From an uncultured Candidatus Nemicrothrix sp. (lineage in GTDB: Bacteria; Actinomycetota; Acidimicrobiia; Acidimicrobiales; MedAcidi-G1): a stretch of DNA of 64,000 nt. Position numbers and translations under genes: made by a program. The notes under the pieces are model-generated. The model made no database searches, was not told the DNA's origin, and was given only the letters and a program-made list of their open reading frames with translations. This document shows, piece after piece, positions 1 through 64,000 of this stretch. Each line of letters begins with the position of its first letter. Positions within the stretch are counted from its first letter, which is position 1. The stretch covers positions 1 through 64,000 of the forward strand of contig CAJXKL010000003.1 of assembly GCA_913055915.1 (NCBI GenBank), in the 5' to 3' direction.

Positions 1-2
1 GC

Positions 3-467
3 CCGAAGGCCGGCCCCAACTGGCTGCTGGTAGGTGATGCCGCAGGCTCGGTCAACCCCTTCAACGGCGAGGGAATCGACTACGCCTTCGAGACGGGTCG
101 ACTCGCCGCCGGGCTGATTGGCGAGGCTGCCGCACGGGGCGATTCGGTACTAGCCCGCTACCCGGGGATGCTCGATGACGAGTACGGGGCCTACTTCAAG
201 ATGGCCTGCATCTTTGCCAGGGTGATCGGCAGCCCTGCTCTGATTCGGGAACTGACAAGGGTCGGCATGCACTCCCGGCCGCTGATGGAATGGGCGCTAC
301 GGGTCATGGCCAACCTCCTCCGCGATGGCGAGATCGGCTATTCCGAGACCGCCTACAGGGCACTGGCTGCAGCCGTTCGGATGGTGCCGGACAGGTACGC
401 CCGGATACCACCGCAGGCTCCCTCGACCGCGTCTGATTTCTCGCCACCTGAGGTCCGGATCGGGTAA
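3..467 (+). CDS. Geranylgeranyl reductase-family FAD-dependent oxidoreductase, C-terminal part
   Basis: The 5' end lies outside the window. The reading frame is open from base 3 and ends at a TAA at 465-467. The visible part begins with a classic FAD-binding segment (WLLVGDAAGSVNPFNGEGID followed by YAFETGR), which in geranylgeranyl reductase and related group A flavoprotein monooxygenases contacts the FAD ribityl/pyrophosphate. The rest is helical C-terminal sequence. Members reduce isoprenoid double bonds (menaquinone or lipid side chains) or act in haem/quinone-linked chemistry. The exact substrate cannot be read from this fragment. Family assignment is firm; function is inferred. Confidence 0.8.
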   Translation, partial: PKAGPNWLLVGDAAGSVNPFNGEGIDYAFETGRLAAGLIGEAAARGDSVLARYPGMLDDEYGAYFKMACIFARVIGSPALIRELTRVGMHSRPLMEWALRVMANLLRDGEIGYSETAYRALAAAVRMVPDRYARIPPQAPSTASDFSPPEVRIG

Positions 468-498
468 TGCCGCACGGTCTGGCAGCTGAGCGGGGAGA

Positions 499-2139
499 AT
501 GTCCCTCGTGACCGGATCTGAAGCCGACGGCGGAGTCGCCTGGTCGGACCTTGAACAACACCGCGACCAACTGGTCGACAGATCACTCCGCGACCTGTTC
601 GCAGCCGACCCGGAACGCGGCGAGAGGCTGGCGGTCGGCGTGGGCGACCTGTGGGTCGACTACTCAAAACAGCCGGTCACCGACGAGACCATCTCCCTGC
701 TTATCGACCTCGCTGCGCAGCGGGACGTACCCGGCTTCATCGGACGGATGCTGTCGGGTGAGAGGGTCAACACGACTGAGGACAGGCCGGCCCTCCACAC
801 CGCTCTCAGGGCACCGGCCGGCACGGCCGTCATGGTCGATGGAACCGATGTGGCACCCGTCGTCCGAGAGACCCTCGGTCGGATGGCCGATGTCGCCAAA
901 CGCCTGCGTAGTGGTCGACTGCAAGGTGCCACCGGTAGGCCGATCAGCGCCCTGGTGAGTCTTGGCATCGGTGGTTCGCACCTGGGCCCAGCTATGGCGA
1001 CGGCTGCACTGGCACACCTTGCCCACCCGGAGCTTGACATTCGCTTCGCGTCGAACCTGGACGGTGCCGAGATTGAGAGAGCCCTCGATGGCCTGGACCC
1101 GGCCACGACGCTGATCCTCGTCTGCTCCAAGACCTTCACCACCGCCGAGACGATGGTCGCGGCTGAGACTGCCCGGGCTTGGCTGGTTGACGGGGTTGGC
1201 GACGACGTGTCGACCCACATGGCCGCTGCCACCGCCGCAACGGATCTCGCCACTGGTTTTGGGATCAGCCCCGAACTCACATTTCAGGTCCCTGACTGGG
1301 TGGGGGGCCGTTTTTCGCTGCCGTCAGCAATCGGCCTGAGCGTGATGGCATCTGTTGGCCCGGATGCCTTTACCGAGATGCTCGCCGGGATGGGGATGGT
1401 CGACGACCACGTTGCCTCGTCGACCCCGGACTCGAACGGGCCGATGCTGCTGGGGCTGCTCGACGTCTGGCACAGGTCCTTCCTAGGGGCATCGTCGCTG
1501 GCGGTGGTGCCCTACAGCAGCCAACTCGGCGGGTTTCCCCCATGGCTCCAGCAGGTCTCGATGGAGAGCCTCGGAAAGCGGACCGGCGCCGACGGCAGCC
1601 TCGTTGCCGGGCAGACAGGTCCAGTGGTCTGGGGTGCCGCCGGTACAGACGGCCAACACGCCTTCTTCCAGATGCTCCACCAGGGCACCGATGTGGTTCC
1701 GTGTGACCTGATCGGCTTTGCCCAACCGGTCGCTGACCCGCGTCTCGCCCACCACGACGCCCTGATGGCGAACCTCTTCGCTCAGACCGAGGCCCTGGCC
1801 TTTGGCTTGACAGCCGACGAGGCCGCAGCCACCGGAGTACCGCCTGACCTGGTGGCCCACCGCACCTTCCCCGGTGACCGGCCCAGCACCACGATCCTGG
1901 CACCAGAGTTGACACCGTCGGTCCTGGGGCAGTTGGTTGCCCTCTATGAGCACCGCACGGTGGTCGCTGGCGCCATCTGGGGGATCAACCCGTTCGACCA
2001 GTGGGGTGTCGAGTTGGGCAAGTCCCTGTCGGTACGCATTGCCGCTGAACTTGACGGCGACGAGGGACGTCTGACACATGACTCCTCGACCAACTCGCTG
2101 ATCAGGCGCTACCTGAAACTGCGGGGCCGCTCCGCCTGA
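499..2139 (+). CDS. pgi: Glucose-6-phosphate isomerase
   Basis: A 546-residue protein of normal family length that interconverts glucose-6-phosphate and fructose-6-phosphate in glycolysis/gluconeogenesis. Visible signatures are the sugar-phosphate loop around LGIGGSHLGP, the segment WVGGRFSLPSAIGL, the catalytic-region motif QVSMESLGKR and the C-terminal GINPFDQWGVELGK signature. A purine-rich GGGGAG lies only one base before the ATG at 499. The in-frame GTG at 508 has better spacing, so the true start may be three codons later. Its end converges on hemL with about 20 bases between them. It could feed the glycogen cluster in this window with hexose phosphate. Confidence 0.96.
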   Translation: MSLVTGSEADGGVAWSDLEQHRDQLVDRSLRDLFAADPERGERLAVGVGDLWVDYSKQPVTDETISLLIDLAAQRDVPGFIGRMLSGERVNTTEDRPALHTALRAPAGTAVMVDGTDVAPVVRETLGRMADVAKRLRSGRLQGATGRPISALVSLGIGGSHLGPAMATAALAHLAHPELDIRFASNLDGAEIERALDGLDPATTLILVCSKTFTTAETMVAAETARAWLVDGVGDDVSTHMAAATAATDLATGFGISPELTFQVPDWVGGRFSLPSAIGLSVMASVGPDAFTEMLAGMGMVDDHVASSTPDSNGPMLLGLLDVWHRSFLGASSLAVVPYSSQLGGFPPWLQQVSMESLGKRTGADGSLVAGQTGPVVWGAAGTDGQHAFFQMLHQGTDVVPCDLIGFAQPVADPRLAHHDALMANLFAQTEALAFGLTADEAAATGVPPDLVAHRTFPGDRPSTTILAPELTPSVLGQLVALYEHRTVVAGAIWGINPFDQWGVELGKSLSVRIAAELDGDEGRLTHDSSTNSLIRRYLKLRGRSA

Positions 2140-2160
2140 CCGGCCCCTGGCTCTCGACGC

Positions 2161-3435
2161 TCAGGTGAGATCCGATGCCACTGCCACAGCCGCCTCAGCT
2201 GCGATCAATATCGTCTCGTCGACCACGGCATCAGTGTGGGCGAGGCTCGGGAACAGGGCCTCGTAGGCACCCGGTGCCCACGCAACCCCTCTCTCCAGGA
2301 GGGCGTGGAAGACCTTGGGGTAGACGCCGTTGTCGGCCAGGCGGGATACCTCGTCGAAGTCAGTGGGTTCCACATCACCGAAGAACACACCCAGAAGCGA
2401 CCCTATGCGTGGCATGACGCAGGCCAGTCCAACGTCGGTGAACGCCGCTGCGAAGCCCCCGGCGAGCCTGCGCGAGGTGCTGGTCAGACGGTCGTATGCA
2501 CCCTGGTCGAGGAGGTCGAGGGTGGCACGGCCGGCTGCCATTGCAAGGGGGTTGCCTGAAAGCGTGCCCGCCTGGTAGACGCCACCCAGGGGTGCAAGGT
2601 TCGACATGAGGTCGGTGGAGCCGCCGAAGGCTCCGACTGGTAGGCCGCCACCGATGACCTTGCCGAAGCACCAGAGGTCCGGGGTGACGCCTAGGTGGTC
2701 GGCGGCGCCGCCGCGGGCCAGCCTGAAGCCGGTGATCACCTCGTCGAAGATGAACAGGGCACCGGTGGCGTCGCACGCCGACCGAAGTCCCTCGAGGAAT
2801 CCGGGAGCCGGGGCCACGAGCCCCATGTTCGCCGCCACCGGTTCGACGATTACCGCTGCCACGGTGTCGTCCAGTTCAGGAACGACGTTGTAGGGAGCGA
2901 CCACCGTGTCGGCCACCGCTCCGACAGTCACGCCGTCACACCCCGTGAGACCCTGGTTCGCCACCCCGCTTCCTCCTGCTGCAAGCAGGGCATCGGAGTG
3001 GCCGTGGTAGCAGCCGGCGAACTTCACGATCCGGGGTCGGCCCGTGGCCCCGCGTGCCAGCCTGATCGCTGACATTGTGGCCTCGGTGCCGCTCGAAACG
3101 AACCGGACTGACTCAAGCCCGGCGATGCGGTCAACGACCATCTCGGCCAAAATGACCTCGGCCTCGGTCGGTGCACCGAAGCTGGTTCCGTCGCCGGCGG
3201 CAACGGCAACGGCCTCTACAACGGTCGGGTGGGCGTGGCCCAGGATGCCGGGGCCGTATGACTGCACGTAGTCGATGTAGCGGCGGCCCTCGGAGTCCCA
3301 CACGTAGGGCCCTTCGCCCCGCTCCACGAAGTACGGGGTGCCGCCGACCGAGCCGAAGGCCCGAACCGGTGAGTTGACACCACCGGGGGTGACCCTCTGC
3401 GCACGCCGGAAGAGCGATGCGTTTGAACCGGTCAT
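2161..3435 (-). CDS. hemL: Glutamate-1-semialdehyde 2,1-aminomutase
   Basis: A 424-residue PLP enzyme that converts glutamate-1-semialdehyde to 5-aminolevulinate, the last step of the C5 route to tetrapyrroles. The PLP-lysine signature is seen in GKVIGGGLPVGAFGG, with the upstream IFDEVITGFR motif and a near-complete N-terminal RVTPGGVNSPVRAF. The start overlaps the hemB stop by four bases (ATGA), so translation is probably coupled. It is the last gene of the rex-hemA-hemC-hemD-hemB-hemL run, and hemA supplies its substrate. Confidence 0.97.
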   Translation of the reverse strand: MTGSNASLFRRAQRVTPGGVNSPVRAFGSVGGTPYFVERGEGPYVWDSEGRRYIDYVQSYGPGILGHAHPTVVEAVAVAAGDGTSFGAPTEAEVILAEMVVDRIAGLESVRFVSSGTEATMSAIRLARGATGRPRIVKFAGCYHGHSDALLAAGGSGVANQGLTGCDGVTVGAVADTVVAPYNVVPELDDTVAAVIVEPVAANMGLVAPAPGFLEGLRSACDATGALFIFDEVITGFRLARGGAADHLGVTPDLWCFGKVIGGGLPVGAFGGSTDLMSNLAPLGGVYQAGTLSGNPLAMAAGRATLDLLDQGAYDRLTSTSRRLAGGFAAAFTDVGLACVMPRIGSLLGVFFGDVEPTDFDEVSRLADNGVYPKVFHALLERGVAWAPGAYEALFPSLAHTDAVVDETILIAAEAAVAVASDLT

Positions 3436-4415
3436 GACCCGATCAGCTGTGCTGCCCTACGTGCCAGATAGGTGAGGATGAAATCGGCACCGGCCCGCTT
3501 GATCGCCAACAGGTGCTCCATTGCAACGGCGTCACCGTCGAGCCAGCCGTTGGCAGCGGCTGCCTCGACCATCGCGTACTCGCCGCTGACGTGGTAGACG
3601 GCAAGGGGTACGTCCACCTCGTCTCTCACCCGGGCGACAACGTCCAGGTACGCCAGCGCCGGCTTGACCATGACCATGTCGGCACCCTCGGCCAGGTCGG
3701 CACGTATCTCAGACAGGGCTTCGCGGGCGTTGGGTGGGTCCTGTTGGTACCCGCGCCGGTCACCGCCGTCGGCTATCTCGACGTCAACTGCGTCGCGGAA
3801 CGGTCCGTACAGGGCGGAGGCGTACTTGGCCGCATAGGCCAGTATCGAGACCTGGTCGTGGCCGGAGGAATCGAGTGCGGAGCGGATGGCCGCCACCTGG
3901 CCGTCCATCATCCCCGAGGGGGCACACACGTCTGCACCGGCCTCGGCCTGGGCGACCGCGACCCTCTGGTAAAGCTCAAGGGTCGCATCGTTGTCGACGG
4001 TTCCGTCGTCTGCGACGACACCGCAGTGGCCGTGGTCGGTGTACTCGTCGACGCAGAGATCGGCGAGGAGGACCATGTCGTCGCCCAGGTCGTCGCGGAG
4101 GTCGCGAAGTGCGACCTGGACGACACCGTCGGGGTTCCAGGCCTCTGACCCGACCGGGTCCCTGCTCTCAGGAATCCCGAACAGGATCACGGCGGGGATC
4201 CCCATGCCTCTCAGCTCGGCCACCTCGTCGCGGAGGCTTGACCGGGAGTGCTGCACTACCCCGGGTAGGGACGAGATGGGCGCAGGGTCAGCTATGCCCT
4301 CCCGGACGAACAGCGGTGCCACCAGGTCATCTACACACAGGCGGGTCTCGGCGACCATCCGCCTCATGGCAGCGGTACGGCGAAGGCGACGGGGCCTCTG
4401 TTCGGGAAAGGTCAC
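3432..4415 (-). CDS. hemB: Porphobilinogen synthase (5-aminolevulinate dehydratase)
   Basis: A 327-residue cytosolic enzyme that condenses two 5-aminolevulinates into porphobilinogen. The two Schiff-base lysines are recognisable in AYAAKYASALYGPFRDA and MVKPALAYLD. The metal segment reads DLCVDEYTDHGHCG: an Asp replaces one of the cysteines of the classical zinc-type triad, so I expect a mixed or Mg-dependent type. The start is GTG at 4415. It sits 23 bases after the hemD stop and overlaps hemL at its own 3' end. Confidence 0.97.
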   Translation of the reverse strand: MTFPEQRPRRLRRTAAMRRMVAETRLCVDDLVAPLFVREGIADPAPISSLPGVVQHSRSSLRDEVAELRGMGIPAVILFGIPESRDPVGSEAWNPDGVVQVALRDLRDDLGDDMVLLADLCVDEYTDHGHCGVVADDGTVDNDATLELYQRVAVAQAEAGADVCAPSGMMDGQVAAIRSALDSSGHDQVSILAYAAKYASALYGPFRDAVDVEIADGGDRRGYQQDPPNAREALSEIRADLAEGADMVMVKPALAYLDVVARVRDEVDVPLAVYHVSGEYAMVEAAAANGWLDGDAVAMEHLLAIKRAGADFILTYLARRAAQLIGS

Positions 4416-4438
4416 CGTAGGAGCCTACGAAGGTCTGC

Positions 4439-5188
4439 TCAGGACCCGGCCAGCGTGCATGCGGCTTCGACCATTCCGGCAACCGAGTGGGGGTCCGCCT
4501 CGATGACCCGAAAGCCCAGGTCCCGTGCGGCGGTGGCGCTGATCGGACCGATGCAGACGGCATCGGGCGGTACCGGTCCACCCGCAATGTCGACGTAGCG
4601 ACGCACGGTTGACTCCGAGGTGAACGTGGCGACGTCTGCTCGACGGGCCCGTTCCAAGATGTCGGGGTCGACGTGTGGTGCCACGTTGCGGTAGGCGGTG
4701 ACCACGTCGACCTTCCAGCCAGCAGCACGCAGGCCATCGGGCAGAACCGGCCTGGCGACCTCTGCCCGTGGCACCAGCACACGACCTCCCGGAGGGGGTG
4801 CCGGAAACACACCTAGGAGGGCCTCGGCGACCGCCCGGTCGGGAACAAGCTCGACGGCCAGGCCGGCCTCGAGAAGCGGCGCCGCCGTTCTGGGCCCGAT
4901 TGCGGCAAACCGCGGGCGCCCTCTGCCTTCAGAGGTCGGGCTCTGGGAGGAGATCACCTCAACGAGACGGTGTGAGCCGTTGGGCGAGGTCACCACGACC
5001 CAGTCATAGGTGCTGAGACCCCTCACCGCCGCCTCAAGTGCTTCTCCTCCGTCTACCGGATCGGTAATGGCGATCACCGGCAACTCGACGACGGCAGCAC
5101 CCTTTTCGGCCAGCGCTGCCGAAAGGGTGGCGGCCTGGTCGGCCGCCCTGGTTACTACGAGCGTGGTACCTGAAAGTGGCCCGTTCAC
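4439..5188 (-). CDS. hemD: Uroporphyrinogen-III synthase
   Basis: A 249-residue enzyme of the divergent HemD family that cyclises and inverts ring D of hydroxymethylbilane. Support comes from overall two-lobe organisation, an N-terminal VVTRAADQAATLSAALAEKGA segment, the TSPNGSHRL loop and the C-terminal TFTSESTVRR motif. Placement between hemC and hemB supports the call. Its GTG start overlaps the hemC stop (GTGA). Sequence conservation in this family is low, so context contributes much to the assignment. Confidence 0.93.
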   Translation of the reverse strand: MNGPLSGTTLVVTRAADQAATLSAALAEKGAAVVELPVIAITDPVDGGEALEAAVRGLSTYDWVVVTSPNGSHRLVEVISSQSPTSEGRGRPRFAAIGPRTAAPLLEAGLAVELVPDRAVAEALLGVFPAPPPGGRVLVPRAEVARPVLPDGLRAAGWKVDVVTAYRNVAPHVDPDILERARRADVATFTSESTVRRYVDIAGGPVPPDAVCIGPISATAARDLGFRVIEADPHSVAGMVEAACTLAGS

Positions 5189-6090
5189 GACTGTGCCATC
5201 AACTCGGCGCCACCACGCTCATCGAGCAGGTGCCTGGCTATTGCATGCCCGATGGCCGGGCCATCGGTGCCGGTACGTTCCTCCCTTACGAGGATCGCTC
5301 CGTCGGGCGATGCGATTGCGCCGGTCACCGTGAGTTCCGGTCCGAGGTGATCGTCGCTGGCCGGGCGGGCGTGTGCAGCTATCGGCAGGTCGCAACCGGT
5401 GCCCAGTTCCACGAGGAAGGCCCTCTCTGCTTCGACGGCTCGCCGGGCGACCGGGTCATCCATGCCTTCAAGTGCCTCGAGCAGTTCGTAGTCGGCCCTG
5501 CATTCGACCGCCAATGCTCCCTGGCCCACCTGGGGAAGGAGGATCGCCGGGTCCAGGGGGTCCACGACCTCTGGGCACAGACCCAGACGGTCAAGGGCAG
5601 CCTTGGCCATGACGGCAGCGTCGACCTCTCGGGCCTTCTCGAGACGGGTTCCGATGTTTCCCCGTAGGCCCGTGAACCGTAAGTCGGGCCGGTGGTTGGC
5701 GAGGTGGGCCCGTCGACGGATGGACCCCGTGGCGATGGTGGCACCCTCGGGGAGGTCGGTCAGGCGACAGCCCACCAGGACATCGCGTGGGTCTGCACGC
5801 TCGGGTACGGCTGCCAAGCTCAGCCCATCTGTCCGGCCGCCGGGAAGGTCCTTGGCAGAGTGGACGGCCAGATCAGCGCGGTGGTCGAGGACCGCCAACT
5901 GGACCTCCTTAACGAACACCCCGAGCCCCCCCATCTGCTCCAGGGGTGTCGTCTTATCACGGTCCCCCGTGGTTTCAACGATGACGACCTCGACCTCTAC
6001 CCCTGGAAGGGTCCGGACCAGGAGCGAGGAGACGCGGTCGGCCTGGCAAAGGGCCAGGGCACTGCCCCGGGTAGCCACCCGGATGCGCAC
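5185..6090 (-). CDS. hemC: Porphobilinogen deaminase (hydroxymethylbilane synthase)
   Basis: A 301-residue enzyme that polymerises four porphobilinogens into hydroxymethylbilane. The N-terminus VRIRVATRGSALALCQ is diagnostic. The cysteine that holds the dipyrromethane cofactor lies in ELGTGCDLPIAAHA. I chose the GTG at 6090, not the longer ATG at 6171, because homology starts there, a GGAGG ribosome site lies about nine bases upstream, and the longer version would overlap hemA by 65 bases. The gap to hemA is 16 bases; the 3' end overlaps hemD. Confidence 0.96.
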   Translation of the reverse strand: MRIRVATRGSALALCQADRVSSLLVRTLPGVEVEVVIVETTGDRDKTTPLEQMGGLGVFVKEVQLAVLDHRADLAVHSAKDLPGGRTDGLSLAAVPERADPRDVLVGCRLTDLPEGATIATGSIRRRAHLANHRPDLRFTGLRGNIGTRLEKAREVDAAVMAKAALDRLGLCPEVVDPLDPAILLPQVGQGALAVECRADYELLEALEGMDDPVARRAVEAERAFLVELGTGCDLPIAAHARPASDDHLGPELTVTGAIASPDGAILVREERTGTDGPAIGHAIARHLLDERGGAELMAQS

Positions 6091-6106
6091 GGCCGGTCGC
6101 CTCCGC

Positions 6107-7366
6107 CTAGAGGTCGAAGAGGTCGCGCATCGCCTCGGCCAGGCGCTCACCACGTGCGGTGCCGGCGGCATCCTTCATGCGGACCGTCGGCTCGTGCAGC
6201 AGCTTTCCGACTATGCCGACCGCCAGTGCTTCAACGGCGGCCCGCTGGCGGTCGTCCAGTTCGCCGAGCCGGTTGGTCAGCCTCTCCAGTTCGCCCGTAC
6301 GAACCTGGTCGGCCCGACCATGCAACTGGGCGATGAGCGGAGCCACCAACCGGGCGGTGGACTCATCTACGTACCGGTTCAACTCGACGTCGACAATCGC
6401 CTCGACGGCTGTGATTTCGCGCCGACGTTCCCTGATTCCCATATCGGCGAAGGCGCGCAGGTCGTCCATATCGAGGAGGGTCACGCCATCAAAGTCACCG
6501 GCCGCCGGGTCGACGTCGCGGGGAACCGCAATGTCGACGATCAGGAGCTCGCGACCGTCACGGCTGCCGACGATCCCGTCGATGTCACCGTGTTCGAGGA
6601 TCACCGATGACGCACCTGTTGAGGTGAGTAGTACGTCGACCTCGGCGATGTGCTGCGGCAGTTCGTCGAGCCGCACTGCCGTTCCACCCAGCCTGGTGGC
6701 AACCTCGACGGCCCGCTCCCATGTGCGGTTGGCAACGAGAATCTCGGATACGCCGCCACCGTGCAGAGCCCTTGCCAGGCCTTCGCCCATTTCGCCGGCG
6801 CCGACAACCAGAACCCTCCGGCCGGTGAGGCCTCCGAGCCGTTCGCCGGCCATCGCCACGGCTGCCTGCGAGACCGATGTGATGTTCCGGGAGATGGCTG
6901 TCTCGGTACGTACCCGCTTGCCGACCTCGAGGGCATGCCTGAACATGGGGTTCAGCACCGGGCCGACGGCACCCTCGTCGGCAGCCACCTCCCATGACGT
7001 ACGGACCTGGCCCAGAATCTCGTGTTCACCGAGCACCGCCGAGTCCAGCCCGGAGGCGACAGCGAAGAGGTGTCGGACTGCGTCGGCGTCGTAAAGGCCG
7101 GTGAGGTGGTCGGAAAAGTCCTCGGGGGCCATGTGTGAGGCCTCGGCAAAGAAGTTGCGGATGTCCTGGTAGCCGCCGTGGAACTTCTCTGCGAAGGCGT
7201 AGACCTCGATACGGTTGCACGTGGAGAGCAGCACGGCCTCGGTGACGTGCTCACGGGAAACCAGATCTGCAAGCGCCTTTGGGAGCAGTGAAGATGGAAC
7301 CGTCATCCGCTCGAGCAGGTCGAGTGGCACGGTGCGGTGGTTCAGCCCAACGACTACAACCGACAC
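6107..7366 (-). CDS. hemA: Glutamyl-tRNA reductase
   Basis: A 419-residue NADPH-dependent enzyme that reduces Glu-tRNA(Glu) to glutamate-1-semialdehyde, the committed step of the C5 pathway. The N-terminal VVVGLNHRTVPLDLLE and the active-site motif LLSTCNRIEVYA with its catalytic Cys are intact. So are the nucleotide-binding VVGAGEMGEGLARAL and a C-terminal dimerisation helix rich in Arg/Glu. It lies 112 bases downstream of rex and heads the hem genes. The same order occurs in streptomycetes, where Rex controls the unit. Confidence 0.97.
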   Translation of the reverse strand: MSVVVVGLNHRTVPLDLLERMTVPSSLLPKALADLVSREHVTEAVLLSTCNRIEVYAFAEKFHGGYQDIRNFFAEASHMAPEDFSDHLTGLYDADAVRHLFAVASGLDSAVLGEHEILGQVRTSWEVAADEGAVGPVLNPMFRHALEVGKRVRTETAISRNITSVSQAAVAMAGERLGGLTGRRVLVVGAGEMGEGLARALHGGGVSEILVANRTWERAVEVATRLGGTAVRLDELPQHIAEVDVLLTSTGASSVILEHGDIDGIVGSRDGRELLIVDIAVPRDVDPAAGDFDGVTLLDMDDLRAFADMGIRERRREITAVEAIVDVELNRYVDESTARLVAPLIAQLHGRADQVRTGELERLTNRLGELDDRQRAAVEALAVGIVGKLLHEPTVRMKDAAGTARGERLAEAMRDLFDL

Positions 7367-7478
7367 GAAGAGGTGCTCCTGTTTCTCGACTGCCTATCGA
7401 ATCGGGGATGACGGCACCCAGCATTCCCGAACAGACCCCCTGGTGCCAACCCCCTGGGGCCATCCCCTCGGATGACTC

Positions 7479-8204
7479 TCATCCGGCAGCCTGCTCGGAG
7501 GCCTCGCTCGAGGTTCGAACGTGCTCGTAGTAGCCCAGAATCTGCAACTCGGTTGCCAGGTCGACCTTGCGCAACTGGACCTCGGGAGGAACCGAGACCA
7601 CGACCGGTGCGAAGTTGAGTATCGATCGCAGACCTGCTGCCACGAGGCGGTCAACGACCTCCTGGGCTGCGTGGACCGGGGTGGCGACGATGCCCAGTCG
7701 ACAGCCCGTGGCTACCACCACCTCGTCCATGCGGTCGACGTGTGTAACTGACACTCCCGAGATTTCTTGACCCTCAAGGGAGCGGTCGGAGTCGACGATG
7801 GCGACCACCGGGAACCCCCCGGCAATGAAGCCGTCGTATCTGCTGAGTGCCCTGCCAAGGTTCCCGGCCCCGACGATCACCACTGGTTTCACCGAGCCAC
7901 CGAGTGCCCCACCTATCTCGGCAAGCAGGCGATCGACGTCGTAGCCGACCCCACGCTTGCCATGGGCCCCCAGGTGGGAGAGGTCCTTGCGTACCTTTGC
8001 GGCATTCACTCCTGCCAGGTCGGCGAGTTGGCGGGACGAAACTGTGGTGATTCCCTCGTCGGCCACCTCGACCAGGCCCCGCATGTAGACGGGCAGGCGT
8101 GCAAGGGTCGCTTCGGGGATGGGCGAGGAGGACCCGTCTGGTCGGACAATGCCCATCCCCGGCACGGGGAGGTCTCCGTCGGATGTCCTGCCGCCGCCTG
8201 CCAT
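7479..8204 (-). CDS. rex: Redox-sensing transcriptional repressor Rex
   Basis: A 241-residue NADH/NAD+-sensing repressor. An N-terminal winged helix (ARLPVYMRGL, then SSRQLADLAGVNAAKVRKDL and the GVGYDV wing) is followed by a Rossmann domain with VIVGAGNLGRAL. Rex dimers release their operator when NADH rises. The first gene of the hem operon, it has a matching operator 19 bases upstream of its start, which suggests autoregulation and redox control of haem synthesis. The first ~30 residues are low-complexity and the start could be an internal Met at 8156. Confidence 0.95.
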   Translation of the reverse strand: MAGGGRTSDGDLPVPGMGIVRPDGSSSPIPEATLARLPVYMRGLVEVADEGITTVSSRQLADLAGVNAAKVRKDLSHLGAHGKRGVGYDVDRLLAEIGGALGGSVKPVVIVGAGNLGRALSRYDGFIAGGFPVVAIVDSDRSLEGQEISGVSVTHVDRMDEVVVATGCRLGIVATPVHAAQEVVDRLVAAGLRSILNFAPVVVSVPPEVQLRKVDLATELQILGYYEHVRTSSEASEQAAG

Positions 8205-8222
8205 GGCCCAACGCTAGGCGCT

Positions 8223-8238
8223 TGTGCACTCCTTCACA
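8223..8238 (-). promoter_or_regulatory. Putative Rex operator (ROP)
   Basis: The 16 bases TGTGCACTCCTTCACA form an imperfect dyad with TGTG and CACA arms. The right half is a perfect TTCACA half-site, and one arm base differs from the actinobacterial Rex box TGTGAAC-N3-TTCACA. It is 19 bases before the rex start and 80 bases before the divergent membrane-protein gene, so it could control both. The match was found by eye; binding is inferred. Confidence 0.7.
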
Positions 8239-8318
8239 GGTCACGTCCTGATGACTCTGGCCCACCATCCCCGACACGGGATGGCGGATTGCTGCCGCGG
8301 GCCGTACCGTGCGCCTGC

Positions 8319-9014
8319 GTGAGCATCCAGATCGCCCTCGCCTCCGCAGCCACGCTCATCTCGCTTGGTTTCACAGCCACCGTCCTGGAACGCTGGCTGG
8401 ACAGGCACAGGCCCCAGGACATGGCATGGGCCGTGGCACTCCTGCTGTTCAGCCTGGGTGCCGGTTCCATGTGGCTGGGTGCATCCGTGGGCTGGTCGGC
8501 CGGGCCGTTCCGGGCCTTCTACATCTTCGGGGCCGTCCTCAACGTTCCGATCCTGGCACTGGGAACCGTCTACCTGATGGTGCCGCGGCCCAGGGCCGAT
8601 CGGATTGCCCTTGTCACCGTCGTAGCATGTGCCTTTGGCGCCGGGATCGTGTTGATAGCGCCAACCACAGGTGCCTTCATCGCCGGCGAACTGCCACAGG
8701 GCAGCGAGGTGTTCGGAGCCGGGCCGAGAATCGCAGCGGCCCTGGCGTCATCGGTCGGCGCACTGGTCGTAATCGGAGGTTCGGTCTGGTCTGCGATCCG
8801 CCTCTTCCGAGCCGGTGGCGCATCTGCTGTCAGAGGTGGCAGCGGAAACGTGCTGATTGCACTGGGTGCCGTCACGCTCAGCCTCGGTGGGCTCCTCAAC
8901 TCGGTGGTTGACGAGATGACCGGCTTTTCCATTTCGATGGTGATCGGCATTGCCCTCATCTTCGCCGGTGCCCTCACGGCGACAAGCGCCGGCAACGTGC
9001 GGGCCGACAACTAG
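8319..9014 (+). CDS. Polytopic membrane protein of unknown function
   Basis: A 231-residue protein with about seven hydrophobic segments and almost no soluble domain. I placed the start at GTG 8319 (VSIQIALASAATLISLG). The open frame extends upstream to 7767, but that part is antisense to rex and lacks hydrophobic character. It is transcribed divergently from rex, with the Rex operator in the shared spacer, so redox control is possible. I do not recognise a named family and see no catalytic motif. The stop overlaps the convergent 29-residue ORF at the palindrome CTAG. Confidence 0.75.
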   Translation: MSIQIALASAATLISLGFTATVLERWLDRHRPQDMAWAVALLLFSLGAGSMWLGASVGWSAGPFRAFYIFGAVLNVPILALGTVYLMVPRPRADRIALVTVVACAFGAGIVLIAPTTGAFIAGELPQGSEVFGAGPRIAAALASSVGALVVIGGSVWSAIRLFRAGGASAVRGGSGNVLIALGAVTLSLGGLLNSVVDEMTGFSISMVIGIALIFAGALTATSAGNVRADN

Positions 9015-9100
9015 TCGAGCAGCAGTACGAACTGGACGACTGCGGCACCCAGGATGGCGGCCAGCAGGATCGACGTGACAATTGTCGTCCCGAACCGCAT
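9011..9100 (-). CDS. 29-residue single-span membrane miniprotein
   Basis: An ORF too short for usual gene callers: ATG at 9100-9098, TAG at 9013-9011. It encodes MRFGTTIVTSILLAAILGAA followed by VVQFVLLLD. After a positively charged N-terminus, nearly all of it is one hydrophobic helix ending in Asp. Its ATG shares its A with the stop of the SAM-hydroxide adenosyltransferase gene (TGATG), the arrangement used for coupled translation. Length, charge pattern and coupling favour a real protein. There is no known family, and chance is not excluded. Confidence 0.5.
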   Translation of the reverse strand: MRFGTTIVTSILLAAILGAAVVQFVLLLD

Positions 9101-9972
9101 CAGACGGGTTCGTTCCTTCCGAACTCGACGCTGGTGACGGACCCCGGGTCGTCAGCGGTCGGTGTCAGCACCAGAGCATCGCCGGCCGACACGCCCAGGT
9201 CGACCGCTGCCGACGCCCGGTCGACCACGAGCGTCGCCAACCCGTAGGAATCCACGAGTAGCCCGAGGCCCCCAGCGGGTACCTCATCGAAGGCGACAAC
9301 CCTCACGACCGGCCTTGCCGATCCGGAACTCCTGACCTGGCACCGGCCACCTACCTGGCCCACAACGTCGCCGAGTTCGTCGGGACCCACGTTCAGCTGA
9401 ATGTTGCCGAACCGGTCCACCCAGAGAACCTCTGCATGGAGGCCGTCGTCCTCGGCTGCAGATACGGGCATGACACCTGGAAGGAGGGTCGACGGGTCGG
9501 CGGCCTCACCGAACTCGCCAAGGTCCACACCGTTGGCGAGGTGTGCTGCAACCGGTGCGAACAGGTCACGGCCGGCAAAGGTGGGGCCGGGAGCGGGCAG
9601 ATGGTATTCGGTACCGGTCAGCGAAACTGCCCTTGTAGCTCCGCCGACCAGGGCCACAGCCGGCGCCAGGAGACCGTTGTCAGGTCCGACCAGTACGGAC
9701 TCGCCGTCACCAACCTCGATGGCAACGGCGCGCCGGGAGGTTGCTACACCCGGATCGACAACGGCGAGGACGACGCCCGGGCACAGGTACTGGGCACTGC
9801 GGGCCAGCGTGAGACCACCAGCGCGCACGTCGTGTGCAGGGATGCCGTGCGTGACGTCAACGATCGCCAGGTGTGGTGCGATGCTGCGGACCACGGAGTG
9901 GACCACGCCGACGAACTCGTCGTCGGTCCCGTAGTCGGAAAGAAACGAGAGGGTGTCGTAGCAGCGACCCAC
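9100..9972 (-). CDS. SAM hydroxide adenosyltransferase (DUF62 family)
   Basis: A 290-residue member of the family that contains S-adenosylmethionine hydrolase, fluorinase and chlorinase. Visible signatures are FLSDYGTDDEFVGVV at the N-terminus, IVDVTHGIPAHDVRAG, AVVDPGVATSRR, VGPDNGLL, and a C-terminal barrel with WVDRFGNIQLN. The common bacterial members hydrolyse SAM to adenosine and methionine. I see nothing pointing to halide use. Two bases separate it from proC upstream, and its stop is fused to the start of the 29-residue miniprotein. Confidence 0.9.
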   Translation of the reverse strand: MGRCYDTLSFLSDYGTDDEFVGVVHSVVRSIAPHLAIVDVTHGIPAHDVRAGGLTLARSAQYLCPGVVLAVVDPGVATSRRAVAIEVGDGESVLVGPDNGLLAPAVALVGGATRAVSLTGTEYHLPAPGPTFAGRDLFAPVAAHLANGVDLGEFGEAADPSTLLPGVMPVSAAEDDGLHAEVLWVDRFGNIQLNVGPDELGDVVGQVGGRCQVRSSGSARPVVRVVAFDEVPAGGLGLLVDSYGLATLVVDRASAAVDLGVSAGDALVLTPTADDPGSVTSVEFGRNEPV

Positions 9973-9974
9973 CC

Positions 9975-10769
9975 TCAGGTTCCTCCCAGTTCCCGGGACC
10001 GTTCGCTGGCGGCCGATACCACCGCTGCGACCAACCCGGAGAAGTCAGCCGCCTCGAACACGGCGATGCCCGCAGCGGTTGTCCCGCCCTTGGACGTGAC
10101 GTTCCGTCGCAGCACCGACGGCACTGCATCAGACTTTCGCAGCAGGGTTGCGGCACCGATCAGCATCTGTTCGGTGAGCGCCGTTGCTGTCCCATGGGGA
10201 AGGCCCTGGGCGACACCGGCATCAATGAGGGCTTCAGCCAACAGGAACAGGTAGGCGGGGCCCGACCCGGAGAGCCCGGTGACGGCATCCAGCATCGGCT
10301 CGTCCACGACAACGACCGTTCCGACGGCCGACAGTATCTCTGATGCCCAACGGAGGTCCTCGTCGCCGACGCTTGTGCCAGCAGCGATTGCTGCAGCACC
10401 CTCGCCCACCAGCGACGGGGTGTTGGGCATTGCACGCACCACGGCCGCCCCGGTACCGAGGCCCTCTTCGAGGGTGTCGAGACGGACGCCCGCCGCGATC
10501 GAGAGGACCCTGCCCACGCCAACCGCATTGAGAGCGGCACACACCGACGCCACGATGTGGGGCTTGACGGCGATCAGGGCATCGGTACCGCTCAGTGGCT
10601 CGGCACCACAGGTCAGCCCGGGGACGGACGACTCCAGTTCGATTCGACGGTCGCCGTCGGGTTCAACGACGTGGATCTCGCCGGCTGCGGCCCATCCCGA
10701 TGCCACGAGACCCCCCACCAGGGCCTCACCCATCTGGCCACCACCTATCACCTGCAGGCGCATCGTCAC
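9975..10769 (-). CDS. proC: Pyrroline-5-carboxylate reductase
   Basis: A 264-residue NAD(P)H enzyme catalysing the last step of proline synthesis. The Rossmann motif VIGGGQMGEALVGGL and the family signature GLSGSGPAYLFLLAEALIDA are intact. The next conserved block follows as GLPHGTATAL, and the C-terminal SKGGTTAAGIAVFE is canonical. Start is GTG 10769 or ATG 10763. No ribosome site is visible before either, so the message could be leaderless. It is probably cotranscribed with the downstream SAM hydrolase gene (2-base gap). Confidence 0.96.
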   Translation of the reverse strand: MTMRLQVIGGGQMGEALVGGLVASGWAAAGEIHVVEPDGDRRIELESSVPGLTCGAEPLSGTDALIAVKPHIVASVCAALNAVGVGRVLSIAAGVRLDTLEEGLGTGAAVVRAMPNTPSLVGEGAAAIAAGTSVGDEDLRWASEILSAVGTVVVVDEPMLDAVTGLSGSGPAYLFLLAEALIDAGVAQGLPHGTATALTEQMLIGAATLLRKSDAVPSVLRRNVTSKGGTTAAGIAVFEAADFSGLVAAVVSAASERSRELGGT

Positions 10770-10779
10770 GGGGTCGAAT

Positions 10780-11970
10780 CTAACCGCTGAGTGCCGGCTG
10801 CCTGCCGCCGTTTCGGGGAACGAGGGTATGGGTCAGCGTGGCGACAACGCTGACGACGAAGAGTGCCAGGCCCGAGAACACGAGAACGCTCCCGGTTGAC
10901 CAGTAGCCGAGGGCCATGGTCACACCGATGGGTCCAACTGTCTGACCGACGCGGACGGCGCCCACCCATGCTGCCAGGACCACTGCCCTGAGGTGCTCTG
11001 GCGCCTCGTCGGCAACAAGGTCCTGCATCGTCGGGATGGTGAGTCCCTCGGCGAGGCCGTATAGAGCCGCTGCAGCCACGAGCACCCAGAGCGAGGCCAC
11101 GCCCATGATCACGAAGGTTGCTGCGAACACGAACATCCCCGCGTAGACCAGCCAACCACCGTGGACCCTGGAGCGGGCCCTGGCGACCAGCAACGAGGAC
11201 ACGGTCGAGGAGAGCGCCGGGACTGCAGCGACGAGACCCCGCTGGGTCGGGCCCAGGCCGAACTCCTGGTCCATGTGGATGGGCATGAGAGAGAGGAAAA
11301 GGCCGAAGATGAGGAGGAACACGATGGCGCCCAGCACGATTACCGTGGCTGTGACCGGGCGGCGGATTTCCACAAGGGCCGCCCTGACCTGGTCGCCCAC
11401 CTTCCCCGTGGGAACCGGTTGGTCGACCACGAGGTGGAGTCCCACAAGGCCGGCCACCACGAGTGGTATCGCGTACGTGACAAACATCCAGCGCCAGCCG
11501 AACAGGTCCGTTACCGCTCCGCCGAGTACCGGGTAGACGGCCACCGCGACCGTTATCACCGCCGAGTTCTGGCCGATGAGTGCAGCCCGGTCGAGGCCGT
11601 CCCAGTTGTCGACAATCAGCACCACAGCCAGGTTGATGAGGCCGGCCGCCCCAACACCCTGCGCTATCCGCGCCGCCAGCAGCCATTCAAGGGTCGGACT
11701 GAAGCCTGCCGCCAGGCCGAACACACCGAAGATGACCAGGCAGGGCAGGAGAATCCGACGCCGGCCAAACCGGTCGGCGAGGAAGCCGACTGCGGGTGCC
11801 ACAACGATCCCCGGTATGGTCCCTGCGGCGACAACCAGTCCTGCCCGACTGACTGGATGGCCCAGATCCCTCAGGATCTCGGGTGTCGAGCTGACGAGTA
11901 CCGAGTTGCTGAGGAGTCCGCTTGCCGTGATGGCAAAGATGAGAAGCCTCGAGGGCCGCATGTGGCTCAC
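10780..11970 (-). CDS. MFS transporter
   Basis: A 396-residue membrane protein with about twelve hydrophobic spans. The major-facilitator loop 2-3 motif is visible as VGFLADRFGRRRILLPCL. Sequence style (LLSNSVLVSSTPEILRDLG, later LYGLAEGLTIPTMQDLVADE) resembles drug-efflux or sugar-efflux MFS proteins. The substrate cannot be read. Start is GTG 11970 or ATG 11961. The 204 bases between its start and the mshA-like stop hold no gene. They include an AT-rich patch near 12126-12180 with TGAAAT/ATTTCA arms that may carry its promoter. Confidence 0.88.
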   Translation of the reverse strand: MSHMRPSRLLIFAITASGLLSNSVLVSSTPEILRDLGHPVSRAGLVVAAGTIPGIVVAPAVGFLADRFGRRRILLPCLVIFGVFGLAAGFSPTLEWLLAARIAQGVGAAGLINLAVVLIVDNWDGLDRAALIGQNSAVITVAVAVYPVLGGAVTDLFGWRWMFVTYAIPLVVAGLVGLHLVVDQPVPTGKVGDQVRAALVEIRRPVTATVIVLGAIVFLLIFGLFLSLMPIHMDQEFGLGPTQRGLVAAVPALSSTVSSLLVARARSRVHGGWLVYAGMFVFAATFVIMGVASLWVLVAAAALYGLAEGLTIPTMQDLVADEAPEHLRAVVLAAWVGAVRVGQTVGPIGVTMALGYWSTGSVLVFSGLALFVVSVVATLTHTLVPRNGGRQPALSG

Positions 11971-12174
11971 CCACCCAACCTATGCCTGCCCGAACGACAG
12001 CCCCCAACCCTGCAGCCGGGCACCTGGCACACATCTCCGCTGCAGGCGTGAGCCCGACGGCCTCTTCACCGGTGAACTCACTTCCCCGATCGAACCCCGG
12101 TGGTCGGCCGCTGGGCCTGTCATCAGGATAGATCGAAACTACATGAAATTCAACAACAAACACCTATTTCACGA

Positions 12175-13398
12175 TCAGGTGCAGTCCACGAGGGAGCGGT
12201 AGGCGAGGTCATCGCAGATCCGGTGCAGCCGCGACGCTGTAGCCGACCAGGTGTAGGACCACGACCGCTCGGCCGCAGCAGCGGCCATCTCGGTTGCCGA
12301 AGCCGGGTCGTCAAGGAGCTCTGCCACGTGGTCCGCGTAGTCAGCGGGTTCGCGACCCTCAACCAGGTAACCGGTGCATCCGTGGTCGACAAGCGTCCGT
12401 AGGCCGCCCACGGCCGCTGCCACCACCGGGATCCCGCAGGCCGCTGCTTCAAGGGCGACGAGGCCGAACGACTCTGAGCGGCTCGGCATGACCAGGACAT
12501 CGGCCGCCCTGTACCAGGTGGAGAGGCTGTGGTGGGGCTGTGGTGGCACGAAGTGCACGCGGTCGGCAAGACCGAGGTCGCTGACGAGGCACCTGATCCT
12601 GCGCTCCTCGGCGGGACCCTCACGGCCACTTGCGCCACCCACCACGACCAGGCAGGCATCGCTGTGGTCCAGTTCGGCGAGCGTGCGGACAGCCACGTCA
12701 ACACCCTTGAGAGGTTGGATGCGCCCAACAAACAACAGGACCGGTCCGGGACCCAGGTCAACGGCGTCACGAGCACCGCCCTGGAATCCGGGGCTGAAGA
12801 AGGCATGGTCCACTCCCGGAGGCACGACCTCGATTCGGGAGGGATCGGCACCGTACAGGTCGACCAGTTGGTGGGCCTCTTCCTCGCTGTTTGCCAGGAT
12901 CACGTCGGAGCATGCGATCACCTCGGCCTCGGCGTCGAGGCGTCGCTGTGGTTCTGGATCACCGGTCTCGGCTTTAACGCGAGCGAGGGTGTGGAACACC
13001 GTCGTCAGCGGAAGTTCCAGCTCATGCTTGAGCCGGTGCCCGGCAACGCCGCTGAGCCAATAGTTGGCGAGCAGGCCGTCGTAGCCGTTGCCCTCCAGGT
13101 CGGCTGCGATAAGCCGCTCGGCAACCTGGTCGGCGAACTCGTCGACGACGCCGGGCAGGTCCTCCTTGGCAAGGTCGAAGCGACCCGCCTGGATGTGGAC
13201 CACCGTCACGCCGGGTTCCACCTCGACCGTCTCAGGTGGGGTCGGATCAGACCTGCGTACGAACACCGTCGCCTCGCCACCCGCCTGGGCGAGAGCTGAC
13301 ACGAGCTCGCGTACATAGACGTTCATGCCGCCTCCATCGCCTGAACCGGGTTGCACGAGCGGAGACGTGTGAAGTGAGAGGACCGCTATTCGACGCAT
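12175..13398 (-). CDS. GT4 glycosyltransferase, MshA-like
   Basis: A 407-residue GT-B glycosyltransferase. The N-terminal LSLHTSPLVQPGSGDGGGMN and VYVRELVSALA, the acceptor-domain HTLARVKAE segment, the C-terminal SRSESFGLVALEAAACGIPV donor site and VGRIQPLKG all fit D-inositol-3-phosphate glycosyltransferase (MshA). That enzyme starts mycothiol synthesis by joining GlcNAc to inositol phosphate. Other actinobacterial GT4 enzymes look similar, so I leave the symbol blank. It is followed by nothing for 204 bases and preceded within four bases by a MoaD/ThiS-like gene. Confidence 0.85.
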   Translation of the reverse strand: MRRIAVLSLHTSPLVQPGSGDGGGMNVYVRELVSALAQAGGEATVFVRRSDPTPPETVEVEPGVTVVHIQAGRFDLAKEDLPGVVDEFADQVAERLIAADLEGNGYDGLLANYWLSGVAGHRLKHELELPLTTVFHTLARVKAETGDPEPQRRLDAEAEVIACSDVILANSEEEAHQLVDLYGADPSRIEVVPPGVDHAFFSPGFQGGARDAVDLGPGPVLLFVGRIQPLKGVDVAVRTLAELDHSDACLVVVGGASGREGPAEERRIRCLVSDLGLADRVHFVPPQPHHSLSTWYRAADVLVMPSRSESFGLVALEAAACGIPVVAAAVGGLRTLVDHGCTGYLVEGREPADYADHVAELLDDPASATEMAAAAAERSWSYTWSATASRLHRICDDLAYRSLVDCT

Positions 13399-13401
13399 GG
13401 A

Positions 13402-13638
13402 TCAGCCCCCCGACACGGGAGGCAGAATGGCCACCTCGTCGGATTCGGTGACAGGGTCAGCCGCTGCAGCAGGTTCGCCGTTCAACCAGATTCCGCATGT
13501 TTCCAGCAGATTGGCGAACGTGGACCCGTAGAGGCTGCGTGCAGCGTCGACGACCTCGCCGACCGTCGAGCCCGACATCTCGGTCCGACCGGTACCCGCG
13601 GCCACGCGGGCCGAGGCGAACAAGCGCAGTACTGCCAT
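13402..13638 (-). CDS. MoaD/ThiS-family sulfur-carrier protein
   Basis: A 78-residue ubiquitin-fold protein ending in the diagnostic Gly-Gly (EVAILPPVSGG). That C-terminus is adenylated and thiocarboxylated to deliver sulfur. The pattern FASARVAAGTGRTEM, then VVDAARSLYGSTFANLLETC and IWLNGEP, fits MoaD rather than ThiS. The partner could be molybdopterin synthase, though no moa genes are in the window; the nearest related protein is the MOSC protein 5 kb away. It lies four bases before the mshA-like start and is divergent from the phosphatase gene. Confidence 0.85.
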   Translation of the reverse strand: MAVLRLFASARVAAGTGRTEMSGSTVGEVVDAARSLYGSTFANLLETCGIWLNGEPAAAADPVTESDEVAILPPVSGG

Positions 13639-13707
13639 CCGGTAAGTGTAGGGAGGTGGTAGCCGAGGCCCTGAAGTCGGGCGGTCGGACGGGTACCGTC
13701 AACCCCC

Positions 13708-14298
13708 GTGACAAGCCTCCTCCTGGTCCGCCACGGCCAGTCTGAATGGAATGCGGTCGGTCGCTGGCAGGGTCGGGCCGACCCACCGCTCACCAACCTC
13801 GGCCGAAGCAACGCTGTCCTGGCCGGACGCTCGAAACACCTCGGTTCGTTTGACGCAGTGGTCTCGTCGCCCCTGGAACGGGCACTCGACACTGCGGTGA
13901 CCCTGGCCGATGCGATCGGCGTGGGGCCCGTGCTCAGTGACGCTGACCTGATGGAACGTGACGCCGGGCCCTGGCAGGGGCTGACCCGGAATGAGATCGA
14001 GGCGGGGTGGCCGGGGATGCTCGACTCTGGCCGCCGGCCCGACGGATACGAACACGACGACGCCCTGTTGACCCGGGTCACCGCCTCCCTCACCCGACTA
14101 GAGGCCCGGGCCATTGGCGGCACGGTTCTGGTAGTCACCCACGCCGGTGTGATCTACGCCCTGGAGGCTGCCTGTGGCAAACCGTGGGCACGGCTGTCGA
14201 ACCTGGGGGGGCGCTGGCTGGAGTTCAGCGACGGTCAGGTGACGCTGGGTCCACGGGTCGAACTGGTGGCCGATGCACCGGTTCCGGACCTACTCTGA
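13708..14298 (+). CDS. Histidine phosphatase family protein (phosphoglycerate mutase-like)
   Basis: A 196-residue protein with the phosphohistidine motif LLLVRHGQSEWNAVGRWQG, the second Arg/Glu region in VVSSPLERALDTA and the C-terminal second His in VVTHAGVIYAL. These residues build the covalent phospho-His pocket. The protein is too short for dPGM (about 230-250 residues), so it is more likely a broad phosphatase such as a sugar-phosphate or alpha-ribazole phosphatase type. Start is GTG 13708. Confidence 0.9.
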   Translation: MTSLLLVRHGQSEWNAVGRWQGRADPPLTNLGRSNAVLAGRSKHLGSFDAVVSSPLERALDTAVTLADAIGVGPVLSDADLMERDAGPWQGLTRNEIEAGWPGMLDSGRRPDGYEHDDALLTRVTASLTRLEARAIGGTVLVVTHAGVIYALEAACGKPWARLSNLGGRWLEFSDGQVTLGPRVELVADAPVPDLL

Positions 14299-14306
14299 GG
14301 GTGTCT

Positions 14307-14510
14307 TCAGGCCTCGGTATCCCCGAGTCCGGCGATCATCTCATCGGCGACGTCGAGGTTGCCGGAGTCGACCTGGTCCATCGCCTCTTCGATAGCGGCT
14401 GTGTCTGCCTCGAGTCGGCTCAACTCGACCTCTTCTTCGGAAACCTCGCCCGGTGACACGTCGGGCTCCGGGTCGGAAACAGGTTCGTCGATGATGATCG
14501 GGTCTGTCAC
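14307..14510 (-). CDS. Small acidic DksA/TraR-like protein lacking a zinc finger
   Basis: A 67-residue, strongly acidic protein. I chose GTG 14510 (VTDPIIIDEPVSDPEPDV) over the upstream ATG because the upstream residues look non-coding. The segment VELSRLEADTAAIEEAMDQV followed by DSGNLDVADEMIAGLG matches the tip of DksA/TraR-type proteins (L-LE-EL-VE-AL-RLD-GTYG then the zinc finger). Here the zinc cysteines are replaced by a short non-Cys tail. Actinobacteria encode similar Cys-free members. Role unknown; RNA polymerase binding is inference. Confidence 0.55.
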   Translation of the reverse strand: MTDPIIIDEPVSDPEPDVSPGEVSEEEVELSRLEADTAAIEEAMDQVDSGNLDVADEMIAGLGDTEA

Positions 14511-14558
14511 GGCGGCGAGGGTACCGTCACCCGGCGTAGGTGTGGCAGACCCTCGCAC

Positions 14559-15896
14559 TCAGGTGCCGAGCACCCGGTCCAGATAATCGTTGGCGAACCG
14601 ACCGGTTGGGTCCAGGCGCCTGCGGGCCGCCTGGAACCTGTACCACTGCGGGTAGCGGCCACCCAGGGTGTCTGATGTCTGAAAGTGCAGTTTGCCCCAG
14701 TGGGGTCGGCCGCCGTAGTCATCCATGATCTCCTCGACTCCCCTGAAGTAGTCCTCGTAGGGGGTGCGCCTGAACACGTGAACGGCGATGTAGGCGGTGG
14801 CACGATCGAATGAGGTGCTAAGTGGAATCTGGTCAGGGCCGAGGATCCGGTACTCGACTGGGAAGCTGATCGGACGGCCCAGGTTCTGGACGAGGTTCAT
14901 GACCCGGTGGAGCGCCTCGATACCGTGCTCGGCGGGCACCCCGTATTCCATTTCGTAGAAGCGCACCCGGCGGGGACTGGCGAAGACCTCGTAGCTGGTG
15001 GTCAGGTACTCGGCCCGGTCACCTTCGGATGCCACGAGGCCGTTCAGGCGGGGGATCAGCGACGGTGCCACCCGGCCGATGTGGTTGAAGGCACCGAAGG
15101 CGGCGTTCTCCATGAGTTCCTTGTTCTTAAAGCGCTTCCACCGGCGGCGCAGTGCGTGCCTGCGGTTCCTCGGAGGAGGTGGTGCGTCGGTCGTGCGGAT
15201 ATTGCGCTTGCGCATTGCAAGGTCGGTGTGGGGCATCCAGAAGAACTCGATGTGGTCGGTGGTCGCCGCCATCTCGTCGAACGAGTCGAGCACGTCGTCT
15301 GCGGGCAGGACCTCTTCGACGGCATGCAGGTTGAAGGCAGGCACGCACTGGAGGGTCACCTCTGTGACGATGCCGAGGGCGCCCAGCCCTACCCGGGCCA
15401 CCTCGAGGAGGTCAGGGTCGTCGTGCGGGCCTAGCACGACTACGGTTCCGTCACCTGCCACGAGCCGCATGCCGACTACACCTGCGGCGATGCTCGCGAA
15501 CCCAAGCCCGGTGCCGTGGGTTGATGTGGAGGCGGCGCCGGCAACCGACTGGTAGGCGATGTCGCCCAGGTTCGGCATGGCGAGTCCTGCTGCGTGGAGT
15601 TGGGGGTTCAGGTTAAACAACCTGGCTCCAGCCTCAACCCTCACCTGGCCCGTGTCGTGGTCGATCCCGACCACGGCTCCCATGTCGTCGAGCGTGACGA
15701 GCACGTCGTCGGTCCGGGCAATGGCTGTAAAGGAATGGCCGGCACCGACCACCTTGACCCGGCGACCGTCAGCTGCGGCGGCCTTCACCAGTGCGACGAC
15801 ATCGACCTCGTTGCGGGGGCGTTCAACCCTGGCCGGGGTGGAACGCTGGTTGCCGGCCCAGTTGCTCCATGATCCGTCGGAGGTGATGCCGCTCAC
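14559..15896 (-). CDS. D-arabinono-1,4-lactone / L-gulonolactone oxidase family FAD protein
   Basis: A 445-residue flavoprotein of the VAO/PCMH fold. N-terminal PERP-type start (RVERPRNEVDVVALVKAA), then VKVVGAGHSFTAIARTDDVL and the covalent-FAD-region SVAGAASTSTHGTGLGFASI. The C-terminal ALO domain ends YGGRPHWGKLHF and ends near the C-terminus in DPTGRFANDYLDRVLG. Such enzymes oxidise aldonolactones or alditols. The HWGK motif near the C-terminus is typical of sugar-lactone and alditol oxidases. Substrate uncertain. It starts (GTG) four bases after the D-threonine-aldolase-like stop and may be cotranscribed with it. Confidence 0.9.
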   Translation of the reverse strand: MSGITSDGSWSNWAGNQRSTPARVERPRNEVDVVALVKAAAADGRRVKVVGAGHSFTAIARTDDVLVTLDDMGAVVGIDHDTGQVRVEAGARLFNLNPQLHAAGLAMPNLGDIAYQSVAGAASTSTHGTGLGFASIAAGVVGMRLVAGDGTVVVLGPHDDPDLLEVARVGLGALGIVTEVTLQCVPAFNLHAVEEVLPADDVLDSFDEMAATTDHIEFFWMPHTDLAMRKRNIRTTDAPPPPRNRRHALRRRWKRFKNKELMENAAFGAFNHIGRVAPSLIPRLNGLVASEGDRAEYLTTSYEVFASPRRVRFYEMEYGVPAEHGIEALHRVMNLVQNLGRPISFPVEYRILGPDQIPLSTSFDRATAYIAVHVFRRTPYEDYFRGVEEIMDDYGGRPHWGKLHFQTSDTLGGRYPQWYRFQAARRRLDPTGRFANDYLDRVLGT

Positions 15897-15900
15897 GGGT

Positions 15901-16926
15901 TCACCATCCCCTCAAATCCACCGGCCATGTCTCGACGACCTCAGCGTCACCGCCCGACGTGATGTCGTCAACCAGGTGGATGTGTTGGTGCTTCGAGATG
16001 GTGGGGTCGATGTGGGCGGGGCGTAGGCCGACCCTGTCGCCCACGGTCCAGTTGCCGCCCACGACGGTGGTGTGTTCATCGGCGCAGAAGAGGACCTTTC
16101 CGCTCCCCTGTAGTCCGGGTGGTCCACTGTCCATGGCCAGTGCCTTCAGCCCTGCGTCGAGCACAGCGTGACCCCCGGCTCCCACGGAGACAACGGTGCC
16201 GGACACGACGAGACCCTCTTCGAACGGCAGGCCGAGGCGAGCGTAGGCGCCGTCCATCAGCACGTATGAGCCGGCCTGCAGCTCGGTGACCGTATCGTTG
16301 CAGTCGAACGAACCGGTGCCTCCGCCTGAGACCACTTCGCCTCCAACCTGGTCGTGGGCCGATTCCAGGATCGCCATGGATCTGCCTACGCCCGCTTCAC
16401 GGGTGTCCCTGTCGGCCTCGTGCATCATGTGGCCTTCATAGCCCATCACCCCGCGGACGTGGAGGCCTGCCTGTCTGGCAGTGTCAGCAATGGAGCCCGC
16501 CTCATCGGGGTGACATCCGCACCGCGGCATTCCGACGTCGACGTCGACGAGCACCTCGGTGATTCCGGCTGCCGAGGCGGCGGTGATCGTCTCGTTTGAG
16601 TCGACAGCTACCGTGATCCGGGCCCGCCCGGCAGCGATGTGGGCTGCGAGTGCCGCCAGGCGGGTGATGTCCACCACCTCGTTGGCGAGAAGTAGGTCGT
16701 CGCCGAGGCCGGCTTCAACCATGCCGTCGACCTCGCGTGTGGTGGCGCAGCAGAACGCCGAGTGGCCCGCTCCTTTGAGTACTGCTGCCATCGGCGTACA
16801 CTTGAACGCCTTGACGTGTGGCCGCAGAGCCGGGCCTGGCCGACCGGCGGCCATGGTCGCCACGTTGCATTCCAGGACACCCGCGTCTGCGAGCAGGGCC
16901 GGTGTAGCGAGGTCGCCCGCCTTCAC
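15901..16926 (-). CDS. PLP-dependent D-threonine aldolase / D-serine dehydratase-like protein
   Basis: A 341-residue alanine-racemase-fold enzyme. The PLP-lysine region is LRPHVKAFKCTPMAAVL. A later metal/phosphate-binding C-terminal domain carries FCADEHTTVVGG and the VGLRPAHIDPTISKHQHIHL segment with its conserved His residues. Members cleave D-threonine or deaminate D-serine. I moved the start to GTG 16926: it overlaps the tandem-SDR stop by four bases (GTGA), and homology begins at VKAGDLATPALL. Coupling to the SDR suggests a shared pathway, which I cannot name. Confidence 0.85.
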   Translation of the reverse strand: MKAGDLATPALLADAGVLECNVATMAAGRPGPALRPHVKAFKCTPMAAVLKGAGHSAFCCATTREVDGMVEAGLGDDLLLANEVVDITRLAALAAHIAAGRARITVAVDSNETITAASAAGITEVLVDVDVGMPRCGCHPDEAGSIADTARQAGLHVRGVMGYEGHMMHEADRDTREAGVGRSMAILESAHDQVGGEVVSGGGTGSFDCNDTVTELQAGSYVLMDGAYARLGLPFEEGLVVSGTVVSVGAGGHAVLDAGLKALAMDSGPPGLQGSGKVLFCADEHTTVVGGNWTVGDRVGLRPAHIDPTISKHQHIHLVDDITSGGDAEVVETWPVDLRGW

Positions 16927-18542
16927 TGGAGCCCCAACGTCCTGTCGCGTACCCATCGCTGGACTCCCAGGGGGACCAAGCCACGGGTGAACCATCTCAG
17001 TTGGGCGTCGCGTCCGACCGGCCGGCGGGTGGGCAATCGGCGGGAATCAAAGGCAATGGCCACCACACGGGCAACATCGACCGGGTCTCCACCACGTTCC
17101 AGTTGACGCCGGTCGGCCTCGGCCATGGCCTCGTTCATCAGGTGGTAGGGGCCATCCTCTGAACCAAAGGAGGTCCCGGGCCGGTTCAGCTCTGTGCTGT
17201 AGGCCCCGGGCTCCACGAGAACCAGGCCGATACCGTGCGGTGCCGTTTCGAAGGCGAGCGATTCCGCCCACCCCTCGACTGCCCACTTGCTGGCGGCATA
17301 CGCGGCCCAGGTCGGCTCACCGACAAGGGCCGATGAACTCGACACGAAGACGATCCGTCCTCCATGTGGTCGCATGCGTGACAGCGCGGCCCGGGTGACG
17401 GCGATGCTCCCGAACAGGTTGACCTCCATCATGTGCTCAACGGCTACCGGGGGGATCTCCTCAAACGCCCCCACGGCCCGTACGCCAGCGTTGTTGACCA
17501 CCCCGACAAGGCGTCCCTTTTCACCTGCCATCTCCTCCCACCTTTCGACGACGGTGAACACGTCGTATATCGATCCGGGATCGGTGACATCCATATGGAG
17601 GATCTCTACCCGCTCCGACAGGCCGTCTGCGGTGAGGGCCTGGTCGAGCTTGTCCCTGCGTGAGGTGTCACGCATTGTCGCTGCGACCCGGCGGCCCCGC
17701 CTCGCCAGTTCAACGACGATCTCCAGGCCGAATCCTGTCGAGGCACCGGTTACGAGCACCACCCCGTCGTCGTGGCGAACAGGTGGCCTGGCGGCCTCGA
17801 GCCCGGCGGAGCGCGCCACGATGGAACGCTGGATGCCGGCTGGGACAACACCCCTGGCGGCACAGCGAGCACGTGCGGAGAGCCCCACAGGTTGGCGGAG
17901 TCGCCGTCGCCCCTCGACGGCTGACACGACGGCATCGGCGACTGCTATCTGGTCCATTTCACCACCTGCGGTTCCACCCGGTCCGGACGAAACCACCGGC
18001 GGCTCGACCAGAGCCACACCGACGCCCAGGGGGTGCAGTTCGTGTGCGATGGCCTCGGTCCAGCCCTCAAGCCCCCACTTGGAACCGCTGAAACCTGCCA
18101 TACCCGGAACCCCTGACAGGCCTGCCGACGAGGAGAGGTTCACGATGCGTGAGCCGGCGGTGCTCCGCAGGGACGGCAGGGCGGCACGGGTCACGTTCAT
18201 CGCACCGGTCAGGTTCAGGTCAAACTGCTGTCGAAGTCCTCTGTCTGACATCTCGTCGAACGGGCCGCTGGCCGACACCTCCGCGCAGTTGACGAGTGCA
18301 CACAGCCGATCTCCGAACGAGGCGGTGATCCGGGCCATGGACAGCGACACCTGGGTCCTGTCGGTGATGTCGGTCTCGAGGTGCCCAACGGTCTCGCCAA
18401 CCCCGGCGAACTTCGCTGCCCCCCGGAGGCCGGCTCCGTCACCGAGGTCAAGGCCGATGACCTGCCAGCCCCTGGAGGCCAACTCGACGGCAACGGCAAG
18501 CCCGACGCCACTGGAACTCCCGGTGACTATGGCCGTGCGCAT
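16923..18542 (-). CDS. Tandem short-chain dehydrogenase fusion, N-terminal half degenerate
   Basis: A 539-residue protein made of two full SDR domains (about 1-255 and 256-539). Both share a C-terminal tail pattern (QPVGLSARARCAARGVVPAG in the first, RPVGRDAQLRWFTRGLVPLG in the second), which shows internal duplication. Domain 2 is intact: TGASTGFG, NNAG at 350-353, Ser near 401 and Y415-x3-K419. Domain 1 keeps TGSSSGVG and K155 but has Phe151 at the catalytic Tyr position and NCAE in place of NNAG. It is therefore probably inactive and structural. Substrate unknown. It ends in a GTGA overlap with the PLP enzyme gene. Confidence 0.88.
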   Translation of the reverse strand: MRTAIVTGSSSGVGLAVAVELASRGWQVIGLDLGDGAGLRGAAKFAGVGETVGHLETDITDRTQVSLSMARITASFGDRLCALVNCAEVSASGPFDEMSDRGLRQQFDLNLTGAMNVTRAALPSLRSTAGSRIVNLSSSAGLSGVPGMAGFSGSKWGLEGWTEAIAHELHPLGVGVALVEPPVVSSGPGGTAGGEMDQIAVADAVVSAVEGRRRLRQPVGLSARARCAARGVVPAGIQRSIVARSAGLEAARPPVRHDDGVVLVTGASTGFGLEIVVELARRGRRVAATMRDTSRRDKLDQALTADGLSERVEILHMDVTDPGSIYDVFTVVERWEEMAGEKGRLVGVVNNAGVRAVGAFEEIPPVAVEHMMEVNLFGSIAVTRAALSRMRPHGGRIVFVSSSSALVGEPTWAAYAASKWAVEGWAESLAFETAPHGIGLVLVEPGAYSTELNRPGTSFGSEDGPYHLMNEAMAEADRRQLERGGDPVDVARVVAIAFDSRRLPTRRPVGRDAQLRWFTRGLVPLGVQRWVRDRTLGLQ

Positions 18543-18604
18543 GACGCCGAGGTTAGAAGAAAGCAGCTACGCGGCGACGGTGCCCGCGATGGTCGGTTGC
18601 CGGC

Positions 18605-19153
18605 TCAGACCTTTCGGACCAGATCCCCCCCGGTGATGGTGCCGGGCTGGACAACCCTGGCGTTGATACCACGCAGGTTCAGCTCACCACCCACGTCGGA
18701 GTTGATGAGCCGGAGTGCGTCGCCTCCGAACCGCTGGCTGAACTTGCGGCAACCGGTGTGGGGCTGATCGGTCACCTCGATGACAGCTGAGCCGATGGCA
18801 AGGCAGGTCCAGGCAGGCAGGTTGGCCTCGGTCAGGTCCATGTCGACCACGAGTTGGTCGCCCGCAAGTGACCGGCGGTCCGGATCAGGGCAGACGAGGG
18901 CCAGCACGCGGCTGTTCATGATGGTGAGTTGCATTCTGGGGTGGGGGCTGCCGTCGTCGGTCCTGCCGCTGAGCTTCCTGATCCAGTTGTCACCGACGAG
19001 GCCCTCCTCGATGGAGAGTTCGCCCACCTGTAGTACTTCGCGCTCGTCGACGTCGGGTCGCCGGACGATCAGGTCGAGGGTGCCGTTGTCCGCCGGCGAG
19101 TTCCTGACCTCATCGAGGCCGGCTTCGAGTTCTGTCGTCGTCGGGTGTTCCAT
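18605..19153 (-). CDS. MOSC domain protein
   Basis: A 182-residue beta-barrel protein of the MOSC family (molybdenum-cofactor sulfurase C-terminal, YiiM/mARC relatives). Seen: GLVGDNWIRK, the middle strand QLTIMNSRVLALV, AGDQLVVDMDLTEANLPAWT and the hallmark conserved Cys block VTDQPHTGCRKFSQRFG. The invariant Cys in HTGC is the predicted sulfur or molybdenum ligand. No molybdoenzyme partner is adjacent. The 62 bases to the tandem SDR hold no gene. Confidence 0.85.
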   Translation of the reverse strand: MEHPTTTELEAGLDEVRNSPADNGTLDLIVRRPDVDEREVLQVGELSIEEGLVGDNWIRKLSGRTDDGSPHPRMQLTIMNSRVLALVCPDPDRRSLAGDQLVVDMDLTEANLPAWTCLAIGSAVIEVTDQPHTGCRKFSQRFGGDALRLINSDVGGELNLRGINARVVQPGTITGGDLVRKV

Positions 19154-19190
19154 CGGAACATTCTGCCCGACGGCAGTGGAACCGGGCGAG

Positions 19191-19400
19191 TCATACCACG
19201 GGCGGGAACGTTACCTCTACCTTCAGCCCACCACCCTCAACGTCGAAGAGGAGAACCAGCCCCCCGTGGGCCTCGGCTAACGATCTGACTATGGCGGGGC
19301 CCAGACCCGCCCCGGGATGCTCACACCTCCTGAGCCCATCCGACGATGCCGTGTTCGCGGTCAAATTCCACCGACCCGCCAAGGCGTGACCGAATACCGG
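19191..19400 (-). pseudogene. Remnant of a sensor histidine kinase C-terminus
   Basis: The last ~40 codons of one frame read HPGAGLGPAIVRSLAEAHGG then GGLKVEVTFPPVV and stop at 19191. That is the G2 box and final strand of a HATPase_c domain (usual GAGLGLAIV, here a Pro replaces Leu). The next upstream piece, GGSVEFDREHGIVG, which resembles the strand before the G1 box, lies in a different frame (ending at 19321). No H-box, N-box or G1 box is found. I read this as a decayed kinase gene with at least one frameshift. The remaining bases up to 19556 hold no gene I can recognise. Confidence 0.5.
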
Positions 19401-19556
19401 TTTCCATTCGGCAGATCTGAGAAGGTCGGGTAGCAGCGAAAGCCGCGTAGCCAACGGAGGCCTTCGGTGACACCCCATGCCTCCGCCCGACTGGTCCAAC
19501 GAACTCGGTGACGTCGCCAAATGCCTCAAGGACCAGCGCACTGCGCGGACTGTTAA

Positions 19557-20207
19557 TCAATCTTCGTCTTCGTCTTCGGTAAAGCCCGAGGTGTTGCGGA
19601 GGCCGGCAACGAAATGGTCGACCTCAGTATCGGCCAGGTTGGCCTCGGGGTGAAGGCCGAAGACCGTGTAGGAAAAAGGAGGCATCTCTCCTTCCAGGAT
19701 TACCTCGATGGTGTCGTCGTCGAGCCATCCGTCGAGACCGAACTCCGAGTAGTTGACCTCGTCTCGACCTTCGACGACATGCCTGGTTACCGCCCAGGAG
19801 ATGGGGGCGACGCTCGAGTACCACCCTGGCCACTTCACCTCGTTGCTGTGACAGCCGAAACAGGCTCGAACCATCAGTTCTCTTGTCTCAGGAGTAGCCC
19901 AGGCAGGCTCACTGGTGATCACAGAGTTGGAGTGGTCACGCCTGTACGGCACCAGTTGAATTACCGCGAACGTGGCGATGGCAACCAGTCCGAACCTGAC
20001 GACGATGCTGAAGGTGCCCTGTGGACCAGTTCGTCCATCTCGGCGCTCGTCTCGTGCCAGCAGGACGACGCTCAGGGAAGCGATGAGCCCCACCAACAGA
20101 ATTGTGACGGCTGGGTGCAGTCCAATGATCACCCCACCGATCAGGCCGATGACCAGCATCGTCAGGGTGACAGCCAGAACCGCCAGACGAACACTGTGGT
20201 GGAACAT
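19557..20207 (-). CDS. Membrane-anchored haem-binding domain protein
   Basis: A 216-residue protein with two N-terminal hydrophobic spans, a polar stretch, a third span (about 70-86) and a soluble domain with one c-type haem site, C116-F-G-C-H120. The following segment SNEVKWPGWYSSVAPISW and the MPP motif near the C-terminus match the Haem_bd (DUF1924-like 'haem-binding domain') family of membrane-tethered cytochromes. It likely faces outside and carries electrons, or senses redox or oxygen. It ends with a very acidic tail (TEDEDED). Partner unknown. Confidence 0.82.
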   Translation of the reverse strand: MFHHSVRLAVLAVTLTMLVIGLIGGVIIGLHPAVTILLVGLIASLSVVLLARDERRDGRTGPQGTFSIVVRFGLVAIATFAVIQLVPYRRDHSNSVITSEPAWATPETRELMVRACFGCHSNEVKWPGWYSSVAPISWAVTRHVVEGRDEVNYSEFGLDGWLDDDTIEVILEGEMPPFSYTVFGLHPEANLADTEVDHFVAGLRNTSGFTEDEDED

Positions 20208-20315
20208 AAAGGCCTCCGGTTGCCGGACACAACTCTCTCTCTACTGCACTGGCGGTTCGCACCCCATGCCGACCCTGTCACCAACGTCGTGGCCCAACGC
20301 AGTTAGCGTGCGCTG

Positions 20316-21560
20316 ATGGCGCAGCCGATCCTGGGCCGGATCCCTCTCCGGATCCAGGGCCTCCTCATCGCCTTCTTCCTGTCGGCGTTCGCCAAGATCG
20401 GCCAGATCACGATCATCGGCAAGCAGGTCTACGACATGACCGGCCGGGAACTGGACCTGGGCCTCATCGGCCTCGCCGAGTTCCTGCCGGCGATGCTTGT
20501 CGCCCCCCTGGCCGGTGCCATCGCAGACAGGGTTGACAGGCGCAGGATGTTCGTTCTAGCGATTACGGGCGAGGCAACCGTGTCGGCACTCCTGTTCTGG
20601 TACGCATCGACCGATCCAACATCGGTGCTTCCAATCTTCTGGCTGGTGTTCCTCTTCGGTGTCTGCCAGGGCTTCACCGCCCCGGCGGGTCGGGCTCTCC
20701 CCATCGACATGTCACCGCGGCACCTGTATCAGCGCGTCGTGGCGCTGGAACACGTGGCATTCCAGGCCGGGCTGATCACCGGACCGGTCGCATTCGGGTT
20801 CCTTTTCGTTGTGGGTGAACCCATCCCCTACCTGGTGGCCTCGCTAGGACTGGCCACAGCCGTACTCATCCTCCTGGTCATTCCGAGTGCCCCGGTGAAG
20901 CGGCTGGAAACCGTAGGAGTCCGCCAGGCCGTAGTCGACGCCTTCCTGGGAATACGCTTCATTCGCAGCACCCCGGTCCTGTTCGGTGCGATCAGCCTGG
21001 ACCTGTTCGCCGTGCTGTTCGGTGGTGCCGTGGCGCTGTTACCAGCGATTGCCGAGGACCGTCTGGGTGTCGGGGCGGTCGGGCTCGGCTGGCTGCGAGC
21101 AGCAGTGGGTATCGGGGCCGGAATCGTGGCGGTGGCACTCTCAATCCGGCCGATCCAGCGCCACATCGGTCGGACGCTGCTGACCGTGGTGGCCATCTTC
21201 GGGGTAGGCACGATCGTCCTGGGCCTGAGCCGCAACTACGTGGTGGCATTCATCGCCATCATGGTTCTGGCCGGGGCCGACGCGGTTTCCATGTTCATCC
21301 GGTTCACGATCGTTCCGCTGGCGACACCCGAGAACCTGCGGGGCCGTGTGTTGGCACTGGAGAACGTGTTCATCGGGGCCTCCAACGAGTTGGGTGCGTT
21401 TGAGTCCGGGGTGACCGCTGCGCTGCTGGGCTTGACCGGGGCAATCGTGTTCGGCGGCGTCGGCACCCTTGTAGTGGTCGGGTTGTGGGCTGTGTTCTTC
21501 CCGGCCCTACGTGATGTGGACCGCTTCGACGAGGTCACCACCAGGGCCGAGGTCGAGTAG
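20316..21560 (+). CDS. MFS transporter (MFS_3 / DHA3-like)
   Basis: A 414-residue protein with about twelve hydrophobic segments. The N-terminal YDMTGRELDLGLIGLAEFLP and AGAIADRVDRRRMFVLAI loop, FTAPAGRALP and the second-half DAVSMFIRFTIVPLATPENL plus RGRVLALENVFIGASNELGA are typical of the MFS_3/enterobactin-exporter-like group. The substrate cannot be read. It starts 108 bases from the divergent haem-binding gene and converges on the broken desaturase (8 bases apart). Confidence 0.9.
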   Translation: MAQPILGRIPLRIQGLLIAFFLSAFAKIGQITIIGKQVYDMTGRELDLGLIGLAEFLPAMLVAPLAGAIADRVDRRRMFVLAITGEATVSALLFWYASTDPTSVLPIFWLVFLFGVCQGFTAPAGRALPIDMSPRHLYQRVVALEHVAFQAGLITGPVAFGFLFVVGEPIPYLVASLGLATAVLILLVIPSAPVKRLETVGVRQAVVDAFLGIRFIRSTPVLFGAISLDLFAVLFGGAVALLPAIAEDRLGVGAVGLGWLRAAVGIGAGIVAVALSIRPIQRHIGRTLLTVVAIFGVGTIVLGLSRNYVVAFIAIMVLAGADAVSMFIRFTIVPLATPENLRGRVLALENVFIGASNELGAFESGVTAALLGLTGAIVFGGVGTLVVVGLWAVFFPALRDVDRFDEVTTRAEVE

Positions 21561-21568
21561 TAACTACC

Positions 21569-22488
21569 TCAGGCAGTACGGCGCTCCCCTGGATCGACCG
21601 GATGGTCGAACGGGTGGACAAGATAGCGGTGGAAGATCTGTCCATACCCCGTGTAGAGGCCGGCACCGACTGCGGCAAGGTCGTCTGATCCGATCCGGTC
21701 GGCCAGTTCGAGTAGCCGGTACTACGCCACACCGGCCTCTGCGTGGTGGGTGTGGTGGAGGTTGTTGTTGAGAAACAACAGTCTGAAGAACCAACCGGCC
21801 CGGACGACGATTGAGCGGGTGGCGCCGCCATCGGCCCACTGGTGCTCGCAGTAGGAACGGACCAGGCCCAGACCGTTCCCCAGGTAGACGCCCAGCAGGT
21901 AGGTCCACCAGGGCATGCCCGCCACCCGGACGACAAGCCAGAACAGGAGGGTCGCCGTTGCCAGGTGGACAGACCACCAGCGCAGCAGCGGCCGGTCACC
22001 GGACCTGATGGATGACACGTCTCGCCTCACCATGGAGGCGTTCTCGACAAGGGGGCCGAGCAACATTCGCCCCAGGAGGGTGTGGTGGGCGATGAAAAAC
22101 CAGCGACCCAGGGCCGACAGCCTCTCCCACGTGGCTGCTGTCACGAAGAAGCTTTCGGTGTCGGTTGCAGGGTCTGTGGGGTTCTTGCACTCATGGTGGC
22201 TGAGGTGTGAACGTCGGTAGACACGGAACGGCAGACCAGGCTGATCGGTATCGACCCGACCACCTCGTTGGCCCACGCCTTCGGGAACGGATGGCTGTGG
22301 AGCACCTCGTGCTGCAACGAACCGTGTCGGGCAATCACGACAGCCAAGAGCAGGGCGACACCCACGGGCCAGGGAATGGCCTCGTGCGAGAGCACGATCG
22401 CCAGCCATCCGCCGTAGACGCCAGCCGCCACGGCGACCGTCTGCCACTCGACCGCAATCACAGAAGCGGAGCTTCTAACGCCGTCCAC
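21569..22488 (-). pseudogene. Fatty acid desaturase, broken by a frameshift and a nonsense codon
   Basis: A complete desaturase reading can be assembled across two frames. Frame one (from 22488) gives a membrane N-terminus and the first His box LQHEVLHSHP. Around 22228-22233 one base seems missing. The protein then continues in another frame as PFRVYRRSHLSHHECKNPTD (second His box) and NNNLHHTHHAEAGVA (third). There TAG at 21722-21724 replaces what should be a Trp codon; the frame then runs on as YRLLELADRIG to a TGA at 21569. The three di-iron His boxes identify a membrane desaturase/hydroxylase. Two independent lesions point to a pseudogene, or possibly to assembly errors. Confidence 0.85.
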
Positions 22489-22529
22489 GATGCCAATCTA
22501 GGGTTCGCCGGGTCGTGTATCGACCCCCG

Positions 22530-23645
22530 TCAGCGGGTAGCCCTGTAGGTGGGTGAGACCTGCCCGGTGCGGCTGAACACCACCTGGAAGAGTTGGAGGT
22601 TGCGCACCCTAAACGAGGCCGCCGAGGAGAGCAGGTAGTAGCGCCAGGTGCGCCGGAACCGCTCGTCGTAGGAGGGGATCTCGTCCCAGCGGGACTCGAT
22701 CCGGTCGAACCAGGTCATGAGCGTGCGGTCGTAGTCGGGACCCAGGTTGTGGACGTCCTCGATGGTCCACCTGGATTGGGCCGCACCGGCTATCTGGTGG
22801 AGCGACGGAACCACACCCCCGGGGAAGATGTATCGGTCGAACCAGGCATCGGTGAACTCCTTGGATTCGTTGGAGCCGATTGTGTGGTGCAACATCAGGC
22901 CGTTGGCAGTAAGGAGTTCGCCGCACCGGTCGAAGAATCTCGGGTAGTTGCGGGGGCCGACGTGTTCGAACATCCCGATGCTGACGATCCGGTCGTAGGT
23001 TCCTGTCACATCGCGGTAGTCCTGTTGGTAAAACTCGACAGACAGGTCACCGGCCCGCTGACGAGCTTCGCTGACCTGCTCGCCCGCCGGGCTGATGCCA
23101 ACGACGTGCGCCCCGTACCGGCTGGCAGCGTGTCGGGCAAAACCGCCCCACCCACATCCGATGTCGAGCACCCGCATACCGGGCTCAAGGTGCAGCTTGC
23201 GACAGATCAGGTCCAATTTGGCCTCCTGGGCGGCAGCTAGGTCGGCTGCGCCGTCCCAGACAGCGCAGCTGTAGATCATCTCCTCGCCGAGCATCCGAAT
23301 GTAGAGGTCGTTACCGATGTCGTAGTGGGCGCTTGCATTCTGCGCGGCCCGGCCGGTTGTCTGCCGGTTGGAGAACCTGGCGCGGGCCATGTTCCACAAG
23401 AGCGCCGGGCCGGGTCTCACCGCTGAGCGCAGGTCGGCCGTAAACACCTTCACGAGGAACTCGTCCATCCGTTCGGCATCCCACCAGCCGTCCTGGTAGG
23501 CCTCGCCCAGGCCCAGTTCCCTGTCCTTGAGCACACGTGCCCAGAACCGGTCGTCGTTCACCTGCAGGTCGTGTGGCTCGCCGCCACCCACGGTTACACC
23601 AGCGGTGGCCAGCAGTTCCCTGCCCTGGTTCTCTGCGGTTGCCAC
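22530..23645 (-). CDS. cfa: Cyclopropane-fatty-acyl-phospholipid synthase
   Basis: A 371-residue SAM-dependent enzyme that adds a methylene bridge to unsaturated acyl chains of membrane lipids. Seen: AHYDIGNDLYIRML, EEMIYSCAVWDGA, the SAM motif VLDIGCGWGGFARHAA, SIGMFEHVGPRNY and YIFPGGVVPSLHQI, all family hallmarks. Its N-terminal lipid-binding part is complete. Start is GTG 23645. It lies 41 bases downstream of the broken desaturase start, so it may be read from the same or a nearby promoter. The loss of that desaturase could alter its substrate supply. Confidence 0.95.
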   Translation of the reverse strand: MATAENQGRELLATAGVTVGGGEPHDLQVNDDRFWARVLKDRELGLGEAYQDGWWDAERMDEFLVKVFTADLRSAVRPGPALLWNMARARFSNRQTTGRAAQNASAHYDIGNDLYIRMLGEEMIYSCAVWDGAADLAAAQEAKLDLICRKLHLEPGMRVLDIGCGWGGFARHAASRYGAHVVGISPAGEQVSEARQRAGDLSVEFYQQDYRDVTGTYDRIVSIGMFEHVGPRNYPRFFDRCGELLTANGLMLHHTIGSNESKEFTDAWFDRYIFPGGVVPSLHQIAGAAQSRWTIEDVHNLGPDYDRTLMTWFDRIESRWDEIPSYDERFRRTWRYYLLSSAASFRVRNLQLFQVVFSRTGQVSPTYRATR

Positions 23646-23771
23646 GTGCTCCTCCGGTCTGTCATGACGTTCCCACCCGGCTACCCAAATCGTACCGGCA
23701 GGTACCCATGCTGGTATCTGGTCATTGACAGCCCCGTGTGCCCGGTTTCGACCTTTCCGACCACCGGGAGG

Positions 23772-24656
23772 TCAGGTTGCCTCCAGTGCCGACACGTAGG
23801 TGCCCTTAACGAGGGTTTCCCGCTTGGCACGCTGTTCCATCGCCCATGGCTCCAGGTTGCCCATGGCCGGGACGTCGGTGCCGAAGTTGCCGTAGGCGTC
23901 CTCGCCGCGCACCAACATCGCGGTGTCCATGTCGTGGAGGGTCTGGCGCACGCTCGGGTGCAGATACTGAATGTTGAGACCTATCCGCCTGTCGCCACTC
24001 GCGTTGGGACGTGAGGCGTGCAGGGTCCAGCCGTGGTGAAACGAGGCCTCGCCGGGCCTCAGCGGGCACAGAACGGCATCGGTCTCGTCGACGCCAGCCA
24101 CGTACTGGTCGTTGTCGAGCACATTTGACCCGTCGGTGCCGACTCTGTGGTCAAGCCGCCCGTTCGTGTGACTACCGGGGAGCATCATCATGGCTCCGCT
24201 CTCGGCGGTGGCCGGCGAGAGCGCCAACCAAGCTGAGACCTGCCCGTCCGAGTCGAATCCCCAGTAGGTGAGGTCCTGATGCCAGGCCACGTGGGCGGAC
24301 GTACCGGGTTCCTTGACTATGTAGCACACGTTGTAGAGGAGAATGTCGGGCCCGAGGAGTTCCTCGACTGTGTCCAGCATTGTGGGATGCGTTGCCAACT
24401 CCAGTGGCGAAGTAAGCACAGTGTGCATCTTGTACTGGTAATGGAGTGGACCTACTTCAGCCTCCGCATTCTCGAGTGCCAACCGGTGCCGGCCTGCCTC
24501 GACCTCGGAAATGATTCGCACCGGGGACACGAAGCCGTCGCTCCCGAATCCTTTCCGGAGTTGCCCCACACCTGGCCCGAACTCCACCACGCGACGGAGG
24601 CTACACCTCTCCAACTTGTCGGTACCGGCCGACACCGGTGCATCAAGTCGCACCAC
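23772..24656 (-). CDS. Phytanoyl-CoA dioxygenase (PhyH) family protein
   Basis: A 294-residue Fe(II)/2-oxoglutarate oxygenase. The facial triad is visible as HQDLTYWGFD (H and D) and the distal His in FHHGWTLHAS. SGAMMMLPGSHTNG and the RIGLNIQYL strand support the fold. PhyH enzymes hydroxylate lipids, halometabolites or small acids; the substrate is unknown here. It starts 18 bases after the lacI stop and is probably in the same transcription unit as the LacI-type regulator and the GH13 enzyme, an odd combination. Confidence 0.88.
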   Translation of the reverse strand: MVRLDAPVSAGTDKLERCSLRRVVEFGPGVGQLRKGFGSDGFVSPVRIISEVEAGRHRLALENAEAEVGPLHYQYKMHTVLTSPLELATHPTMLDTVEELLGPDILLYNVCYIVKEPGTSAHVAWHQDLTYWGFDSDGQVSAWLALSPATAESGAMMMLPGSHTNGRLDHRVGTDGSNVLDNDQYVAGVDETDAVLCPLRPGEASFHHGWTLHASRPNASGDRRIGLNIQYLHPSVRQTLHDMDTAMLVRGEDAYGNFGTDVPAMGNLEPWAMEQRAKRETLVKGTYVSALEAT

Positions 24657-24674
24657 CGAAGGAACCTGACCTGC

Positions 24675-25727
24675 TCAGGTTCCAGGGGGCGCCGATGATG
24701 ACCGCAGGATCAACTCTGTCGGAACCTCGATATGTATCACCGGCCCGCCGTTGAGAGACTCCAGGAGCAGTTCGCCAGCCAGGGAACCCAACTCAACCAC
24801 GCCCTGGCGGACGGTCGTGAGGCCTACCAGCTCGCTCTGGTCGTGGTCGTCGACACCGACAACCGAGAGGTCACCGGGTACCCGCAGTCCGAGGTCCTGA
24901 GCTGCCAGCATCACCCCGAAGGCCTGCTCGTCAGACATCGCGAAAACTGCCGTAGGCCTCTTCGAGTTATCCAGAATGGGCCTGCACGCAACACGGGCAG
25001 CATCAGACGTGCTGGCGGCGACCATCTCGAGGCCCGGGTCTACATCCAGTCCAGCGGCCTCATGTGCCTTGAGGTAACCCTGACGACGTATCGGGGGAAC
25101 GACGGAGTTCATAACGTTGTCCATCGGCATCCCCATCAGGCCGATACGCCTGTGTCCGAGCGAGACAAGGTGGTCCACGGCACGGCTGGCTGCTGTGACG
25201 TTGTCGGTCGTCACCGATGAGAACCCCTCATACCGGAAGCCGACCGACACGAGTCGATGGCCGTCGGAAATGGCCTCGCCGACCTCCTCGGGGAGGAGGG
25301 CCACGTCGACGAGGATGGAGGCGTCACAGCGTCGTCCACCCGGGGCGTTCATGTAGAGGAACCGGCTCCGGTGTTCCGCGTCGGGTATGCCCGAGAGCAG
25401 GAGGTCGTAACCCGCCGCCTGGAGCTTGCGCTCAATTCCACCCACGATCTTTGAGAAGAACCATGTGGCGGGATCTGGAACACCCACGGCAACCGTCCTG
25501 GTCGACCCTGCTGCCAGCCGCGACGCTGCGGGATCGGCCTGATACCTGAGCTCGGCTGCCACTGCCAGAACACGCTCCCGCGTCGCCGCTGCCACGTTCG
25601 GCAGGCCACGGATAGCCCGGCTGACCGTGGCAACCGAGACACCGGCCACCAGGGCTACGTCTTCTATGCCGGCCCGGGCCCGGAGAGTTGGCTCAGGCCC
25701 TGATTCGTCGACAGGCATGCTGCTCAC
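24675..25727 (-). CDS. LacI-family transcriptional regulator
   Basis: A 350-residue repressor. The helix-turn-helix and hinge are [20 protein letters not shown] and [20 protein letters not shown]; a periplasmic-binding-like effector domain follows with [27 protein letters not shown] and [14 protein letters not shown]. Family members bind sugars. Start is GTG 25727 or ATG 25718. It sits between a GH13 glucosidase (upstream) and the PhyH gene. A LacI-type operator lies before the GH13 start, so it likely represses this small operon and itself. Confidence 0.94.
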
Positions 25728-25814
25728 CTCGTTGGGTCTGACACCTTGAGACCGGTGTCGCGCACGGAGACGACGACAGGCAGGCCATGAATCGGTCCCT
25801 CGCGGTGCATACGG

Positions 25815-27428
25815 CTATGTCCAAATGGCGGCACCGTGAGCCGGCAACTCGACACACCCGTCAACGTGGACTACGCCAGCCATGCTAAACACAAGACCAA
25901 CCGAGCCGCTCACGGGAACGGTCACGGGTTCATCAGAAACGTTGGCAGCGACGCTCACAGGTCCTCGCCTGTAGCGAACTACAGGACCCACACCGTCGTC
26001 CTCCCAGTGGACGTCTTCACCGGTCAGAGGGCCGATACCACGTCTTGCGGCCAGAAGAGACCGGTACTGGTGGTACCAGGAACCGGCCTCCACCGCCTGG
26101 GCCTCAGCGGTCTCATCCTCATCCCGCTGGCTACTGGACAGCCAGGGAGTGCCTTCGGTGAACCCGTTCTGCCCACCGGGGCGCCAGGGCATCGGGGTGC
26201 GGCAACCGTCGCGGCCTGCGGCTACATCGCCCTCAGAGCCGACCGGATCCAACTTGGCCGACGGGGGGACAATGCCGTCGACCAGGCCCAACTCTTCACC
26301 CTGGTAGAAGACAGGTACACCCGGAAGGCACGAGAACAACACGTTCAGGGCGAGGGTCCTTGAGCGACCCTGATCACCACCACCGAAGTGTGTCGGCGAC
26401 CTGGGCATGTCGTGGCTGCTGGCTGCCCAGAGCAGTCGGTCGCCCAGCAGGTCGGCGGGTGGGACAAGCGCCTTCCGGATCTGGTCGACGTCCCAGTCGA
26501 TGTGCATGGGCTCGAACCAGAACCCGCTGTGGAGTCCGTCACCGGGAACCAGCCTCGCCAGTCCCTCCGGTTCGAGTGTGTAGGTCTCGCCCATAAGCCA
26601 GGCGCCGTACTCGTCGACTATAGAACGCCACCTCCGGAAGATGTCGAGACTCTCCGGCTGGAACACGTCGTAGAGGTGGTCGAAGGATTCCCACTGTTCC
26701 CACCGGGTTCCCGCTGGATCCCAGACGCCGATCTCGGGGTTTGAGCGGAGGTCGACGTCCTTTACAAGGCCTCCGGCCACGTCGATCCTGAAACCGTCGA
26801 CACCGCGGTCCAGCCAGAACCGGATGATTCCGTCGAACTCCTCGTGGACCGCCGGGTTGCGCCAGTTCAGGTCAGGTTGCTCCGGGAGGAACAGGTGCAG
26901 GTAGTACTGGCCCGAGGCCTCATCGAGGGTCCATGCCGAACCGCCGAAGTAACCGACCCAGTTGTTTGGCGGCCCTCCGTCGGGCGCCGGATCTCTCCAG
27001 ATGTAGTAGTCCCGGTACGGCCCGTTCGGGTCGGCCTGAGCCGACCGGAACCAAGCGTGCTGGTGGCTGGTGTGGTTCGGAACCACATCGATCACGACCC
27101 GCATGGACCGTTCGTGTGCCTGGTCAAGGAGGCGATCCAGATCGGCGAGGGACCCGAAGGCCGGATCCACACCACAGAAGTCAGCTACGTCATAGCCCCA
27201 GTCGGCCATCGGCGACGGATAGAAGGGCGTGACCCAGATGAAGTCGATTCCCAGGTCTGACAGGTAGCCCAACTTGTCGGCGATGCCGGCCAGGTCGCCG
27301 ATGCCGTCTCCATCGGAGTCGGCAAAGGACCTGACGTAGATCTCGTATCCGACGCTGTCTTGCCACCAGGGCCCGGCGTCGACGCCACTGCCAACAGCGG
27401 TGCCGCTATCAACTGACTGCTGCGTCAT
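25815..27428 (-). CDS. GH13 alpha-glucosidase (oligo-1,6-glucosidase-like)
   Basis: A 537-residue TIM-barrel glycosidase. Seen: YEIYVRSFADSDGDGIGDLA, WVTPFYPSPMADWGYDVAD, VVPNHTSHQHAWF, nucleophile Asp in GVDGFRIDVAGG, acid/base Glu in WLMGETYT and the third Asp in SSHDMPR (Ser-His-Asp instead of the more usual Asn-His-Asp). CRTPMPW is typical of alpha-glucosidases of subfamilies 17/23/30/31. No signal peptide, so it should be cytoplasmic and act on imported maltose-type or sucrose-type sugars. Between it and lacI (25728-25814) there is a weak GACACC/GGTGTC hairpin. Confidence 0.92.
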   Translation of the reverse strand: MTQQSVDSGTAVGSGVDAGPWWQDSVGYEIYVRSFADSDGDGIGDLAGIADKLGYLSDLGIDFIWVTPFYPSPMADWGYDVADFCGVDPAFGSLADLDRLLDQAHERSMRVVIDVVPNHTSHQHAWFRSAQADPNGPYRDYYIWRDPAPDGGPPNNWVGYFGGSAWTLDEASGQYYLHLFLPEQPDLNWRNPAVHEEFDGIIRFWLDRGVDGFRIDVAGGLVKDVDLRSNPEIGVWDPAGTRWEQWESFDHLYDVFQPESLDIFRRWRSIVDEYGAWLMGETYTLEPEGLARLVPGDGLHSGFWFEPMHIDWDVDQIRKALVPPADLLGDRLLWAASSHDMPRSPTHFGGGDQGRSRTLALNVLFSCLPGVPVFYQGEELGLVDGIVPPSAKLDPVGSEGDVAAGRDGCRTPMPWRPGGQNGFTEGTPWLSSSQRDEDETAEAQAVEAGSWYHQYRSLLAARRGIGPLTGEDVHWEDDGVGPVVRYRRGPVSVAANVSDEPVTVPVSGSVGLVFSMAGVVHVDGCVELPAHGAAIWT

Positions 27429-27478
27429 TGGTTCCTGCCGGTCGAGTCGCTCCAGTTGTGAAGTAGGCGAACCATATA

Positions 27479-27492
27479 TGAAAACGCTTACA
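27479..27492 (-). promoter_or_regulatory. LacI-family operator upstream of the GH13 gene
   Basis: TGAAAACGCTTACA is a near-palindrome with the AACGCTT core typical of LacI/GalR/CcpA boxes. It lies 51 bases before the GH13 start and 50 bases before the divergent ACC deaminase gene. The neighbouring lacI-type gene is the obvious candidate regulator. It stands out from the GC-rich surroundings together with an ATATATG stretch. Confidence 0.65.
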
Positions 27493-27541
27493 ACAACCAG
27501 CCCCCGGATTCGCAGCCCCGGCAGGCGATGGTGGAAACTCG

Positions 27542-28585
27542 ATGAAACCCACGATCGGAGACCACGTGAGCCTTGACAACTTCCCCCGCACGCCCCTGTT
27601 GTTCGGACCCTCTCCGATTCATCCCCTGCCCCGGCTCAGCGAGGCCCTCGGCGGCGGTGTCGAGGTCTGGGCAAAGCGGGAGGACTGCAACTCGGGCATC
27701 GCGTTCGGAGGCAACAAGGTCCGAAAGCTGGAGTACCTGGTCGCCGATGCTCTGGAGCAGGGCTGCGACACGCTGGTTTCGATCGGCGGGATCCAGTCCA
27801 ACCACACGAGGCAGGTCACCGGGGTGGCACGCCACCTGGGCCTCGGCGCGGTGACCGTCCAGGAGGGCTGGGTCGACTGGCCCGAGCCGGCCTACAACAA
27901 GGTCGGCAACATCCAACTCACCCGCATACTCGGCGGTGACATCCGAATGGATCCGGCGGGGTTTGACATAGGCATCCGGGACAGTTGGAAGGCCGCGCTG
28001 GAGTCGGTGGAGACGGCCGGGGGAAAGCCGTATGCGATCCCGGCCGGGGCATCGGACCATCCCCTTGGTGGCATGGGGTTTGCCAACTGGGCCCGGGAGG
28101 TCGCAGTCCAGGAAGCTGAGCACGATGTGTTCTTCGACCACGTAATCGTCTGCACGGTTACCGGTTCAACACACGCCGGCATGATCGCGGGGTTCGCCCT
28201 CGAGGGTCATGGCAACCGTCGGGTCCTGGGCATCGACGCATCGGGCACGCTTGACCAGACCACCGACCAGGTCACCCGGATTGCCCACAACACAGCCGGG
28301 CGGATCGGTGTCGGGCGCGACCTGGGCGACGACGAGATCACGGTGCTGGCCGGATACGAGGGCCCCGCCTACGGGGTTCCCGACGAGCAGACAATCGACG
28401 CCATTCACCTGGTGGCCCGAACAGAGGGGATGCTGACTGACCCCGTCTACGAGGGGAAGTCAATGGCAGGCCTGATCGACCTGGTTGGTACCGGTGTGAT
28501 CCCGACGGGTTCAAAGGTTCTCTATGCACACCTGGGTGGCCAGCCGGCCCTATCCGCCTACGCCGGAGCCCCCGGCCTCGGCTAG
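27542..28585 (+). CDS. acdS: 1-aminocyclopropane-1-carboxylate deaminase
   Basis: A 347-residue fold-type II PLP enzyme. The PLP lysine lies in [13 protein letters not shown], with [13 protein letters not shown] (catalytic Ser region). The C-terminus has [26 protein letters not shown] and [16 protein letters not shown], including the Tyr-Glu pair and the Leu near the end used to separate true ACC deaminase from D-cysteine desulfhydrase. It breaks ACC into 2-oxobutyrate and ammonia. It is divergent from the GH13 gene and overlaps the META lipoprotein gene tail-to-tail by 36 bases. Confidence 0.9.
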
Positions 28586-29074
28586 CACAATCACCCCGGC
28601 AGGGGTCTCCAGTTCGACCGTGTCGCCCACGTCGTCTCTCACCACCAGATACCAGCCATTCTGATAGGTGCTGTTCAGCAGGTAGGCGACCTCGAACCAG
28701 TCGTCGACGTCGACGCAGCCCATCTCGGTCCACGCAGTCCCGATCTCGTCGGGATCGTCGTCCTCGCCTGTCCACGCCGTTTCGAACCTGTTGCAGCCGA
28801 GGTTCCCCGACAGCCGACCGGCCGTCTCGAAGGTGACGTGGACATCGGCTCCGTCGGGAGGAAGGAGTGTCTCGCCATCAACCTCGAGGCTCACCACCGA
28901 CCACTGCACACCGACCAACCAGTCCGGGTAGGTGGGCCAGGTCACGGTCGGAGCGGCCAGAGGGCTCTCGGGCTGGTCCAACCCGGCGCTACATGACATT
29001 GTCGAGAAAAGGACGGCAACGAGAAGGACGACAAACCGTCGAGTTCTCAGAACCACCGCCCGAAGACCCATCAC
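28550..29074 (-). CDS. META/HslJ-like lipoprotein
   Basis: A 174-residue exported protein. The N-terminus [20 protein letters not shown] is a signal with a lipobox-like end (TMSC), so a diacylated Cys anchor is expected. The folded part has [10 protein letters not shown] and [20 protein letters not shown], the hallmark of META domains (G-x2-GCN-x-F). Function unknown; META proteins are linked to envelope or stress traits. Its start overlaps the amidinotransferase stop by four bases. Confidence 0.8.
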
Positions 29075-30024
29075 ACGAGGTCACGGGCCACGATGCCCGT
29101 CAGGCAGCCGACGGCGCCTGACGCCTTTGCCAGCTCGTCGACCTCGACGGTGGAACAGGTGACGCCGAGCGCCTCGTAGAACGCCTGCGTGACCGGGTTT
29201 CCCTCAGCCATCAGGAACCGGCGGAGCCCGAGCGTGACGCCGTTCAGGGCGAATCCACCCACCGCCTCGTCGTGGTCCGGCAGGTAGTGGACCTCGTAGC
29301 CCTCGTCCTCGAGGGCCTCGACTGCCGCCACGGCCAGGCGCGTCGGCCATGCGACCGCCAGGTCACGGTCCAGGATGCGCAGCATGCCCATCAGGTGCAT
29401 GGTGCCGACGGGAAGGTCCACCCGGGTTGTCGTGACCCCCATCGCCTCCAAGACGACGGTGATCTGATCGATCGCCTCGCTGTTGGTTCGCAGGCCCCGA
29501 CCAACCAGCACGTGCGCCGAGGACAACCACATCAGGTCTGCACCCTCGAAGGTGCCGGTTCCCGAGATGCTTCGAAGTATGGGAACTCCTGCATCTGCCA
29601 GGCCACGGGCAGCCACGCGTTCCTCGCCAGCGCGCACCTCAGATGCCGGCCTGGCCAGAACCGCCCCCTCCGGTGTCATTGCGAACAGGTCGGCCATGAA
29701 CATCTGGTTGGGCTGAGGTGTCGGTGGTGGATCAACCAGTTGGACTGCTACGTCGTTTGCCGTGTAGGCCTCGACAATGGCGTCGTGCTGCCGGCCGGCC
29801 CTCTCCGCATCGACCCGGTCCAGCATCTGGACGCCATTGGGGTCGTCGGCGACGATCTCGGGCCCGGGTCGGTGGAGCAGCACGCTGCGAAGCGTGCCGT
29901 ACTCGGAGTCGATGCCGAATGTACCCCAGATGCCGTCGGCCTCGTCACGCAGGGAACGTAGGCGGGGCTGCCAGCCGGGCCCGCCGTATGCGGCGTGTTG
30001 CAGCGGATTGGAGCGGTCTGCCAT
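29071..30024 (-). CDS. Amidinotransferase / arginine deiminase-family enzyme
   Basis: A 317-residue pentein-fold enzyme. Guanidine-binding and catalytic residues are visible: GTGTFEGADLMWL (Glu/Asp), GTMHLMGMLRILD (His) and a Cys near the C-terminus in GAVGCLTGIVA. This set fits dimethylargininase, arginine deiminase or glycine amidinotransferase relatives. The length is nearer to DDAH-type (about 260-300) than to ADI (about 410). The exact substrate is not readable. It overlaps the META lipoprotein gene and lies 37 bases after the DAO-family oxidase stop. Confidence 0.85.
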   Translation of the reverse strand: MADRSNPLQHAAYGGPGWQPRLRSLRDEADGIWGTFGIDSEYGTLRSVLLHRPGPEIVADDPNGVQMLDRVDAERAGRQHDAIVEAYTANDVAVQLVDPPPTPQPNQMFMADLFAMTPEGAVLARPASEVRAGEERVAARGLADAGVPILRSISGTGTFEGADLMWLSSAHVLVGRGLRTNSEAIDQITVVLEAMGVTTTRVDLPVGTMHLMGMLRILDRDLAVAWPTRLAVAAVEALEDEGYEVHYLPDHDEAVGGFALNGVTLGLRRFLMAEGNPVTQAFYEALGVTCSTVEVDELAKASGAVGCLTGIVARDLV

Positions 30025-30061
30025 GTGGTGGCTCCCTCAAGAAGGCTGCGGCCGCTGACCG

Positions 30062-31387
30062 TCAGCCGTGGACCGACATGGACGAGTCGGGGTTGACCTC
30101 ACGGTTCCTGCTGTAGAACCCGACGTCTATCTCCCGTCCGGTGTACCTGCCGGTCACGACCACCGGCGTTGTGTCGTGGTCGTGGCCGGACTCGACCGCC
30201 TCGATCAACTCGGCCATTACCTGGCCCACGGCCCCTGCGTTCTTGTACTGGTTGCCGCTGGAGCCGATTGCCAGGTAGAAGCCGTCCAGGTCGCTGCGGT
30301 CGTAGATGGGCAGCCAGTCGTCTGAGACGTCGTAGAGGTCGACAACCCCCTTCTTCTCGTGGGGAACTCCCAGAGTGGGGATACGGCGGTTGGCCCGCAG
30401 TACCTGGGCCTCCCACTGCTCCTGGGAGAGCGTGGTGTCGTAGTCGTCTGGGTCAACGAACTCACGGGGGTCACAATCTGGGTCGACGCTGCCGATCAGC
30501 ACGTTGTTGCCTGTCTCGGGCCTGAAGTAGAAGCCGGTGTCGTCGTCGGCACCGACCAGGCCGTCGGCCATGAAGTCGTAGCCCTGGGGTGCCGGCACGT
30601 GGTGAACCTCGTGGCGCAGTGCCCGGGTCTTGATGTTCATCGAGTCGTACACGCCGGCCATCTTGTTGATGACGGTACTGTGGGGGCCGGCCACGTTGAC
30701 AACGACCGGCGCCGTGACCCGTCGACCGTCGGCCAGGGTCACGCCGCCCACGCGACCGTCGGTCCGGTCGATGGAGACGACCTCGGCGTTGAACCAGAAC
30801 TCGGCACCGCTGGCCTCAGCGGCCCGCTGCAGGTTGTGGCACGACAACTGCGGATCGCTGACATAGCCCGCGTCAGGGGCGAATATTGCCCCGGAGATGG
30901 TGCCGGTGGGGTCGTCCCAGAAGTGGGGATCGTCGGGTCGCTTGGGTGGCCCGTACCGGCCGTGGTCGAGAAGCGGCAGGCGTTCTGTCAGGTCGTCGAG
31001 GGTCCAGTCCTCGAACGGAATGTCCAGCTCCTGCCAGAGCGCCCTGACCTTTGATGAATGACCCCCCTCTCCGAGGAGCAGGTTGAACATGCCGCACTGG
31101 TGGAACTCGATCAGACCGAGCTCGTCGTCGGCCCCGATGTAGGCGGGCCAGTCGGTCCAGTAGTGCATTGCCTCCCAGGCCATGGTCACCCCAGGAAGCG
31201 TCGAGTAGGTGAATCGCACGATGGCACAGGAGTTGATTGTTGAGCCGGCTCCGGCCGCTGACGCCTTGTCGACGCTCAGGGTTCGCATGCCCCTTCGTGC
31301 CAGTTCGACGGCGATCGCACCGCCGAGGACACCGGCACCGATGATGACGGCGTCGAACTCCGCATTCGGGTCCTGTTGATCGGCCAT
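30062..31387 (-). CDS. DAO-family FAD-dependent amine/amino-acid oxidoreductase
   Basis: A 441-residue flavoprotein. The ADP-binding motif is VIIGAGVLGGAIAVELARRG near the N-terminus. The C-terminal DAO motif is VDLYDVSDDWLPIYDRSDLD with IGSSGNQYKNAGAVG. This resembles sarcosine/dimethylglycine oxidase or dehydrogenase. I chose ATG 31387, which has a GGGGAGG ribosome site, over the longer frame from 31513. With the adjoining amidinotransferase it may belong to guanidino or methylamine catabolism (inferred). Confidence 0.88.
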   Translation of the reverse strand: MADQQDPNAEFDAVIIGAGVLGGAIAVELARRGMRTLSVDKASAAGAGSTINSCAIVRFTYSTLPGVTMAWEAMHYWTDWPAYIGADDELGLIEFHQCGMFNLLLGEGGHSSKVRALWQELDIPFEDWTLDDLTERLPLLDHGRYGPPKRPDDPHFWDDPTGTISGAIFAPDAGYVSDPQLSCHNLQRAAEASGAEFWFNAEVVSIDRTDGRVGGVTLADGRRVTAPVVVNVAGPHSTVINKMAGVYDSMNIKTRALRHEVHHVPAPQGYDFMADGLVGADDDTGFYFRPETGNNVLIGSVDPDCDPREFVDPDDYDTTLSQEQWEAQVLRANRRIPTLGVPHEKKGVVDLYDVSDDWLPIYDRSDLDGFYLAIGSSGNQYKNAGAVGQVMAELIEAVESGHDHDTTPVVVTGRYTGREIDVGFYSRNREVNPDSSMSVHG

Positions 31388-31458
31388 TGTGCCCTCCCCT
31401 GTTCCATCTGTGTGAATTGGCGGGATACTACGCAGATGGTGCCCGGTCGGGGTGCTGG

Positions 31459-32238
31459 TCAGCCCCTGTGGGACCACTTCGGGCGGCGCTTTTCCACGAA
31501 GGCCGTGGGCCACTCCCTGCCGTCGCCGTCGGCAGCTGCGCCCGACATCACGTCGGCGGCCAGTTCGTAGGCATCTTCGAAGGTCAGGTCCATCTGGGCG
31601 TACATGGTCGCCTTGCCGAGGCCCTTGGCGTAGCGGCTGCCACGGGTTGCGTATCCCATGAAGTCACGTGTCGCCTGTTCCAGGTCTGCTGCCGGCACCA
31701 CCCGGTTGACGAGGCCCCACTGGAGGGCCGTGGCCGCGTCGATTGCGCCCCCCGTGAAGGCCATCTCGGCCGCCCGCTTGCGACCGACCTGACGGGCAAC
31801 CGCCACCATCGGCGTGTGGCAGAACAGGCCCCCCTTGCCACCCGGTGTGGAGAACCTGGCTTCTTCGCTGACGACGACGAGGTCGGCGCTGGCTGCCAGC
31901 TGGGCTCCCGCCGCTGTGGCGAGGCCCTGCACCTGGGCAATGACCACCTGGGGGACCTCGGCAAGGGACTTCATGGCGGCGGTACACACATCGAACAGGT
32001 TCCTCAGCTCGTCCTCGGTCATCACCGCCATCTCGGCCAGGTCGTGGCCAGAGGAGAAGACCGGGCCGGTTGAGGCCAGGACGATTCCCGCCACGTCATC
32101 CTGCTCACCGGTCATGCGAAATGCGTGTTCCAACTCCCTCAGCACCTGGGTCGACAGGCAGTTGCGGCGATCAGGCCGGCTCAGGGTGATGGTGATGATC
32201 TCGCCCTCCCGCTCGCACCGGAGGTTCTCGTAGTCCAC
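31459..32238 (-). CDS. Enoyl-CoA hydratase/isomerase family protein (ECHDC3-like)
   Basis: A 259-residue crotonase-fold protein. Seen: ITLSRPDRRNCLSTQVL, the oxyanion-hole segment GPVFSSGHDLAEM, then AAGAQLAASADLVVVSEEARF and FTGGAIDAATALQWGLVNRV. The SSGHDL form and CHTPMVAVARQVGRKRAAEM resemble the ECHDC3 subgroup, whose function is poorly defined. I chose GTG 32238 because a GGGGGAG site precedes it and homology starts at VDYENL. The intergenic region beyond it (32239-32327) leads directly into the tRNA-leader repeat copy A. Confidence 0.88.
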   Translation of the reverse strand: MDYENLRCEREGEIITITLSRPDRRNCLSTQVLRELEHAFRMTGEQDDVAGIVLASTGPVFSSGHDLAEMAVMTEDELRNLFDVCTAAMKSLAEVPQVVIAQVQGLATAAGAQLAASADLVVVSEEARFSTPGGKGGLFCHTPMVAVARQVGRKRAAEMAFTGGAIDAATALQWGLVNRVVPAADLEQATRDFMGYATRGSRYAKGLGKATMYAQMDLTFEDAYELAADVMSGAAADGDGREWPTAFVEKRRPKWSHRG

Positions 32239-32327
32239 GGCGGTTTCTCCCCCTTGTCGGCCGGTAGCACCACCAGTGTGACCCACGCGGGGTCAGATAC
32301 GTCAAGCCCACCCCCACAGACATCCCC

Positions 32328-32390
32328 CTGTACCCTGAGCGCGGTGGTCGACCGGGTCTTGAACCGGGGTTCCTTCCGCCGTCGGGTCGC
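32328..32390 (+). repeat. tRNA-Lys leader repeat, copy A (diverged)
   Basis: Begins CTGTACCCTGA with a TACCCT -10-like hexamer at 32331-32336, then shares the core CGGTGGTCGACCGGGT with copies B and C. About three quarters of the remaining bases match copy C, and it ends CGGGTCGC where the tRNA body begins. One single-base gap is needed. It is the oldest-looking of the three copies. Its presence 170 bases before the methyltransferase gene means it could still act as a promoter. Confidence 0.75.
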
Positions 32391-32420
32391 TGTTCATCGG
32401 GTGGAGCAGACGACCCCACA
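32384..32420 (+). pseudogene. Collapsed tRNA-Lys remnant (acceptor stem plus D arm only)
   Basis: GGGTCGC, then a D-arm-like TTCATCGGGTGGAGCAG, then ACGACCCCACA. The first and last parts match the 5' and 3' ends of the intact tRNA-Lys at 44106-44178. The anticodon arm, variable loop and T arm are gone (about 37 bases). GGGTCG can still pair with CGACCC. It cannot be a working tRNA. Position directly after leader copy A is the same as in the intact gene. Confidence 0.65.
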
Positions 32421-32498
32421 GGCCACCGGTCACGGGTTGGAGTACTGCCGGGGGAACCACCAGCACTGGAAGCCATCATCAGCAGGTGAAGTCCCGAG

Positions 32499-33332
32499 AT
32501 GAACGATCGCAGCACCGACATCAAGAGCATGAAGTTGTATCACCACATCGACCGGGTGATGAACGAACTTCGTGAACTCGGCAAGGACGACACCGGGAGA
32601 CTGCAGGTCAGGGAACTGACCTCCTTCGATCAACTCCACTACCACGGAACCGGGGCAGTGGACTACGCGATCAGAGCAACGGGCATCGATGAGGGGACTC
32701 CTGTTCTGGAAATCGGTTCCGGGCTGGGGGGACCTGCCAGGTACCTGGCCTTGTCAGCCGGGGCTGATGTGACCGCTCTGGAGCTTCAGGAGGATCACCA
32801 TCTCATGGCATCGAGCCTCACGGAGCGATGCGGCCTCGATGACAGGGTGGAGCACCTGTGTGGTGACTTCCTGACCCACCCATGGCATGGCGCAAGGTTC
32901 CAGGTCATCGTCAGTTGGCTGGCGCTGTACCACATTCCCCAGAGGAACGTCCTGTTGCAACGGTGCCGATCGCTGCTCGAGGACGATGGCTTCATCCACG
33001 CCGAGGACCTCTACGAACGCGGTCCCTTCGACGACCTAGAGAAGGCGGAGCTGGCATCAGAGCTCTTCGCCAACTACCTGCCGAACCGGAACCAGTACCG
33101 AATGGACCTGGTTGACGCCGGTTTCGAACTGGTCGTCTTCGAGGACATGTCGGAGGATTGGGCCGCGTTCACCCATGATCGACTGAACTCATACCTTGAC
33201 CAGAGAGAGCGGCATCTGCGGGTCCACGGTGAAGAGGTGTTTGACACCATGTGTGCCTTCTACGACACGATGGTGCGCCTCTTCTCCAGCGGAAAGTTGG
33301 GGGGTATCAGGGTGGTGGCCCGCAGGACCTAA
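32499..33332 (+). CDS. Class I SAM-dependent methyltransferase
   Basis: A 277-residue methyltransferase. Motif I is VLEIGSGLGGPARYLA, motif II around VTALELQEDH, and the later VIVSWLALYHIPQRNVLL and IHAEDLYERGPFDD follow. The opening MKLYHHIDRVMNELRELG and LTSFDQLHYHGTGAV resemble small-molecule N- or C-methyltransferases such as the tocopherol or glycine-betaine types. The substrate is not readable. It lies alone between tRNA-leader copies A and B, so it forms a small cargo unit. Confidence 0.85.
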   Translation: MNDRSTDIKSMKLYHHIDRVMNELRELGKDDTGRLQVRELTSFDQLHYHGTGAVDYAIRATGIDEGTPVLEIGSGLGGPARYLALSAGADVTALELQEDHHLMASSLTERCGLDDRVEHLCGDFLTHPWHGARFQVIVSWLALYHIPQRNVLLQRCRSLLEDDGFIHAEDLYERGPFDDLEKAELASELFANYLPNRNQYRMDLVDAGFELVVFEDMSEDWAAFTHDRLNSYLDQRERHLRVHGEEVFDTMCAFYDTMVRLFSSGKLGGIRVVARRT

Positions 33333-33408
33333 GACCACGGGCCGAACCCGGGGAGCCCGATGCACTCCACCGCCTCGGCTGGAACTATCCGCCCTCACAG
33401 GCAGCCCG

Positions 33409-33463
33409 CTGTACCCTGACCGTCGGTGGTCGACCGGGTTTCGCGCCGGGTTTCGCACCGCCG
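33409..33463 (+). repeat. tRNA-Lys leader repeat, copy B (identical to copy C)
   Basis: Fifty-five bases identical, base for base, to 44049-44103, starting CTGTACCCTGACCG and ending CGCACCGCCG. The identity stops two bases before the point where, in copy C, the mature tRNA-Lys begins, and no tRNA body follows here. The TACCCT at 33412-33417 could serve as a -10 for the nitronate monooxygenase gene 177 bases downstream. Perfect identity across 10.6 kb suggests a recent duplication or gene conversion. Confidence 0.9.
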
Positions 33464-33604
33464 TCCCTCGGCCAGCGTTGCCCGGGCCCGCTTGGCCCCG
33501 TCTTCGGTCAACCAGAGATGCACCCTTGAAGTGTCCAGCATCGTGCCACCTCGCGTGAGGAAGCCACGCATTACTTCGATGTATCGTTGGAGAAGTTCGA
33601 ACAT
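33464..33604 (-). pseudogene. Possible gene fragment truncated at repeat B
   Basis: A minus-strand open frame starts at ATG 33604 and reads MFELLQRYIEVMRGFLTRGG followed by VHLWLTEDGAKRARATLAEG, then runs into repeat B at 33463, where the sequence becomes Arg-rich non-coding-like. The amphipathic helices and codon bias look coding, and the repeat seems to cut it. It may be the surviving part of a small regulator. I do not recognise a family. The rest of the 33333-33640 gap holds only repeat B. Confidence 0.3.
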
Positions 33605-33640
33605 GCCTGGCGGCCCGACCGAAGTCCTTGAAGAGGGAAC

Positions 33641-34759
33641 ATGGGTAGATCAATAAAGACTCCGTTGTGCGAACGGTTGGAGATAGACCTCCCGATCTTC
33701 TCAGCCGGCATGGGACCAATTGCTGGGCCTGAACTCGTAGCAGCTGTATCCAACGCAGGAGGCCTCGGGGTGCTTGGTTGCACCACGATGTCCCCGGAAC
33801 AGGTGCGGACCGTCATCCGAAGTACCCGCGAGTTGACCGATCGACCATTCGGAGTCGACCTCATCTTGCCTGCCCGTATTGACCAAGGTGGTGCGACGAT
33901 CACAGACGTCGCTACACAGATTCCTTCTGCCCACCGCGAAGCAGCGGCACGTATTGCCACCGATCTAGGAGTTAACCGATCGGAGCGAAGCACAAACCAT
34001 GAACCCGATAGAAACGCTCTAGGGACTGATGCCGAGGCTCAAATCCAAGTCGTCCTAGAGGAAGGGGTCCCGGTATTCGTCGGTGCCCTCGGCTCGCCTG
34101 GTTTCGTGGTGGACCGCTTCCACGAAGCCGGTGCGGTAGTGATGTCCGTAGTTGGCAACACGAAACAGGCTGTGAGCGTCGCAAGGGACGGCGCCGATGT
34201 TGTCATCGCACAAGGCACAGAAGGTGGCGGCCACACTGGACACGTCGGGACTCTCGCCCTTCTACCCCAGGTACTCGATGCCGTTGAGGTTCCAGTTGTT
34301 GCCGCTGGTGGGATTGGTGACGGTCGCGGCCTTGCGGCTGCCCTTGTCATGGGTTGTGAAGCCGTGTGGATTGGAACTCGATTCCTAGCCACCGAAGAAG
34401 CAGGTATCGCTGGTTGGCAAAAGGCTGGACTGGTCAACGCCGCTGACCAGTCACCTGTCATCAGTCGCGCCTACACGGGAAAGCGGTTCCGACTCCTCCC
34501 GAACCAGTGGACTGAGGCCTGGGAAGCTGCTGACCTGGACCCACTTCCCATGCCATTACAACCGGTCCTCACCGAGTTGACTCTCGGTTCCTGGGCGACT
34601 GACAGCGGTGGCAAGGAAGGGATCTCCATGAACGGCGCCGGCAACATTGTCGGCCTTGTCAAGGAAGTAGTGCCAGCAGCCGAAGTGGTACGACAGATGG
34701 CCCAGAATGCACTGGCGTGCTTGGATGACATGCCCCCCAGAGGGACTGGAGCCCGATAA
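33641..34759 (+). CDS. Nitronate monooxygenase (2-nitropropane dioxygenase family)
   Basis: A 372-residue FMN TIM-barrel enzyme. Seen: LPIFSAGMGPIAGPELVAAV and SNAGGLGVLG at the N-terminus, AQGTEGGGHTGHVGTLALLP (FMN/active-site loop), VVAAGGIGDGRGLAAALVMG and WIGTRFLATEEAGI. It oxidises nitronates such as propionate-3-nitronate. A GAGGGA ribosome site precedes ATG 33641. Codon use is visibly richer in A/T-ending codons than the flanking glg genes, which suggests separate transfer. It overlaps the region from which glgA was called open, but true glgA begins later. Confidence 0.88.
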   Translation: MGRSIKTPLCERLEIDLPIFSAGMGPIAGPELVAAVSNAGGLGVLGCTTMSPEQVRTVIRSTRELTDRPFGVDLILPARIDQGGATITDVATQIPSAHREAAARIATDLGVNRSERSTNHEPDRNALGTDAEAQIQVVLEEGVPVFVGALGSPGFVVDRFHEAGAVVMSVVGNTKQAVSVARDGADVVIAQGTEGGGHTGHVGTLALLPQVLDAVEVPVVAAGGIGDGRGLAAALVMGCEAVWIGTRFLATEEAGIAGWQKAGLVNAADQSPVISRAYTGKRFRLLPNQWTEAWEAADLDPLPMPLQPVLTELTLGSWATDSGGKEGISMNGAGNIVGLVKEVVPAAEVVRQMAQNALACLDDMPPRGTGAR

Positions 34760-34936
34760 TCGCTGTTGTCCGAACCGTCCGGTTGAAACCGGGCCGGTTG
34801 TGCAATCTTGTGCAATCCGCAACCGGTTAGCAGGCCGGTGCGACCTCGACTGCCCAGTAACCTCGGGCTTTGGGTCGCTAGGCGGCGGATCGAAACTCCA
34901 TCACCGCAGGTCAGGCGACATGGGTCAAAGGGCCGA

Positions 34937-34958
34937 ATTTCGCGAAATGGCCATTTCG
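34937..34958 (+). promoter_or_regulatory. Overlapping palindromic operator candidate before glgA
   Basis: ATTTCGCGAAAT (34937-34948) is a perfect 12-base palindrome. CGAAATGGCCATTTCG (34943-34958) is a perfect 16-base palindrome that overlaps it, giving three ATTTCG units in alternating orientation. A TAGGGT hexamer at 34999-35004 follows and could be a -10. The arrangement suits cooperative binding of a dimeric regulator controlling the glycogen genes. Binding protein unknown. Confidence 0.55.
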
Positions 34959-36506
34959 TTTCCGCGCGGAGGATCGGAACTCCCCAGTCGCAGTTCGCTA
35001 GGGTTCGCGCCTATCGCCGCCCTGAAGATCGCCCTGGTCGCATCCGAGACCGCCCCCTTCGCGAAGACAGGTGGCCTCGCCGACGTCGTGGCCTCCCTCG
35101 CACGGGCCCTGCACCGTCAGGGCCACGAGGTGCGGGTGTTCCTGCCTCTCTACGAAAGCCTGCGCAGCGACGGCCACGACCTCACTCCGGTGGAGGAACT
35201 CCGGGACATCCGGATCGACTATCCCGACCGGTCCTTCACCTGTTGCGTGTCGAAGGCGGCGCTGCCGAACTCGGATCGCGAGGACGGGACGGTGCTCGAT
35301 GTCGAGTTCATCGACTGCCCCGAACTCTTCGACCGCGGCGGCTATTACACGTCGGACCCCGATGAACACCTGCGTTGGTCCACCCTCTGCCGCGGCACGC
35401 TCGACGTGCTGGGCAGGTCCGGCTGGTCGGCCGACGTGGTGCACTGCAACGACTACCACACCGGGCTCATCCCGTTCTACCTGCGGACCACCCACCGCGA
35501 CGTCGAGCCGCTGGCTGAGACCCGGACGCTCCTGTCGATCCACAACATGAGCTTCCAGGGAACCTTCGGCGCCGACATCATCGACGAACTGGGCCTCACC
35601 GATGTGCGGGGAATGTTCCACCAGGGGCACCTCGCCCAGGGCAGGGTGGGCTTTCTGGAGACCGGGATCCTCTACGCCTCGTGGCTGGCCACGGTGAGCG
35701 AGACCTATGCGACCGAGATCCAGGAAGCGGAATTCGGGATGGGCCTCGAGCCGCTCCTGAAGGCCCGTTCGGACCAACTTGTCGGGATAGCCAACGGGGT
35801 GGACGTCGACGAGTGGAGTCCCGACCGGGACGCCCTGATCCCCCATCGGTTCAGCGCCGCCGATCTCACCGGCAAGGCCGACTGCAGGAAGGCGCTACTC
35901 GACAGGTTCGGAATCGCCCAGGAACCCGGACCGGGATCGACAGACCCGATGGTGGTCGGCATCGTTTCGCGACTGACCGCCCAGAAGGGCTTCGAGCTCC
36001 TCCCCGACATCCTCCCGGCGTACCTGGAGCAGGGGCGGATACGCCTTGTCGTACTCGGAAGTGGCGAGGAACGCTACGAGCGCTACTTCCAGTCTCTCCG
36101 CGATTCCTACCCGGGCAGCGTCGGGGTCTACCTGGGGTTCCACGAAGAGCTGGCCCACTGGATCGAGGCAGGTGTCGACCTGTTCCTTATGCCGTCCCGC
36201 TTCGAACCATGCGGGCTGAACCAGATGCTGAGCCTCAGGTACGGGACCGTGCCGCTGGTGCGACACACCGGCGGACTGGCCGACACCGTGGAACCATGGG
36301 ATGTGGACACTTCTTCGGGAACCGGTTTCGTCTTCCACGACTTCACGGCGGATGCCCTGGGGGCGACCATCGACCGTGCCCTCGAGGTCTGGGACGATCG
36401 CCGATCGTGGGCGACCCTGATGCAGAACGGGATGGCCCGCGACTTCTCGTGGGAACGCCAGTCGGCGAGCTACGTCGACCTCTACCGACAGATGGTGGCC
36501 TCCTGA
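34947..36506 (+). CDS. glgA: Glycogen synthase, GT5-type
   Basis: Transfers glucose from ADP-glucose to the growing alpha-1,4-glucan. Family homology begins at LKIALVASETAPFAKTGGLA (ADP-glucose-binding KTGGLAD). Further on are VVHCNDYHTGLIPFYL, LSIHNMSFQGTF, GIVSRLTAQKGFELL, LMPSRFEPCGLNQMLSLRYG and VRHTGGLADTV. The start is uncertain: ATG 34947 lies inside the palindromic operator candidate and adds 25 unrelated residues, while homology starts at a CTG (35022) with no ATG/GTG/TTG between. The start listed is the nearest standard codon. First gene of the glg cluster. Confidence 0.93.
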   Translation: MAISFPRGGSELPSRSSLGFAPIAALKIALVASETAPFAKTGGLADVVASLARALHRQGHEVRVFLPLYESLRSDGHDLTPVEELRDIRIDYPDRSFTCCVSKAALPNSDREDGTVLDVEFIDCPELFDRGGYYTSDPDEHLRWSTLCRGTLDVLGRSGWSADVVHCNDYHTGLIPFYLRTTHRDVEPLAETRTLLSIHNMSFQGTFGADIIDELGLTDVRGMFHQGHLAQGRVGFLETGILYASWLATVSETYATEIQEAEFGMGLEPLLKARSDQLVGIANGVDVDEWSPDRDALIPHRFSAADLTGKADCRKALLDRFGIAQEPGPGSTDPMVVGIVSRLTAQKGFELLPDILPAYLEQGRIRLVVLGSGEERYERYFQSLRDSYPGSVGVYLGFHEELAHWIEAGVDLFLMPSRFEPCGLNQMLSLRYGTVPLVRHTGGLADTVEPWDVDTSSGTGFVFHDFTADALGATIDRALEVWDDRRSWATLMQNGMARDFSWERQSASYVDLYRQMVAS

Positions 36507-36507
36507 C

Positions 36508-36636
36508 ATGCACGTGCTCTTCGTCGAGCCGGTCTTTCCCAGGAGCCAGGACGAGTGGGGTGAGGGGTGGGACCACGACTGGCCGGTCTGGCGCAAGATG
36601 CTGCCGCAGTTCCTGGACGAGATACTGCCGGACTGA
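36508..36636 (+). CDS. 42-residue ORF after glgA (ATP-grasp-like N-terminus)
   Basis: ATG at 36508, one base after the glgA stop, TGA at 36634-36636. It reads MHVLFVEPVFPRSQDEWGEG and ends KMLPQFLDEILPD. The first eleven residues resemble the start of actinobacterial ATP-grasp proteins, but the rest does not, so it may be a truncated gene or a genuine short acidic/Trp-rich protein. Tight spacing to glgA suggests coupled translation. It was too short for standard calling. The 75 bases to glgP hold that gene's ribosome site. Confidence 0.4.
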   Translation: MHVLFVEPVFPRSQDEWGEGWDHDWPVWRKMLPQFLDEILPD

Positions 36637-36711
36637 ACGAAGGGTCGACCGCTCGACCCGCCATGCAACGAGTGCGCCGGTAGGGATCCGCCGCCGGGTA
36701 GGAGGCACACA

Positions 36712-38709
36712 TTGGACAGCAACAGTCTGCGCGAGTCGCTGATGGCACTGGCGCGCAACCACCACTGGGCCTGGGCGGCACCCGTCAGGGAGGTCTTCGA
36801 CACGCTCCCCGGTTCATCACCGCAGCGACACCCGGCACAGGTCGTCTCGTCACTCGACGAACCGCAACTGGACGCACTCTGCGCGGACGGGGCGTTCATC
36901 GACCGTGTGTGCCGCCACGTCGCCGAGTTGTCCGAGCTGCTGGCCGACCAGGCGCCGACCCCGGACATCGCATACTTCTCCCCCGAGTTCGGTATCAGCG
37001 ATCTCGTCCCGCAGTACTCAGGCGGTCTGGGAGTGCTGGCGGGCGACCACCTGAAGGCGGCGAGCGACCTTCGGCTGTCGCTGGGCGCCGTCGGCCTTTT
37101 CTACCACCACGGCTTCTTCCGCCAGGAGGTCGACAGGGGGGCGCAGACCGAACACTTCGAGACCTACGACGCACGCGACCTCGGATGCGTCGACACCGGC
37201 GTCGAGGTCACGATCCCGATCGCCGACCACGAGGTGGCGGCGCGGGTGTGGCGACTGGATGTCGGGCGCGTCCAACTGCTGCTCCTCGACACCGACCTCC
37301 CCGGGAACGACAGCGGTGACCGGGCGATCACCGACCGTCTCTACAGTGACGATCGTCGCCACCGGCTCCAACAGGAGATAGTCCTGGGCGTCGGCGGGGT
37401 CCGGGCGATCCGGCGCCTCGGCTGGGCTCCGGCCGTCCACCACCTCAACGAGGGCCATGCGGGCTCCCTGATCCTGGAGTTGCTCGACGACCGGATCCGG
37501 GAGGGCCACAGCCTGGCATCGGCACTCGACGCCATCCGGCCCGGCCTGGTCTTCACCACCCACACCCCGGTACCGGCGGGCATCGAGCGATTCGACGTCG
37601 AGTTGGCGGCCGAGCACCTGACCCCGTTCTCCCAGCGGTGGGGGCTCGATGTCGGCGACCTCCTCGAACTCGGTACCAAACGCGATGACCGGTCGTCGTT
37701 CAACCTGACGTACTTCTGCCTGCGGGCTGCCGGTCGGGCCAACGGGGTGTCGAAGCTGCACGGCGAGGTGAGCCGCACGCTCTTCGCCGACGTGCCCGGT
37801 GGCACGGAGATCACGTCTGTGACCAACGGGGTGCACGCCCGCACCTGGGTCACTCCCCGCCTCCAGGAGGTCCTCGACGGGAACCTCGGAACAGGGTGGG
37901 CCGACGGCGACGCCGATTCCTGGCAGCGGGTCGATCAGATCGACGACCGAACCGTCCGGGCGGTCCGGCGGTCCGGCGCCTGCGAACTGCAGGCCATGGT
38001 GGCGGATCGGACAGGCGCCGACATCGACCCCGATGCCCTCATCATCGGCTTCGCCCGCCGTTTCACGGCCTACAAGCGGGCGACGCTCCTGCTGAAGCAT
38101 CCCGAACGGCTCGCCAGCCTGTTGGCCGACGATGACCGTCCCATGCAGTTCGTGTTCGCCGGGAAGGCCCACCCGGCCGACTCCGTTGGAAAGGCGCTCA
38201 TCACGGACATCGTCGCCTTCGGCGCCGCCGCGGGCAACGGCCGGTTCCTCTTCGTGCCCGGTTACGACATGGCCGTGGCCCGGGCCATGTACGCCGGCTG
38301 CGACGTCTGGTTGAACACACCGGTGCGGTCCCGCGAGGCCTCGGGCACCAGCGGGGAGAAGTCCGCCCTCAACGGCGGGCTGAACTGTTCGGTCAGCGAC
38401 GGGTGGTGGGACGAGATGGCCGATGGGCGCAACGGGTGGACCATTCCCGCAACCGACGGGGCCGACGGCGACGATGAGGCTGTGGTCCTCGCCCGGGATC
38501 ACACCGAATCGGCGGCCACACTGGACCTGCTCGCCCATGACATCGTCCCGGAGTTCTTCGCCGACGGTGGTCCGTGGTCGGCGGCATGGATCGACCGCAT
38601 CCGCCACGGCTGGCGCACCCTGGGGCCCCGGGTCACCGCCGGCCGCATGGTCTCGGACTATTCCGACCGGCTCTACAACCCGGCGATCGAGGACGGGAAC
38701 CGTCTGTGA
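36712..38709 (+). CDS. glgP: Alpha-glucan (glycogen) phosphorylase, short GT35 type
   Basis: Releases glucose-1-phosphate from glycogen. At 665 residues it belongs to the shorter alpha-glucan phosphorylase group rather than the ~800-residue E. coli type. Seen: AYFSPEFGISDLVPQYSGGL, GVLAGDHLKAASDL, HHLNEGHAGSL, TTHTPVPAGIERF, GFARRFTAYKRATLL and the PLP-lysine block EASGTSGEKSALNGGLN. That block has Glu where Met/Asn is usual before the Lys. The TTG start at 36712 is supported by a GGAGG site seven bases upstream. Its stop overlaps the glgX start. Confidence 0.95.
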   Translation: MDSNSLRESLMALARNHHWAWAAPVREVFDTLPGSSPQRHPAQVVSSLDEPQLDALCADGAFIDRVCRHVAELSELLADQAPTPDIAYFSPEFGISDLVPQYSGGLGVLAGDHLKAASDLRLSLGAVGLFYHHGFFRQEVDRGAQTEHFETYDARDLGCVDTGVEVTIPIADHEVAARVWRLDVGRVQLLLLDTDLPGNDSGDRAITDRLYSDDRRHRLQQEIVLGVGGVRAIRRLGWAPAVHHLNEGHAGSLILELLDDRIREGHSLASALDAIRPGLVFTTHTPVPAGIERFDVELAAEHLTPFSQRWGLDVGDLLELGTKRDDRSSFNLTYFCLRAAGRANGVSKLHGEVSRTLFADVPGGTEITSVTNGVHARTWVTPRLQEVLDGNLGTGWADGDADSWQRVDQIDDRTVRAVRRSGACELQAMVADRTGADIDPDALIIGFARRFTAYKRATLLLKHPERLASLLADDDRPMQFVFAGKAHPADSVGKALITDIVAFGAAAGNGRFLFVPGYDMAVARAMYAGCDVWLNTPVRSREASGTSGEKSALNGGLNCSVSDGWWDEMADGRNGWTIPATDGADGDDEAVVLARDHTESAATLDLLAHDIVPEFFADGGPWSAAWIDRIRHGWRTLGPRVTAGRMVSDYSDRLYNPAIEDGNRL

Positions 38710-40805
38710 CGGTTGCTACCGGAAGGTCGACACCCCTGGGCGCCACCTTCGACGGCGGTGGTGTCAACTTCGCCGTCCATTCCGGGCCGGCCGACCGGAT
38801 CGAACTGTGCCTCTTCCACCCCGACGGCGGCGAGACGCGTGAGACCCTGCCAGAGGTCACCTCCCTCGTGCACCACGGCTACGTTCACGGGCTCGAGCCG
38901 GGACAGGAGTACGGGTTCCGGGTGCACGGGGCGTGGGATCCGGCGGCGGGGGTCCTGTGCAACCCGGCCAAGCTGCTGATCGACCCGTACGCCAGGGCGG
39001 TGACCGGTCCGGTCAGGTGGGGTCCTGAATTGTGCGGGCACCTGCCCGACGATTCCGGGGCGCCGGACCCCCGGGACAACGCGCGCCACGTGCCGAGGGC
39101 TGTGGTGATCGACCCGACGTTCGACTGGGGGGACGACAGACCGCCCGACCATGCACTTCACGAGACGGTCATATACGAGACGCACGTCAGGGGGATGACC
39201 ATCAGCCATCCAGACGTCCCCGACCACCTTCGCGGCACCTTCGCCGGGATGGTGTGCCCTCCCGTGCTGGAACACCTCGTCTCCCTGGGCGTCTCCGCCG
39301 TCGAACTGCTACCGGTCCACCAGTTCGTGTCCGAGCATCCGGTGGTGGAGCGTGGCCTCACCAACTACTGGGGCTACAGCCCGCTCGCCTACCTCGCCCC
39401 CCACGGTGCCTACTCGTCGCTGGGCGACACCGGTGCACAGGTGGACGAGTTCAAGTCGATGGTCAGGGCATTCCACGGGGCCGGCATCGAGGTGATCCTG
39501 GATGTGGTCTACAACCACACCGCCGAGGGCAACCATCTGGGCCCGCTGCTGTCGCTGAAGGGCTTCGACAACGGGGCCTACTACCGTCTGGATCCCGAGG
39601 ACCTCCGGCGCTACGTGGACGTCACGGGTACCGGCAACAGCGTGAACATGGCCCATCCCCGGTCGCTTCAACTGGTGATGGACAGCCTCCGCTACTGGAT
39701 CCTGGAGATGCACGTCGACGGGTTCCGGTTCGACCTGGCAGCGGCACTGGGCCGGGGGCCTGACGGGTTCGATCCCCGGTCGTCGTTCTTCGAGACGATC
39801 CGGAGGGATCCCGTGGTCAGCCGGGTGAAGTTGATCGCCGAACCCTGGGACCTGGGCGAGGGCGGCTACCAGGTCGGCAACTTCCCACCCGGGTGGTCGG
39901 AATGGAACGGGCGATTCCGGGACGATGTCCGCGACTACTGGCGCGGCGGTGCCGACGGGACGCCGGCCGCCCTCGCCTCGCGGCTGACCGGTAGCCCGGA
40001 CCTCTACTCGTCGTCCGGGCGCGACGCCTCGGCCGGCGTCAACTTCATCACCGCCCATGACGGTTTCACCCTGGCCGACCTGGTCTCGTACGACCACAAG
40101 CACAACGAGGCGAACGGTGAGTACAATGTCGACGGCGACGACCACAACCGGTCATGGAACTCGGGCGCCGAGGGTCCTACCACCGACGCAGACGTCCTCG
40201 AGATCCGCTCCACCCGTCGTCGGTCGATGCTGGCCACCCTCCTGCTCTCGCGGGGCGTACCGATGCTGCTCGGCGGCGACGAGATCGGCCGGACCCAGGG
40301 CGGCAACAACAACGGCTACGCCCAGGACAACGAGGTGTCATGGTTCGACTGGGGCAACGTGGACCATGGACTGCTGGCCTTCGTCCAGCGCCTCGCCCGG
40401 ATCCGGTCCGAGTACCCGGTCTTCCGCCGCCAACGGCCCGAGGGCCTGCACATCCCCGGCCGGTATGCCCACGACATCTGCTGGTACTCACCGGACGGCA
40501 GCGAGATGACCGACGCAGGCTGGGCGTCCGGTGACTCCAGGTCGTTGGCCGTGCTCCTCGACGGGGAGGCGAACCCGTCACAGGGGCCGGACGGCGAGGT
40601 TGTCGTGGACGACAGCTTCCTCATGCTGTTCAACGCCCGGGCGGAGCCCACCACCTTCATGCTCCCGGAGGGCCCCGGGTGGTCGGTCGAACTCGACACG
40701 TCGGGCGGCAGGGACCATGGTGTCGAAGCTGCGGCAATCAGGCAGTGGGATGCCGCGCCCTGGGCGATGGTCCTCCTGCGTCGGCCCGGCGCTATCCGGA
40801 ACTGA
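38706..40805 (+). CDS. glgX: Glycogen debranching enzyme (isoamylase-type)
   Basis: A 699-residue GH13 enzyme that hydrolyses alpha-1,6 branches of phosphorylase limit dextrin. Seen: N-terminal CBM48-like [40 protein letters not shown], the [20 protein letters not shown] block, [18 protein letters not shown], the nucleophile Asp in [14 protein letters not shown], Glu in [16 protein letters not shown], and [21 protein letters not shown] set the start at GTG 38706, overlapping the glgP stop (GTGA). It converges with glgC, overlapping by 14 bases. Confidence 0.96.
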
Positions 40806-42045
40806 CAACCGTCTGGCCCTTCGCCAGCACCACCACCCCTGCCTCCGACACCGTGTAGTGCTCGGCGTCGTGCTCGGCGTCGAATCCGATCCGGACACCC
40901 GGAGGCACCACGACATTCTTGTCGAGGACGGCGTTGCGTACCTCGGCCCCGTCGCCGACCACCACGTCGTCGAGCAGGATCGAGTTCTCGACGACCGCAC
41001 CGCCGAGAATCCGGACTCCCGGCGAGAGAACGGAGTCACGGACCTTCGAATCCGAGACCACCACCCCGTTGCTCAACAACGACCGCCGCACCGACGATGA
41101 ACCTTGGGTGCCGTCACCAACCACCTTCGTCGGTGGCAGGGTTCGGCTCCGCGTGTAGATGGGCCAGGCGTCGTTGTACAGGTTGAACACCGGGAGGTCG
41201 TCGACGAGGTCCATGTGGGAGTCGAAGTACTGGTCGAGGGTGCCGACGTCCCGCCAGTAGTGGAGTCCCTCATCCTGGCCGGGGATCCTGTTCTTGGTGA
41301 AGTCGTACGCGTGGGCGTCGCCCTTCTGCACCATCATCGGGATCAGGTCTCCACCGATGTCGTGCCGGGTGTCTTCCACCGCGGCGTTCTCGAAGAGGAG
41401 TTCCCGGAGCGTGTCGGCGTTGAAGAGGTAGTTGCCCATCGACGCCAGGACCTCTTCGGGGTTGTCGGGGAGGCCCACCACGTCCTCGGGTGCCGGCTTC
41501 TCGAGGAAGGTATCGATCCTGGACCCTTCCCCCGGGGTGATGATGCCGAACTGGTGCGACTCGCTGCGCTTCACCCGGATGCCGGCGATGGTGACACCCG
41601 CCCCGGAGTCGATGTGCTCGTCGAGCATCTGGCGGGGGTCGATTCGGTATATGTGGTCGGCTCCGAACACGAAGACGAAGTCGGGTCGTTCGTCGTCGAA
41701 CAGGTTCAGGTTCTGGAACAGGGCGTCGGCCGAACCCAGGAACCAACGTGGCCCCCGGCGCATCTGGGCGGGAACCGACGTGACGTAGTTGCCGAGGAGC
41801 GTGCTGAGCCGCCAAGTCCGTGAGATGTGGACGTCGAGGCTGTGGCTCTTGTACTGGGTGAGCACCACGATCTTGCGGTAGCCGCCGTTGGCCAGGTTGG
41901 ACAACGGGAAGTCGATGAGCCGGTAGTGCCCGCCGAAGGGAACCGCCGGCTTGGCCCGGTCGAGCGTGAGCGGCAACAGCCGCTTCCCCTCACCGCCGGC
42001 CAATACGACGCTGAGGACCCGGGGCTGTACCGCAACCTTTGACAT
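40792..42045 (-). CDS. glgC: Glucose-1-phosphate adenylyltransferase (ADP-glucose pyrophosphorylase)
   Basis: A 417-residue enzyme that makes ADP-glucose, the regulated step of glycogen synthesis. N-terminal [71 protein letters not shown] and a C-terminal left-handed beta-helix with repeated hexapeptides ([20 protein letters not shown]). It is the only member of the cluster on the minus strand, facing away from glgB with a 95-base shared promoter region (42046-42140). Confidence 0.97.
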
Positions 42046-42140
42046 GTACCCAAGATTGTCTCATATGGTGACCGGATGGAAGAGGGACCTGCAGAAGACG
42101 CCAGCCGCGCAGCCTGCGGCGGGCGAACTCGAGCAGTCCT

Positions 42141-43952
42141 GTGAGGGCCCACGACGACGTGACACGGCTTCTGGGAGCCCATGTCGACGGGGAAGGCTGC
42201 TCGTTCGGCGTCTGGGCTCCCTCCGCCGGGGCGGTGTCGGTCATCGGGGACTTCAACGACTGGACCGCCGGGGTGGACGGGTTGGCACCGTCCGATGCGG
42301 GGATCTGGAGCGGCCGGGTCGCCGGGGCGTGCATTGGCGAGCGGTACAAGTACTTCGTCACGACGGCGGACGGGTCGGGGCTCTTCAAGGCCGATCCGAT
42401 GGCCTTCGCCGCCGAGGAACCACCACGTACCTCCTCGGTGATCGCGTCGCTCGACCACGACTGGCAGGACGGCGAGTGGATGGCGGACCGGGAGGCACGC
42501 AACAGCCGACACGCCCCGATTTCGATCTACGAGGTCCATCTGGGGTCCTGGTGCTACGAACCCGACGGCTACCGGGGGCTCGCCCCGCAGTTGGCCGACC
42601 ATCTCGACAGGACCGGGTTCACCCACCTAGAACTGCTCCCCGTCATGGAACACCCCTTCTACGGGTCGTGGGGCTACCAGACGACGGGCTACTTCGCGCC
42701 GACGGCCCGGTACGGCCCACCTCAGGGCCTGATGTACCTGGTCGACTACCTCCACCAACGCGGTTTCGGGGTACTGCTGGACTGGGTGCCGGCGCACTTC
42801 CCCGTCGACGCCCACGGGCTGGCCCGGTTCGACGGCACGTGCCTGTACGAGCACGCCGACCCCCGGCTCGGGTTCCACCCGGACTGGAAGACCGCCATCT
42901 TCAACTACGACCGTCCCGAGGTCCGGAGCTTCCTACTCTCGAGTGCCCTGCTCTGGCTGGACCGGTACCACGCCGACGGGCTCCGCGTGGACGGCGTGAC
43001 CTCGATGCTCTACCGCAACTATTCGAGGCCGGACGGCCAGTGGGTTCCCAACGAGTTCGGGGGCTTCGAGAACCTCGGTGCTGTCGGCTTCCTCCAGGAG
43101 TTGAACAGCCGCATCTCCCGGGACCACCCCGACGTCATGACCATCGCCGAGGAGTCGACCTTCTGGCCGGGCGTCACCCGATCCACCGACTCCGACGGGT
43201 TGGGCTTCAGCGCCAAGTGGGACATGGGCTGGATGAACGACACCCTGCGCTACCTCGGCCGGGACTTCGAACATCGGCGGTGGCACCACGAAGAGCTCAC
43301 GTTCCGGTCGGTCTACGCCTTCGACGAGAACTTCGTCCTGGCGCTCTCCCATGACGAGGTGGTGCACGGCAAGGGTTCGCTCCTGAGCCGTCAACCCGGT
43401 GACATCCGGCAGCAACGCGCCGGCCTCCGGCTGCTGTTCGGCTACCAGTTCGGACTTCCGGGCAAGAAGCTGCTGTTCATGGGGTCGGAACTGGGACCCG
43501 TCGGGGAATGGGACCACGAACAGGAGTTGCCGTGGGGGCTGCTCGACGACCCGGGAACCTCAGCGGTGCTGGCGTGGGTGGCCGAGCTGAACGACCTGTA
43601 CAGGCGTGAGCCCGCGCTCCACTGCGTCGACGACTCGGCCGACGGGTTCTCCTTCGTTGTCGGGGACGACGACGAGAACTCGGTGGTCGCCTTCTTGCGG
43701 CACGCTCCGGACGAGCGGTCGGTGCTGGTCGTCTGCAACTTCAGGCCCGAACTGCACAGCGGCTACCGGATCGGAGTTCCCGGCGCCGGCAGATGGGTCG
43801 AGATCGCCAACAGCGACCGGGAGGAGTACGGGGGCGACGGCGTGGTGAACACGACGGTCGAGACCGATGACGAGCCGTCTCACGGCCACGAGACGTCGCT
43901 CGCCATCACCGTGCCCCCGCTGGGCGTCTGCTTCCTCGCTCACGATGGGTGA
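42141..43952 (+). CDS. glgB: 1,4-alpha-glucan branching enzyme, short form
   Basis: A 603-residue GH13 enzyme that makes alpha-1,6 branches. Shorter than the ~730-residue actinobacterial form because the extra N-terminal domain is absent: the CBM48 part starts at once (GCSFGVWAPSAGAVSVIGDF). Catalytic residues: Asp in HADGLRVDGVTSMLY, Glu in MTIAEESTFWPGV, Asp in LALSHDEVVHGKGSLL. The LLPVMEHPFYGSWGYQTTGY and FAPTARYG blocks identify GlgB rather than trehalohydrolase. Start is GTG 42141. It closes the cluster and is followed by the leader repeat and tRNA-Lys. Confidence 0.95.
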   Translation: MRAHDDVTRLLGAHVDGEGCSFGVWAPSAGAVSVIGDFNDWTAGVDGLAPSDAGIWSGRVAGACIGERYKYFVTTADGSGLFKADPMAFAAEEPPRTSSVIASLDHDWQDGEWMADREARNSRHAPISIYEVHLGSWCYEPDGYRGLAPQLADHLDRTGFTHLELLPVMEHPFYGSWGYQTTGYFAPTARYGPPQGLMYLVDYLHQRGFGVLLDWVPAHFPVDAHGLARFDGTCLYEHADPRLGFHPDWKTAIFNYDRPEVRSFLLSSALLWLDRYHADGLRVDGVTSMLYRNYSRPDGQWVPNEFGGFENLGAVGFLQELNSRISRDHPDVMTIAEESTFWPGVTRSTDSDGLGFSAKWDMGWMNDTLRYLGRDFEHRRWHHEELTFRSVYAFDENFVLALSHDEVVHGKGSLLSRQPGDIRQQRAGLRLLFGYQFGLPGKKLLFMGSELGPVGEWDHEQELPWGLLDDPGTSAVLAWVAELNDLYRREPALHCVDDSADGFSFVVGDDDENSVVAFLRHAPDERSVLVVCNFRPELHSGYRIGVPGAGRWVEIANSDREEYGGDGVVNTTVETDDEPSHGHETSLAITVPPLGVCFLAHDG

Positions 43953-44048
43953 ACCGACCGGTTCCCCGCTCCGGGACCTCGTCAGGGCACCCCTCTGGTT
44001 AGATTCAGCCAACCCGTTTCCGCCCAAACCGGACTGACGGGCACCCAC

Positions 44049-44103
44049 CTGTACCCTGACCGTCGGTGGTCGACCGGGTTTCGCGCCGGGTTTCGCACCG
44101 CCG
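44049..44103 (+). promoter_or_regulatory. tRNA-Lys promoter/leader, repeat copy C
   Basis: The 55 bases before the tRNA, with TACCCT at 44052-44057 as a good actinobacterial -10 and about 48 bases to the mature tRNA. A matching -35 is not clear. CCGGGTTTCGCGCCGGG inside can fold as a hairpin. Identical to repeat B (33409-33463) and related to copy A. Here it is in its functional setting, next to an intact tRNA, so this is the likely source copy. Confidence 0.8.
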
Positions 44104-44105
44104 CC

Positions 44106-44178
44106 GGGTCGCTAGCTCATCGGGTAGAGCAGGGGACTTTTAATCCTCAGGCGCCGGGTTCGAGCCCCGGGCGACCCA
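44106..44178 (+). tRNA. tRNA-Lys (anticodon UUU)
   Basis: Seventy-three bases form a complete cloverleaf. The acceptor GGGTCGC pairs with GCGACCC, D stem GCTC/GAGC, anticodon stem GGGGA/TCCTC with loop CTTTTAA (anticodon TTT), T stem CCGGG/CCCGG with loop TTCGAGC, discriminator A. CCA is not encoded. The 3' end lies four bases before the stop of the convergent hypothetical gene. Parts of this gene recur at 32384-32420. Confidence 0.97.
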
Positions 44179-44181
44179 CAA

Positions 44182-44535
44182 TCAATCAGCCTGTTCCCCC
44201 ACCGGAACCCGCGTCGTTCGAATGCACCGGAAGTGAACTGCCCTCGCGTGCAGCAGCCTCGCCTCGGCCTGCTCATCCGCGGGTAGGGCATCTACGCGCT
44301 CCCGCTCCAACTCATCAGCTCGGGTGGTCCCGTCCAGCCAGCCCAGCGGGCCCGTCATGGGAAGGCGGGGCACCAGGCGGTTGTGGAACCTCACCACGGC
44401 ATCTGGCCACCTCTCCAGACCCGATGGTGCCCAGTCAGGCTGCCCAAGGAGGAACTCCATGTGCTGCGCTCGCAGAAGCTGGTTCAACTCTCGCTCCGCG
44501 GTAGACGGGAGGAACGGTCCTGTCAGGTCGGCCAT
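44182..44535 (-). CDS. Hypothetical protein, 117 residues
   Basis: A soluble, Trp- and Arg-rich protein (MADLTGPFLPSTAERELNQL, later GQPDWAPSGLERWPDAVVRF and HNRLVPRLPM). No signal peptide, membrane span or motif that I recognise. The codon pattern and lack of overlap with other genes make it likely to be real. Its stop nearly touches the tRNA-Lys 3' end, so the two converge. It lies 24 bases downstream of the GH3 gene stop on the same strand and could be cotranscribed. Confidence 0.6.
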   Translation of the reverse strand: MADLTGPFLPSTAERELNQLLRAQHMEFLLGQPDWAPSGLERWPDAVVRFHNRLVPRLPMTGPLGWLDGTTRADELERERVDALPADEQAEARLLHARAVHFRCIRTTRVPVGEQAD

Positions 44536-44559
44536 GTCAGAGTCTGGCCCATTGGGACC

Positions 44560-45807
44560 TCACTCCCATTCGAAGCCGCACGGGTCCACCCCCCTCACCT
44601 CCAGCACCCGCCCGACCGCCTCGTTCAGGCGACCCGGCGACAAGCGCCCGTCCTCCAGAGCTGTCACCAACTCCCAGGCGACCGCTACCACACCATCAGC
44701 CGAACCGACGACCAGGAGGTCGACGCCCGCCCTCAGGGAGAGAACCGCTGCCTGTGGAATGTCCATCCCTCCAGCGATGGCACCCATGGCCAGGTCATCA
44801 GAGATCACCAGCCCGTCAAAGCCCAGGTCGCGGCGCAACAACCCGTCTACGGCCTCAGGGGAGAGCGACGTCGACACGCCGTCGGTCAGGCCGGGCACAG
44901 AGAGGTGGCCGACCATTACGGCGGCACCGGGAGGCAGGTACCTCCACGGCACAAGGTCAACTTCCACCAGGTCCTCAAGTGGCGGCGTTACCGGAAGTTG
45001 CCTGTGGCTATCAGCCGATGCGCGACCGTGCCCGGGGAAGTGCTTTGCGACAGGCGTCAACCCGGCATCCAACACGCCGTGGGCCACCGCAGAACCGAAT
45101 GCCGCCACCAGCAGGGGGTCGTCTGAGAAGGAACGGGACCCGATTCCCAGCCCAGCCCCCACATCGACCACGGGAGCCAGATTCATCGTGAAGCCGAGGC
45201 CTGCCATGGCCTCGGCCCGCTCACGAGCAGCGACGCGCACGTCGTCAATCGGGTGTCCGGCCATGTGCCGGGCCGAGGGCATGTCGCCCAGCAGGACATC
45301 CAGGCGCTGCACCGTGCCACCCTCCTCGTCCACCGCCATCACTAGGGGCCCGGTTGCCGACACAGCCTGCACAGACGCGATCGCGTCGCCGAGGCCATGG
45401 TCAACCGGTTCGACCACGACGGCGCCTGCAATGAGGCCGCGCCCGGCCAAGTCGGCAACGGCCATCAGGCCGCCCTGGTCGACCACGGGCATCAGAACCT
45501 GACCGACCCGCTTCGCCACCGGCATGGCGGCGATGCAGTCCGCCCCGGTCGGTGGCGAAGCCGTCGTCGTGGTCGTTGTCGTCGTTGTCGTGGAAGCAGG
45601 AGGGGAAGTCGTCGTAGACGGAGGCAGGGTCGACGTGGTGGTCGTGGGCGGAGGCAGGGTCAGCGTGGTCGTAGGGAGGATTGTGGTTGTCGTAGGTGAG
45701 GGCAGGGTCAGCGTCGTGGGCGACACCACCGCTGTCCCGCTGCCGCACGAAACGGCTGCCAACACGACCGCTGTCCACGCCCTTCTCACCGCGCCAGTGC
45801 ACCACAC
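44560..45807 (-). CDS. GH3 beta-N-acetylhexosaminidase (NagZ-like) lipoprotein
   Basis: A 415-residue exported glycosidase. The N-terminus ends in AAVSCGSG, a lipobox-like site, followed by a ~60-residue linker rich in Thr/Pro/Ser (likely wall-spanning and possibly O-mannosylated). The catalytic domain has VMAVDEEGGTVQRL, NLAPVVDVGAGLGIGSRSF, the NagZ signature VAKHFPGHGRASADSH (His acid/base dyad loop) and GFDGLVISDDLAMGAI (nucleophile Asp). It removes terminal GlcNAc from muropeptides or glycans outside the membrane, so its role is wall turnover. The linker is encoded by GTC/GTT-type simple repeats on the plus strand. Confidence 0.9.
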   Translation of the reverse strand: MWCTGAVRRAWTAVVLAAVSCGSGTAVVSPTTLTLPSPTTTTILPTTTLTLPPPTTTTSTLPPSTTTSPPASTTTTTTTTTTASPPTGADCIAAMPVAKRVGQVLMPVVDQGGLMAVADLAGRGLIAGAVVVEPVDHGLGDAIASVQAVSATGPLVMAVDEEGGTVQRLDVLLGDMPSARHMAGHPIDDVRVAARERAEAMAGLGFTMNLAPVVDVGAGLGIGSRSFSDDPLLVAAFGSAVAHGVLDAGLTPVAKHFPGHGRASADSHRQLPVTPPLEDLVEVDLVPWRYLPPGAAVMVGHLSVPGLTDGVSTSLSPEAVDGLLRRDLGFDGLVISDDLAMGAIAGGMDIPQAAVLSLRAGVDLLVVGSADGVVAVAWELVTALEDGRLSPGRLNEAVGRVLEVRGVDPCGFEWE

Positions 45808-45866
45808 CGTGACGGCAACAGTGGGCCGCCCGGACCTGGCCCTCCTGCTGTCGTAGCCTGAACACC

Positions 45867-46571
45867 ATGCGCGCCTGGCTGGTCGCCCTTATCGGGGTCC
45901 TCTTCGTAGCCTTCGTGCTGCTCCTCGGAACCTGCAACCCCACCAGCCAGGTAGTCGACACCTACCCAGCCACCACCGCTGTTGTGGCCACGACAACACA
46001 ACCGGCTGCCACGACTGCCCCGGCGACGACGACTGCGGCACCGACTGCCCCGACGACCTTCGACCCGGCCTCTGTCGGAACCCTGGCTCCGATCGGAGAC
46101 CTCGGCTCACCGACCCTCGACTACCAGTCCACTGTCAGCACGATCGGCCTTGACACCGTGATCTTCGGCATGACCGCCAACGCCGCACAGCGCGCCGCCG
46201 GGACCAGGTTCACCCCCATCACACCGGTTGGTGAGTGCTACCTCGCTACCCCCGACGACGCACCGGCCGGCATCACGTTCTGGGTGGTCGCCGGAACCGT
46301 CGAACGCGTCGACATCGACACCAACGAGATAACAACGCGTTCAGGTGCAGGCATCGGCAACACCGAGGGCCGCATCATCGACATGTTCGGCGAACGCATC
46401 CAGACCTCGCCCCTGCCCGACGGCTCAGGGAACCTCCTCGCCTACGTCCCCAGGGACCAGAGCGACAAGATCTTCAGGGTCATGTTCCAGAGCGACGGAG
46501 AGCGGATTGTCAGATTCTGGTCGGGCCGGCTGCCGTGGGCTGAGGAACTGGGCGGCTGCTCGGCTCAGTAG
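45867..46571 (+). CDS. Membrane-anchored secreted protein with Thr-rich linker
   Basis: A 234-residue protein: an N-terminal span (AWLVALIGVLFVAFVLLLGT), a ~45-residue Thr/Ala/Pro linker, then a folded domain (LDTVIFGMTANAAQRAAGTR, GECYLATPDDAPAG, GAGIGNTEGRIIDMFG, FRVMFQSDGERIVRFWSG). The GMT...A.RAAG and GIGNTE..I...FG pattern is widespread in secreted actinobacterial proteins of unknown function. Two Cys near 123 and near the C-terminus may form a disulfide. It is divergent from the GH3 gene, which has the same linker style. Confidence 0.7.
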   Translation: MRAWLVALIGVLFVAFVLLLGTCNPTSQVVDTYPATTAVVATTTQPAATTAPATTTAAPTAPTTFDPASVGTLAPIGDLGSPTLDYQSTVSTIGLDTVIFGMTANAAQRAAGTRFTPITPVGECYLATPDDAPAGITFWVVAGTVERVDIDTNEITTRSGAGIGNTEGRIIDMFGERIQTSPLPDGSGNLLAYVPRDQSDKIFRVMFQSDGERIVRFWSGRLPWAEELGGCSAQ

Positions 46572-47065
46572 CCCTCGGGCAGGCGGCCCTCGTAGCTGGG
46601 ACACTCCACGAACACGGCCCCGAATCCGACGACCTCGCCCCCTCCCGACTCCAGGTCCAGATCACGCTTCCAACGGACAGCTCCGGCGCTGATGGTGTCG
46701 TCGTGGACGTAGACCTCCAGGGGATCCTCGAGCGACGCCTCATACCGGGTCGAACTGCCGACAGTCACACCCAGGTACGGCTGTCCCAGGAATCCCTGCA
46801 CCAGGGCCTCCACCCGTTCCCCCGATTCGGAATCAACACCAACACCGATGGCAACGACATCACCCGCTCCGGCTGCATAGCAGGTGAAGGCCAGGTCGAA
46901 GACCTCAACTCCCACCTGGATCCAACCATTCGTAGGGATCGTCACATCCCGAGGAACGGCCGTGGTCGCAGATGTCTCGGCATTCTCGGCCGGTTCAACC
47001 CCACCACTACACGAGATGGCAAGCATCAACGTGGCGATCACGACGATTCCCCGAACGACCTGCAT
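46565..47065 (-). CDS. Secreted lipoprotein of unknown function
   Basis: A 166-residue protein. N-terminal VVRGIVVIATLMLAISCSGG ends in a lipobox (LAISC), so it should be a lipoprotein. The folded part is beta-rich, with a Cys pair (near FTCYAAG and FVECPS) that may form a disulfide. General shape is reminiscent of LpqH-type antigens, but I claim no homology. I chose ATG 47065; it shares its A with the DUF4031 stop (TGATG). Tail overlaps the convergent 234-residue gene by 7 bases. Confidence 0.65.
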   Translation of the reverse strand: MQVVRGIVVIATLMLAISCSGGVEPAENAETSATTAVPRDVTIPTNGWIQVGVEVFDLAFTCYAAGAGDVVAIGVGVDSESGERVEALVQGFLGQPYLGVTVGSSTRYEASLEDPLEVYVHDDTISAGAVRWKRDLDLESGGGEVVGFGAVFVECPSYEGRLPEGY

Positions 47066-47601
47066 CAGCCCTCCACGGGGACGAACAACTCGAGCACCCG
47101 ACCATGATTGCACCAGACCTCCACACCGACCGGCAACGGGCCCTCGACGGCCAGCCCACCAGCACTCTCCACCACCACGACAACCTCCGACGATCGGCTG
47201 TATGCGGCCACGCTGGCCGAGTGCCAATCGGCAAAGACACAGCCATCAAGCGCCTCGACCAGGCGGTCCGGCACCACGCCGCCGAGGTCCGGAGCCACCC
47301 CCACCGGAGGCCACAGGCCCGTCTTCTCCCAGTGCCCGGGCCTCTCGGTCGCTGCCAGGCGGAGGCCGGCTGTTCTGAGGCGCCGCACCAGATCTCTTCC
47401 CCCGACCGCCTCGGCACCCATGGCTATCGCCTCGCTGCGGGCCGCTGCGGTCACGTCGTAGTGGTCTCCCTGGAACGACATGCGCCGAAGGCCGAGCCGC
47501 ACGGCAAAGTCGTGGAGTTCCGCGATGGTCTGGTCGCTGACCAGGTGTGCCCACCGGCCACCCCTCCAAGGCCAAATGGCCTCATCCACCAGAATAGTCA
47601 C
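47065..47601 (-). CDS. DUF4031 domain protein
   Basis: A 178-residue protein. Its first third, VTILVDEAIWPWRGGRWAHL then VSDQTIAELHDFAVRLGL and FQGDHYDVTAAARSEAIAMG, is a clear DUF4031 domain with conserved His and Asp residues. The rest (GCVFADWHSASVAAYSRSSE) is a beta-rich C-terminal part. Function not known; a nuclease-like or hydrolase role has not been shown. I chose GTG 47601 as start because DUF4031 begins there; a longer frame reaches 47661. Coupled to the downstream lipoprotein gene. Confidence 0.72.
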   Translation of the reverse strand: MTILVDEAIWPWRGGRWAHLVSDQTIAELHDFAVRLGLRRMSFQGDHYDVTAAARSEAIAMGAEAVGGRDLVRRLRTAGLRLAATERPGHWEKTGLWPPVGVAPDLGGVVPDRLVEALDGCVFADWHSASVAAYSRSSEVVVVVESAGGLAVEGPLPVGVEVWCNHGRVLELFVPVEG

Positions 47602-47705
47602 GACTTCATGCTGGCCGACCAGAGGCTTCTCGTTCCAGCCGGGGTTGCCTCGGCAGTACAAGCAATGGTCGCCGCTGGTGCGATACCGGGTGGCACACTG
47701 AGACC

Positions 47706-47984
47706 ATGGACCACACAGAAAGGAACGACGCGGTAACCCTCAGGCTCCCACCCGATCCCGAGTTCGCTGAGATTCCCCGTGTGACCCTCGCCTCGCTGCT
47801 TCGCATCCACCGGATCGACCCCGGCGATGTCGGTGAGCTCGGTGTGTCCATCCAGCAGGCCGCGGGGAACATCACGGGAGCCGGCCACAGCGTCGAAATC
47901 AACTTCCGTGTCACGGCCGACGCGGTCCTCGTCAGGCTCGAGGGCGGCGGCAACACAGTGGACCTGACTGCTCCACGAGGCTGA
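47706..47984 (+). CDS. Short anti-sigma-factor-like (HATPase-fold) protein
   Basis: A 92-residue protein: VTLRLPPDPEFAEIPRVTLA, then IDPGDVGELGVSIQQAAGNI and HSVEINFRVTADAVLVRLEG. This is the layout of RsbW/SpoIIAB-type kinases (beta strand, long helix, then the N-box helix), but the N-box Asn/Glu pair is blurred and the G boxes are missing because the protein stops early. It may bind a partner without kinase activity. Divergent from the DUF4031 gene; converges on dut with 14 bases between. Confidence 0.5.
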   Translation: MDHTERNDAVTLRLPPDPEFAEIPRVTLASLLRIHRIDPGDVGELGVSIQQAAGNITGAGHSVEINFRVTADAVLVRLEGGGNTVDLTAPRG

Positions 47985-47998
47985 ACCCACCCTGCAGG

Positions 47999-48436
47999 TC
48001 ACCGCCCGGTCGAACCGAATCCGCCCTGGCCGCGATCGGAGTCGAGAAGTCCATCAACCTCACAGAACCGGCAGTCCTCGACACGCTGGACCACCAGCTG
48101 GGCGATGCGCTCGCCGACAACAACCTCGAACGGATCAGATGGATCTGTGTTCACGAGAAGAACCTTCAACTCGCCGCGGTAACCGGAATCGATGAGGCCG
48201 GGGGTATTCAGGCAGGTCACGCCGTGCCTCAGCGCCAGACCACTCCTGGGCTGGACAAACCCGGCATAGCCCTCAGGTATGGCGATGGCGACGCCCGTCG
48301 GGATCAGGGCCCTGCCGCCACCCGGGGCGAGTGTGGTGGCCTCGGCGGCCACCAGGTCCGCCCCGGCATCACCCACCCTCGCGTACACCGGAATAGCCGC
48401 ATGCTCAACAAGGCGAACGATGGGTATCTCCAGCAC
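47999..48436 (-). CDS. dut: Deoxyuridine 5'-triphosphate nucleotidohydrolase
   Basis: A 145-residue trimeric dUTPase that turns dUTP into dUMP and keeps uracil out of DNA. All five motifs are present: [55 protein letters not shown] and the C-terminal arm [11 protein letters not shown] chose GTG 48436 (VLEIPIVRL) because homology starts there; a longer frame to 48688 is antisense to orn. Confidence 0.96.
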
Positions 48437-48542
48437 GGCGGCGACCCTAGCCCGCGCCACCTGACACCCACCCCGACCCCGCAGAGACCCGAAACAGGCC
48501 GTGGGCACACCTGCCGCGAGCGGCCGCCATAGGCTCGTCGCC

Positions 48543-49079
48543 GTGCTCGCATGGATCGACCTGGAGATGACAGGACTTGACACCGCTACCGACGTGATCG
48601 TCGAGATAGCCACCCTCATCACCGACAACGACCTTGAACTGGTCGCCGAGGGCCCCGACATCGTCATCCACCAACCGGCGGAGGCCATGGTCCCGATGGG
48701 CGACTACGTGAGGAAGATGCACACCCGAAGCGGGCTGCTGGAGGCAGTCCAAGCATCCACGACCAGCCACGACGAGGCTGCGGCGACAACGCTGGCATTC
48801 CTGAAAGAACACATCACAGAACCGGCCACCGTTCCCCTTTGCGGAAACTCGATCGGTACCGACCGTCGCTTCCTGGCCAGATGGATGCCCGAGATCGAGT
48901 CCTTCCTCCACTACAGGTCGATCGACGTGTCAACGGTCAAGGAGCTGGCTAGGCGCTGGAAGCCCGAACTGCTCGCCTCAGCGCCACCAAAGGCCGGCGG
49001 GCACCGTGCGATAGACGACATCAGGGAATCCCTCGAAGAACTCCGCCATTACCGGACAGGCCTGTTCCAACCCTCCTGA
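48543..49079 (+). CDS. orn: Oligoribonuclease
   Basis: A 178-residue DEDDh 3'-5' exoribonuclease that degrades 2-5-nt RNAs and pGpG to mononucleotides. Catalytic residues: D and E in [12 protein letters not shown] in the [16 protein letters not shown] block and HxxxD in [32 protein letters not shown] is typical. I chose GTG 48543 over the upstream ATG because the family starts directly at this motif. Orn is near-universal in actinobacteria. It is followed by the whiB7 leader. Confidence 0.97.
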
Positions 49080-49143
49080 CCTGCGGTTTTACAGTATCTC
49101 GGATGCCACCGCTAATTCACTTGACGGCCACCACGCATTGGTG

Positions 49144-49171
49144 TTGAGTAGTTACCCGTCATGGTTACCCA
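49144..49171 (+). promoter_or_regulatory. Candidate promoter of the whiB7 leader
   Basis: TTGAGT at 49144-49149, 16 bases, then TACCCA at 49166-49171 (a second TACCCT follows at 49172-49177). It is the only good -35/-10 pair I see between orn and whiB7 and would give a leader of nearly 400 bases. Assigned by eye only. Confidence 0.45.
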
Positions 49172-49260
49172 TACCCTTGGGTGCCTGGCCGGGAGGCAAC
49201 GTGTCCTCCGACAGACGAAATTGCAACAGACAACCCACGAAACGGCAGACAGACAACACT

Positions 49261-49437
49261 ATGCAGTCGATGAAACAGCACCGTCACGGCCAGCCGGCCG
49301 GCGCGCCCGCGTTCTCGCCTCGCGTCGTAAAGCCGGCCTATACGGCCACCTTCACTGCCACATGGACCACGTCCACCCATCTGGGCAAGAACGTGTTCTG
49401 GACCATCCACCAGCGGCCCCGGGAAGCACACAGCTGA
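49261..49437 (+). CDS. Candidate leader ORF in the whiB7 5' region
   Basis: ATG 49261 to TGA 49437, 58 residues (MQSMKQHRHGQPAGAPAFSP and ending WTIHQRPREAHS), basic and His-rich, ending 28 bases before the terminator stem. In mycobacteria and streptomycetes a short upstream ORF governs read-through into whiB7. This is the best-placed ORF here, though shorter overlapping ones exist, for example an ATG near 49362 in another frame. No family match; it may be purely regulatory. Confidence 0.35.
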   Translation: MQSMKQHRHGQPAGAPAFSPRVVKPAYTATFTATWTTSTHLGKNVFWTIHQRPREAHS

Positions 49438-49465
49438 TCAGCTGAAACGCACACCAAACCCCCGA

Positions 49466-49502
49466 GGCCGCCGGAGAAATCCGGCGGCCTTTCCGATTTT
49501 TC
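49466..49502 (+). terminator. Strong intrinsic terminator / attenuator before whiB7
   Basis: GGCCGCCGGA, GAAA tetraloop, TCCGGCGGCC: a perfect 10-bp GC-rich stem, followed by TTTCCGATTTTT. It ends 68 bases before the whiB7 start and lies after the leader ORF. Upstream GCCGGCCGGC (about 49296-49306) could pair with part of the stem as an anti-terminator. Position suits attenuation of whiB7 rather than simple termination of orn, which stops 390 bases earlier. Confidence 0.9.
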
Positions 49503-49569
49503 CACCACCGCCCGACCACCCACCACAAGAGTTCGACGAAATAGCAGTTTCAGAAAGGAAAGAAGAACA

Positions 49570-49905
49570 ATGCAGGCACTCCAGTACGAACCGGAGGTAT
49601 GGCGCGACGAAGCAGCATGCTCGCGCCTCGGCGTTCCACTGGACGTCTTCTTCTCAGAGGACCTCGGCGACATTGCAGCCGCCAAGCGCATCTGTGCCGA
49701 GTGTCCAGCCCTGGCGTCCTGCCTTGAGGGCGCAAGCGCCCGCCGTGAACCGTGGGGCGTGTGGGGCGGCCAACTGTTCATGAACGGCAGGATGCTCGCC
49801 ACCAAACGACGCCGGGGCCGGCCGCCCAAGGTGCCACGTCCCGAAGACCAGCTCCCCGTGGTGCCGATCCCGGCCCACCTCCAGGTCGAACTGAGGTCGG
49901 CCTGA
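49570..49905 (+). CDS. whiB7: WhiB7-type transcriptional regulator
   Basis: A 111-residue iron-sulfur regulator that, with the housekeeping sigma factor, activates intrinsic antibiotic-resistance genes. Four cluster cysteines: C17, C42, C45 and C51. The WhiB turn EPWGVWGGQLF is followed by an AT-hook KRRRGRPPKVPR at about 79-90; the AT-hook separates WhiB7 from other WhiB classes. A ribosome site AAAGGAAAG precedes ATG 49570. The long leader with a terminator upstream fits antibiotic-induced attenuation. Confidence 0.9.
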   Translation: MQALQYEPEVWRDEAACSRLGVPLDVFFSEDLGDIAAAKRICAECPALASCLEGASARREPWGVWGGQLFMNGRMLATKRRRGRPPKVPRPEDQLPVVPIPAHLQVELRSA

Positions 49906-50057
49906 ACCGTCGGAAACCCCCTCCCGACTCCCGTGGTCGACCATCCGGTCGGCCCACGGGGAGCACAAGCCGCCCAAACCCGGGCCGGGGTGACGCCTCT
50001 GGCGATCCCCGGTCCGGGGCGCACCAACCATGCGGGGCCCCGACTACCGTCAGACAC

Positions 50058-50555
50058 GTGTACCGGCTCTCCATCGCCCTGCTGCTCACGGCGTTGGCTT
50101 CCACCTCGTGTGGAACTGAGCCCGATGCATCTCTCACGAGGGACGGAGCACTGGACAGGCCCTTCGAACTGGTCGACGGCGGCACAACGACCCTGGCTGA
50201 ACTCAACAGGGAGGACGGGCGACCAATCGTGGTCAACCTGTGGGCCACGTGGTGTGCACCGTGCCTCGAGGAGATGCCTGACCTCGAGGCCGTTCACCGG
50301 GACCGCAGCGACGAAATCCGGTTCGTGGGCCTCAACATCAGCGACTCGCCCACAAGGGCCGCCCAACGGATAGAGGAGATCGGCATCACCTACCTGCTGG
50401 GCCAGGATCCCGACGGAGGCTTCGTCGCCACCGTGGGTACCGTCGGCCTTCCGGCAACAGCTTTCATCAACAGGTCAGGCAAGCTCGTCCGCGTCCACCA
50501 GGGGCAACTCGACTACGACGGCCTCCAGGCAGCCATCGACGAGTACCTGTCATGA
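50058..50555 (+). CDS. TlpA/ResA-like thioredoxin-fold lipoprotein
   Basis: A 165-residue exported thiol-disulfide oxidoreductase. The N-terminus RLSIALLLTALASTSCGT is a signal ending in a lipobox. The redox site is NLWATWCAPCLEEMPDLEAV (WCAPC), and the cis-Pro segment is VGLPATAFI. I chose GTG 50058. It lies 25 bases before the CcdA-type gene, which would supply it with electrons. Together they probably reduce apocytochrome c or CuA-site cysteines of the oxidase subunit II in this window. Confidence 0.9.
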   Translation: MYRLSIALLLTALASTSCGTEPDASLTRDGALDRPFELVDGGTTTLAELNREDGRPIVVNLWATWCAPCLEEMPDLEAVHRDRSDEIRFVGLNISDSPTRAAQRIEEIGITYLLGQDPDGGFVATVGTVGLPATAFINRSGKLVRVHQGQLDYDGLQAAIDEYLS

Positions 50556-50580
50556 CGACCGCAGCCGACGGTCACTGCCG

Positions 50581-51693
50581 ATGATCGACATCGGCATCGC
50601 CCTGCCGTTCACCCTCGGAATCGTGACAGCCGTCAACCCCTGCGGCTTCGCCATGCTGCCCACCTGGCTCGGGTACTTCATCGGACGAGACACCGACGAC
50701 ACCAGGGCCCGCCCCGAACAGGTGATGCGGGGCCTGGTGGTCAGCCTCACCCTGGCAGGCGCCTTCGTCATGGTGTTCGGCGCACTCGGCCTAGCTGTCA
50801 CCTACCTGGTCAGCGAGGACGCCGTGGCACGACGTACCCCATGGGTGACCGTTGCAATCGGTGCCATGCTGATCCCCTACGGCATAGCAATCCTGGCCGG
50901 CCGCAAACCCAACCTCTCGTTCCTGCTTCCCCGAAAGGGCCCTCGCTCACGGGAACTCTGGTCGGTGTTCGGGTTCGGGGTGTCCTACGCGGTGGTATCG
51001 ATCGGTTGTGCCGCACCGCTGTTTCTATTACACGTAGCGGGCAGCTTCCGGCGCAACGGAATCATCGAGGGCCTCGTCGTTTACCTGGCCTTCGCTGCGG
51101 GCATGGCGGCAGTGCTGACAGCCCTGACCCTTTCTCTGGCGATCGCCCGTGGAGGCGCCGTCCGACACCTCCGGCGACTGCTCCCCCACATCGACCGGAT
51201 CGGAGCGTTCGCCCTGTTACTGGGCGGCACCTACCTGATCATCTACGGCGTCTACGAAATTCGCATTCTCGCCGACGTCAACACCGGCTCGAACCCCATT
51301 GTCGACGCTGTCACGACGCTGCAGGTACACCTCACCAACTGGACCGCCGACGTGGGCGGCACCCGGGTGGGCCTGGCACTGTGGCTCCTCATCTGGACCA
51401 CCGCCATCTGGGGAGTCACACCTGCAGTGGCCGTCCGGAAACGGCGAGACCTCCTGATAGCAACGGCCGTGGCCTGGGCCGTACTGGAGGGCATCATATA
51501 CCGCGGCGAACTGGTCCTCTTCCCCGTGGCCCGCGTCGCCAGCACCTGGCCTGCACGGATCTCACACTGGTTGTCCGACCCGGTTCGGTGGGCAGTTCCA
51601 CTTGAGGTGCTGGTAACAGCCACAACTCTGGCCATTCTCCTCACCTGGGCCCGGGCAGCACTGCAGGGATCCACCGGGCGTCGACACCCGTAG
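50581..51693 (+). CDS. CcdA/DsbD-type transmembrane thiol transporter, extended
   Basis: A 370-residue membrane protein. The first six spans match CcdA, with redox Cys in TAVNPCGFAMLPTWL and in VVSIGCAAPLFLL. A second half of about 170 residues with extra spans (LALWLLIWTTAIWGVTPAVA, then VPLEVLVTATTLAILLTW) is not part of classical CcdA (~230 residues). It carries electrons from cytoplasmic thioredoxin to the outer TlpA-like protein encoded upstream. Role in cytochrome c maturation is inferred. Confidence 0.85.
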   Translation: MIDIGIALPFTLGIVTAVNPCGFAMLPTWLGYFIGRDTDDTRARPEQVMRGLVVSLTLAGAFVMVFGALGLAVTYLVSEDAVARRTPWVTVAIGAMLIPYGIAILAGRKPNLSFLLPRKGPRSRELWSVFGFGVSYAVVSIGCAAPLFLLHVAGSFRRNGIIEGLVVYLAFAAGMAAVLTALTLSLAIARGGAVRHLRRLLPHIDRIGAFALLLGGTYLIIYGVYEIRILADVNTGSNPIVDAVTTLQVHLTNWTADVGGTRVGLALWLLIWTTAIWGVTPAVAVRKRRDLLIATAVAWAVLEGIIYRGELVLFPVARVASTWPARISHWLSDPVRWAVPLEVLVTATTLAILLTWARAALQGSTGRRHP

Positions 51694-51702
51694 GATCCGG
51701 CG

Positions 51703-52086
51703 ATGCCCCGACACATCCCGCGGGTCTCCCCGGCAGTCACCGGCCTCATCGCCATGGGTGGAGCCGCTGGAGCCAGCACAAGGTGGGCTGCCCTCACCCT
51801 CGGGCCGTCGACGACGTTTCCCTGGTCGGTGCTCCTCGTGAACCTGGCCGGCTGCGCCATTCTCGGGGTGCTTGTCGGGCGGGGAGTACACCACAACGCC
51901 CGACTCCTCATCGGCACGGGCTTCTGCGGAGGCCTGACGACCTTTTCCACGTTCACCGTCGAGGCTGCACAGCTCATGCGGACCGACCACCTGGGGATAG
52001 CCGCCGCCTATCTGGCCGCATCCGTTGTCGGTGGTCTCGTCTGCTTCGACCGGGCCCGGGCCCTGACCGCCGAGGCACCCACGTGA
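51703..52086 (+). CDS. crcB: Fluoride channel subunit FluC/CrcB (first of a pair)
   Basis: A 127-residue four-span membrane protein. Motifs: GGAAGASTRW, LLVNLAGCAILGVLVG (Asn of the pore) and GTGFCGGLTTFSTFTVEA (Phe box and sodium-site turn). Fluc channels expel fluoride. When two crcB genes are adjacent the products form heterodimers. The gene ends in a GTGA overlap with the second copy. No fluoride riboswitch is evident before it. Confidence 0.92.
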   Translation: MPRHIPRVSPAVTGLIAMGGAAGASTRWAALTLGPSTTFPWSVLLVNLAGCAILGVLVGRGVHHNARLLIGTGFCGGLTTFSTFTVEAAQLMRTDHLGIAAAYLAASVVGGLVCFDRARALTAEAPT

Positions 52087-52415
52087 GCAACGTCGTCCTC
52101 TTCGCCCTGGTCGCCGCCGCCGCTACAGCGCTCCGGATTGTTGCCGTCCACATCTGGCCGGGTGCAGAACGCGGCACCCTGCTCGTGAACGTGGCGGGTT
52201 CGTTCGCCCTCGGCCTGATGGCGGGGCTCACAGGACCGGCCGTGACGATCATCGGCGCCGGCGGCCTGGGTGCCCTGACCACGTTCTCGGCATTCGTAGC
52301 CGACACCTCAGCCGTTGCTGACGAACGGGGTGTCAGGTCCAGCGCCGCCTACGTGTCGCTGACCCTTGTCGGGGGAACGCTGGCAGCACTAGCCGGCATC
52401 GCCCTGGCCGGATGA
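52083..52415 (+). CDS. crcB: Fluoride channel subunit FluC/CrcB (second of a pair)
   Basis: A 110-residue partner: LRIVAVHIWPGAERGTLLVN, VAGSFALGLMAGLTG and GAGGLGALTTFSAFVADT keep the Asn and the GxLTTFS Phe motif. It is shorter than the first copy at the N-terminus. Start is GTG 52083 overlapping the first crcB stop. Paired genes commonly encode opposite-topology subunits. It converges on serS with four bases between. Confidence 0.9.
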   Translation: MSNVVLFALVAAAATALRIVAVHIWPGAERGTLLVNVAGSFALGLMAGLTGPAVTIIGAGGLGALTTFSAFVADTSAVADERGVRSSAAYVSLTLVGGTLAALAGIALAG

Positions 52416-52419
52416 GGTA

Positions 52420-53700
52420 TCAGGAAATGACCGTGTCACCACGGAAGTAGGGCAGCAGGGGTTCAGGAACCGCGATGGTTCCATCAGCCTGCCTGTGGGT
52501 CTCGACCACCGCAGCCCACACCCGGGGGACCGCCAGACCTGAACCGTTGAGGGTGTGCACCACCACCGTGCCCTTCTGGCCCTCGGGCCTGTATCGGACG
52601 TTGGCCCGACGTGCCTGGTAGTCGCTGAACCATGAGACCGACGAGACCTCAAGCCACTGGTCAGCACCCGGTGCGTAGACCTCGATATCGAATGTGCGGG
52701 CCGACGAAGCCCCCAGATCGCCGGTGCACAGGTCAAGGATGCGGTAGACGAGGCCCAGGTCGGCCATAGCCGACTCGGCCCTGGCAAGGATGTCGGCGTG
52801 AACCTCCGCAGCCTGGTCGGGGGTGGCGTAGGCCAACAGCTCCACCTTGTCGAACTCGTGGATACGCAAGAGACCACGGGTATCGCGGCCCGCCGACCCG
52901 GCCTCGCGCCTGAAGCACGAGGTGTGGGCCATCAACTTCATGGGCAGGTCCGCCTCGTCCAGGACCTCGTCGCGTGCCAACGAGGTGAGGGGCACCTCAG
53001 CTGTAGGAATGGCCCACAGGTCGTCGCGCTCAAGGTGGTAGGCGTCGTCCTCGAACTTGGGAAGATGACCTGTTGAGGTCATCGTGGATGTGGACACCAG
53101 CGTCGGCGGCCTCATCTCACGGTAGGCATCGACGTTCCTGTCCAGGCCGTACTGCACGAGCGCCCGGCACAACGTCGCACCGAGGCCGCTGTACATGACA
53201 AACATGGAGCCCGACAACTTCGTTCCACGCTCAACGTCGAGGATGCCGAGTTGTTCGCCGATCTCCCAGTGGGGGACCCGCTGGTGCCCAGCCCAGGTGG
53301 CTTCGTCGAATCCCTCGACCCGGGTGATCACGTTGTCGTGTTCGTTGGCACCGTCGGGACATTCGTCGGCCGGGATGTTAGGTATCCGCAACAGCAGGTC
53401 GCGGATCTCACCGGCTAGGGCATCGGCCTCGTCAGACAGGGCATCGGCCTTCTCGCCCAACTGGCGGCTGCGATCCTGAAGTGACGCTGCCTCATCTCCC
53501 CTACCCTGCTTGTGCAGGTCGCCGACCTCCTGAGAGATGGTCCCTACCTCGTTGCGGAAGGTGTCGCGTTCCTCGCCCAGCTGACGCTGTTGAACGTCGA
53601 GGGCCAGCACCCGGTCGAGGGGTCCGGTGTCCTCACCGCGTCGGCCAATGGCGGCCCTCACCGAATCTGGATCACTGCGGAGGAGCCTTACGTCGATCAC
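52420..53700 (-). CDS. serS: Seryl-tRNA synthetase
   Basis: A 426-residue class II synthetase. N-terminal tRNA-binding coiled coil (LDVQQRQLGEERDTFRNEVG region, rich in Gln/Glu/Arg), motif 2 in MAHTSCFRREAGSAGRDTRG followed by LLRIHEFDKVEL, motif 3 in SGLAVPRVWAAVVETHRQAD. It charges tRNA-Ser and tRNA-Sec precursors. It lies 30 bases downstream of the ctaG stop on the same strand. Confidence 0.97.
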   Translation of the reverse strand: MIDVRLLRSDPDSVRAAIGRRGEDTGPLDRVLALDVQQRQLGEERDTFRNEVGTISQEVGDLHKQGRGDEAASLQDRSRQLGEKADALSDEADALAGEIRDLLLRIPNIPADECPDGANEHDNVITRVEGFDEATWAGHQRVPHWEIGEQLGILDVERGTKLSGSMFVMYSGLGATLCRALVQYGLDRNVDAYREMRPPTLVSTSTMTSTGHLPKFEDDAYHLERDDLWAIPTAEVPLTSLARDEVLDEADLPMKLMAHTSCFRREAGSAGRDTRGLLRIHEFDKVELLAYATPDQAAEVHADILARAESAMADLGLVYRILDLCTGDLGASSARTFDIEVYAPGADQWLEVSSVSWFSDYQARRANVRYRPEGQKGTVVVHTLNGSGLAVPRVWAAVVETHRQADGTIAVPEPLLPYFRGDTVIS

Positions 53701-53730
53701 GGACCAGAACCTAGCGGGGCCACATGGTGG

Positions 53731-54615
53731 CTACTCGACCGATTCTGGCACCTGAGGTGGATCGACAGACGCGGGGCGGCCGTCGGCCAGACGACCGACC
53801 GCCGGCCGCAGGCGTTGATCTTGACGGTTCTGCTCCCGGGTAAAGGAGAAGAACTTCACGACGATGATTCCCCAGATGTAGAAACCACCAAGCAACTTCA
53901 TGATCAGACCGGCTGTCTGCTGGTCGGAACGCACGCTGACCCCCCACAGTTCGAAGCCGTCGTCATAGGTCGGGTACACGACACCGTCGGCAAAGGTCAA
54001 CCATGCAGCCGGAACGGTTGGAATGATCGACATCAGGAACAGGTACAGCATCTGTCCGGGCGGCGACAGCCGCAGTTCCGGTAGCGGTGCCACCACCGGC
54101 ATCCACATGGCCAGCGCAGAGGCGAACAGCACGACGTGAACTCCGTAGTGGAAGGCCCCGAACTCGGCAGACCAGTTCACGACACTGCTCCAGTGGGTCA
54201 GGGCGACCAGTCCGTTGAAGATGAGGCCGGCCACAACAGGATGGGTCAACCTTCGCAGTATCCGGGCTCCAAACCCGTCTTCCAGGATCAGCAACCTGGC
54301 CAACCAGCCCGGCATCGCCAACAGGAACAGGGGCGGCACGATGAACGTGATCGCCAGGTGCTGGAACATATGGACCGAATAGAGGTGGTCCTCGGCAATG
54401 TCGTGCACGGGCCAGTCGGCCGAGACCAGCAGCAGGATGGTTGCGGCGACAAAGGCCCGACGCTGGAACGGTGTCGTCACCGGCATGCCGACCGGCACCA
54501 CCTTCGGGCCGATAACCCGGGCCGCCCACCAGCCCAGGACAACCACAGCCACCACCAGGAACCAGACCTCGGGATGGGCCTGCCAGTCCCACGGTCCGAC
54601 TACGGCGACGATCAC
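53731..54615 (-). CDS. ctaG: Cytochrome c oxidase assembly protein, caa3 CtaG family
   Basis: A 294-residue membrane protein with about seven spans. VSADWPVHDIAEDHLYSVHM then FQHLAITFIVPPLFLLAMPG and the later WSAEFGAFHYGVHVVLFASA show the conserved His residues of the Bacillus-type caa3_CtaG family, thought to help insert copper into the oxidase. C-terminal tail is charged. Last gene of the cta operon. Confidence 0.92.
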   Translation of the reverse strand: MIVAVVGPWDWQAHPEVWFLVVAVVVLGWWAARVIGPKVVPVGMPVTTPFQRRAFVAATILLLVSADWPVHDIAEDHLYSVHMFQHLAITFIVPPLFLLAMPGWLARLLILEDGFGARILRRLTHPVVAGLIFNGLVALTHWSSVVNWSAEFGAFHYGVHVVLFASALAMWMPVVAPLPELRLSPPGQMLYLFLMSIIPTVPAAWLTFADGVVYPTYDDGFELWGVSVRSDQQTAGLIMKLLGGFYIWGIIVVKFFSFTREQNRQDQRLRPAVGRLADGRPASVDPPQVPESVE

Positions 54616-54687
54616 CGCTGGGTCCTACCGGATGTGGGAGAGGTGGTGATGACCCGTGCCCCGTACCGGGCCGGGCCCAGGGTCACG

Positions 54688-55023
54688 TCAGCCCTTGGAC
54701 CAGAACTCGAAGGCACTGAGGGCAATGACATATACGGCAACAGCCAGAATCAGACCTCCGACGAAAAACTTCGTGAAGAGGCTGTTGTCGAACCGCAGAT
54801 GCATGAACCAGGCAGCGACAATGAAGAACTTGGCAACCATCATGACCATGAGGGTTGGTATCAGGGCGGGGCCGATGTCCACGTAGTAGGTCGCCACCTC
54901 CAGAGCAGTCAGGACCCCGAGGATGAGGGCGATCTGGAAGTACTTCGAGTCCGACGGGTGGTCGTGATCGTCGACGTTGGAGTCGTCCACGGCCACGTCG
55001 GTCGGTACGGTATCGGTGCTCAT
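54688..55023 (-). CDS. Cytochrome c oxidase subunit IV family protein
   Basis: A 111-residue protein with three spans after an acidic, His-containing N-terminal tail. ALILGVLTALEVATYYVDIG, TLMVMMVAKFFIVAAWFMHL and RFDNSLFTKFFVGGLILAVA match the prokaryotic COX4 family, a small accessory subunit. It starts 15 bases after the ctaE stop. CtaD also carries its own subunit-IV-like tail, so two such elements exist in this operon. Confidence 0.9.
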   Translation of the reverse strand: MSTDTVPTDVAVDDSNVDDHDHPSDSKYFQIALILGVLTALEVATYYVDIGPALIPTLMVMMVAKFFIVAAWFMHLRFDNSLFTKFFVGGLILAVAVYVIALSAFEFWSKG

Positions 55024-55038
55024 CTGGTCGCTCCCCGA

Positions 55039-55638
55039 TCAGCTGGTGGGTGAGGGCACCAGGTAGATGACAGAAAAGATGAAGATCCACACGATGTCCA
55101 CGAAGTGCCAGTACAGGCCGATGATCTCCACTGTCTCGGAGTGCTCCTTTCGGAGCGAACCGCGAAGCGACGAGATGAACATGGACATCAGCATCAGGAT
55201 GCCGATGCTGACGTGCACACCGTGGAAGCCGGTAAGGGTGAAGAACGCCGACGAAAATGGGCTGGTCGTGTAGCCGAGGCCCTCACGGAAGAAGGTGGTG
55301 AACTCGTAGACCTGGCCACCGATGAACAACGAGCCGAGCAGGGCGGTCGTCAGCAACCAGATGCGGTTGTTGCGGAGGTCGCCACGCTTGATGGCCGACA
55401 GGGCCAGGACCATCGTGAGCGAACTCATGAGCAGCACGAAGGAACTCACCGAGGTGAACGGGATGTCGAAGATGTCGCCCGGTGCCGGACCGGTTGCAAA
55501 CCGACCCCGGTACACGAGGTAGGTCGATATCAGCGCACCAAAGAGCAGGCACTCGGAACCGAGGAACACCCACATCGCCAGCTTGTTGTGGGACATGCCG
55601 GTGGTGGTTGCGTGGTCGGTCGCGGCAGCCTCAGACAA
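55039..55638 (-). CDS. ctaE: Cytochrome c oxidase subunit III
   Basis: A 199-residue protein with five spans. KLAMWVFLGSECLLFGALIS, TVFSTGFHGVH-like TLTGFHGVHVSIGILMLMSM and YWHFVDIVWIFIFSVIYLVP are hallmark subunit III segments, including the Glu that binds lipid near the proton-uptake side. Its start overlaps the ctaD stop by eight bases. Confidence 0.96.
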   Translation of the reverse strand: MSEAAATDHATTTGMSHNKLAMWVFLGSECLLFGALISTYLVYRGRFATGPAPGDIFDIPFTSVSSFVLLMSSLTMVLALSAIKRGDLRNNRIWLLTTALLGSLFIGGQVYEFTTFFREGLGYTTSPFSSAFFTLTGFHGVHVSIGILMLMSMFISSLRGSLRKEHSETVEIIGLYWHFVDIVWIFIFSVIYLVPSPTS

Positions 55639-57577
55639 CGGGGGCCTCCTCTGTCGTGTCGGCTACCTCGGAAACGTCGCCATGGGCGGCGTCAGGGTCG
55701 TCCACCGGCTCAAAGACCCAGGCATAGATGGCCATCACCACCAGCAGGCCACCGGGCACGGTCAGCCACAGGTTGAAGATGAGACCAAGCGCTATGAACG
55801 GCAGGCCGGCAGCGAACACGATCGGCCAGAAGGAGGGGGAAGGAAGGTGCACACCCACGGCTGAACCGTCCTGACAGACCTCCTCGGCCGAGGCGACACG
55901 CACGACACGGCCGTTCTCGTCGGTGCCGTACTTGCGGTGCCAGAACTCGTCGAGGCTCTCGACCACCGGTATCTCGTCGAAGTCGTGGACAGGGGTCGGG
56001 TTTGGTGTCAGCCACTCGAGGCTGCGGGCATCCCACGGATCTGGCCCACAGGGAGGCTGGCCCTTTGCCTTCATGGCGGACCTGATCACGTTGACCACGA
56101 AAATGGCAATGCTTAGGGCGATCAGGAATGAACCGATGGTCGAAACCATGTTCCAGAACTCGAAGCCGAAGCCGGGGCTGTAGCTGTCGATGCGCCGGGC
56201 CATGCCCTGCAGGCCCAACACGTGCATCGGCCCGAAGGTCAGGTTGAACCCGACCAGCATCACCCAGAAGTTCACCTTGCCGATGAGGTCACTGAGCTGG
56301 TGGCCGAACACCTTCGGCCACCAGAAGTAGAGGCCGGCGAAGAGGCCGAAGATGATTCCACCGAAGATGACGTAGTGGAAGTGGGCGACGATGTAGTAGG
56401 TGTCGGTCTGCTGGGTGTCAGCCGGCGAGATAGCGTGCGTGACGCCCGAGAGACCACCGATGGTGAACATGGAGACGACACCCACGGCGAACAGCATCGG
56501 TGCCGAGAACTTGATACGACCGCCCCACATGGTGGCCATCCAGTTCAGGATCTTCACGCCGGTCGGTACGGCGATAAACATCGTCGAGAGCGAGAACGCA
56601 GCCACCGAGATCGGACCGATACCGGACACGAACATGTGGTGAGCCCACACGCCCCAGCCCATGAAGCCGATGGCGATTCCCGAGAACACCATGAACGGGT
56701 ATCCGAAGATGGGTTTGCGGGAGAACGTCGGGATCACCTCTGAGATGATCCCGAACGAAGGCAGGATGAGGATGTAGACCTCGGGGTGGCCGAAGATCCA
56801 GAACAGGTGCTGCCAGAGCAGGGCGTCACCACCCACGGACGGGTCAAAGAACCTGGCACCGAACAGGCGGCTGAACGCCAGCAGAAACAGGGCGACGGCT
56901 ATGACGGGCATGGCGAACACCAGCAGCAACTGGGTCACAAGTATCATCCAGGTGAACACGGGCATGCGGAACAGGGTCATTCCCGGTGCACGCATGTTGA
57001 GGATCGTCACCGTCAGGTTGATCGACGACACCAACGAGGCGATGCCTGTCATCTGGAGGCCAAGGGCGTAGAAGTCCATTCCGGGACTCGGCGAGAACAC
57101 GATGCCCGTGTTGGGGGCGTAGCCGAACCATCCGCCGTCGGGCGCACCACCCAGCACCCACGACAGGTTCAAGACGATGCCGCCAGCGAGAAATACCCAG
57201 AAGCTGAGGGCATTAAGACGCGGAAGGGCCACGTCTCTGGCACCGATCTGCAGTGGTATCAGGTAGTTGGCGAACGCTGCAGACAGCGGCATTGCAGCCA
57301 GGAAGATCATGGTCACGCCGTGCATCGTGAAGACCTGGTTGTACATGTCGGCACCGAGAACCGTGCCGTTGGGCGTGGCCAACTGCAGGCGGATCAGGAG
57401 TGCCTCGATACCTCCGACGACGAAGAAGAAGAGGGCGGCGACCCCGTAGAGGATGCCGATCTTCTTGTGGTCGACGGTGGTGATCCAGTCGCGCCAGCCG
57501 TTGCCGCCCCTGGGGCGCGTGTAGACGCCCAGCGGCTGGCCCACCACGTCTTCGACGGTGGTCGTTGCGGTCATCAC
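55631..57577 (-). CDS. ctaD: Cytochrome c oxidase subunit I (aa3 type) with C-terminal subunit IV-like extension
   Basis: A 648-residue catalytic subunit. All ligands are present: H86 and H401 (low-spin haem a), H264, H313 and H314 (CuB), H399 (haem a3) and the cross-linked Y268 in GHPEVY. About residues 560-648 form an extra tail with two spans (FWPIVFAAGLPFIALGLIFN, VPGGLLVVMAIYAWVFEPVD), like actinobacterial subunit IV. Start is GTG 57577 or ATG 57574, both touching the ctaC stop. It reduces oxygen to water and pumps protons. Confidence 0.97.
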   Translation of the reverse strand: MMTATTTVEDVVGQPLGVYTRPRGGNGWRDWITTVDHKKIGILYGVAALFFFVVGGIEALLIRLQLATPNGTVLGADMYNQVFTMHGVTMIFLAAMPLSAAFANYLIPLQIGARDVALPRLNALSFWVFLAGGIVLNLSWVLGGAPDGGWFGYAPNTGIVFSPSPGMDFYALGLQMTGIASLVSSINLTVTILNMRAPGMTLFRMPVFTWMILVTQLLLVFAMPVIAVALFLLAFSRLFGARFFDPSVGGDALLWQHLFWIFGHPEVYILILPSFGIISEVIPTFSRKPIFGYPFMVFSGIAIGFMGWGVWAHHMFVSGIGPISVAAFSLSTMFIAVPTGVKILNWMATMWGGRIKFSAPMLFAVGVVSMFTIGGLSGVTHAISPADTQQTDTYYIVAHFHYVIFGGIIFGLFAGLYFWWPKVFGHQLSDLIGKVNFWVMLVGFNLTFGPMHVLGLQGMARRIDSYSPGFGFEFWNMVSTIGSFLIALSIAIFVVNVIRSAMKAKGQPPCGPDPWDARSLEWLTPNPTPVHDFDEIPVVESLDEFWHRKYGTDENGRVVRVASAEEVCQDGSAVGVHLPSPSFWPIVFAAGLPFIALGLIFNLWLTVPGGLLVVMAIYAWVFEPVDDPDAAHGDVSEVADTTEEAPVV

Positions 57578-58767
57578 TCGACCTCCGTAGCGGCGATTAC
57601 GTCAAGCGACGGTGCCCGACCGAGGGTGGTCAGGTATGCCACCACGTCGTCGATCTGACCTTCGTCGAGGCCCATGGCCGGCATGCCCCGGCGACCCTCG
57701 GCGTAGGCGGGCTTCTCAGCCGGCGAATTGCGCAGCCACGCCTCGAGTTGGGTCCGGTCCAGGCTTCCGTCTGGCTCGTACATGTTGAAGATCCCGCCCG
57801 CATAGGTGGTGCGGCTCATCAGGTGGGTCAGGTTGGGAGCAGCATTGGCAACCAGGTCGGCACCATCGTTGTCGTTGAAGCCATCGATCACATGGCAACG
57901 GGCGCACTGCGACTGGTATATCTCCATACCCCGCTGGGCGGCGGCCGCCTGGGGCTCAGCAGCAGGTTGTAATTGTTCTGCAACCCACGCTGCGAAGTCG
58001 TCGAGGGTGACAGCCACGACCTGCATACGCATCCGCGAATGCGACAGACCGCAGAATTCAGTGCACTGGCCGAAGTAGACACCCGGCTCGTCGGCTTCGA
58101 GTTTCCATGGGTGAACCCGACCGGGTGCAGCGTCCTTCTTGCCGTTCAACGCCGGAATCCAGAAACTGTGGATCACGTCGCGGCTGGTAACCGACAACTC
58201 GATCTCCTCGCCGGCGGGAATCACCATCTGGTTGGCGGTGACAATGTCGGCCGGCGGCAGGTGCCTTGCATCGGTCAGGTCGACGCCGTCAAGGCCGTTC
58301 AGGTAGTAACGGAACTCCCACCACCACTGCTGGCCCACAACTACGACCTCTGGTTCCCACTGGGTGGCGGTTCCGCCGACCTCGATGGTTACCGCGTTTG
58401 CCTCGGTCTCGTTCAGGCCCCTCAGGGTGATGAGCGTGAACACCGAGATAACCACGAGGATCAGAGTCGGGACGATGGTCCAGGCCAACTCCAGGCGGGT
58501 GTCGCCGTGGAACTGGTGCGGGAACTCCTCGTCGTCGTGGTCGTCGCGGAACCTCCACCAGATGATGAAGGTGCCCGCAAACACGAAGATGAAGACGACA
58601 ACAGCGACGTAGAACACCGGGTCAAACAGGTTGTCGATGCTTCGGGCGCTGGGGCCCTGCGGGTTGAGGGTGTCCAACTCAGCGTCGGCTGCACAACCGG
58701 TCAGGAATGTCAGGACTCCGAGACCTACTGCTGTAGGACCCCGGGTGCGGAGGTACTTCCGGATCAC
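57574..58767 (-). CDS. ctaC: Cytochrome c oxidase subunit II with fused cytochrome c domain (caa3 type)
   Basis: A 397-residue lipoprotein-like subunit. Signal plus GVLTFLTGCAADAELDTL (lipobox Cys), two spans, then a CuA domain: FWIPALNGKKDAAPGRVHPW with its His and YFGQCTEFCGLSHSRMRM (Cys, Glu, Cys, His, Met ligands). A C-terminal cytochrome c follows, with SQCARCHVIDGFND and distal Met in GRRGMPAMGLDEG. So electrons can enter through its own haem c. Start is GTG 58767, overlapping the preceding membrane-protein gene. Confidence 0.96.
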   Translation of the reverse strand: MIRKYLRTRGPTAVGLGVLTFLTGCAADAELDTLNPQGPSARSIDNLFDPVFYVAVVVFIFVFAGTFIIWWRFRDDHDDEEFPHQFHGDTRLELAWTIVPTLILVVISVFTLITLRGLNETEANAVTIEVGGTATQWEPEVVVVGQQWWWEFRYYLNGLDGVDLTDARHLPPADIVTANQMVIPAGEEIELSVTSRDVIHSFWIPALNGKKDAAPGRVHPWKLEADEPGVYFGQCTEFCGLSHSRMRMQVVAVTLDDFAAWVAEQLQPAAEPQAAAAQRGMEIYQSQCARCHVIDGFNDNDGADLVANAAPNLTHLMSRTTYAGGIFNMYEPDGSLDRTQLEAWLRNSPAEKPAYAEGRRGMPAMGLDEGQIDDVVAYLTTLGRAPSLDVIAATEVE

Positions 58768-59549
58768 CCGTCCACCTCCACGTGGCCACCACCAGAACCC
58801 CCACCCTGCTGGTGGAACTCCCGCTCTCCGGTTGCTGCTGCCACGATTCCCGCCACGAGCACGGCAACACAGCTCAAGATGAGGGTCGTGCTCACGAGAC
58901 GCCGCGAGATGTTCGGCCGGCGGCTGAAAACGAAGGCCGCTCCGAACACACAGACACCGACAGCCCCGGCGACCAGCACCGCCCCGTTCACCGATGAAGC
59001 GAGCAGAACCCTCGACATCGCCAGGACCAGTACGCCAATACCGGCAAGCGCCAGAATCGGGATTTCGACCGGGCGGAGCAGGCGTTCACGCAGTTCGCTG
59101 TTCACCTCAGGGTCACCGGTAGCCCGTTCAGACCAGTTGGTCATGGTCCACTCCAGGCTGACCGCAACCAGTATGAGCAGGCCGACCACGAACAGCGCTG
59201 AACTGACAACGAGGCCGACCACGAGGGTGGCTACTCCGAGGGCGCCCAGTACCGGCCAGATGGAACTGCCTACCTGTGTCTGGGCGGGTGGCGGCGTGTC
59301 CACGCCGAGCACCTCGGCCACTGACTCTGAGTCGGCATCGCGGAAGGCAACGGCGACAATCCCCAGCAGGCCGAACACTGCTGCTGCAACCACGAACAGG
59401 ACATAGGTGACGTGGTTTCCCACGCCACCCTTCCATCCGAGGCTGATCGGCCCGGTTTCGGTCGCACCCGACGTGTACCCGGCGAACACCGCAGCTGAAA
59501 ACGCTGCAACGAAGAAGCCGAACCAGAGCTTGAATCCCGTGGTGAGCAT
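58764..59549 (-). CDS. Oxidase-operon membrane protein of unknown function
   Basis: A 261-residue protein with about seven hydrophobic spans (first: LWFGFFVAAFSAAVFAGYTS) and a C-terminal tail with GEREFHQQGGGSGGGHVEVD, rich in Gly and His. It sits between the subunit III paralogue and ctaC, overlapping ctaC by four bases. I see no metal-ligand motif in the spans. A role in assembly of the oxidase or in the unusual module next to it is inferred from position only. Confidence 0.72.
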   Translation of the reverse strand: MLTTGFKLWFGFFVAAFSAAVFAGYTSGATETGPISLGWKGGVGNHVTYVLFVVAAAVFGLLGIVAVAFRDADSESVAEVLGVDTPPPAQTQVGSSIWPVLGALGVATLVVGLVVSSALFVVGLLILVAVSLEWTMTNWSERATGDPEVNSELRERLLRPVEIPILALAGIGVLVLAMSRVLLASSVNGAVLVAGAVGVCVFGAAFVFSRRPNISRRLVSTTLILSCVAVLVAGIVAAATGEREFHQQGGGSGGGHVEVDG

Positions 59550-59569
59550 GTCGTTCCCGTCAGCCAGTC

Positions 59570-60154
59570 CTACTTGGTGATGTAGATGCCGAGCCAGATG
59601 ACCATGTAGACCGCTACAGCTGCATACCAGTAGAGGGCTGCCGCGGATACCAGATCACGGTTCCGGCTTGTGTCCTGCCCGCCCAATGCCCGCAACAGCA
59701 GGAGGCCAAGCCAGAGCACACCGACCAGGACCATTGCCATGTGGGCTCCGACGATGACGTACAGGAAGGTGGTGGCCTCACTGTGGTCGATCGGCAGGGC
59801 GATGTCGTTGAAGTAGAAGACCGTCTGGTTGAGCATCGCCACGCCCATCACGGCGGTGATGGTCATTGCAAGGTAGGCGTGGATCCGGTCGTCGTTGATG
59901 ACCGAGTACACGGCCCACATCATCGTTATCGCCGAGAGGGCCATAGTTGCCATGTTCATTCCACCCGGTGGCAAGCGGATGGCTCCCTCTGGGAACCACT
60001 CCATACCCCAGGCCATGGCGTCGGCCCGACGGGCAAAGTAGAGGGCGAACAGGCCACCGAAGAACATCAACACGCCTGACGTGGCCAGCGCCGACCCGAT
60101 CACGAGGGTTCGCGGCCTGTTGGGTACCGCCGGTGCGAAGGTCAAAGACGACAT
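59570..60154 (-). CDS. Haem-copper oxidase subunit III paralogue
   Basis: A 194-residue protein with five spans; segments LATSGVLMFFGGLFALYFAR, RADAMAWGMEWFPEGAIRLP, DHSEATTFLYVIVGAHMAMV and AALYWYAAVAVYMVIWLGIY follow the subunit III layout (compare ctaE). It replaces the HWHFVD segment by YWYAAV. Its start shares its A with the stop of the ghost subunit I gene (TGATG), so the two are coupled and probably form a complex. Confidence 0.85.
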   Translation of the reverse strand: MSSLTFAPAVPNRPRTLVIGSALATSGVLMFFGGLFALYFARRADAMAWGMEWFPEGAIRLPPGGMNMATMALSAITMMWAVYSVINDDRIHAYLAMTITAVMGVAMLNQTVFYFNDIALPIDHSEATTFLYVIVGAHMAMVLVGVLWLGLLLLRALGGQDTSRNRDLVSAAALYWYAAVAVYMVIWLGIYITK

Positions 60155-61737
60155 CAGGCACCCACCTCGACTGCTGCATCCAGAAGGGGACTCTCAGAGG
60201 TCACTTCCACGGTCTCCGTCGTCCATTCGAGCGTGTGGCCACCCCACGTGTCACCCAGAGAGCGGGCTCCCTTGAACCTGACCACACCGGTCACGAGCCA
60301 CCCGAGGGCTCCGATCAGCAGGTGTACCGACCCAACAAACGCCACCGTGTTCAGGACATTGACGCCCGAACCGGGATAACCGGCACCTGACAGGTCTCCA
60401 CCGGTGAAGTCCGCAAGGCCCATGAACCCACTGATCATGTCGGAAACGGCTACTAGCTCGACGCCAACCGCAACAGCCAGGGCACTCGCCAGGCCGAACC
60501 CCTGGGGTGCCACACGACCGACGATGAGATCACCCCACCAGAGGGTTCCCGCCATGGCCGCCAGAAGGGCGGCACCGATGGTAAAGGTGAACTGCGCTCC
60601 TGTGGTCGAGCGCTCGAGCAGGTCCAACGGGGCCACCGCCCGCAGGGCGCCCAGAACAGTCCCGGCCAGGAGGAACAGAACCGAGAGGACAGACAGGTAG
60701 AGCGGTGCCGGCATCCTGGTCCTGCGGCTACCGGCACCCCGCCACAACGTGTCAACCAGGCCGAAAAGGACCAACAGGACCAGTGGCACGACCAGGAATG
60801 CCTCGACAACGAAGATGGCTTGTTCCCTGATGGGAGTTCCAACGTCAAAGGCTGCCTGGGCATAGGCACCGAACGAGAGCACACCGAGGAGGGCCGTCAG
60901 GACCAGAAGGGCCTGATGGCTGCCGTGGCGCCTTCTGGCCGCAACAGGGACGATGTCGCCGGCAATGCCTACCAACGGCAGGGCGAAGGCGTAGACCTGT
61001 GGATGGCTGAATGCCCAGGAAAGTTGCTCCCAGATAGTGTCCTCAGCGCCGAAGGCGACCGCCGACCGGCTAGCCAAGTCTACGTAGATAAGTACCGCAT
61101 TTGCCGCAAGTACCGGCAACGTAACCAGCCAGATTGATCCGGCCACGAGAACGCTCCAGACGAACAGGGGCACCCTCGACAGGGTCATTCCAGCGGTTCG
61201 GCCCACCACGATCGTGGTGAGAATGCACACCGTGGCACAGCAGATTCCGCCGATAACCATCAGCAGTCCCAGCAGGGTCAGGGCCACGGCATCGGTGCGG
61301 CTGGTACCACCCGGCGTTCCGAGGCCACCGTCGATCAGGAAACCTGCGACGGTGATGGCCGCACCCAATGCCCACACCCAGAACCCGAAGGCCGCAGCCC
61401 TCGGGAACACAACCGACGACGCACCCACCTGCAGGGGAGCAACAGCCGTGGCGAGGCCAATGACGACGGGAACGACCGCCAGCAGGACGATGCCGACGCG
61501 GTAGGCGCTCCAGAAGCGGAACAGCGAGTCAGCGTCACCGAACACGGCCATGCCGCTGAGATCCATCCGCTCGAGGCTCACCAGAAGTCCGGCAACCAGG
61601 GATGCCACGAGGAACAGGACGCCAGAGGCAATCCAGGCTCGACCGATGCGCAGGTGGTCGGTTGTCGTCACAGCCGCCTCAAGAGCGGTCGGGACATCGT
61701 CGCCGGTCCGGGTCGTGTCCGCTGCAGTCTCAGTCAT
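60154..61737 (-). CDS. Haem-copper oxidase subunit I paralogue lacking metal-ligand histidines ('ghost' oxidase)
   Basis: A 527-residue twelve-span protein that aligns along its length with CtaD ([20 protein letters not shown] against [40 protein letters not shown] against PLQIGARDVALPRLNALSFW). The ligands are mostly lost: H86 becomes Y79, H313/H314 become Q294/A295, and H399/H401 become Q382/T384. Only H245 and Y249 of the HPxVY motif stay. It cannot bind haem a, haem a3 and CuB in the usual way. It is coupled to a subunit III paralogue and cotranscribed with a real oxidase. A structural or regulatory role is inferred. About 230 bases before it (61738-61967) hold no gene. Confidence 0.85.
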   Translation of the reverse strand: [527 protein letters not shown]

Positions 61738-61967
61738 CTGTCATCGAAATTTTTTCGCCCTGTAACCCCTGTACCCGCTCTCATGTGGTGATCCGAGCGG
61801 TGTCGGACCACACGATGCTAGGTGTCTCGCCGTCGAATCCGACACCTGCAAGACCGTTGCACCGTAGCCGCCGGAGGGGGCCGACTTCGAACCAAACGGA
61901 CACATCTGGCCAACAAAACCAAGTCGCCCGCCGAGGGCATGGCGCATCGGGTTCAAGGAAGCCGGCT

Positions 61968-62858
61968 TCACAACACCACATCGAGGGCGATCGCCCCAAA
62001 AAGCAGTGTCACATAGGTGATCGAAAACGAAAAAAGGCGCATTGCGGTCCGCTCGTTCGGGTTCCGCCTGACAGCCACGGCGAACACTGCGAACGCGGTC
62101 CCGAGCATCAGGGCCGACACGAGGTAGAGCACACCCATTCCCGCCACCGACCAGAACACGACCGTCAGCGCCACCATCACAGCCGCGTAGGAGAGGATCC
62201 GGTTTGAGGTGGCCCTGAGGCTGACAACCGATGGAAGCATCGGAACCCCTGCGGCCGAGTAGTCCTCGCGGTACCTGATAGCCAGGGCCCAGAAGTGGGG
62301 TGGCGTCCAGTAGAAGATCACGAGGAACAACACGACCGGTGCCCAGGCCAGCGAGTTGGTGATCGCCGACCAGCCGATGAGTACCGGGGCGGCGCCGGCG
62401 GCGCCACCAATGACGATGTTTCTCGTCGTCGACCTCTTCAACCAGAGGCTGTAGACAAACACGTAGAACAGGGTTGCCGACACCGCCAGCACAGCGCTCA
62501 GCAGGTTGACGGTCGCCACAAGCCAGGCGAAGGCGGCCACCTCGACGACAACTGCGAAGACCATGGCTGCCCGCGGGGTCATGACGCCGCGTACGAGCGG
62601 TCGCTGGCTGGTCCGTTCCATGAGGCTGTCGATGTCGCGGTCGACGACCATGTTCACTGCGTTGGCTCCACCGGCGGCAAGGGCCCCGCCCAAAACCGTG
62701 GCGATCATCAGCCATACCGACGGAACCCCGCCCTCAGCAACGAACATCGTGGGCACGGTCGTCACGAGCAGCAGTTCGACGATTCGCGGCTTGGTCAACG
62801 CCACGTAACCGACGAGGCGTGCGCGAGGGGTGAAGGAAGGTGACGCCGGCATCGGCAA
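61968..62858 (-). CDS. ctaB: Protoheme IX farnesyltransferase (haem O synthase)
   Basis: A 296-residue UbiA-family membrane enzyme that adds a farnesyl group to haem b, the first step to haem A. Motifs: ALTKPRIVELLLVTTVPTMF, NAVNMVVDRDIDSLMERTSQ (metal-binding DxxxD-type with RTSQRPLV), and YRRTT-like KRSTTRNIVIGGAAGAAPVL, plus WTPPHFWALAIRYREDY. It serves the caa3 oxidase of the same operon; no ctaA is in the window. Confidence 0.95.
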   Translation of the reverse strand: MPMPASPSFTPRARLVGYVALTKPRIVELLLVTTVPTMFVAEGGVPSVWLMIATVLGGALAAGGANAVNMVVDRDIDSLMERTSQRPLVRGVMTPRAAMVFAVVVEVAAFAWLVATVNLLSAVLAVSATLFYVFVYSLWLKRSTTRNIVIGGAAGAAPVLIGWSAITNSLAWAPVVLFLVIFYWTPPHFWALAIRYREDYSAAGVPMLPSVVSLRATSNRILSYAAVMVALTVVFWSVAGMGVLYLVSALMLGTAFAVFAVAVRRNPNERTAMRLFSFSITYVTLLFGAIALDVVL

Positions 62859-62902
62859 CAGGCTACGACCGCCGGAGTCGGGAGCGACCGGCAGGCAGGC
62901 CG

Positions 62903-63730
62903 TCAGCCGACAAGCCAGTCGGCCGGAGTTGGCCCGTCCGGGAACAACCGCTGCTGGAATCGCCTCATCCCACCCAACCAGCGGTCGACGTCGTCGGTCT
63001 TGCGGCGTAGGTACTCGGCCACATCGGGGTGGGGCAGAATGTGGAACCGCTCGTCGGCCAGGCCCTCCATGACCATCTCGGCCAGTTCTCCAGAGGTCAG
63101 GACACCGTCGACTGAAGCGGCATTTCCGGCCCCGCCACCCGGCATCTGGTCACGTGACGGGCTATTCGCCAAGATGTTCGTCTCGACCGCCTGGGGGCAC
63201 AGAACGGACACGGCTATGCCCATGTGACCGTAGGTAACCGAGATGAACTCGGCCAGGGCAACTGCAGCGTGCTTGGTGACCGAATAGTGCATTGAGCCGA
63301 TCTGGGTGAGAAGACCAGCAGCCGACGCCGTGTTCAACAGGTACCCACCGCCGGCATCGACCATGTGCGGTATGGCATGGCGGGCCGCAAACACGTGCGC
63401 CATCACGTGCACGTCAAACATCTTCCGCATGTCCTCGTCGGAAGCCTCGAGTCCGCCAACAGTCACGTAGCCGGCATTTGAGACAACGAGGTCGACGCCG
63501 CCATGGGCAGCGACGGTGTCGTCGATCAGCGACCTGACCGCCGCCTCGTCGGCCACGTCGCAGCCGACACCGGTACCACCCACGCCGGCTGCAACCGCCA
63601 TCGCGCCGTCGACATCCAGGTCGGCCACGACGAGCGCCCTCGCACCCGCAGCATGAAAGCGTTCAACCAAGGCCTGGCCGATTCCGCTCGCACCGCCGGT
63701 AACTACCGCAACCTTGCCTCTGATATCCAT
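62903..63730 (-). CDS. Short-chain dehydrogenase/reductase
   Basis: A 275-residue classical SDR. TGGASGIGQALVERF (cofactor), DVADEAAVRSL, VSNAGYVTVGG (SNAG in place of NNAG), TASAAGLLTQIGSMHYSVTK with Ser and YxxxK, then VLCPQAVETNI. Substrate unknown. It lies 44 bases before the ctaB start on the same strand and is divergent from clpS (88 bases). Confidence 0.92.
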   Translation of the reverse strand: MDIRGKVAVVTGGASGIGQALVERFHAAGARALVVADLDVDGAMAVAAGVGGTGVGCDVADEAAVRSLIDDTVAAHGGVDLVVSNAGYVTVGGLEASDEDMRKMFDVHVMAHVFAARHAIPHMVDAGGGYLLNTASAAGLLTQIGSMHYSVTKHAAVALAEFISVTYGHMGIAVSVLCPQAVETNILANSPSRDQMPGGGAGNAASVDGVLTSGELAEMVMEGLADERFHILPHPDVAEYLRRKTDDVDRWLGGMRRFQQRLFPDGPTPADWLVG

Positions 63731-63818
63731 CCTGAGATCCTAGGAAGCCACGGTCGTGCCTGCCTGACCGGGCTCGTAGCCTCGTGGGTGTGCAGGTTCC
63801 CAGCCCACCCCTGTCGTC

Positions 63819-64000
63819 ATGAACCCAGGACCTACACCCGTCGAGATCGACAAGCCCGACCTGGGCCACGACGAGGAAACCGATGCGGAACGACCGTGGA
63901 TCGTTCTCGTCTGGAACGACCCGATCAACCTCATGTCCTACGTCTCGTTCGTATTCCAGAAACTGTTCGGCTACAGCACCGTGAAGGCCGACGAGTTGAT
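63819..64000 (+). CDS. clpS: ATP-dependent Clp protease adaptor ClpS (5' part)
   Basis: Sixty codons are visible before the window ends. After a disordered acidic N-terminus the ClpS core begins: [20 protein letters not shown] and [17 protein letters not shown]. The VWNDPINLM segment contains the N-degron pocket and the NDPIN motif. It hands N-end-rule substrates to the ClpA/ClpC unfoldase. Start is ATG 63819. Truncated only by the window edge. Confidence 0.95.

Follow-up and report, generated by a model that had tools for sequence, protein, structure and literature searches.

The window, a stretch of 64,000 nucleotides, belongs to a genome of 2.1 Mb in 41 contigs, whose closest named relatives are Acidimicrobiales assemblies of marine origin, MedAcidi-G1 included; its family is represented by metagenome or single-cell assemblies. 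Two co-oriented genes frame the region analyzed here, of which the second is preceded by a likely ribosome-binding site:

48522-49079, forward strand (co-oriented with whiB7): orn, oligoribonuclease (NCBIfam, E 4.9e-76)
49554-49559, forward strand: AAAGGA, likely ribosome-binding site of whiB7, seen in the sequence
49570-49905, forward strand: whiB7, 111 aa (ORF reading, motifs, Pfam, structure match)

The identification of whiB7 by four cluster cysteines, GVWGG and an AT-hook, proposed in an earlier note on this DNA, was confirmed by motifs, by Pfam and by a structure match. The ORF contains the four cluster cysteines, REPWGVWGG and RRGRPPK. According to the available text of PMC10727445, WhiB7 is defined by EPW adjoining GVWGG plus an RGRP AT-hook, and both motifs are present in the product of 49570-49905. 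The Pfam family Whib matches the ORF with an E value of 4.9e-14, and the best match among solved structures is M. tuberculosis WhiB7 (7kif, E 6.9e-15), followed by the next different paralogue at E 2.1e-7. By these comparisons, the gene product appears closer to WhiB7 than to other WhiB paralogues. A PHROGs search led to WhiB families, and no family assignment for WhiB7 was returned by NCBIfam and PADLOC.

Downstream of whiB7, a TlpA-like redoxin gene is followed by a DsbD/CcdA-like gene (both within 50059-51693) and by an adjacent pair of CrcB genes of the fluoride channel family (51703-52415), with serS on the opposite strand. A redox link of WhiB7 is possible in this TlpA-like/DsbD-like neighbourhood.

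For the comparison with relatives, 109 candidate whiB7 loci (L001, L006-L034 and L035-L113) were used; L002-L005, which encode other Wbl proteins from the same genome, were left uncounted. L098-L113, 16 of a set of 79 loci, were set aside as other Wbl proteins with a best-segment identity of 41-49%, and after removal of 17 duplicates from the remaining 93 loci, 76 distinct Acidimicrobiia whiB7 loci were obtained. L091, which contains N, was dropped from the antiterminator duplex, arm-swap and uORF reference sets, and L058, which is short upstream, from the controlled uORF count and the promoter and P1 counts. The loci are related, so the counts are not independent of each other.

Elements of the predicted leader

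The following elements were assigned upstream of whiB7, including an upstream ORF (uORF) and two mutually overlapping RNA structures:

49113-49117, forward strand: AT-rich box with the sequence TAATT, separated by 3 bp from the downstream -35 element, predicted site of the WhiB7 AT-hook (pattern)
49121-49126, forward strand: -35 element TTGACG (most loci have a conserved TTGAC ahead of the uORF)
49144-49149, forward strand: -10-like TTGAGT, 17 nt downstream of the -35 element, non-consensus (conserved in the alignments of family f1)
49261-49437, forward strand: uORF of 58 codons with ATG start and C-terminus NVFWTIHQRPREAHS (conservation, pN/pS)
49410-49423, forward strand: 5' arm of the antiterminator, within the final codons of the uORF (fold, duplex, arm-swap)
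49431-49444, forward strand: hairpin P1, which encloses the stop codon of the uORF, TGA 49435-49437 (fold against shuffles)
49461-49474, forward strand: antiterminator 3' arm, formed by the 5' flank and 5' arm of the terminator (duplex, covariation, fold)
49464-49501, forward strand: intrinsic terminator, a 12-pair stem (49464-49491) followed by a split U-tract (sequence, fold)

The 58-codon ORF described earlier as ending just before the stem was found again, its stop codon ending 26 nt before the stem. Counterparts are present in 67 of 71 Acidimicrobiia loci, compared with 4.5 +/- 2.0 in dinucleotide shuffles and with three of 71 on the reverse strand in the same position. In 68 of 72 loci the uORF starts with ATG, and its stop codon begins 24-38 nt before the stem. 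pN/pS was computed in six groups of loci, out of the 68 with a uORF. Within the window's genus it amounts to 0.63 in the uORF frame versus 1.15 and 1.57 in the shifted frames, and in five of the six groups the true frame is the best one (0.38-0.74 versus 0.73-3.33 shifted); the exception is the sister genus g4 with 0.98 versus 0.74 and 0.88. These values point to weak purifying selection on the uORF body. The last 11 codons show zero synonymous change in the window's genus and a pS of 0 in g1 and g3, as expected if the RNA is constrained. Overall, the uORF is conserved beyond chance and may be translated; a convincing ribosome-binding site was not found before its ATG at 49261.

Two other readings of this region were rejected. 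The overlapping frame 49161-49445 (94 codons), although open in the genus too, has the worst pN/pS there, namely 1.57, and contains three to six stops per locus in the genera g2 and g3. An extension of the uORF to 99 codons from TTG 49138 would begin ahead of the predicted -10 element, and the start conserved throughout the genus is ATG 49261.

The perfect 10-bp stem-loop with a T-run, reported earlier to lie 68 nt before whiB7, is present: 49466-49475 pairs with 49480-49489 around a GAAA loop, the stem extends to 12 pairs, and 68 nt separate the end of the T-run from the whiB7 ATG. The T-run itself is interrupted, with TTT (49490-49492) and TTTTT (49497-49501) separated by CCGA. The structure folds with -25.8 kcal/mol (z -5.5), and none of 200 shuffles was as good. 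A consensus terminator scan alone is weak, as it gave three terminator-like sites in 2.2 kb versus 1.8 expected. A terminator was detected by script upstream of whiB7 in 72 of the 76 distinct loci and by eye in three of the other four, which results in 75 of 76; L094 is the sole locus in which none was seen by eye. The stem core GGCCG is kept across loci (AGCCG in a few) and the remaining stem positions change. Inside the family the stem is nearly invariant, so that a covariation test there was uninformative. From sequence and fold, a Rho-independent terminator is predicted to be active between the uORF and whiB7.

Pairing of 49410-49423 with 49461-49474 would form an antiterminator that encloses P1 and shares a strand with the terminator. 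Folding of 49410-49475 resulted in -27.8 kcal/mol (z -3.8). In a 96-nt fold covering both structures, the antiterminator is the minimum and the terminator the centroid, so the two are predicted to be close in energy and mutually exclusive. The earlier note had suggested aligning the leaders of relatives for a conserved antiterminator, and such an element was found, with arms that co-vary. The antiterminator duplex reached the threshold of at or below 10 of 200 shuffles in 63 of 71 loci (mean z -3.2) and missed it in eight. For 29 divergent representatives, own arms average -27.2 kcal/mol versus -21.5 kcal/mol for swapped arms, and the sum of the own-arm pairings was equalled in none of 20000 permutations. 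The same test was insignificant for three upstream decoys (z 0.82, 0.22 and -1.63) and for a post-terminator control (z -1.10), and it was still significant for a 12-nt arm alone (z -3.86).

In the 34-sequence family alignment, 28 cells of antiterminator and P1 are changed on both sides versus 9.4 when shuffled, and 88.1% of the cells are paired versus 26.7-49.5% when slid; counted per pair, both partners have changed in four, which does not stand out from the shuffles (2.9). The antiterminator of the window holds a C-A mismatch at a position that is unpaired in 22 of 32 distinct family sequences. A scoring with a fixed register was discarded, as it placed part of the loci in wrong registers. 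Of 26 representatives, 17 have a P1 that folds more stably than 95% of shuffles (mean z -2.58); the P1 of the window itself is weaker (15/200). Within the family, both partners have changed in two of the five P1 pairs. The structure of P1 is kept while its sequence is not, and it is visible in Streptomyces-like leaders too. Taken together, these comparisons point to an antiterminator that uses overlapping uORF and terminator sequence.

WhiB7 is described as acting via a motif rich in A and T immediately before the -35 element of its own promoter (available text of PMC3905903 and PMC10727445), and the layout of AT-rich box and -35 element in the window is shared with WhiB7 sites of M. abscessus (PMC10727445, in the part available). 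With the AT-rich box 3 bp before the -35 element, the promoter has the layout expected for autoregulation, and a start site near 49156 is predicted. The combined pattern of AT-rich box and -35 element, WWWWWNNNTTGAC, occurs in 65 of 71 loci versus 0.89 expected, a count that describes conservation and is not an independent test, since these loci also supplied the pattern. A stricter promoter pattern has a single match in the 2.1 Mb genome, at 49113-49149, and a relaxed one adds a single match inside an ORF. A search of the same genome for WhiB7 targets with a consensus -10 element gave no match. Since the stricter pattern occurs once in this genome, any further targets of WhiB7 would need promoters that deviate from it.

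Probable transcription attenuation and alternative explanations

The conserved uORF, the co-varying antiterminator, P1, the conserved terminator and the WhiB7-type promoter upstream of the uORF, all established by comparison, support the control of whiB7 by a ribosome-sensing transcription attenuator, to which we assign a probability of about 0.9. Control by a translated leader, as put forward in the earlier note, thus has good support from the comparisons. The elements would act as follows, in a scheme that predicts the start site, translation of the uORF, termination and induction by drugs. A leader RNA would begin near 49156 at the WhiB7-type promoter. If the uORF is translated to its stop codon, the ribosome would hide P1 together with a portion of the antiterminator 5' arm; for a footprint of the usual size, it would presumably occupy about 49418-49448. 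With the arm covered, the stem 49464-49491 could form and transcription would end near 49501. If ribosomes slow down or are blocked earlier in the uORF, by an antibiotic or by amino-acid shortage, 49410-49423 would remain free to pair with 49461-49474 and to sequester the 5' arm of the terminator, so that the polymerase could enter whiB7. The WhiB7 made in this way would activate its own promoter.

The stem might instead be the ordinary terminator of orn, with whiB7 transcribed from its own start site at 49502-49570, an arrangement that the co-oriented position of orn upstream in the genus would allow. However, the stem is located 385 nt beyond orn. In 39 of the 76 loci orn was unmatched in the fetched stretch, yet the leader persists, and in most other loci orn lies about 1-2.5 kb upstream and the leader is kept. 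A start site at 49502-49570, named in the earlier note as the observation that would speak against its reading, is not favoured: a promoter scan found no promoter-like site in 49502-49569, relatives show no conservation of this spacer and differ in its length, and the only intergenic genome match to the promoter pattern of whiB7 leaders lies upstream of the uORF, where the WhiB7-type promoter is conserved. A role as orn terminator is highly improbable on these grounds. We regard a ligand-binding riboswitch or a protein-bound leader, which would not sense translation, as highly improbable too. The leader is structured and conserved, as such an element would be, but its antiterminator arm is uORF coding sequence, and no Rfam family matches the leader at the gathering score; at a permissive threshold, the best match reached 17.4 bits versus a cut-off of 35.

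The remaining alternatives differ from the attenuator favoured here in what the ribosome would respond to. Drug-dependent stalling at the C-terminal QRPR, with the uORF product as an arrest peptide, is unlikely. An RP motif is frequent at the uORF C-terminus (FWTIHQRPR, KPYGNQRPSG, FKPYSVRPR and others) and recurs across loci, the last 11 codons have a pN/pS of 0.28 in the 11-sequence KPY group, and the Arg-x-Arg of the uORF C-terminus resembles the +x+ macrolide arrest motif. The motif lies inside the antiterminator arm, however, so stalling at this site should keep the antiterminator from forming. Moreover, the same codons are conserved as RNA in the family (pS 0 in g1 and g3), the residues vary where pairing is kept (RPW, RPS, RPK), and uORFs of other classes have different ends. 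A classical attenuator in which a run of control codons senses a single amino acid is quite unlikely: the uORF contains no run of a single residue, Trp is not enriched in 26 representatives (1.22-fold), and the uORF composition differs between genera. Thr, Lys and Asn are about twofold in the uORFs of these representatives. In favour of amino-acid sensing, starvation, that of alanine included, is described as inducing whiB7 elsewhere (available text of PMC11550727 and PMC10727445).

Distribution and comparison with known leaders

A covariance model of the leader (R1) was built from the family loci. Of 37 family genomes, 34 contain a single R1 match, located next to whiB7; the other three, which are 69-88% complete, have neither an R1 match nor a whiB7-grade match. 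As the family genomes supplied R1 itself, what counts in this result is that the leader occurs once per genome and that leader and whiB7 are missing together. In 197 genomes of the class, R1 matched 33 times at E <=0.05; these matches are weak outside the family, were counted regardless of adjacency to whiB7 and were given no weight in either direction.

A whiB7-grade match could be found in 43 of 246 genomes drawn from the phylum. From outside the class, 14 loci were chosen in which a typed or a general motif allowed a stem to be placed, and L116, L117 and others were left out; the 14 comprise eight presumably Streptomyces-like loci of one genus, Nonomuraea, Nocardia and four others. In all 14, the uORF stop lies 18-31 nt before the stem and the duplex of uORF end and stem is at or below 7 of 200 shuffles. 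The earlier note regarded the leader, on account of its different sequence, as an independent example. Independence is not supported: the primary sequence does differ from that of the model species, but all 14 whiB7 loci selected from other Actinomycetota have their parts in the same order and with similar spacing. One shared design, which may itself have arisen by common descent, therefore describes the leader best.

In the Streptomyces-like loci, the uORF stop is located 27-31 nt before the stem, and the hairpin at the stop codon, the GGCCG stem and the complementary last codons are present as in the window. In contrast, most of these uORFs end in MWAFRGPEPWSDPA, and their stem is longer than that of the window and has an interior mismatch. 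A study of the wblC (whiB7) leader of Streptomyces was reportedly published by Lee et al. in Mol Microbiol in 2022. The mycobacterial leader, as far as described in the available parts of PMC4128351, PMC10727445 and PMC13236596, likewise has a uORF followed by a terminator and an antiterminator that spans both, and its AT-rich box also lies 3 bp before the -35 element (PMC10727445). Its start is located about 350 nt upstream of the start codon, compared with about 414 nt predicted here, and its uORF follows a Shine-Dalgarno motif by about 10 nt (PMC4128351), whereas none is clear in the window. The attenuators of ARE ABCF genes, in the available text of PMC12421871, also combine a short uORF with a terminator/antiterminator switch that senses translation inhibitors, a drug response that is presumed for the window; unlike the leader described here, they control other genes, have very short uORFs and stall ribosomes at the start codon.

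Attenuation of whiB7/wblC is established in mycobacteria and Streptomyces (PMC11550727, PMC10727445, PMC4128351, each in the part available), with further literature in PMC13236596, PMC13393426 and PMC4255298 (likewise available in part). uORF leaders with an antiterminator overlapping uORF and terminator are called typical of actinobacterial whiB7 (PMC10727445). A whiB7 clade is reported in the marine MedAcidi-G1 family, with no mention of a leader in the available text (PMC10205998), and a description of Acidimicrobiia whiB7 leaders was not found in the open-access literature searched. The mechanism is thus already known, and its predicted occurrence in Acidimicrobiia, uncultured ocean lineages included, would add a class for which no description was found to the mycobacteria and streptomycetes in which whiB7 is under ribosome-mediated control. 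The comparative evidence, namely the co-varying antiterminator and the stop-codon hairpin, is strong enough to position testable mutations, and the natural leader variants collected could help to dissect how the switch is tuned.

The TlpA-like redoxin gene was found near whiB7 in 71 of the 76 loci (tblastn, E 1e-8), in 69 of them on the same strand and mostly 0.4-1 kb downstream from the whiB7 start. This linkage, together with the finding that only the promoter of whiB7 fits the leader-derived pattern, would agree with a very small WhiB7 circuit. Speculatively, and with a low likelihood, WhiB7 may connect translation stress with its own expression and with a redox operon nearby, and not with a broad antibiotic-resistance regulon, with the switch as an ancestral unit of the phylum that serves a tiny circuit in small marine genomes.

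In Tsukamurella, a 67-codon ORF (L116:1001-1204), annotated as hypothetical protein, precedes a WhiB gene and may be a leader ORF.

What the first reader, a model, noticed from the sequence alone, without database searches (positions are those of the whole stretch)
60154..61737. Subunit I homologue of haem-copper oxidase that has lost five of six metal-ligand histidines
Direct alignment with CtaD from the same operon shows Tyr, Gln, Ala, Gln and Thr at the positions of the haem a, haem a3 and two CuB histidines; only the His in HPxVY remains. Yet the gene is full-length, has intact spans and is coupled to a subunit III paralogue. This looks like a conserved non-catalytic oxidase module, perhaps a scaffold, assembly platform, quinone/ion channel or regulator.
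Basis: partly seen in the sequence, partly recalled or inferred. Interest (0 to 1): 0.78.

Follow-up and report, generated by a model that had tools for sequence, protein, structure and literature searches.

The report
Inactive twin built beside respiratory oxidase
Many bacteria of one order (Acidimicrobiales) carry, inside the gene cluster for their oxygen-consuming respiratory enzyme, a complete second copy of its membrane core that has lost the copper-site and in most species also the haem-binding residues yet is kept under strong selection, which suggests that the enzyme is built with a permanent non-catalytic partner.

Summary
The 527-aa gene is an intact COX1 homologue (29% identical to the operon's CtaD) with Tyr/His/Gln/Ala/Gln/Thr at the six metal-ligand positions. 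The D-channel Asp, pump Glu, K-channel Lys and propionate Arg pair are also gone.

It is not decay. Omega is 0.11-0.15. Orthologues occur throughout the family and widely in the order Acidimicrobiales, including an isolate, closed chromosomes and single-cell genomes. They form one clade.

First, the module has three genes: pseudo-subunit I, pseudo-subunit III and a 7-TM protein whose first half is CtaF/subunit-IV-like, in the fixed order ctaB-I'-III'-IV'-ctaC-ctaD-ctaE-ctaF-ctaG with a single subunit II. Allowing for contig ends, all 90 sampled order genomes with this caa3 oxidase have it. Second, the loss is graded: no orthologue keeps more than one CuB histidine, but early branches keep all three haem histidines or the haem-a pair. 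The window's lineage is a cofactor-free endpoint; its surviving HPxVY histidine looks re-acquired.

Best reading: a structural "ghost protomer" of the caa3 oxidase, comparable in principle to CydA/CydB. Physical association is inferred, not shown; an assembly platform is the main rival. I found no prior description.

The parts
60154..61737 (-). pseudo-subunit I (par1), 527 aa, COX1 fold, residues Y79/H245/Q294/A295/Q382/T384 at the six ligand positions
   Evidence: AF2 model pLDDT 87.7, pTM 0.92, TM 0.86 to mycobacterial CtaD
59570..60154 (-). pseudo-subunit III (par3), 194 aa, COX3 family; start overlaps the par1 stop (TGATG)
58764..59549 (-). pseudo-subunit IV (tm4), 261 aa, 7 predicted helices; N-terminal half CtaF/PF12270-like, C-terminal 3 helices unmatched
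   Evidence: (E 3.7e-4 to C. glutamicum CtaF)
57574..58767 (-). ctaC, the only subunit II of the operon, CuA motif plus cytochrome c domain (caa3 type); start overlaps the tm4 stop
55631..57577 (-). ctaD, catalytic subunit I with all six ligands; C-terminal COX4-like extension
55039..55638 (-). ctaE, catalytic-side subunit III
54688..55023 (-). ctaF-like small subunit IV (COX4_pro)
53731..54615 (-). caa3_CtaG copper assembly factor
61968..62858 (-). ctaB, haem O synthase, directly upstream of par1 in all loci read that far

Best explanation
The three genes encode a complete copy of an aa3-oxidase membrane core (I', III', IV'), without its own subunit II. It arose once, at the base of the caa3-bearing Acidimicrobiales, and became a permanent non-catalytic partner of the caa3 oxidase encoded directly downstream. 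It first lost CuB (no oxygen chemistry), then in most lineages haem a3 and haem a, while the fold, the cytoplasmic C-terminal motif and the III'/IV' partners were kept. Most likely it forms a fixed hetero-oligomer with CtaC-CtaD-CtaE-CtaF, in which it shapes and stabilises the complex, or its docking to the bc complex or cytochrome c, without carrying electrons. Shown: ligand loss, conservation, purifying selection, single origin, fixed operon with overlapping genes, co-occurrence. Inferred: physical association and the stabilising or docking role.
For: Gene order ctaB-par1-par3-tm4-ctaC-ctaD-ctaE-ctaF-ctaG is the same in the 80 named loci as far as their contigs reach and in some 35 further loci from other families, with one ctaC. 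Of 90 order genomes with this caa3 ctaD (at least 60% identity), 89 have tm4 and the exception ends at a contig edge. Neighbouring genes overlap (TGATG, GTGA). Purifying selection: par1 omega 0.11-0.15, par3 0.07-0.10, tm4 0.09-0.12, ctaD 0.06-0.07. One clade, support 100. Full COX1 fold. Partner genes III' and IV' accompany par1 wherever the contig extends. Evolutionary-rate residuals group par1-tm4-par3 (r 0.41-0.66) and link tm4 and par1 to ctaC and ctaD (0.19-0.39) but not to serS (-0.22, -0.19) (25 loci, suggestive only). No bd oxidase and no other haem-copper oxidase were found in the window's genome, so the operon holds its only detected terminal oxidase.
Against: No direct evidence of contact between the two halves. 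Features of par1 that face subunit II in catalytic enzymes look lost (GWxxYxP loop deleted), so the mode of contact is unknown. par1 evolves about three times faster than ctaD. Operon conservation alone would fit an assembly factor equally well. In two loci (L193, L194) about 5 kb of other genes lie between tm4 and ctaC.
Confidence: 0.5

Rival explanations
1. Assembly or maturation platform: the module is a transient scaffold that holds CtaC or apo-CtaD during haem A or copper insertion and leaves the finished enzyme. In early branches a bound haem might be handed over.
For: par1 is directly downstream of ctaB (haem O synthase) and the operon ends with the copper factor ctaG. In basal families a TlpA/thioredoxin-like gene (CXXC) lies between tm4 and ctaC (L192 and L208). 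Haem ligands are kept in some lineages.
Against: SURF1 is present elsewhere in the genome and CtaG in the operon, so usual factors are not missing. Haem ligands are lost in most lineages while selection continues. Retaining the III' and IV' partners suits a stable complex better.
Confidence: 0.25
2. Independent membrane function: I'-III'-IV' is a separate complex that moves an ion or small molecule, or senses a ligand such as O2 or NO through haem in the haem-bearing lineages, and is merely co-expressed with the oxidase.
For: The complete I-III-IV set could stand alone; 9 of 51 non-redundant orthologues keep the haem-a His pair and 3 all three haem His. Lineage-specific conserved residues exist (R33, R80, R270, Q294).
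Against: D and K pathway residues and the pump Glu are lost; no genome was clearly seen with the module away from a caa3 operon (apparent cases that were read resolved to contig ends or a broken frame); haem use is not conserved.
Confidence: 0.15
3. A decaying duplicate or an assembly artefact, without function.
For: Ligands and proton pathway lost; faster evolution than ctaD.
Against: Omega 0.11-0.15; no stops in the family's orthologues apart from one TGA in one draft; conserved over an order; present in an isolate (EGI L10123), closed chromosomes and single-cell genomes.
Confidence: 0.02
4. A haem-copper-type enzyme with a different chemistry, using another metal or residue set at the old active site.
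For: The cross-link Tyr is often kept and a Gln is frequent (32 of 41) at one former CuB His.
Against: No alternative conserved His/Cys/Asp/Glu cluster at the site was seen; residues there vary between families (A, S, L, M, V, R).
Confidence: 0.04

Closest known systems
Actinobacterial aa3 cytochrome c oxidase of the bcc:aa3 supercomplex (CtaD, CtaE, CtaF; e.g. PDB 9gy6, 7q21, 6adq)
   Same: Closest fold and sequence relatives of I' and IV' and among the relatives of III'; I-III-IV gene order also seen in functional operons of other orders (L214, L215)
   Different: Those are catalytic and have subunit II and all ligands; the module here has neither
caa3-type oxidase (CtaC with fused cytochrome c, CtaD, CtaE, CtaF)
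   Same: The module lies inside the operon of one; ctaC, ctaD, ctaE and ctaF of the window are ordinary members
   Different: Known caa3 operons, from general knowledge, have one subunit I; here a second, ligand-less I with its own III and IV precedes ctaC
Cytochrome bd oxidase CydA/CydB (from general knowledge)
   Same: Principle: a catalytic subunit paired with a homologous, cofactor-free partner arisen by duplication
   Different: Unrelated fold; there the pairing is proven by structures, here it is inferred
Nitric oxide reductases and other haem-copper superfamily members with altered active sites (from general knowledge)
   Same: COX1-type 12-helix fold with a changed binuclear site
   Different: Those keep haem ligands and a catalytic metal; the window protein keeps neither

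Membership tests
COX1 / haem-copper oxidase subunit I fold family (PF00115) | profile match over the curated cut-off and 12-helix fold | tested here: met
   167 bits against 34.8; AF2 model TM 0.86 to CtaD
catalytic haem-copper oxygen reductase, subunit I | three CuB His, haem a3 His, two haem a His | tested here: not met
   one of six left in the window protein; no non-redundant orthologue with two or more CuB His
catalytic haem-copper oxygen reductase, subunit I | D pathway Asp, Glu of HPEVY, K pathway Lys | tested here: not met
   S108, Q247, V323 in the window protein
NCBIfam CtaD_CoxA (TIGR02891) and cyt_aa3_Actin (NF050116) | score over the curated cut-off | tested here: not met
   213 against 671 bits; 170 against 880 bits
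caa3 oxidase complex (as a structural subunit) | co-purification or structure with CtaC/CtaD | not testable with these tools
   only operon, co-occurrence and rate covariation
COX3 family (PF00510), for par3 | profile match over the cut-off | tested here: met
   47 against 23.8 bits
actinobacterial subunit IV CtaF (PF12270), for tm4 | profile match | tested here: inconclusive
   the window protein alone does not match; 10 of 42 orthologues do, best 1.1e-5; profile to C. glutamicum CtaF E 3.7e-4; fold match weak, E 0.05

The most novel reading that the evidence does not exclude
Acidimicrobiales respire with a hetero-oligomeric haem-copper oxidase in which one protomer is catalytic and the other is a cofactor-free pseudo-oxidase of the same fold (I'-III'-IV'); living species still show the steps of its decline, with CuB lost first and the haems afterwards.
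Probability: 0.42. Interest if true: 0.82.

Novelty: new variant of a known kind. Interest (0 to 1): 0.66.

Why it matters
Subunit I of haem-copper oxidases is usually treated as inseparable from its metal centres. A whole subunit I-III-IV set that has shed them and is nonetheless kept across an order, next to the working enzyme, would be the first such case I know of in this superfamily. It offers a natural series (CuB lost, haems kept; one haem pair kept; no haem) for asking what the fold does without cofactors. It also warns annotators that COX1 matches in these abundant marine and soil bacteria count one oxidase twice.

Tried and rejected
Decay or pseudogene: rejected by omega and conservation. 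Intact-ligand orthologues: candidates with high profile scores in other orders and in the phylum (L171, L179-L181, L213-L215) proved to be ordinary catalytic CtaD, so the clade was not seen outside the order. Genomes that seemed to have tm4 without caa3, or caa3 without tm4, were partly read and mostly end at contig edges. Quinone site: the Gln at the bo3 Q101 position is conserved in all COX1, so it says nothing. tm4 fold search gave only weak matches. Literature searches found no description; one query was malformed. PMC8239418 was searched for Acidimicrobiaceae, paralogues and ligands and mentions the group only for CtaA. The promoter scan found nothing useful. The first ORF extraction ignored strand and gave false readings; it was redone. 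Helix breaks in the AF2 model near the former CuB segment were not used, as canonical helix VII ends there too.

Full report
Observation. The gene at 60154-61737 (-) is a full-length COX1 homologue of 527 aa (Pfam COX1, 167 bits, cut-off 34.8). Aligned with CtaD of the same operon (144 identical of 489 aligned), it carries Y79, H245, Q294, A295, Q382 and T384 where CtaD has H86 (haem a), H264, H313, H314 (CuB), H399 (haem a3) and H401 (haem a). Also lost are the D-pathway Asp, the Glu of HPEVY, the K-pathway Lys, the propionate Arg pair and the periplasmic GWxxYxP loop (ctaD numbers printed run 9 too high). Of 147 positions conserved in 90% or more of catalytic CtaD, 58 are still the majority residue in the paralogue family. 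The kept ones include backbone-shaping Pro, Gly, Trp and Arg residues and the C-terminal DPWxGxTLEWATxSPPPxxNF motif.

It is a functional gene. In the genus, par1 omega is 0.11-0.15 at dS 0.5-0.9, against 0.06-0.07 for ctaD and 0.09-0.12 for ctaB and ctaC; par3 is 0.07-0.10 and tm4 0.09-0.12 (rows of that table in which ctaD or ctaE was missing from the locus are not meaningful). Orthologues are found in 45 of 48 genomes of the family, with the real ctaD about 4 kb away where the contig allows. They occur widely in the order. The scan of 84,980 species returned 80 best loci, all from Acidimicrobiia or its synonyms apart from generically named bins and one probably mislabelled contig. They include an isolate (EGI L10123), single-cell genomes and closed chromosomes.

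The module has three genes. par3 (59570-60154) is a COX3 homologue. tm4 (58764-59549) had no family match, but 10 of its 42 orthologues match subunit IV CtaF (PF12270, best 1.1e-5) and the family profile hits C. glutamicum CtaF at E 3.7e-4 over its first half. The AF2 model shows seven helices. The three look derived from the CtaD-CtaE-CtaF trio of actinobacterial aa3 oxidases, in the same I-III-IV order as functional operons of other orders (L214, L215), but without a subunit II of their own.

Linkage. In the 80 named loci the order ctaB-par1-par3-tm4-ctaC-ctaD-ctaE-ctaF-ctaG holds as far as contigs reach, and again in divergent families. Of 90 order genomes with a ctaD at least 60% identical to the window's, 89 have tm4, and the exception (G072) stops at a contig edge inside ctaC. 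Of eight genomes with tm4 but no such ctaD hit, those read (G051, G088, G109, G113) show the same operon with ctaD cut off or frame-broken. par1/par3, tm4/ctaC and ctaC/ctaD overlap by one to four bases. Rate residuals over 25 loci group par1, par3 and tm4 and link them to ctaC/ctaD rather than to serS; the pairwise distances are not independent, so this is only suggestive.

Graded loss. A tree of 51 non-redundant paralogues and 29 catalytic CtaD places all paralogues in one clade (support 100). No paralogue has more than one CuB His (0 of 51 have two). Nine of 51 keep the haem-a His pair, six the haem-a3 His, three all three haem His, for example HRYAGHH in L192 and L198 and HLYALHH in L216. 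These lie mostly on the earliest branches, and the fewest changes for the haem-a pair on the tree are five. So CuB was lost on the stem and the haems later, several times. The window's family retains H245, but its nearest relatives have Gln, Ala or other residues there, so this His is best read as regained. The quick tree has long branches and open forks; the single origin is firm, the inner order is not.

Mechanism. The enzyme core cannot reduce oxygen and, in the window's lineage, cannot hold haem by the known ligands. Full fold, kept partner subunits, overlapping genes, one shared subunit II and co-occurrence with the caa3 oxidase make a structural partner the most economical reading (0.5). 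An assembly platform (0.25) is the main rival, helped by the neighbouring ctaB and ctaG and by TlpA-like genes beside ctaC in basal families. The genome also has SURF1 and a bc-type cytochrome b hit, and no bd oxidase or other haem-copper oxidase was found, so this operon encodes its only detected terminal oxidase. The assembly is about 94% complete.

Known or not. No family model describes the paralogue (best NCBIfam hits far below cut-off) and full-text searches found no account; subscription journals were not covered. The paper on the isolate EGI L10123 reports high expression of its cytochrome c oxidase genes (PMC11697166) but, in the passages read, does not discuss a second subunit I.

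Noticed in passing
L192:5537-6229, L208:6126-6713: In basal families a TlpA/thioredoxin-like protein with a CXXC motif is encoded between tm4 and ctaC; the window's lineage has none there.
   Followed up: partly
L193:6786-9583 (and the equivalent gap in L194): A metal-type ABC transporter (binding protein, ATPase, permease) lies between tm4 and ctaC in one family; a possible link to copper or zinc supply. Only L193 was read.
   Followed up: no
L182, L183; further hits in G025, G028, G030: Species of the window's genus and a sister genus carry a second, divergent haem-copper oxidase with all ligands that the window's assembly lacks.
   Followed up: partly
G000:C2:3315-3698 (L233): The cytochrome b hit of the bc complex has one in-frame TAG in the matched stretch; assembly error or frame break not checked.
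   Followed up: no
L072: A contig labelled Terriglobia (Acidobacteria) carries an operon nearly identical to the Acidimicrobiales single-cell genome L073; probably a mislabelled bin.
   Followed up: no
window 51703-52415 (+): Two adjacent ORFs look like a CrcB-type fluoride channel pair (from appearance only).
   Followed up: no
window 55631-56000 (-): The catalytic CtaD carries a fused C-terminal COX4-like stretch (PF12270, residues 566-623), so the operon holds three subunit-IV-like elements.
   Followed up: partly
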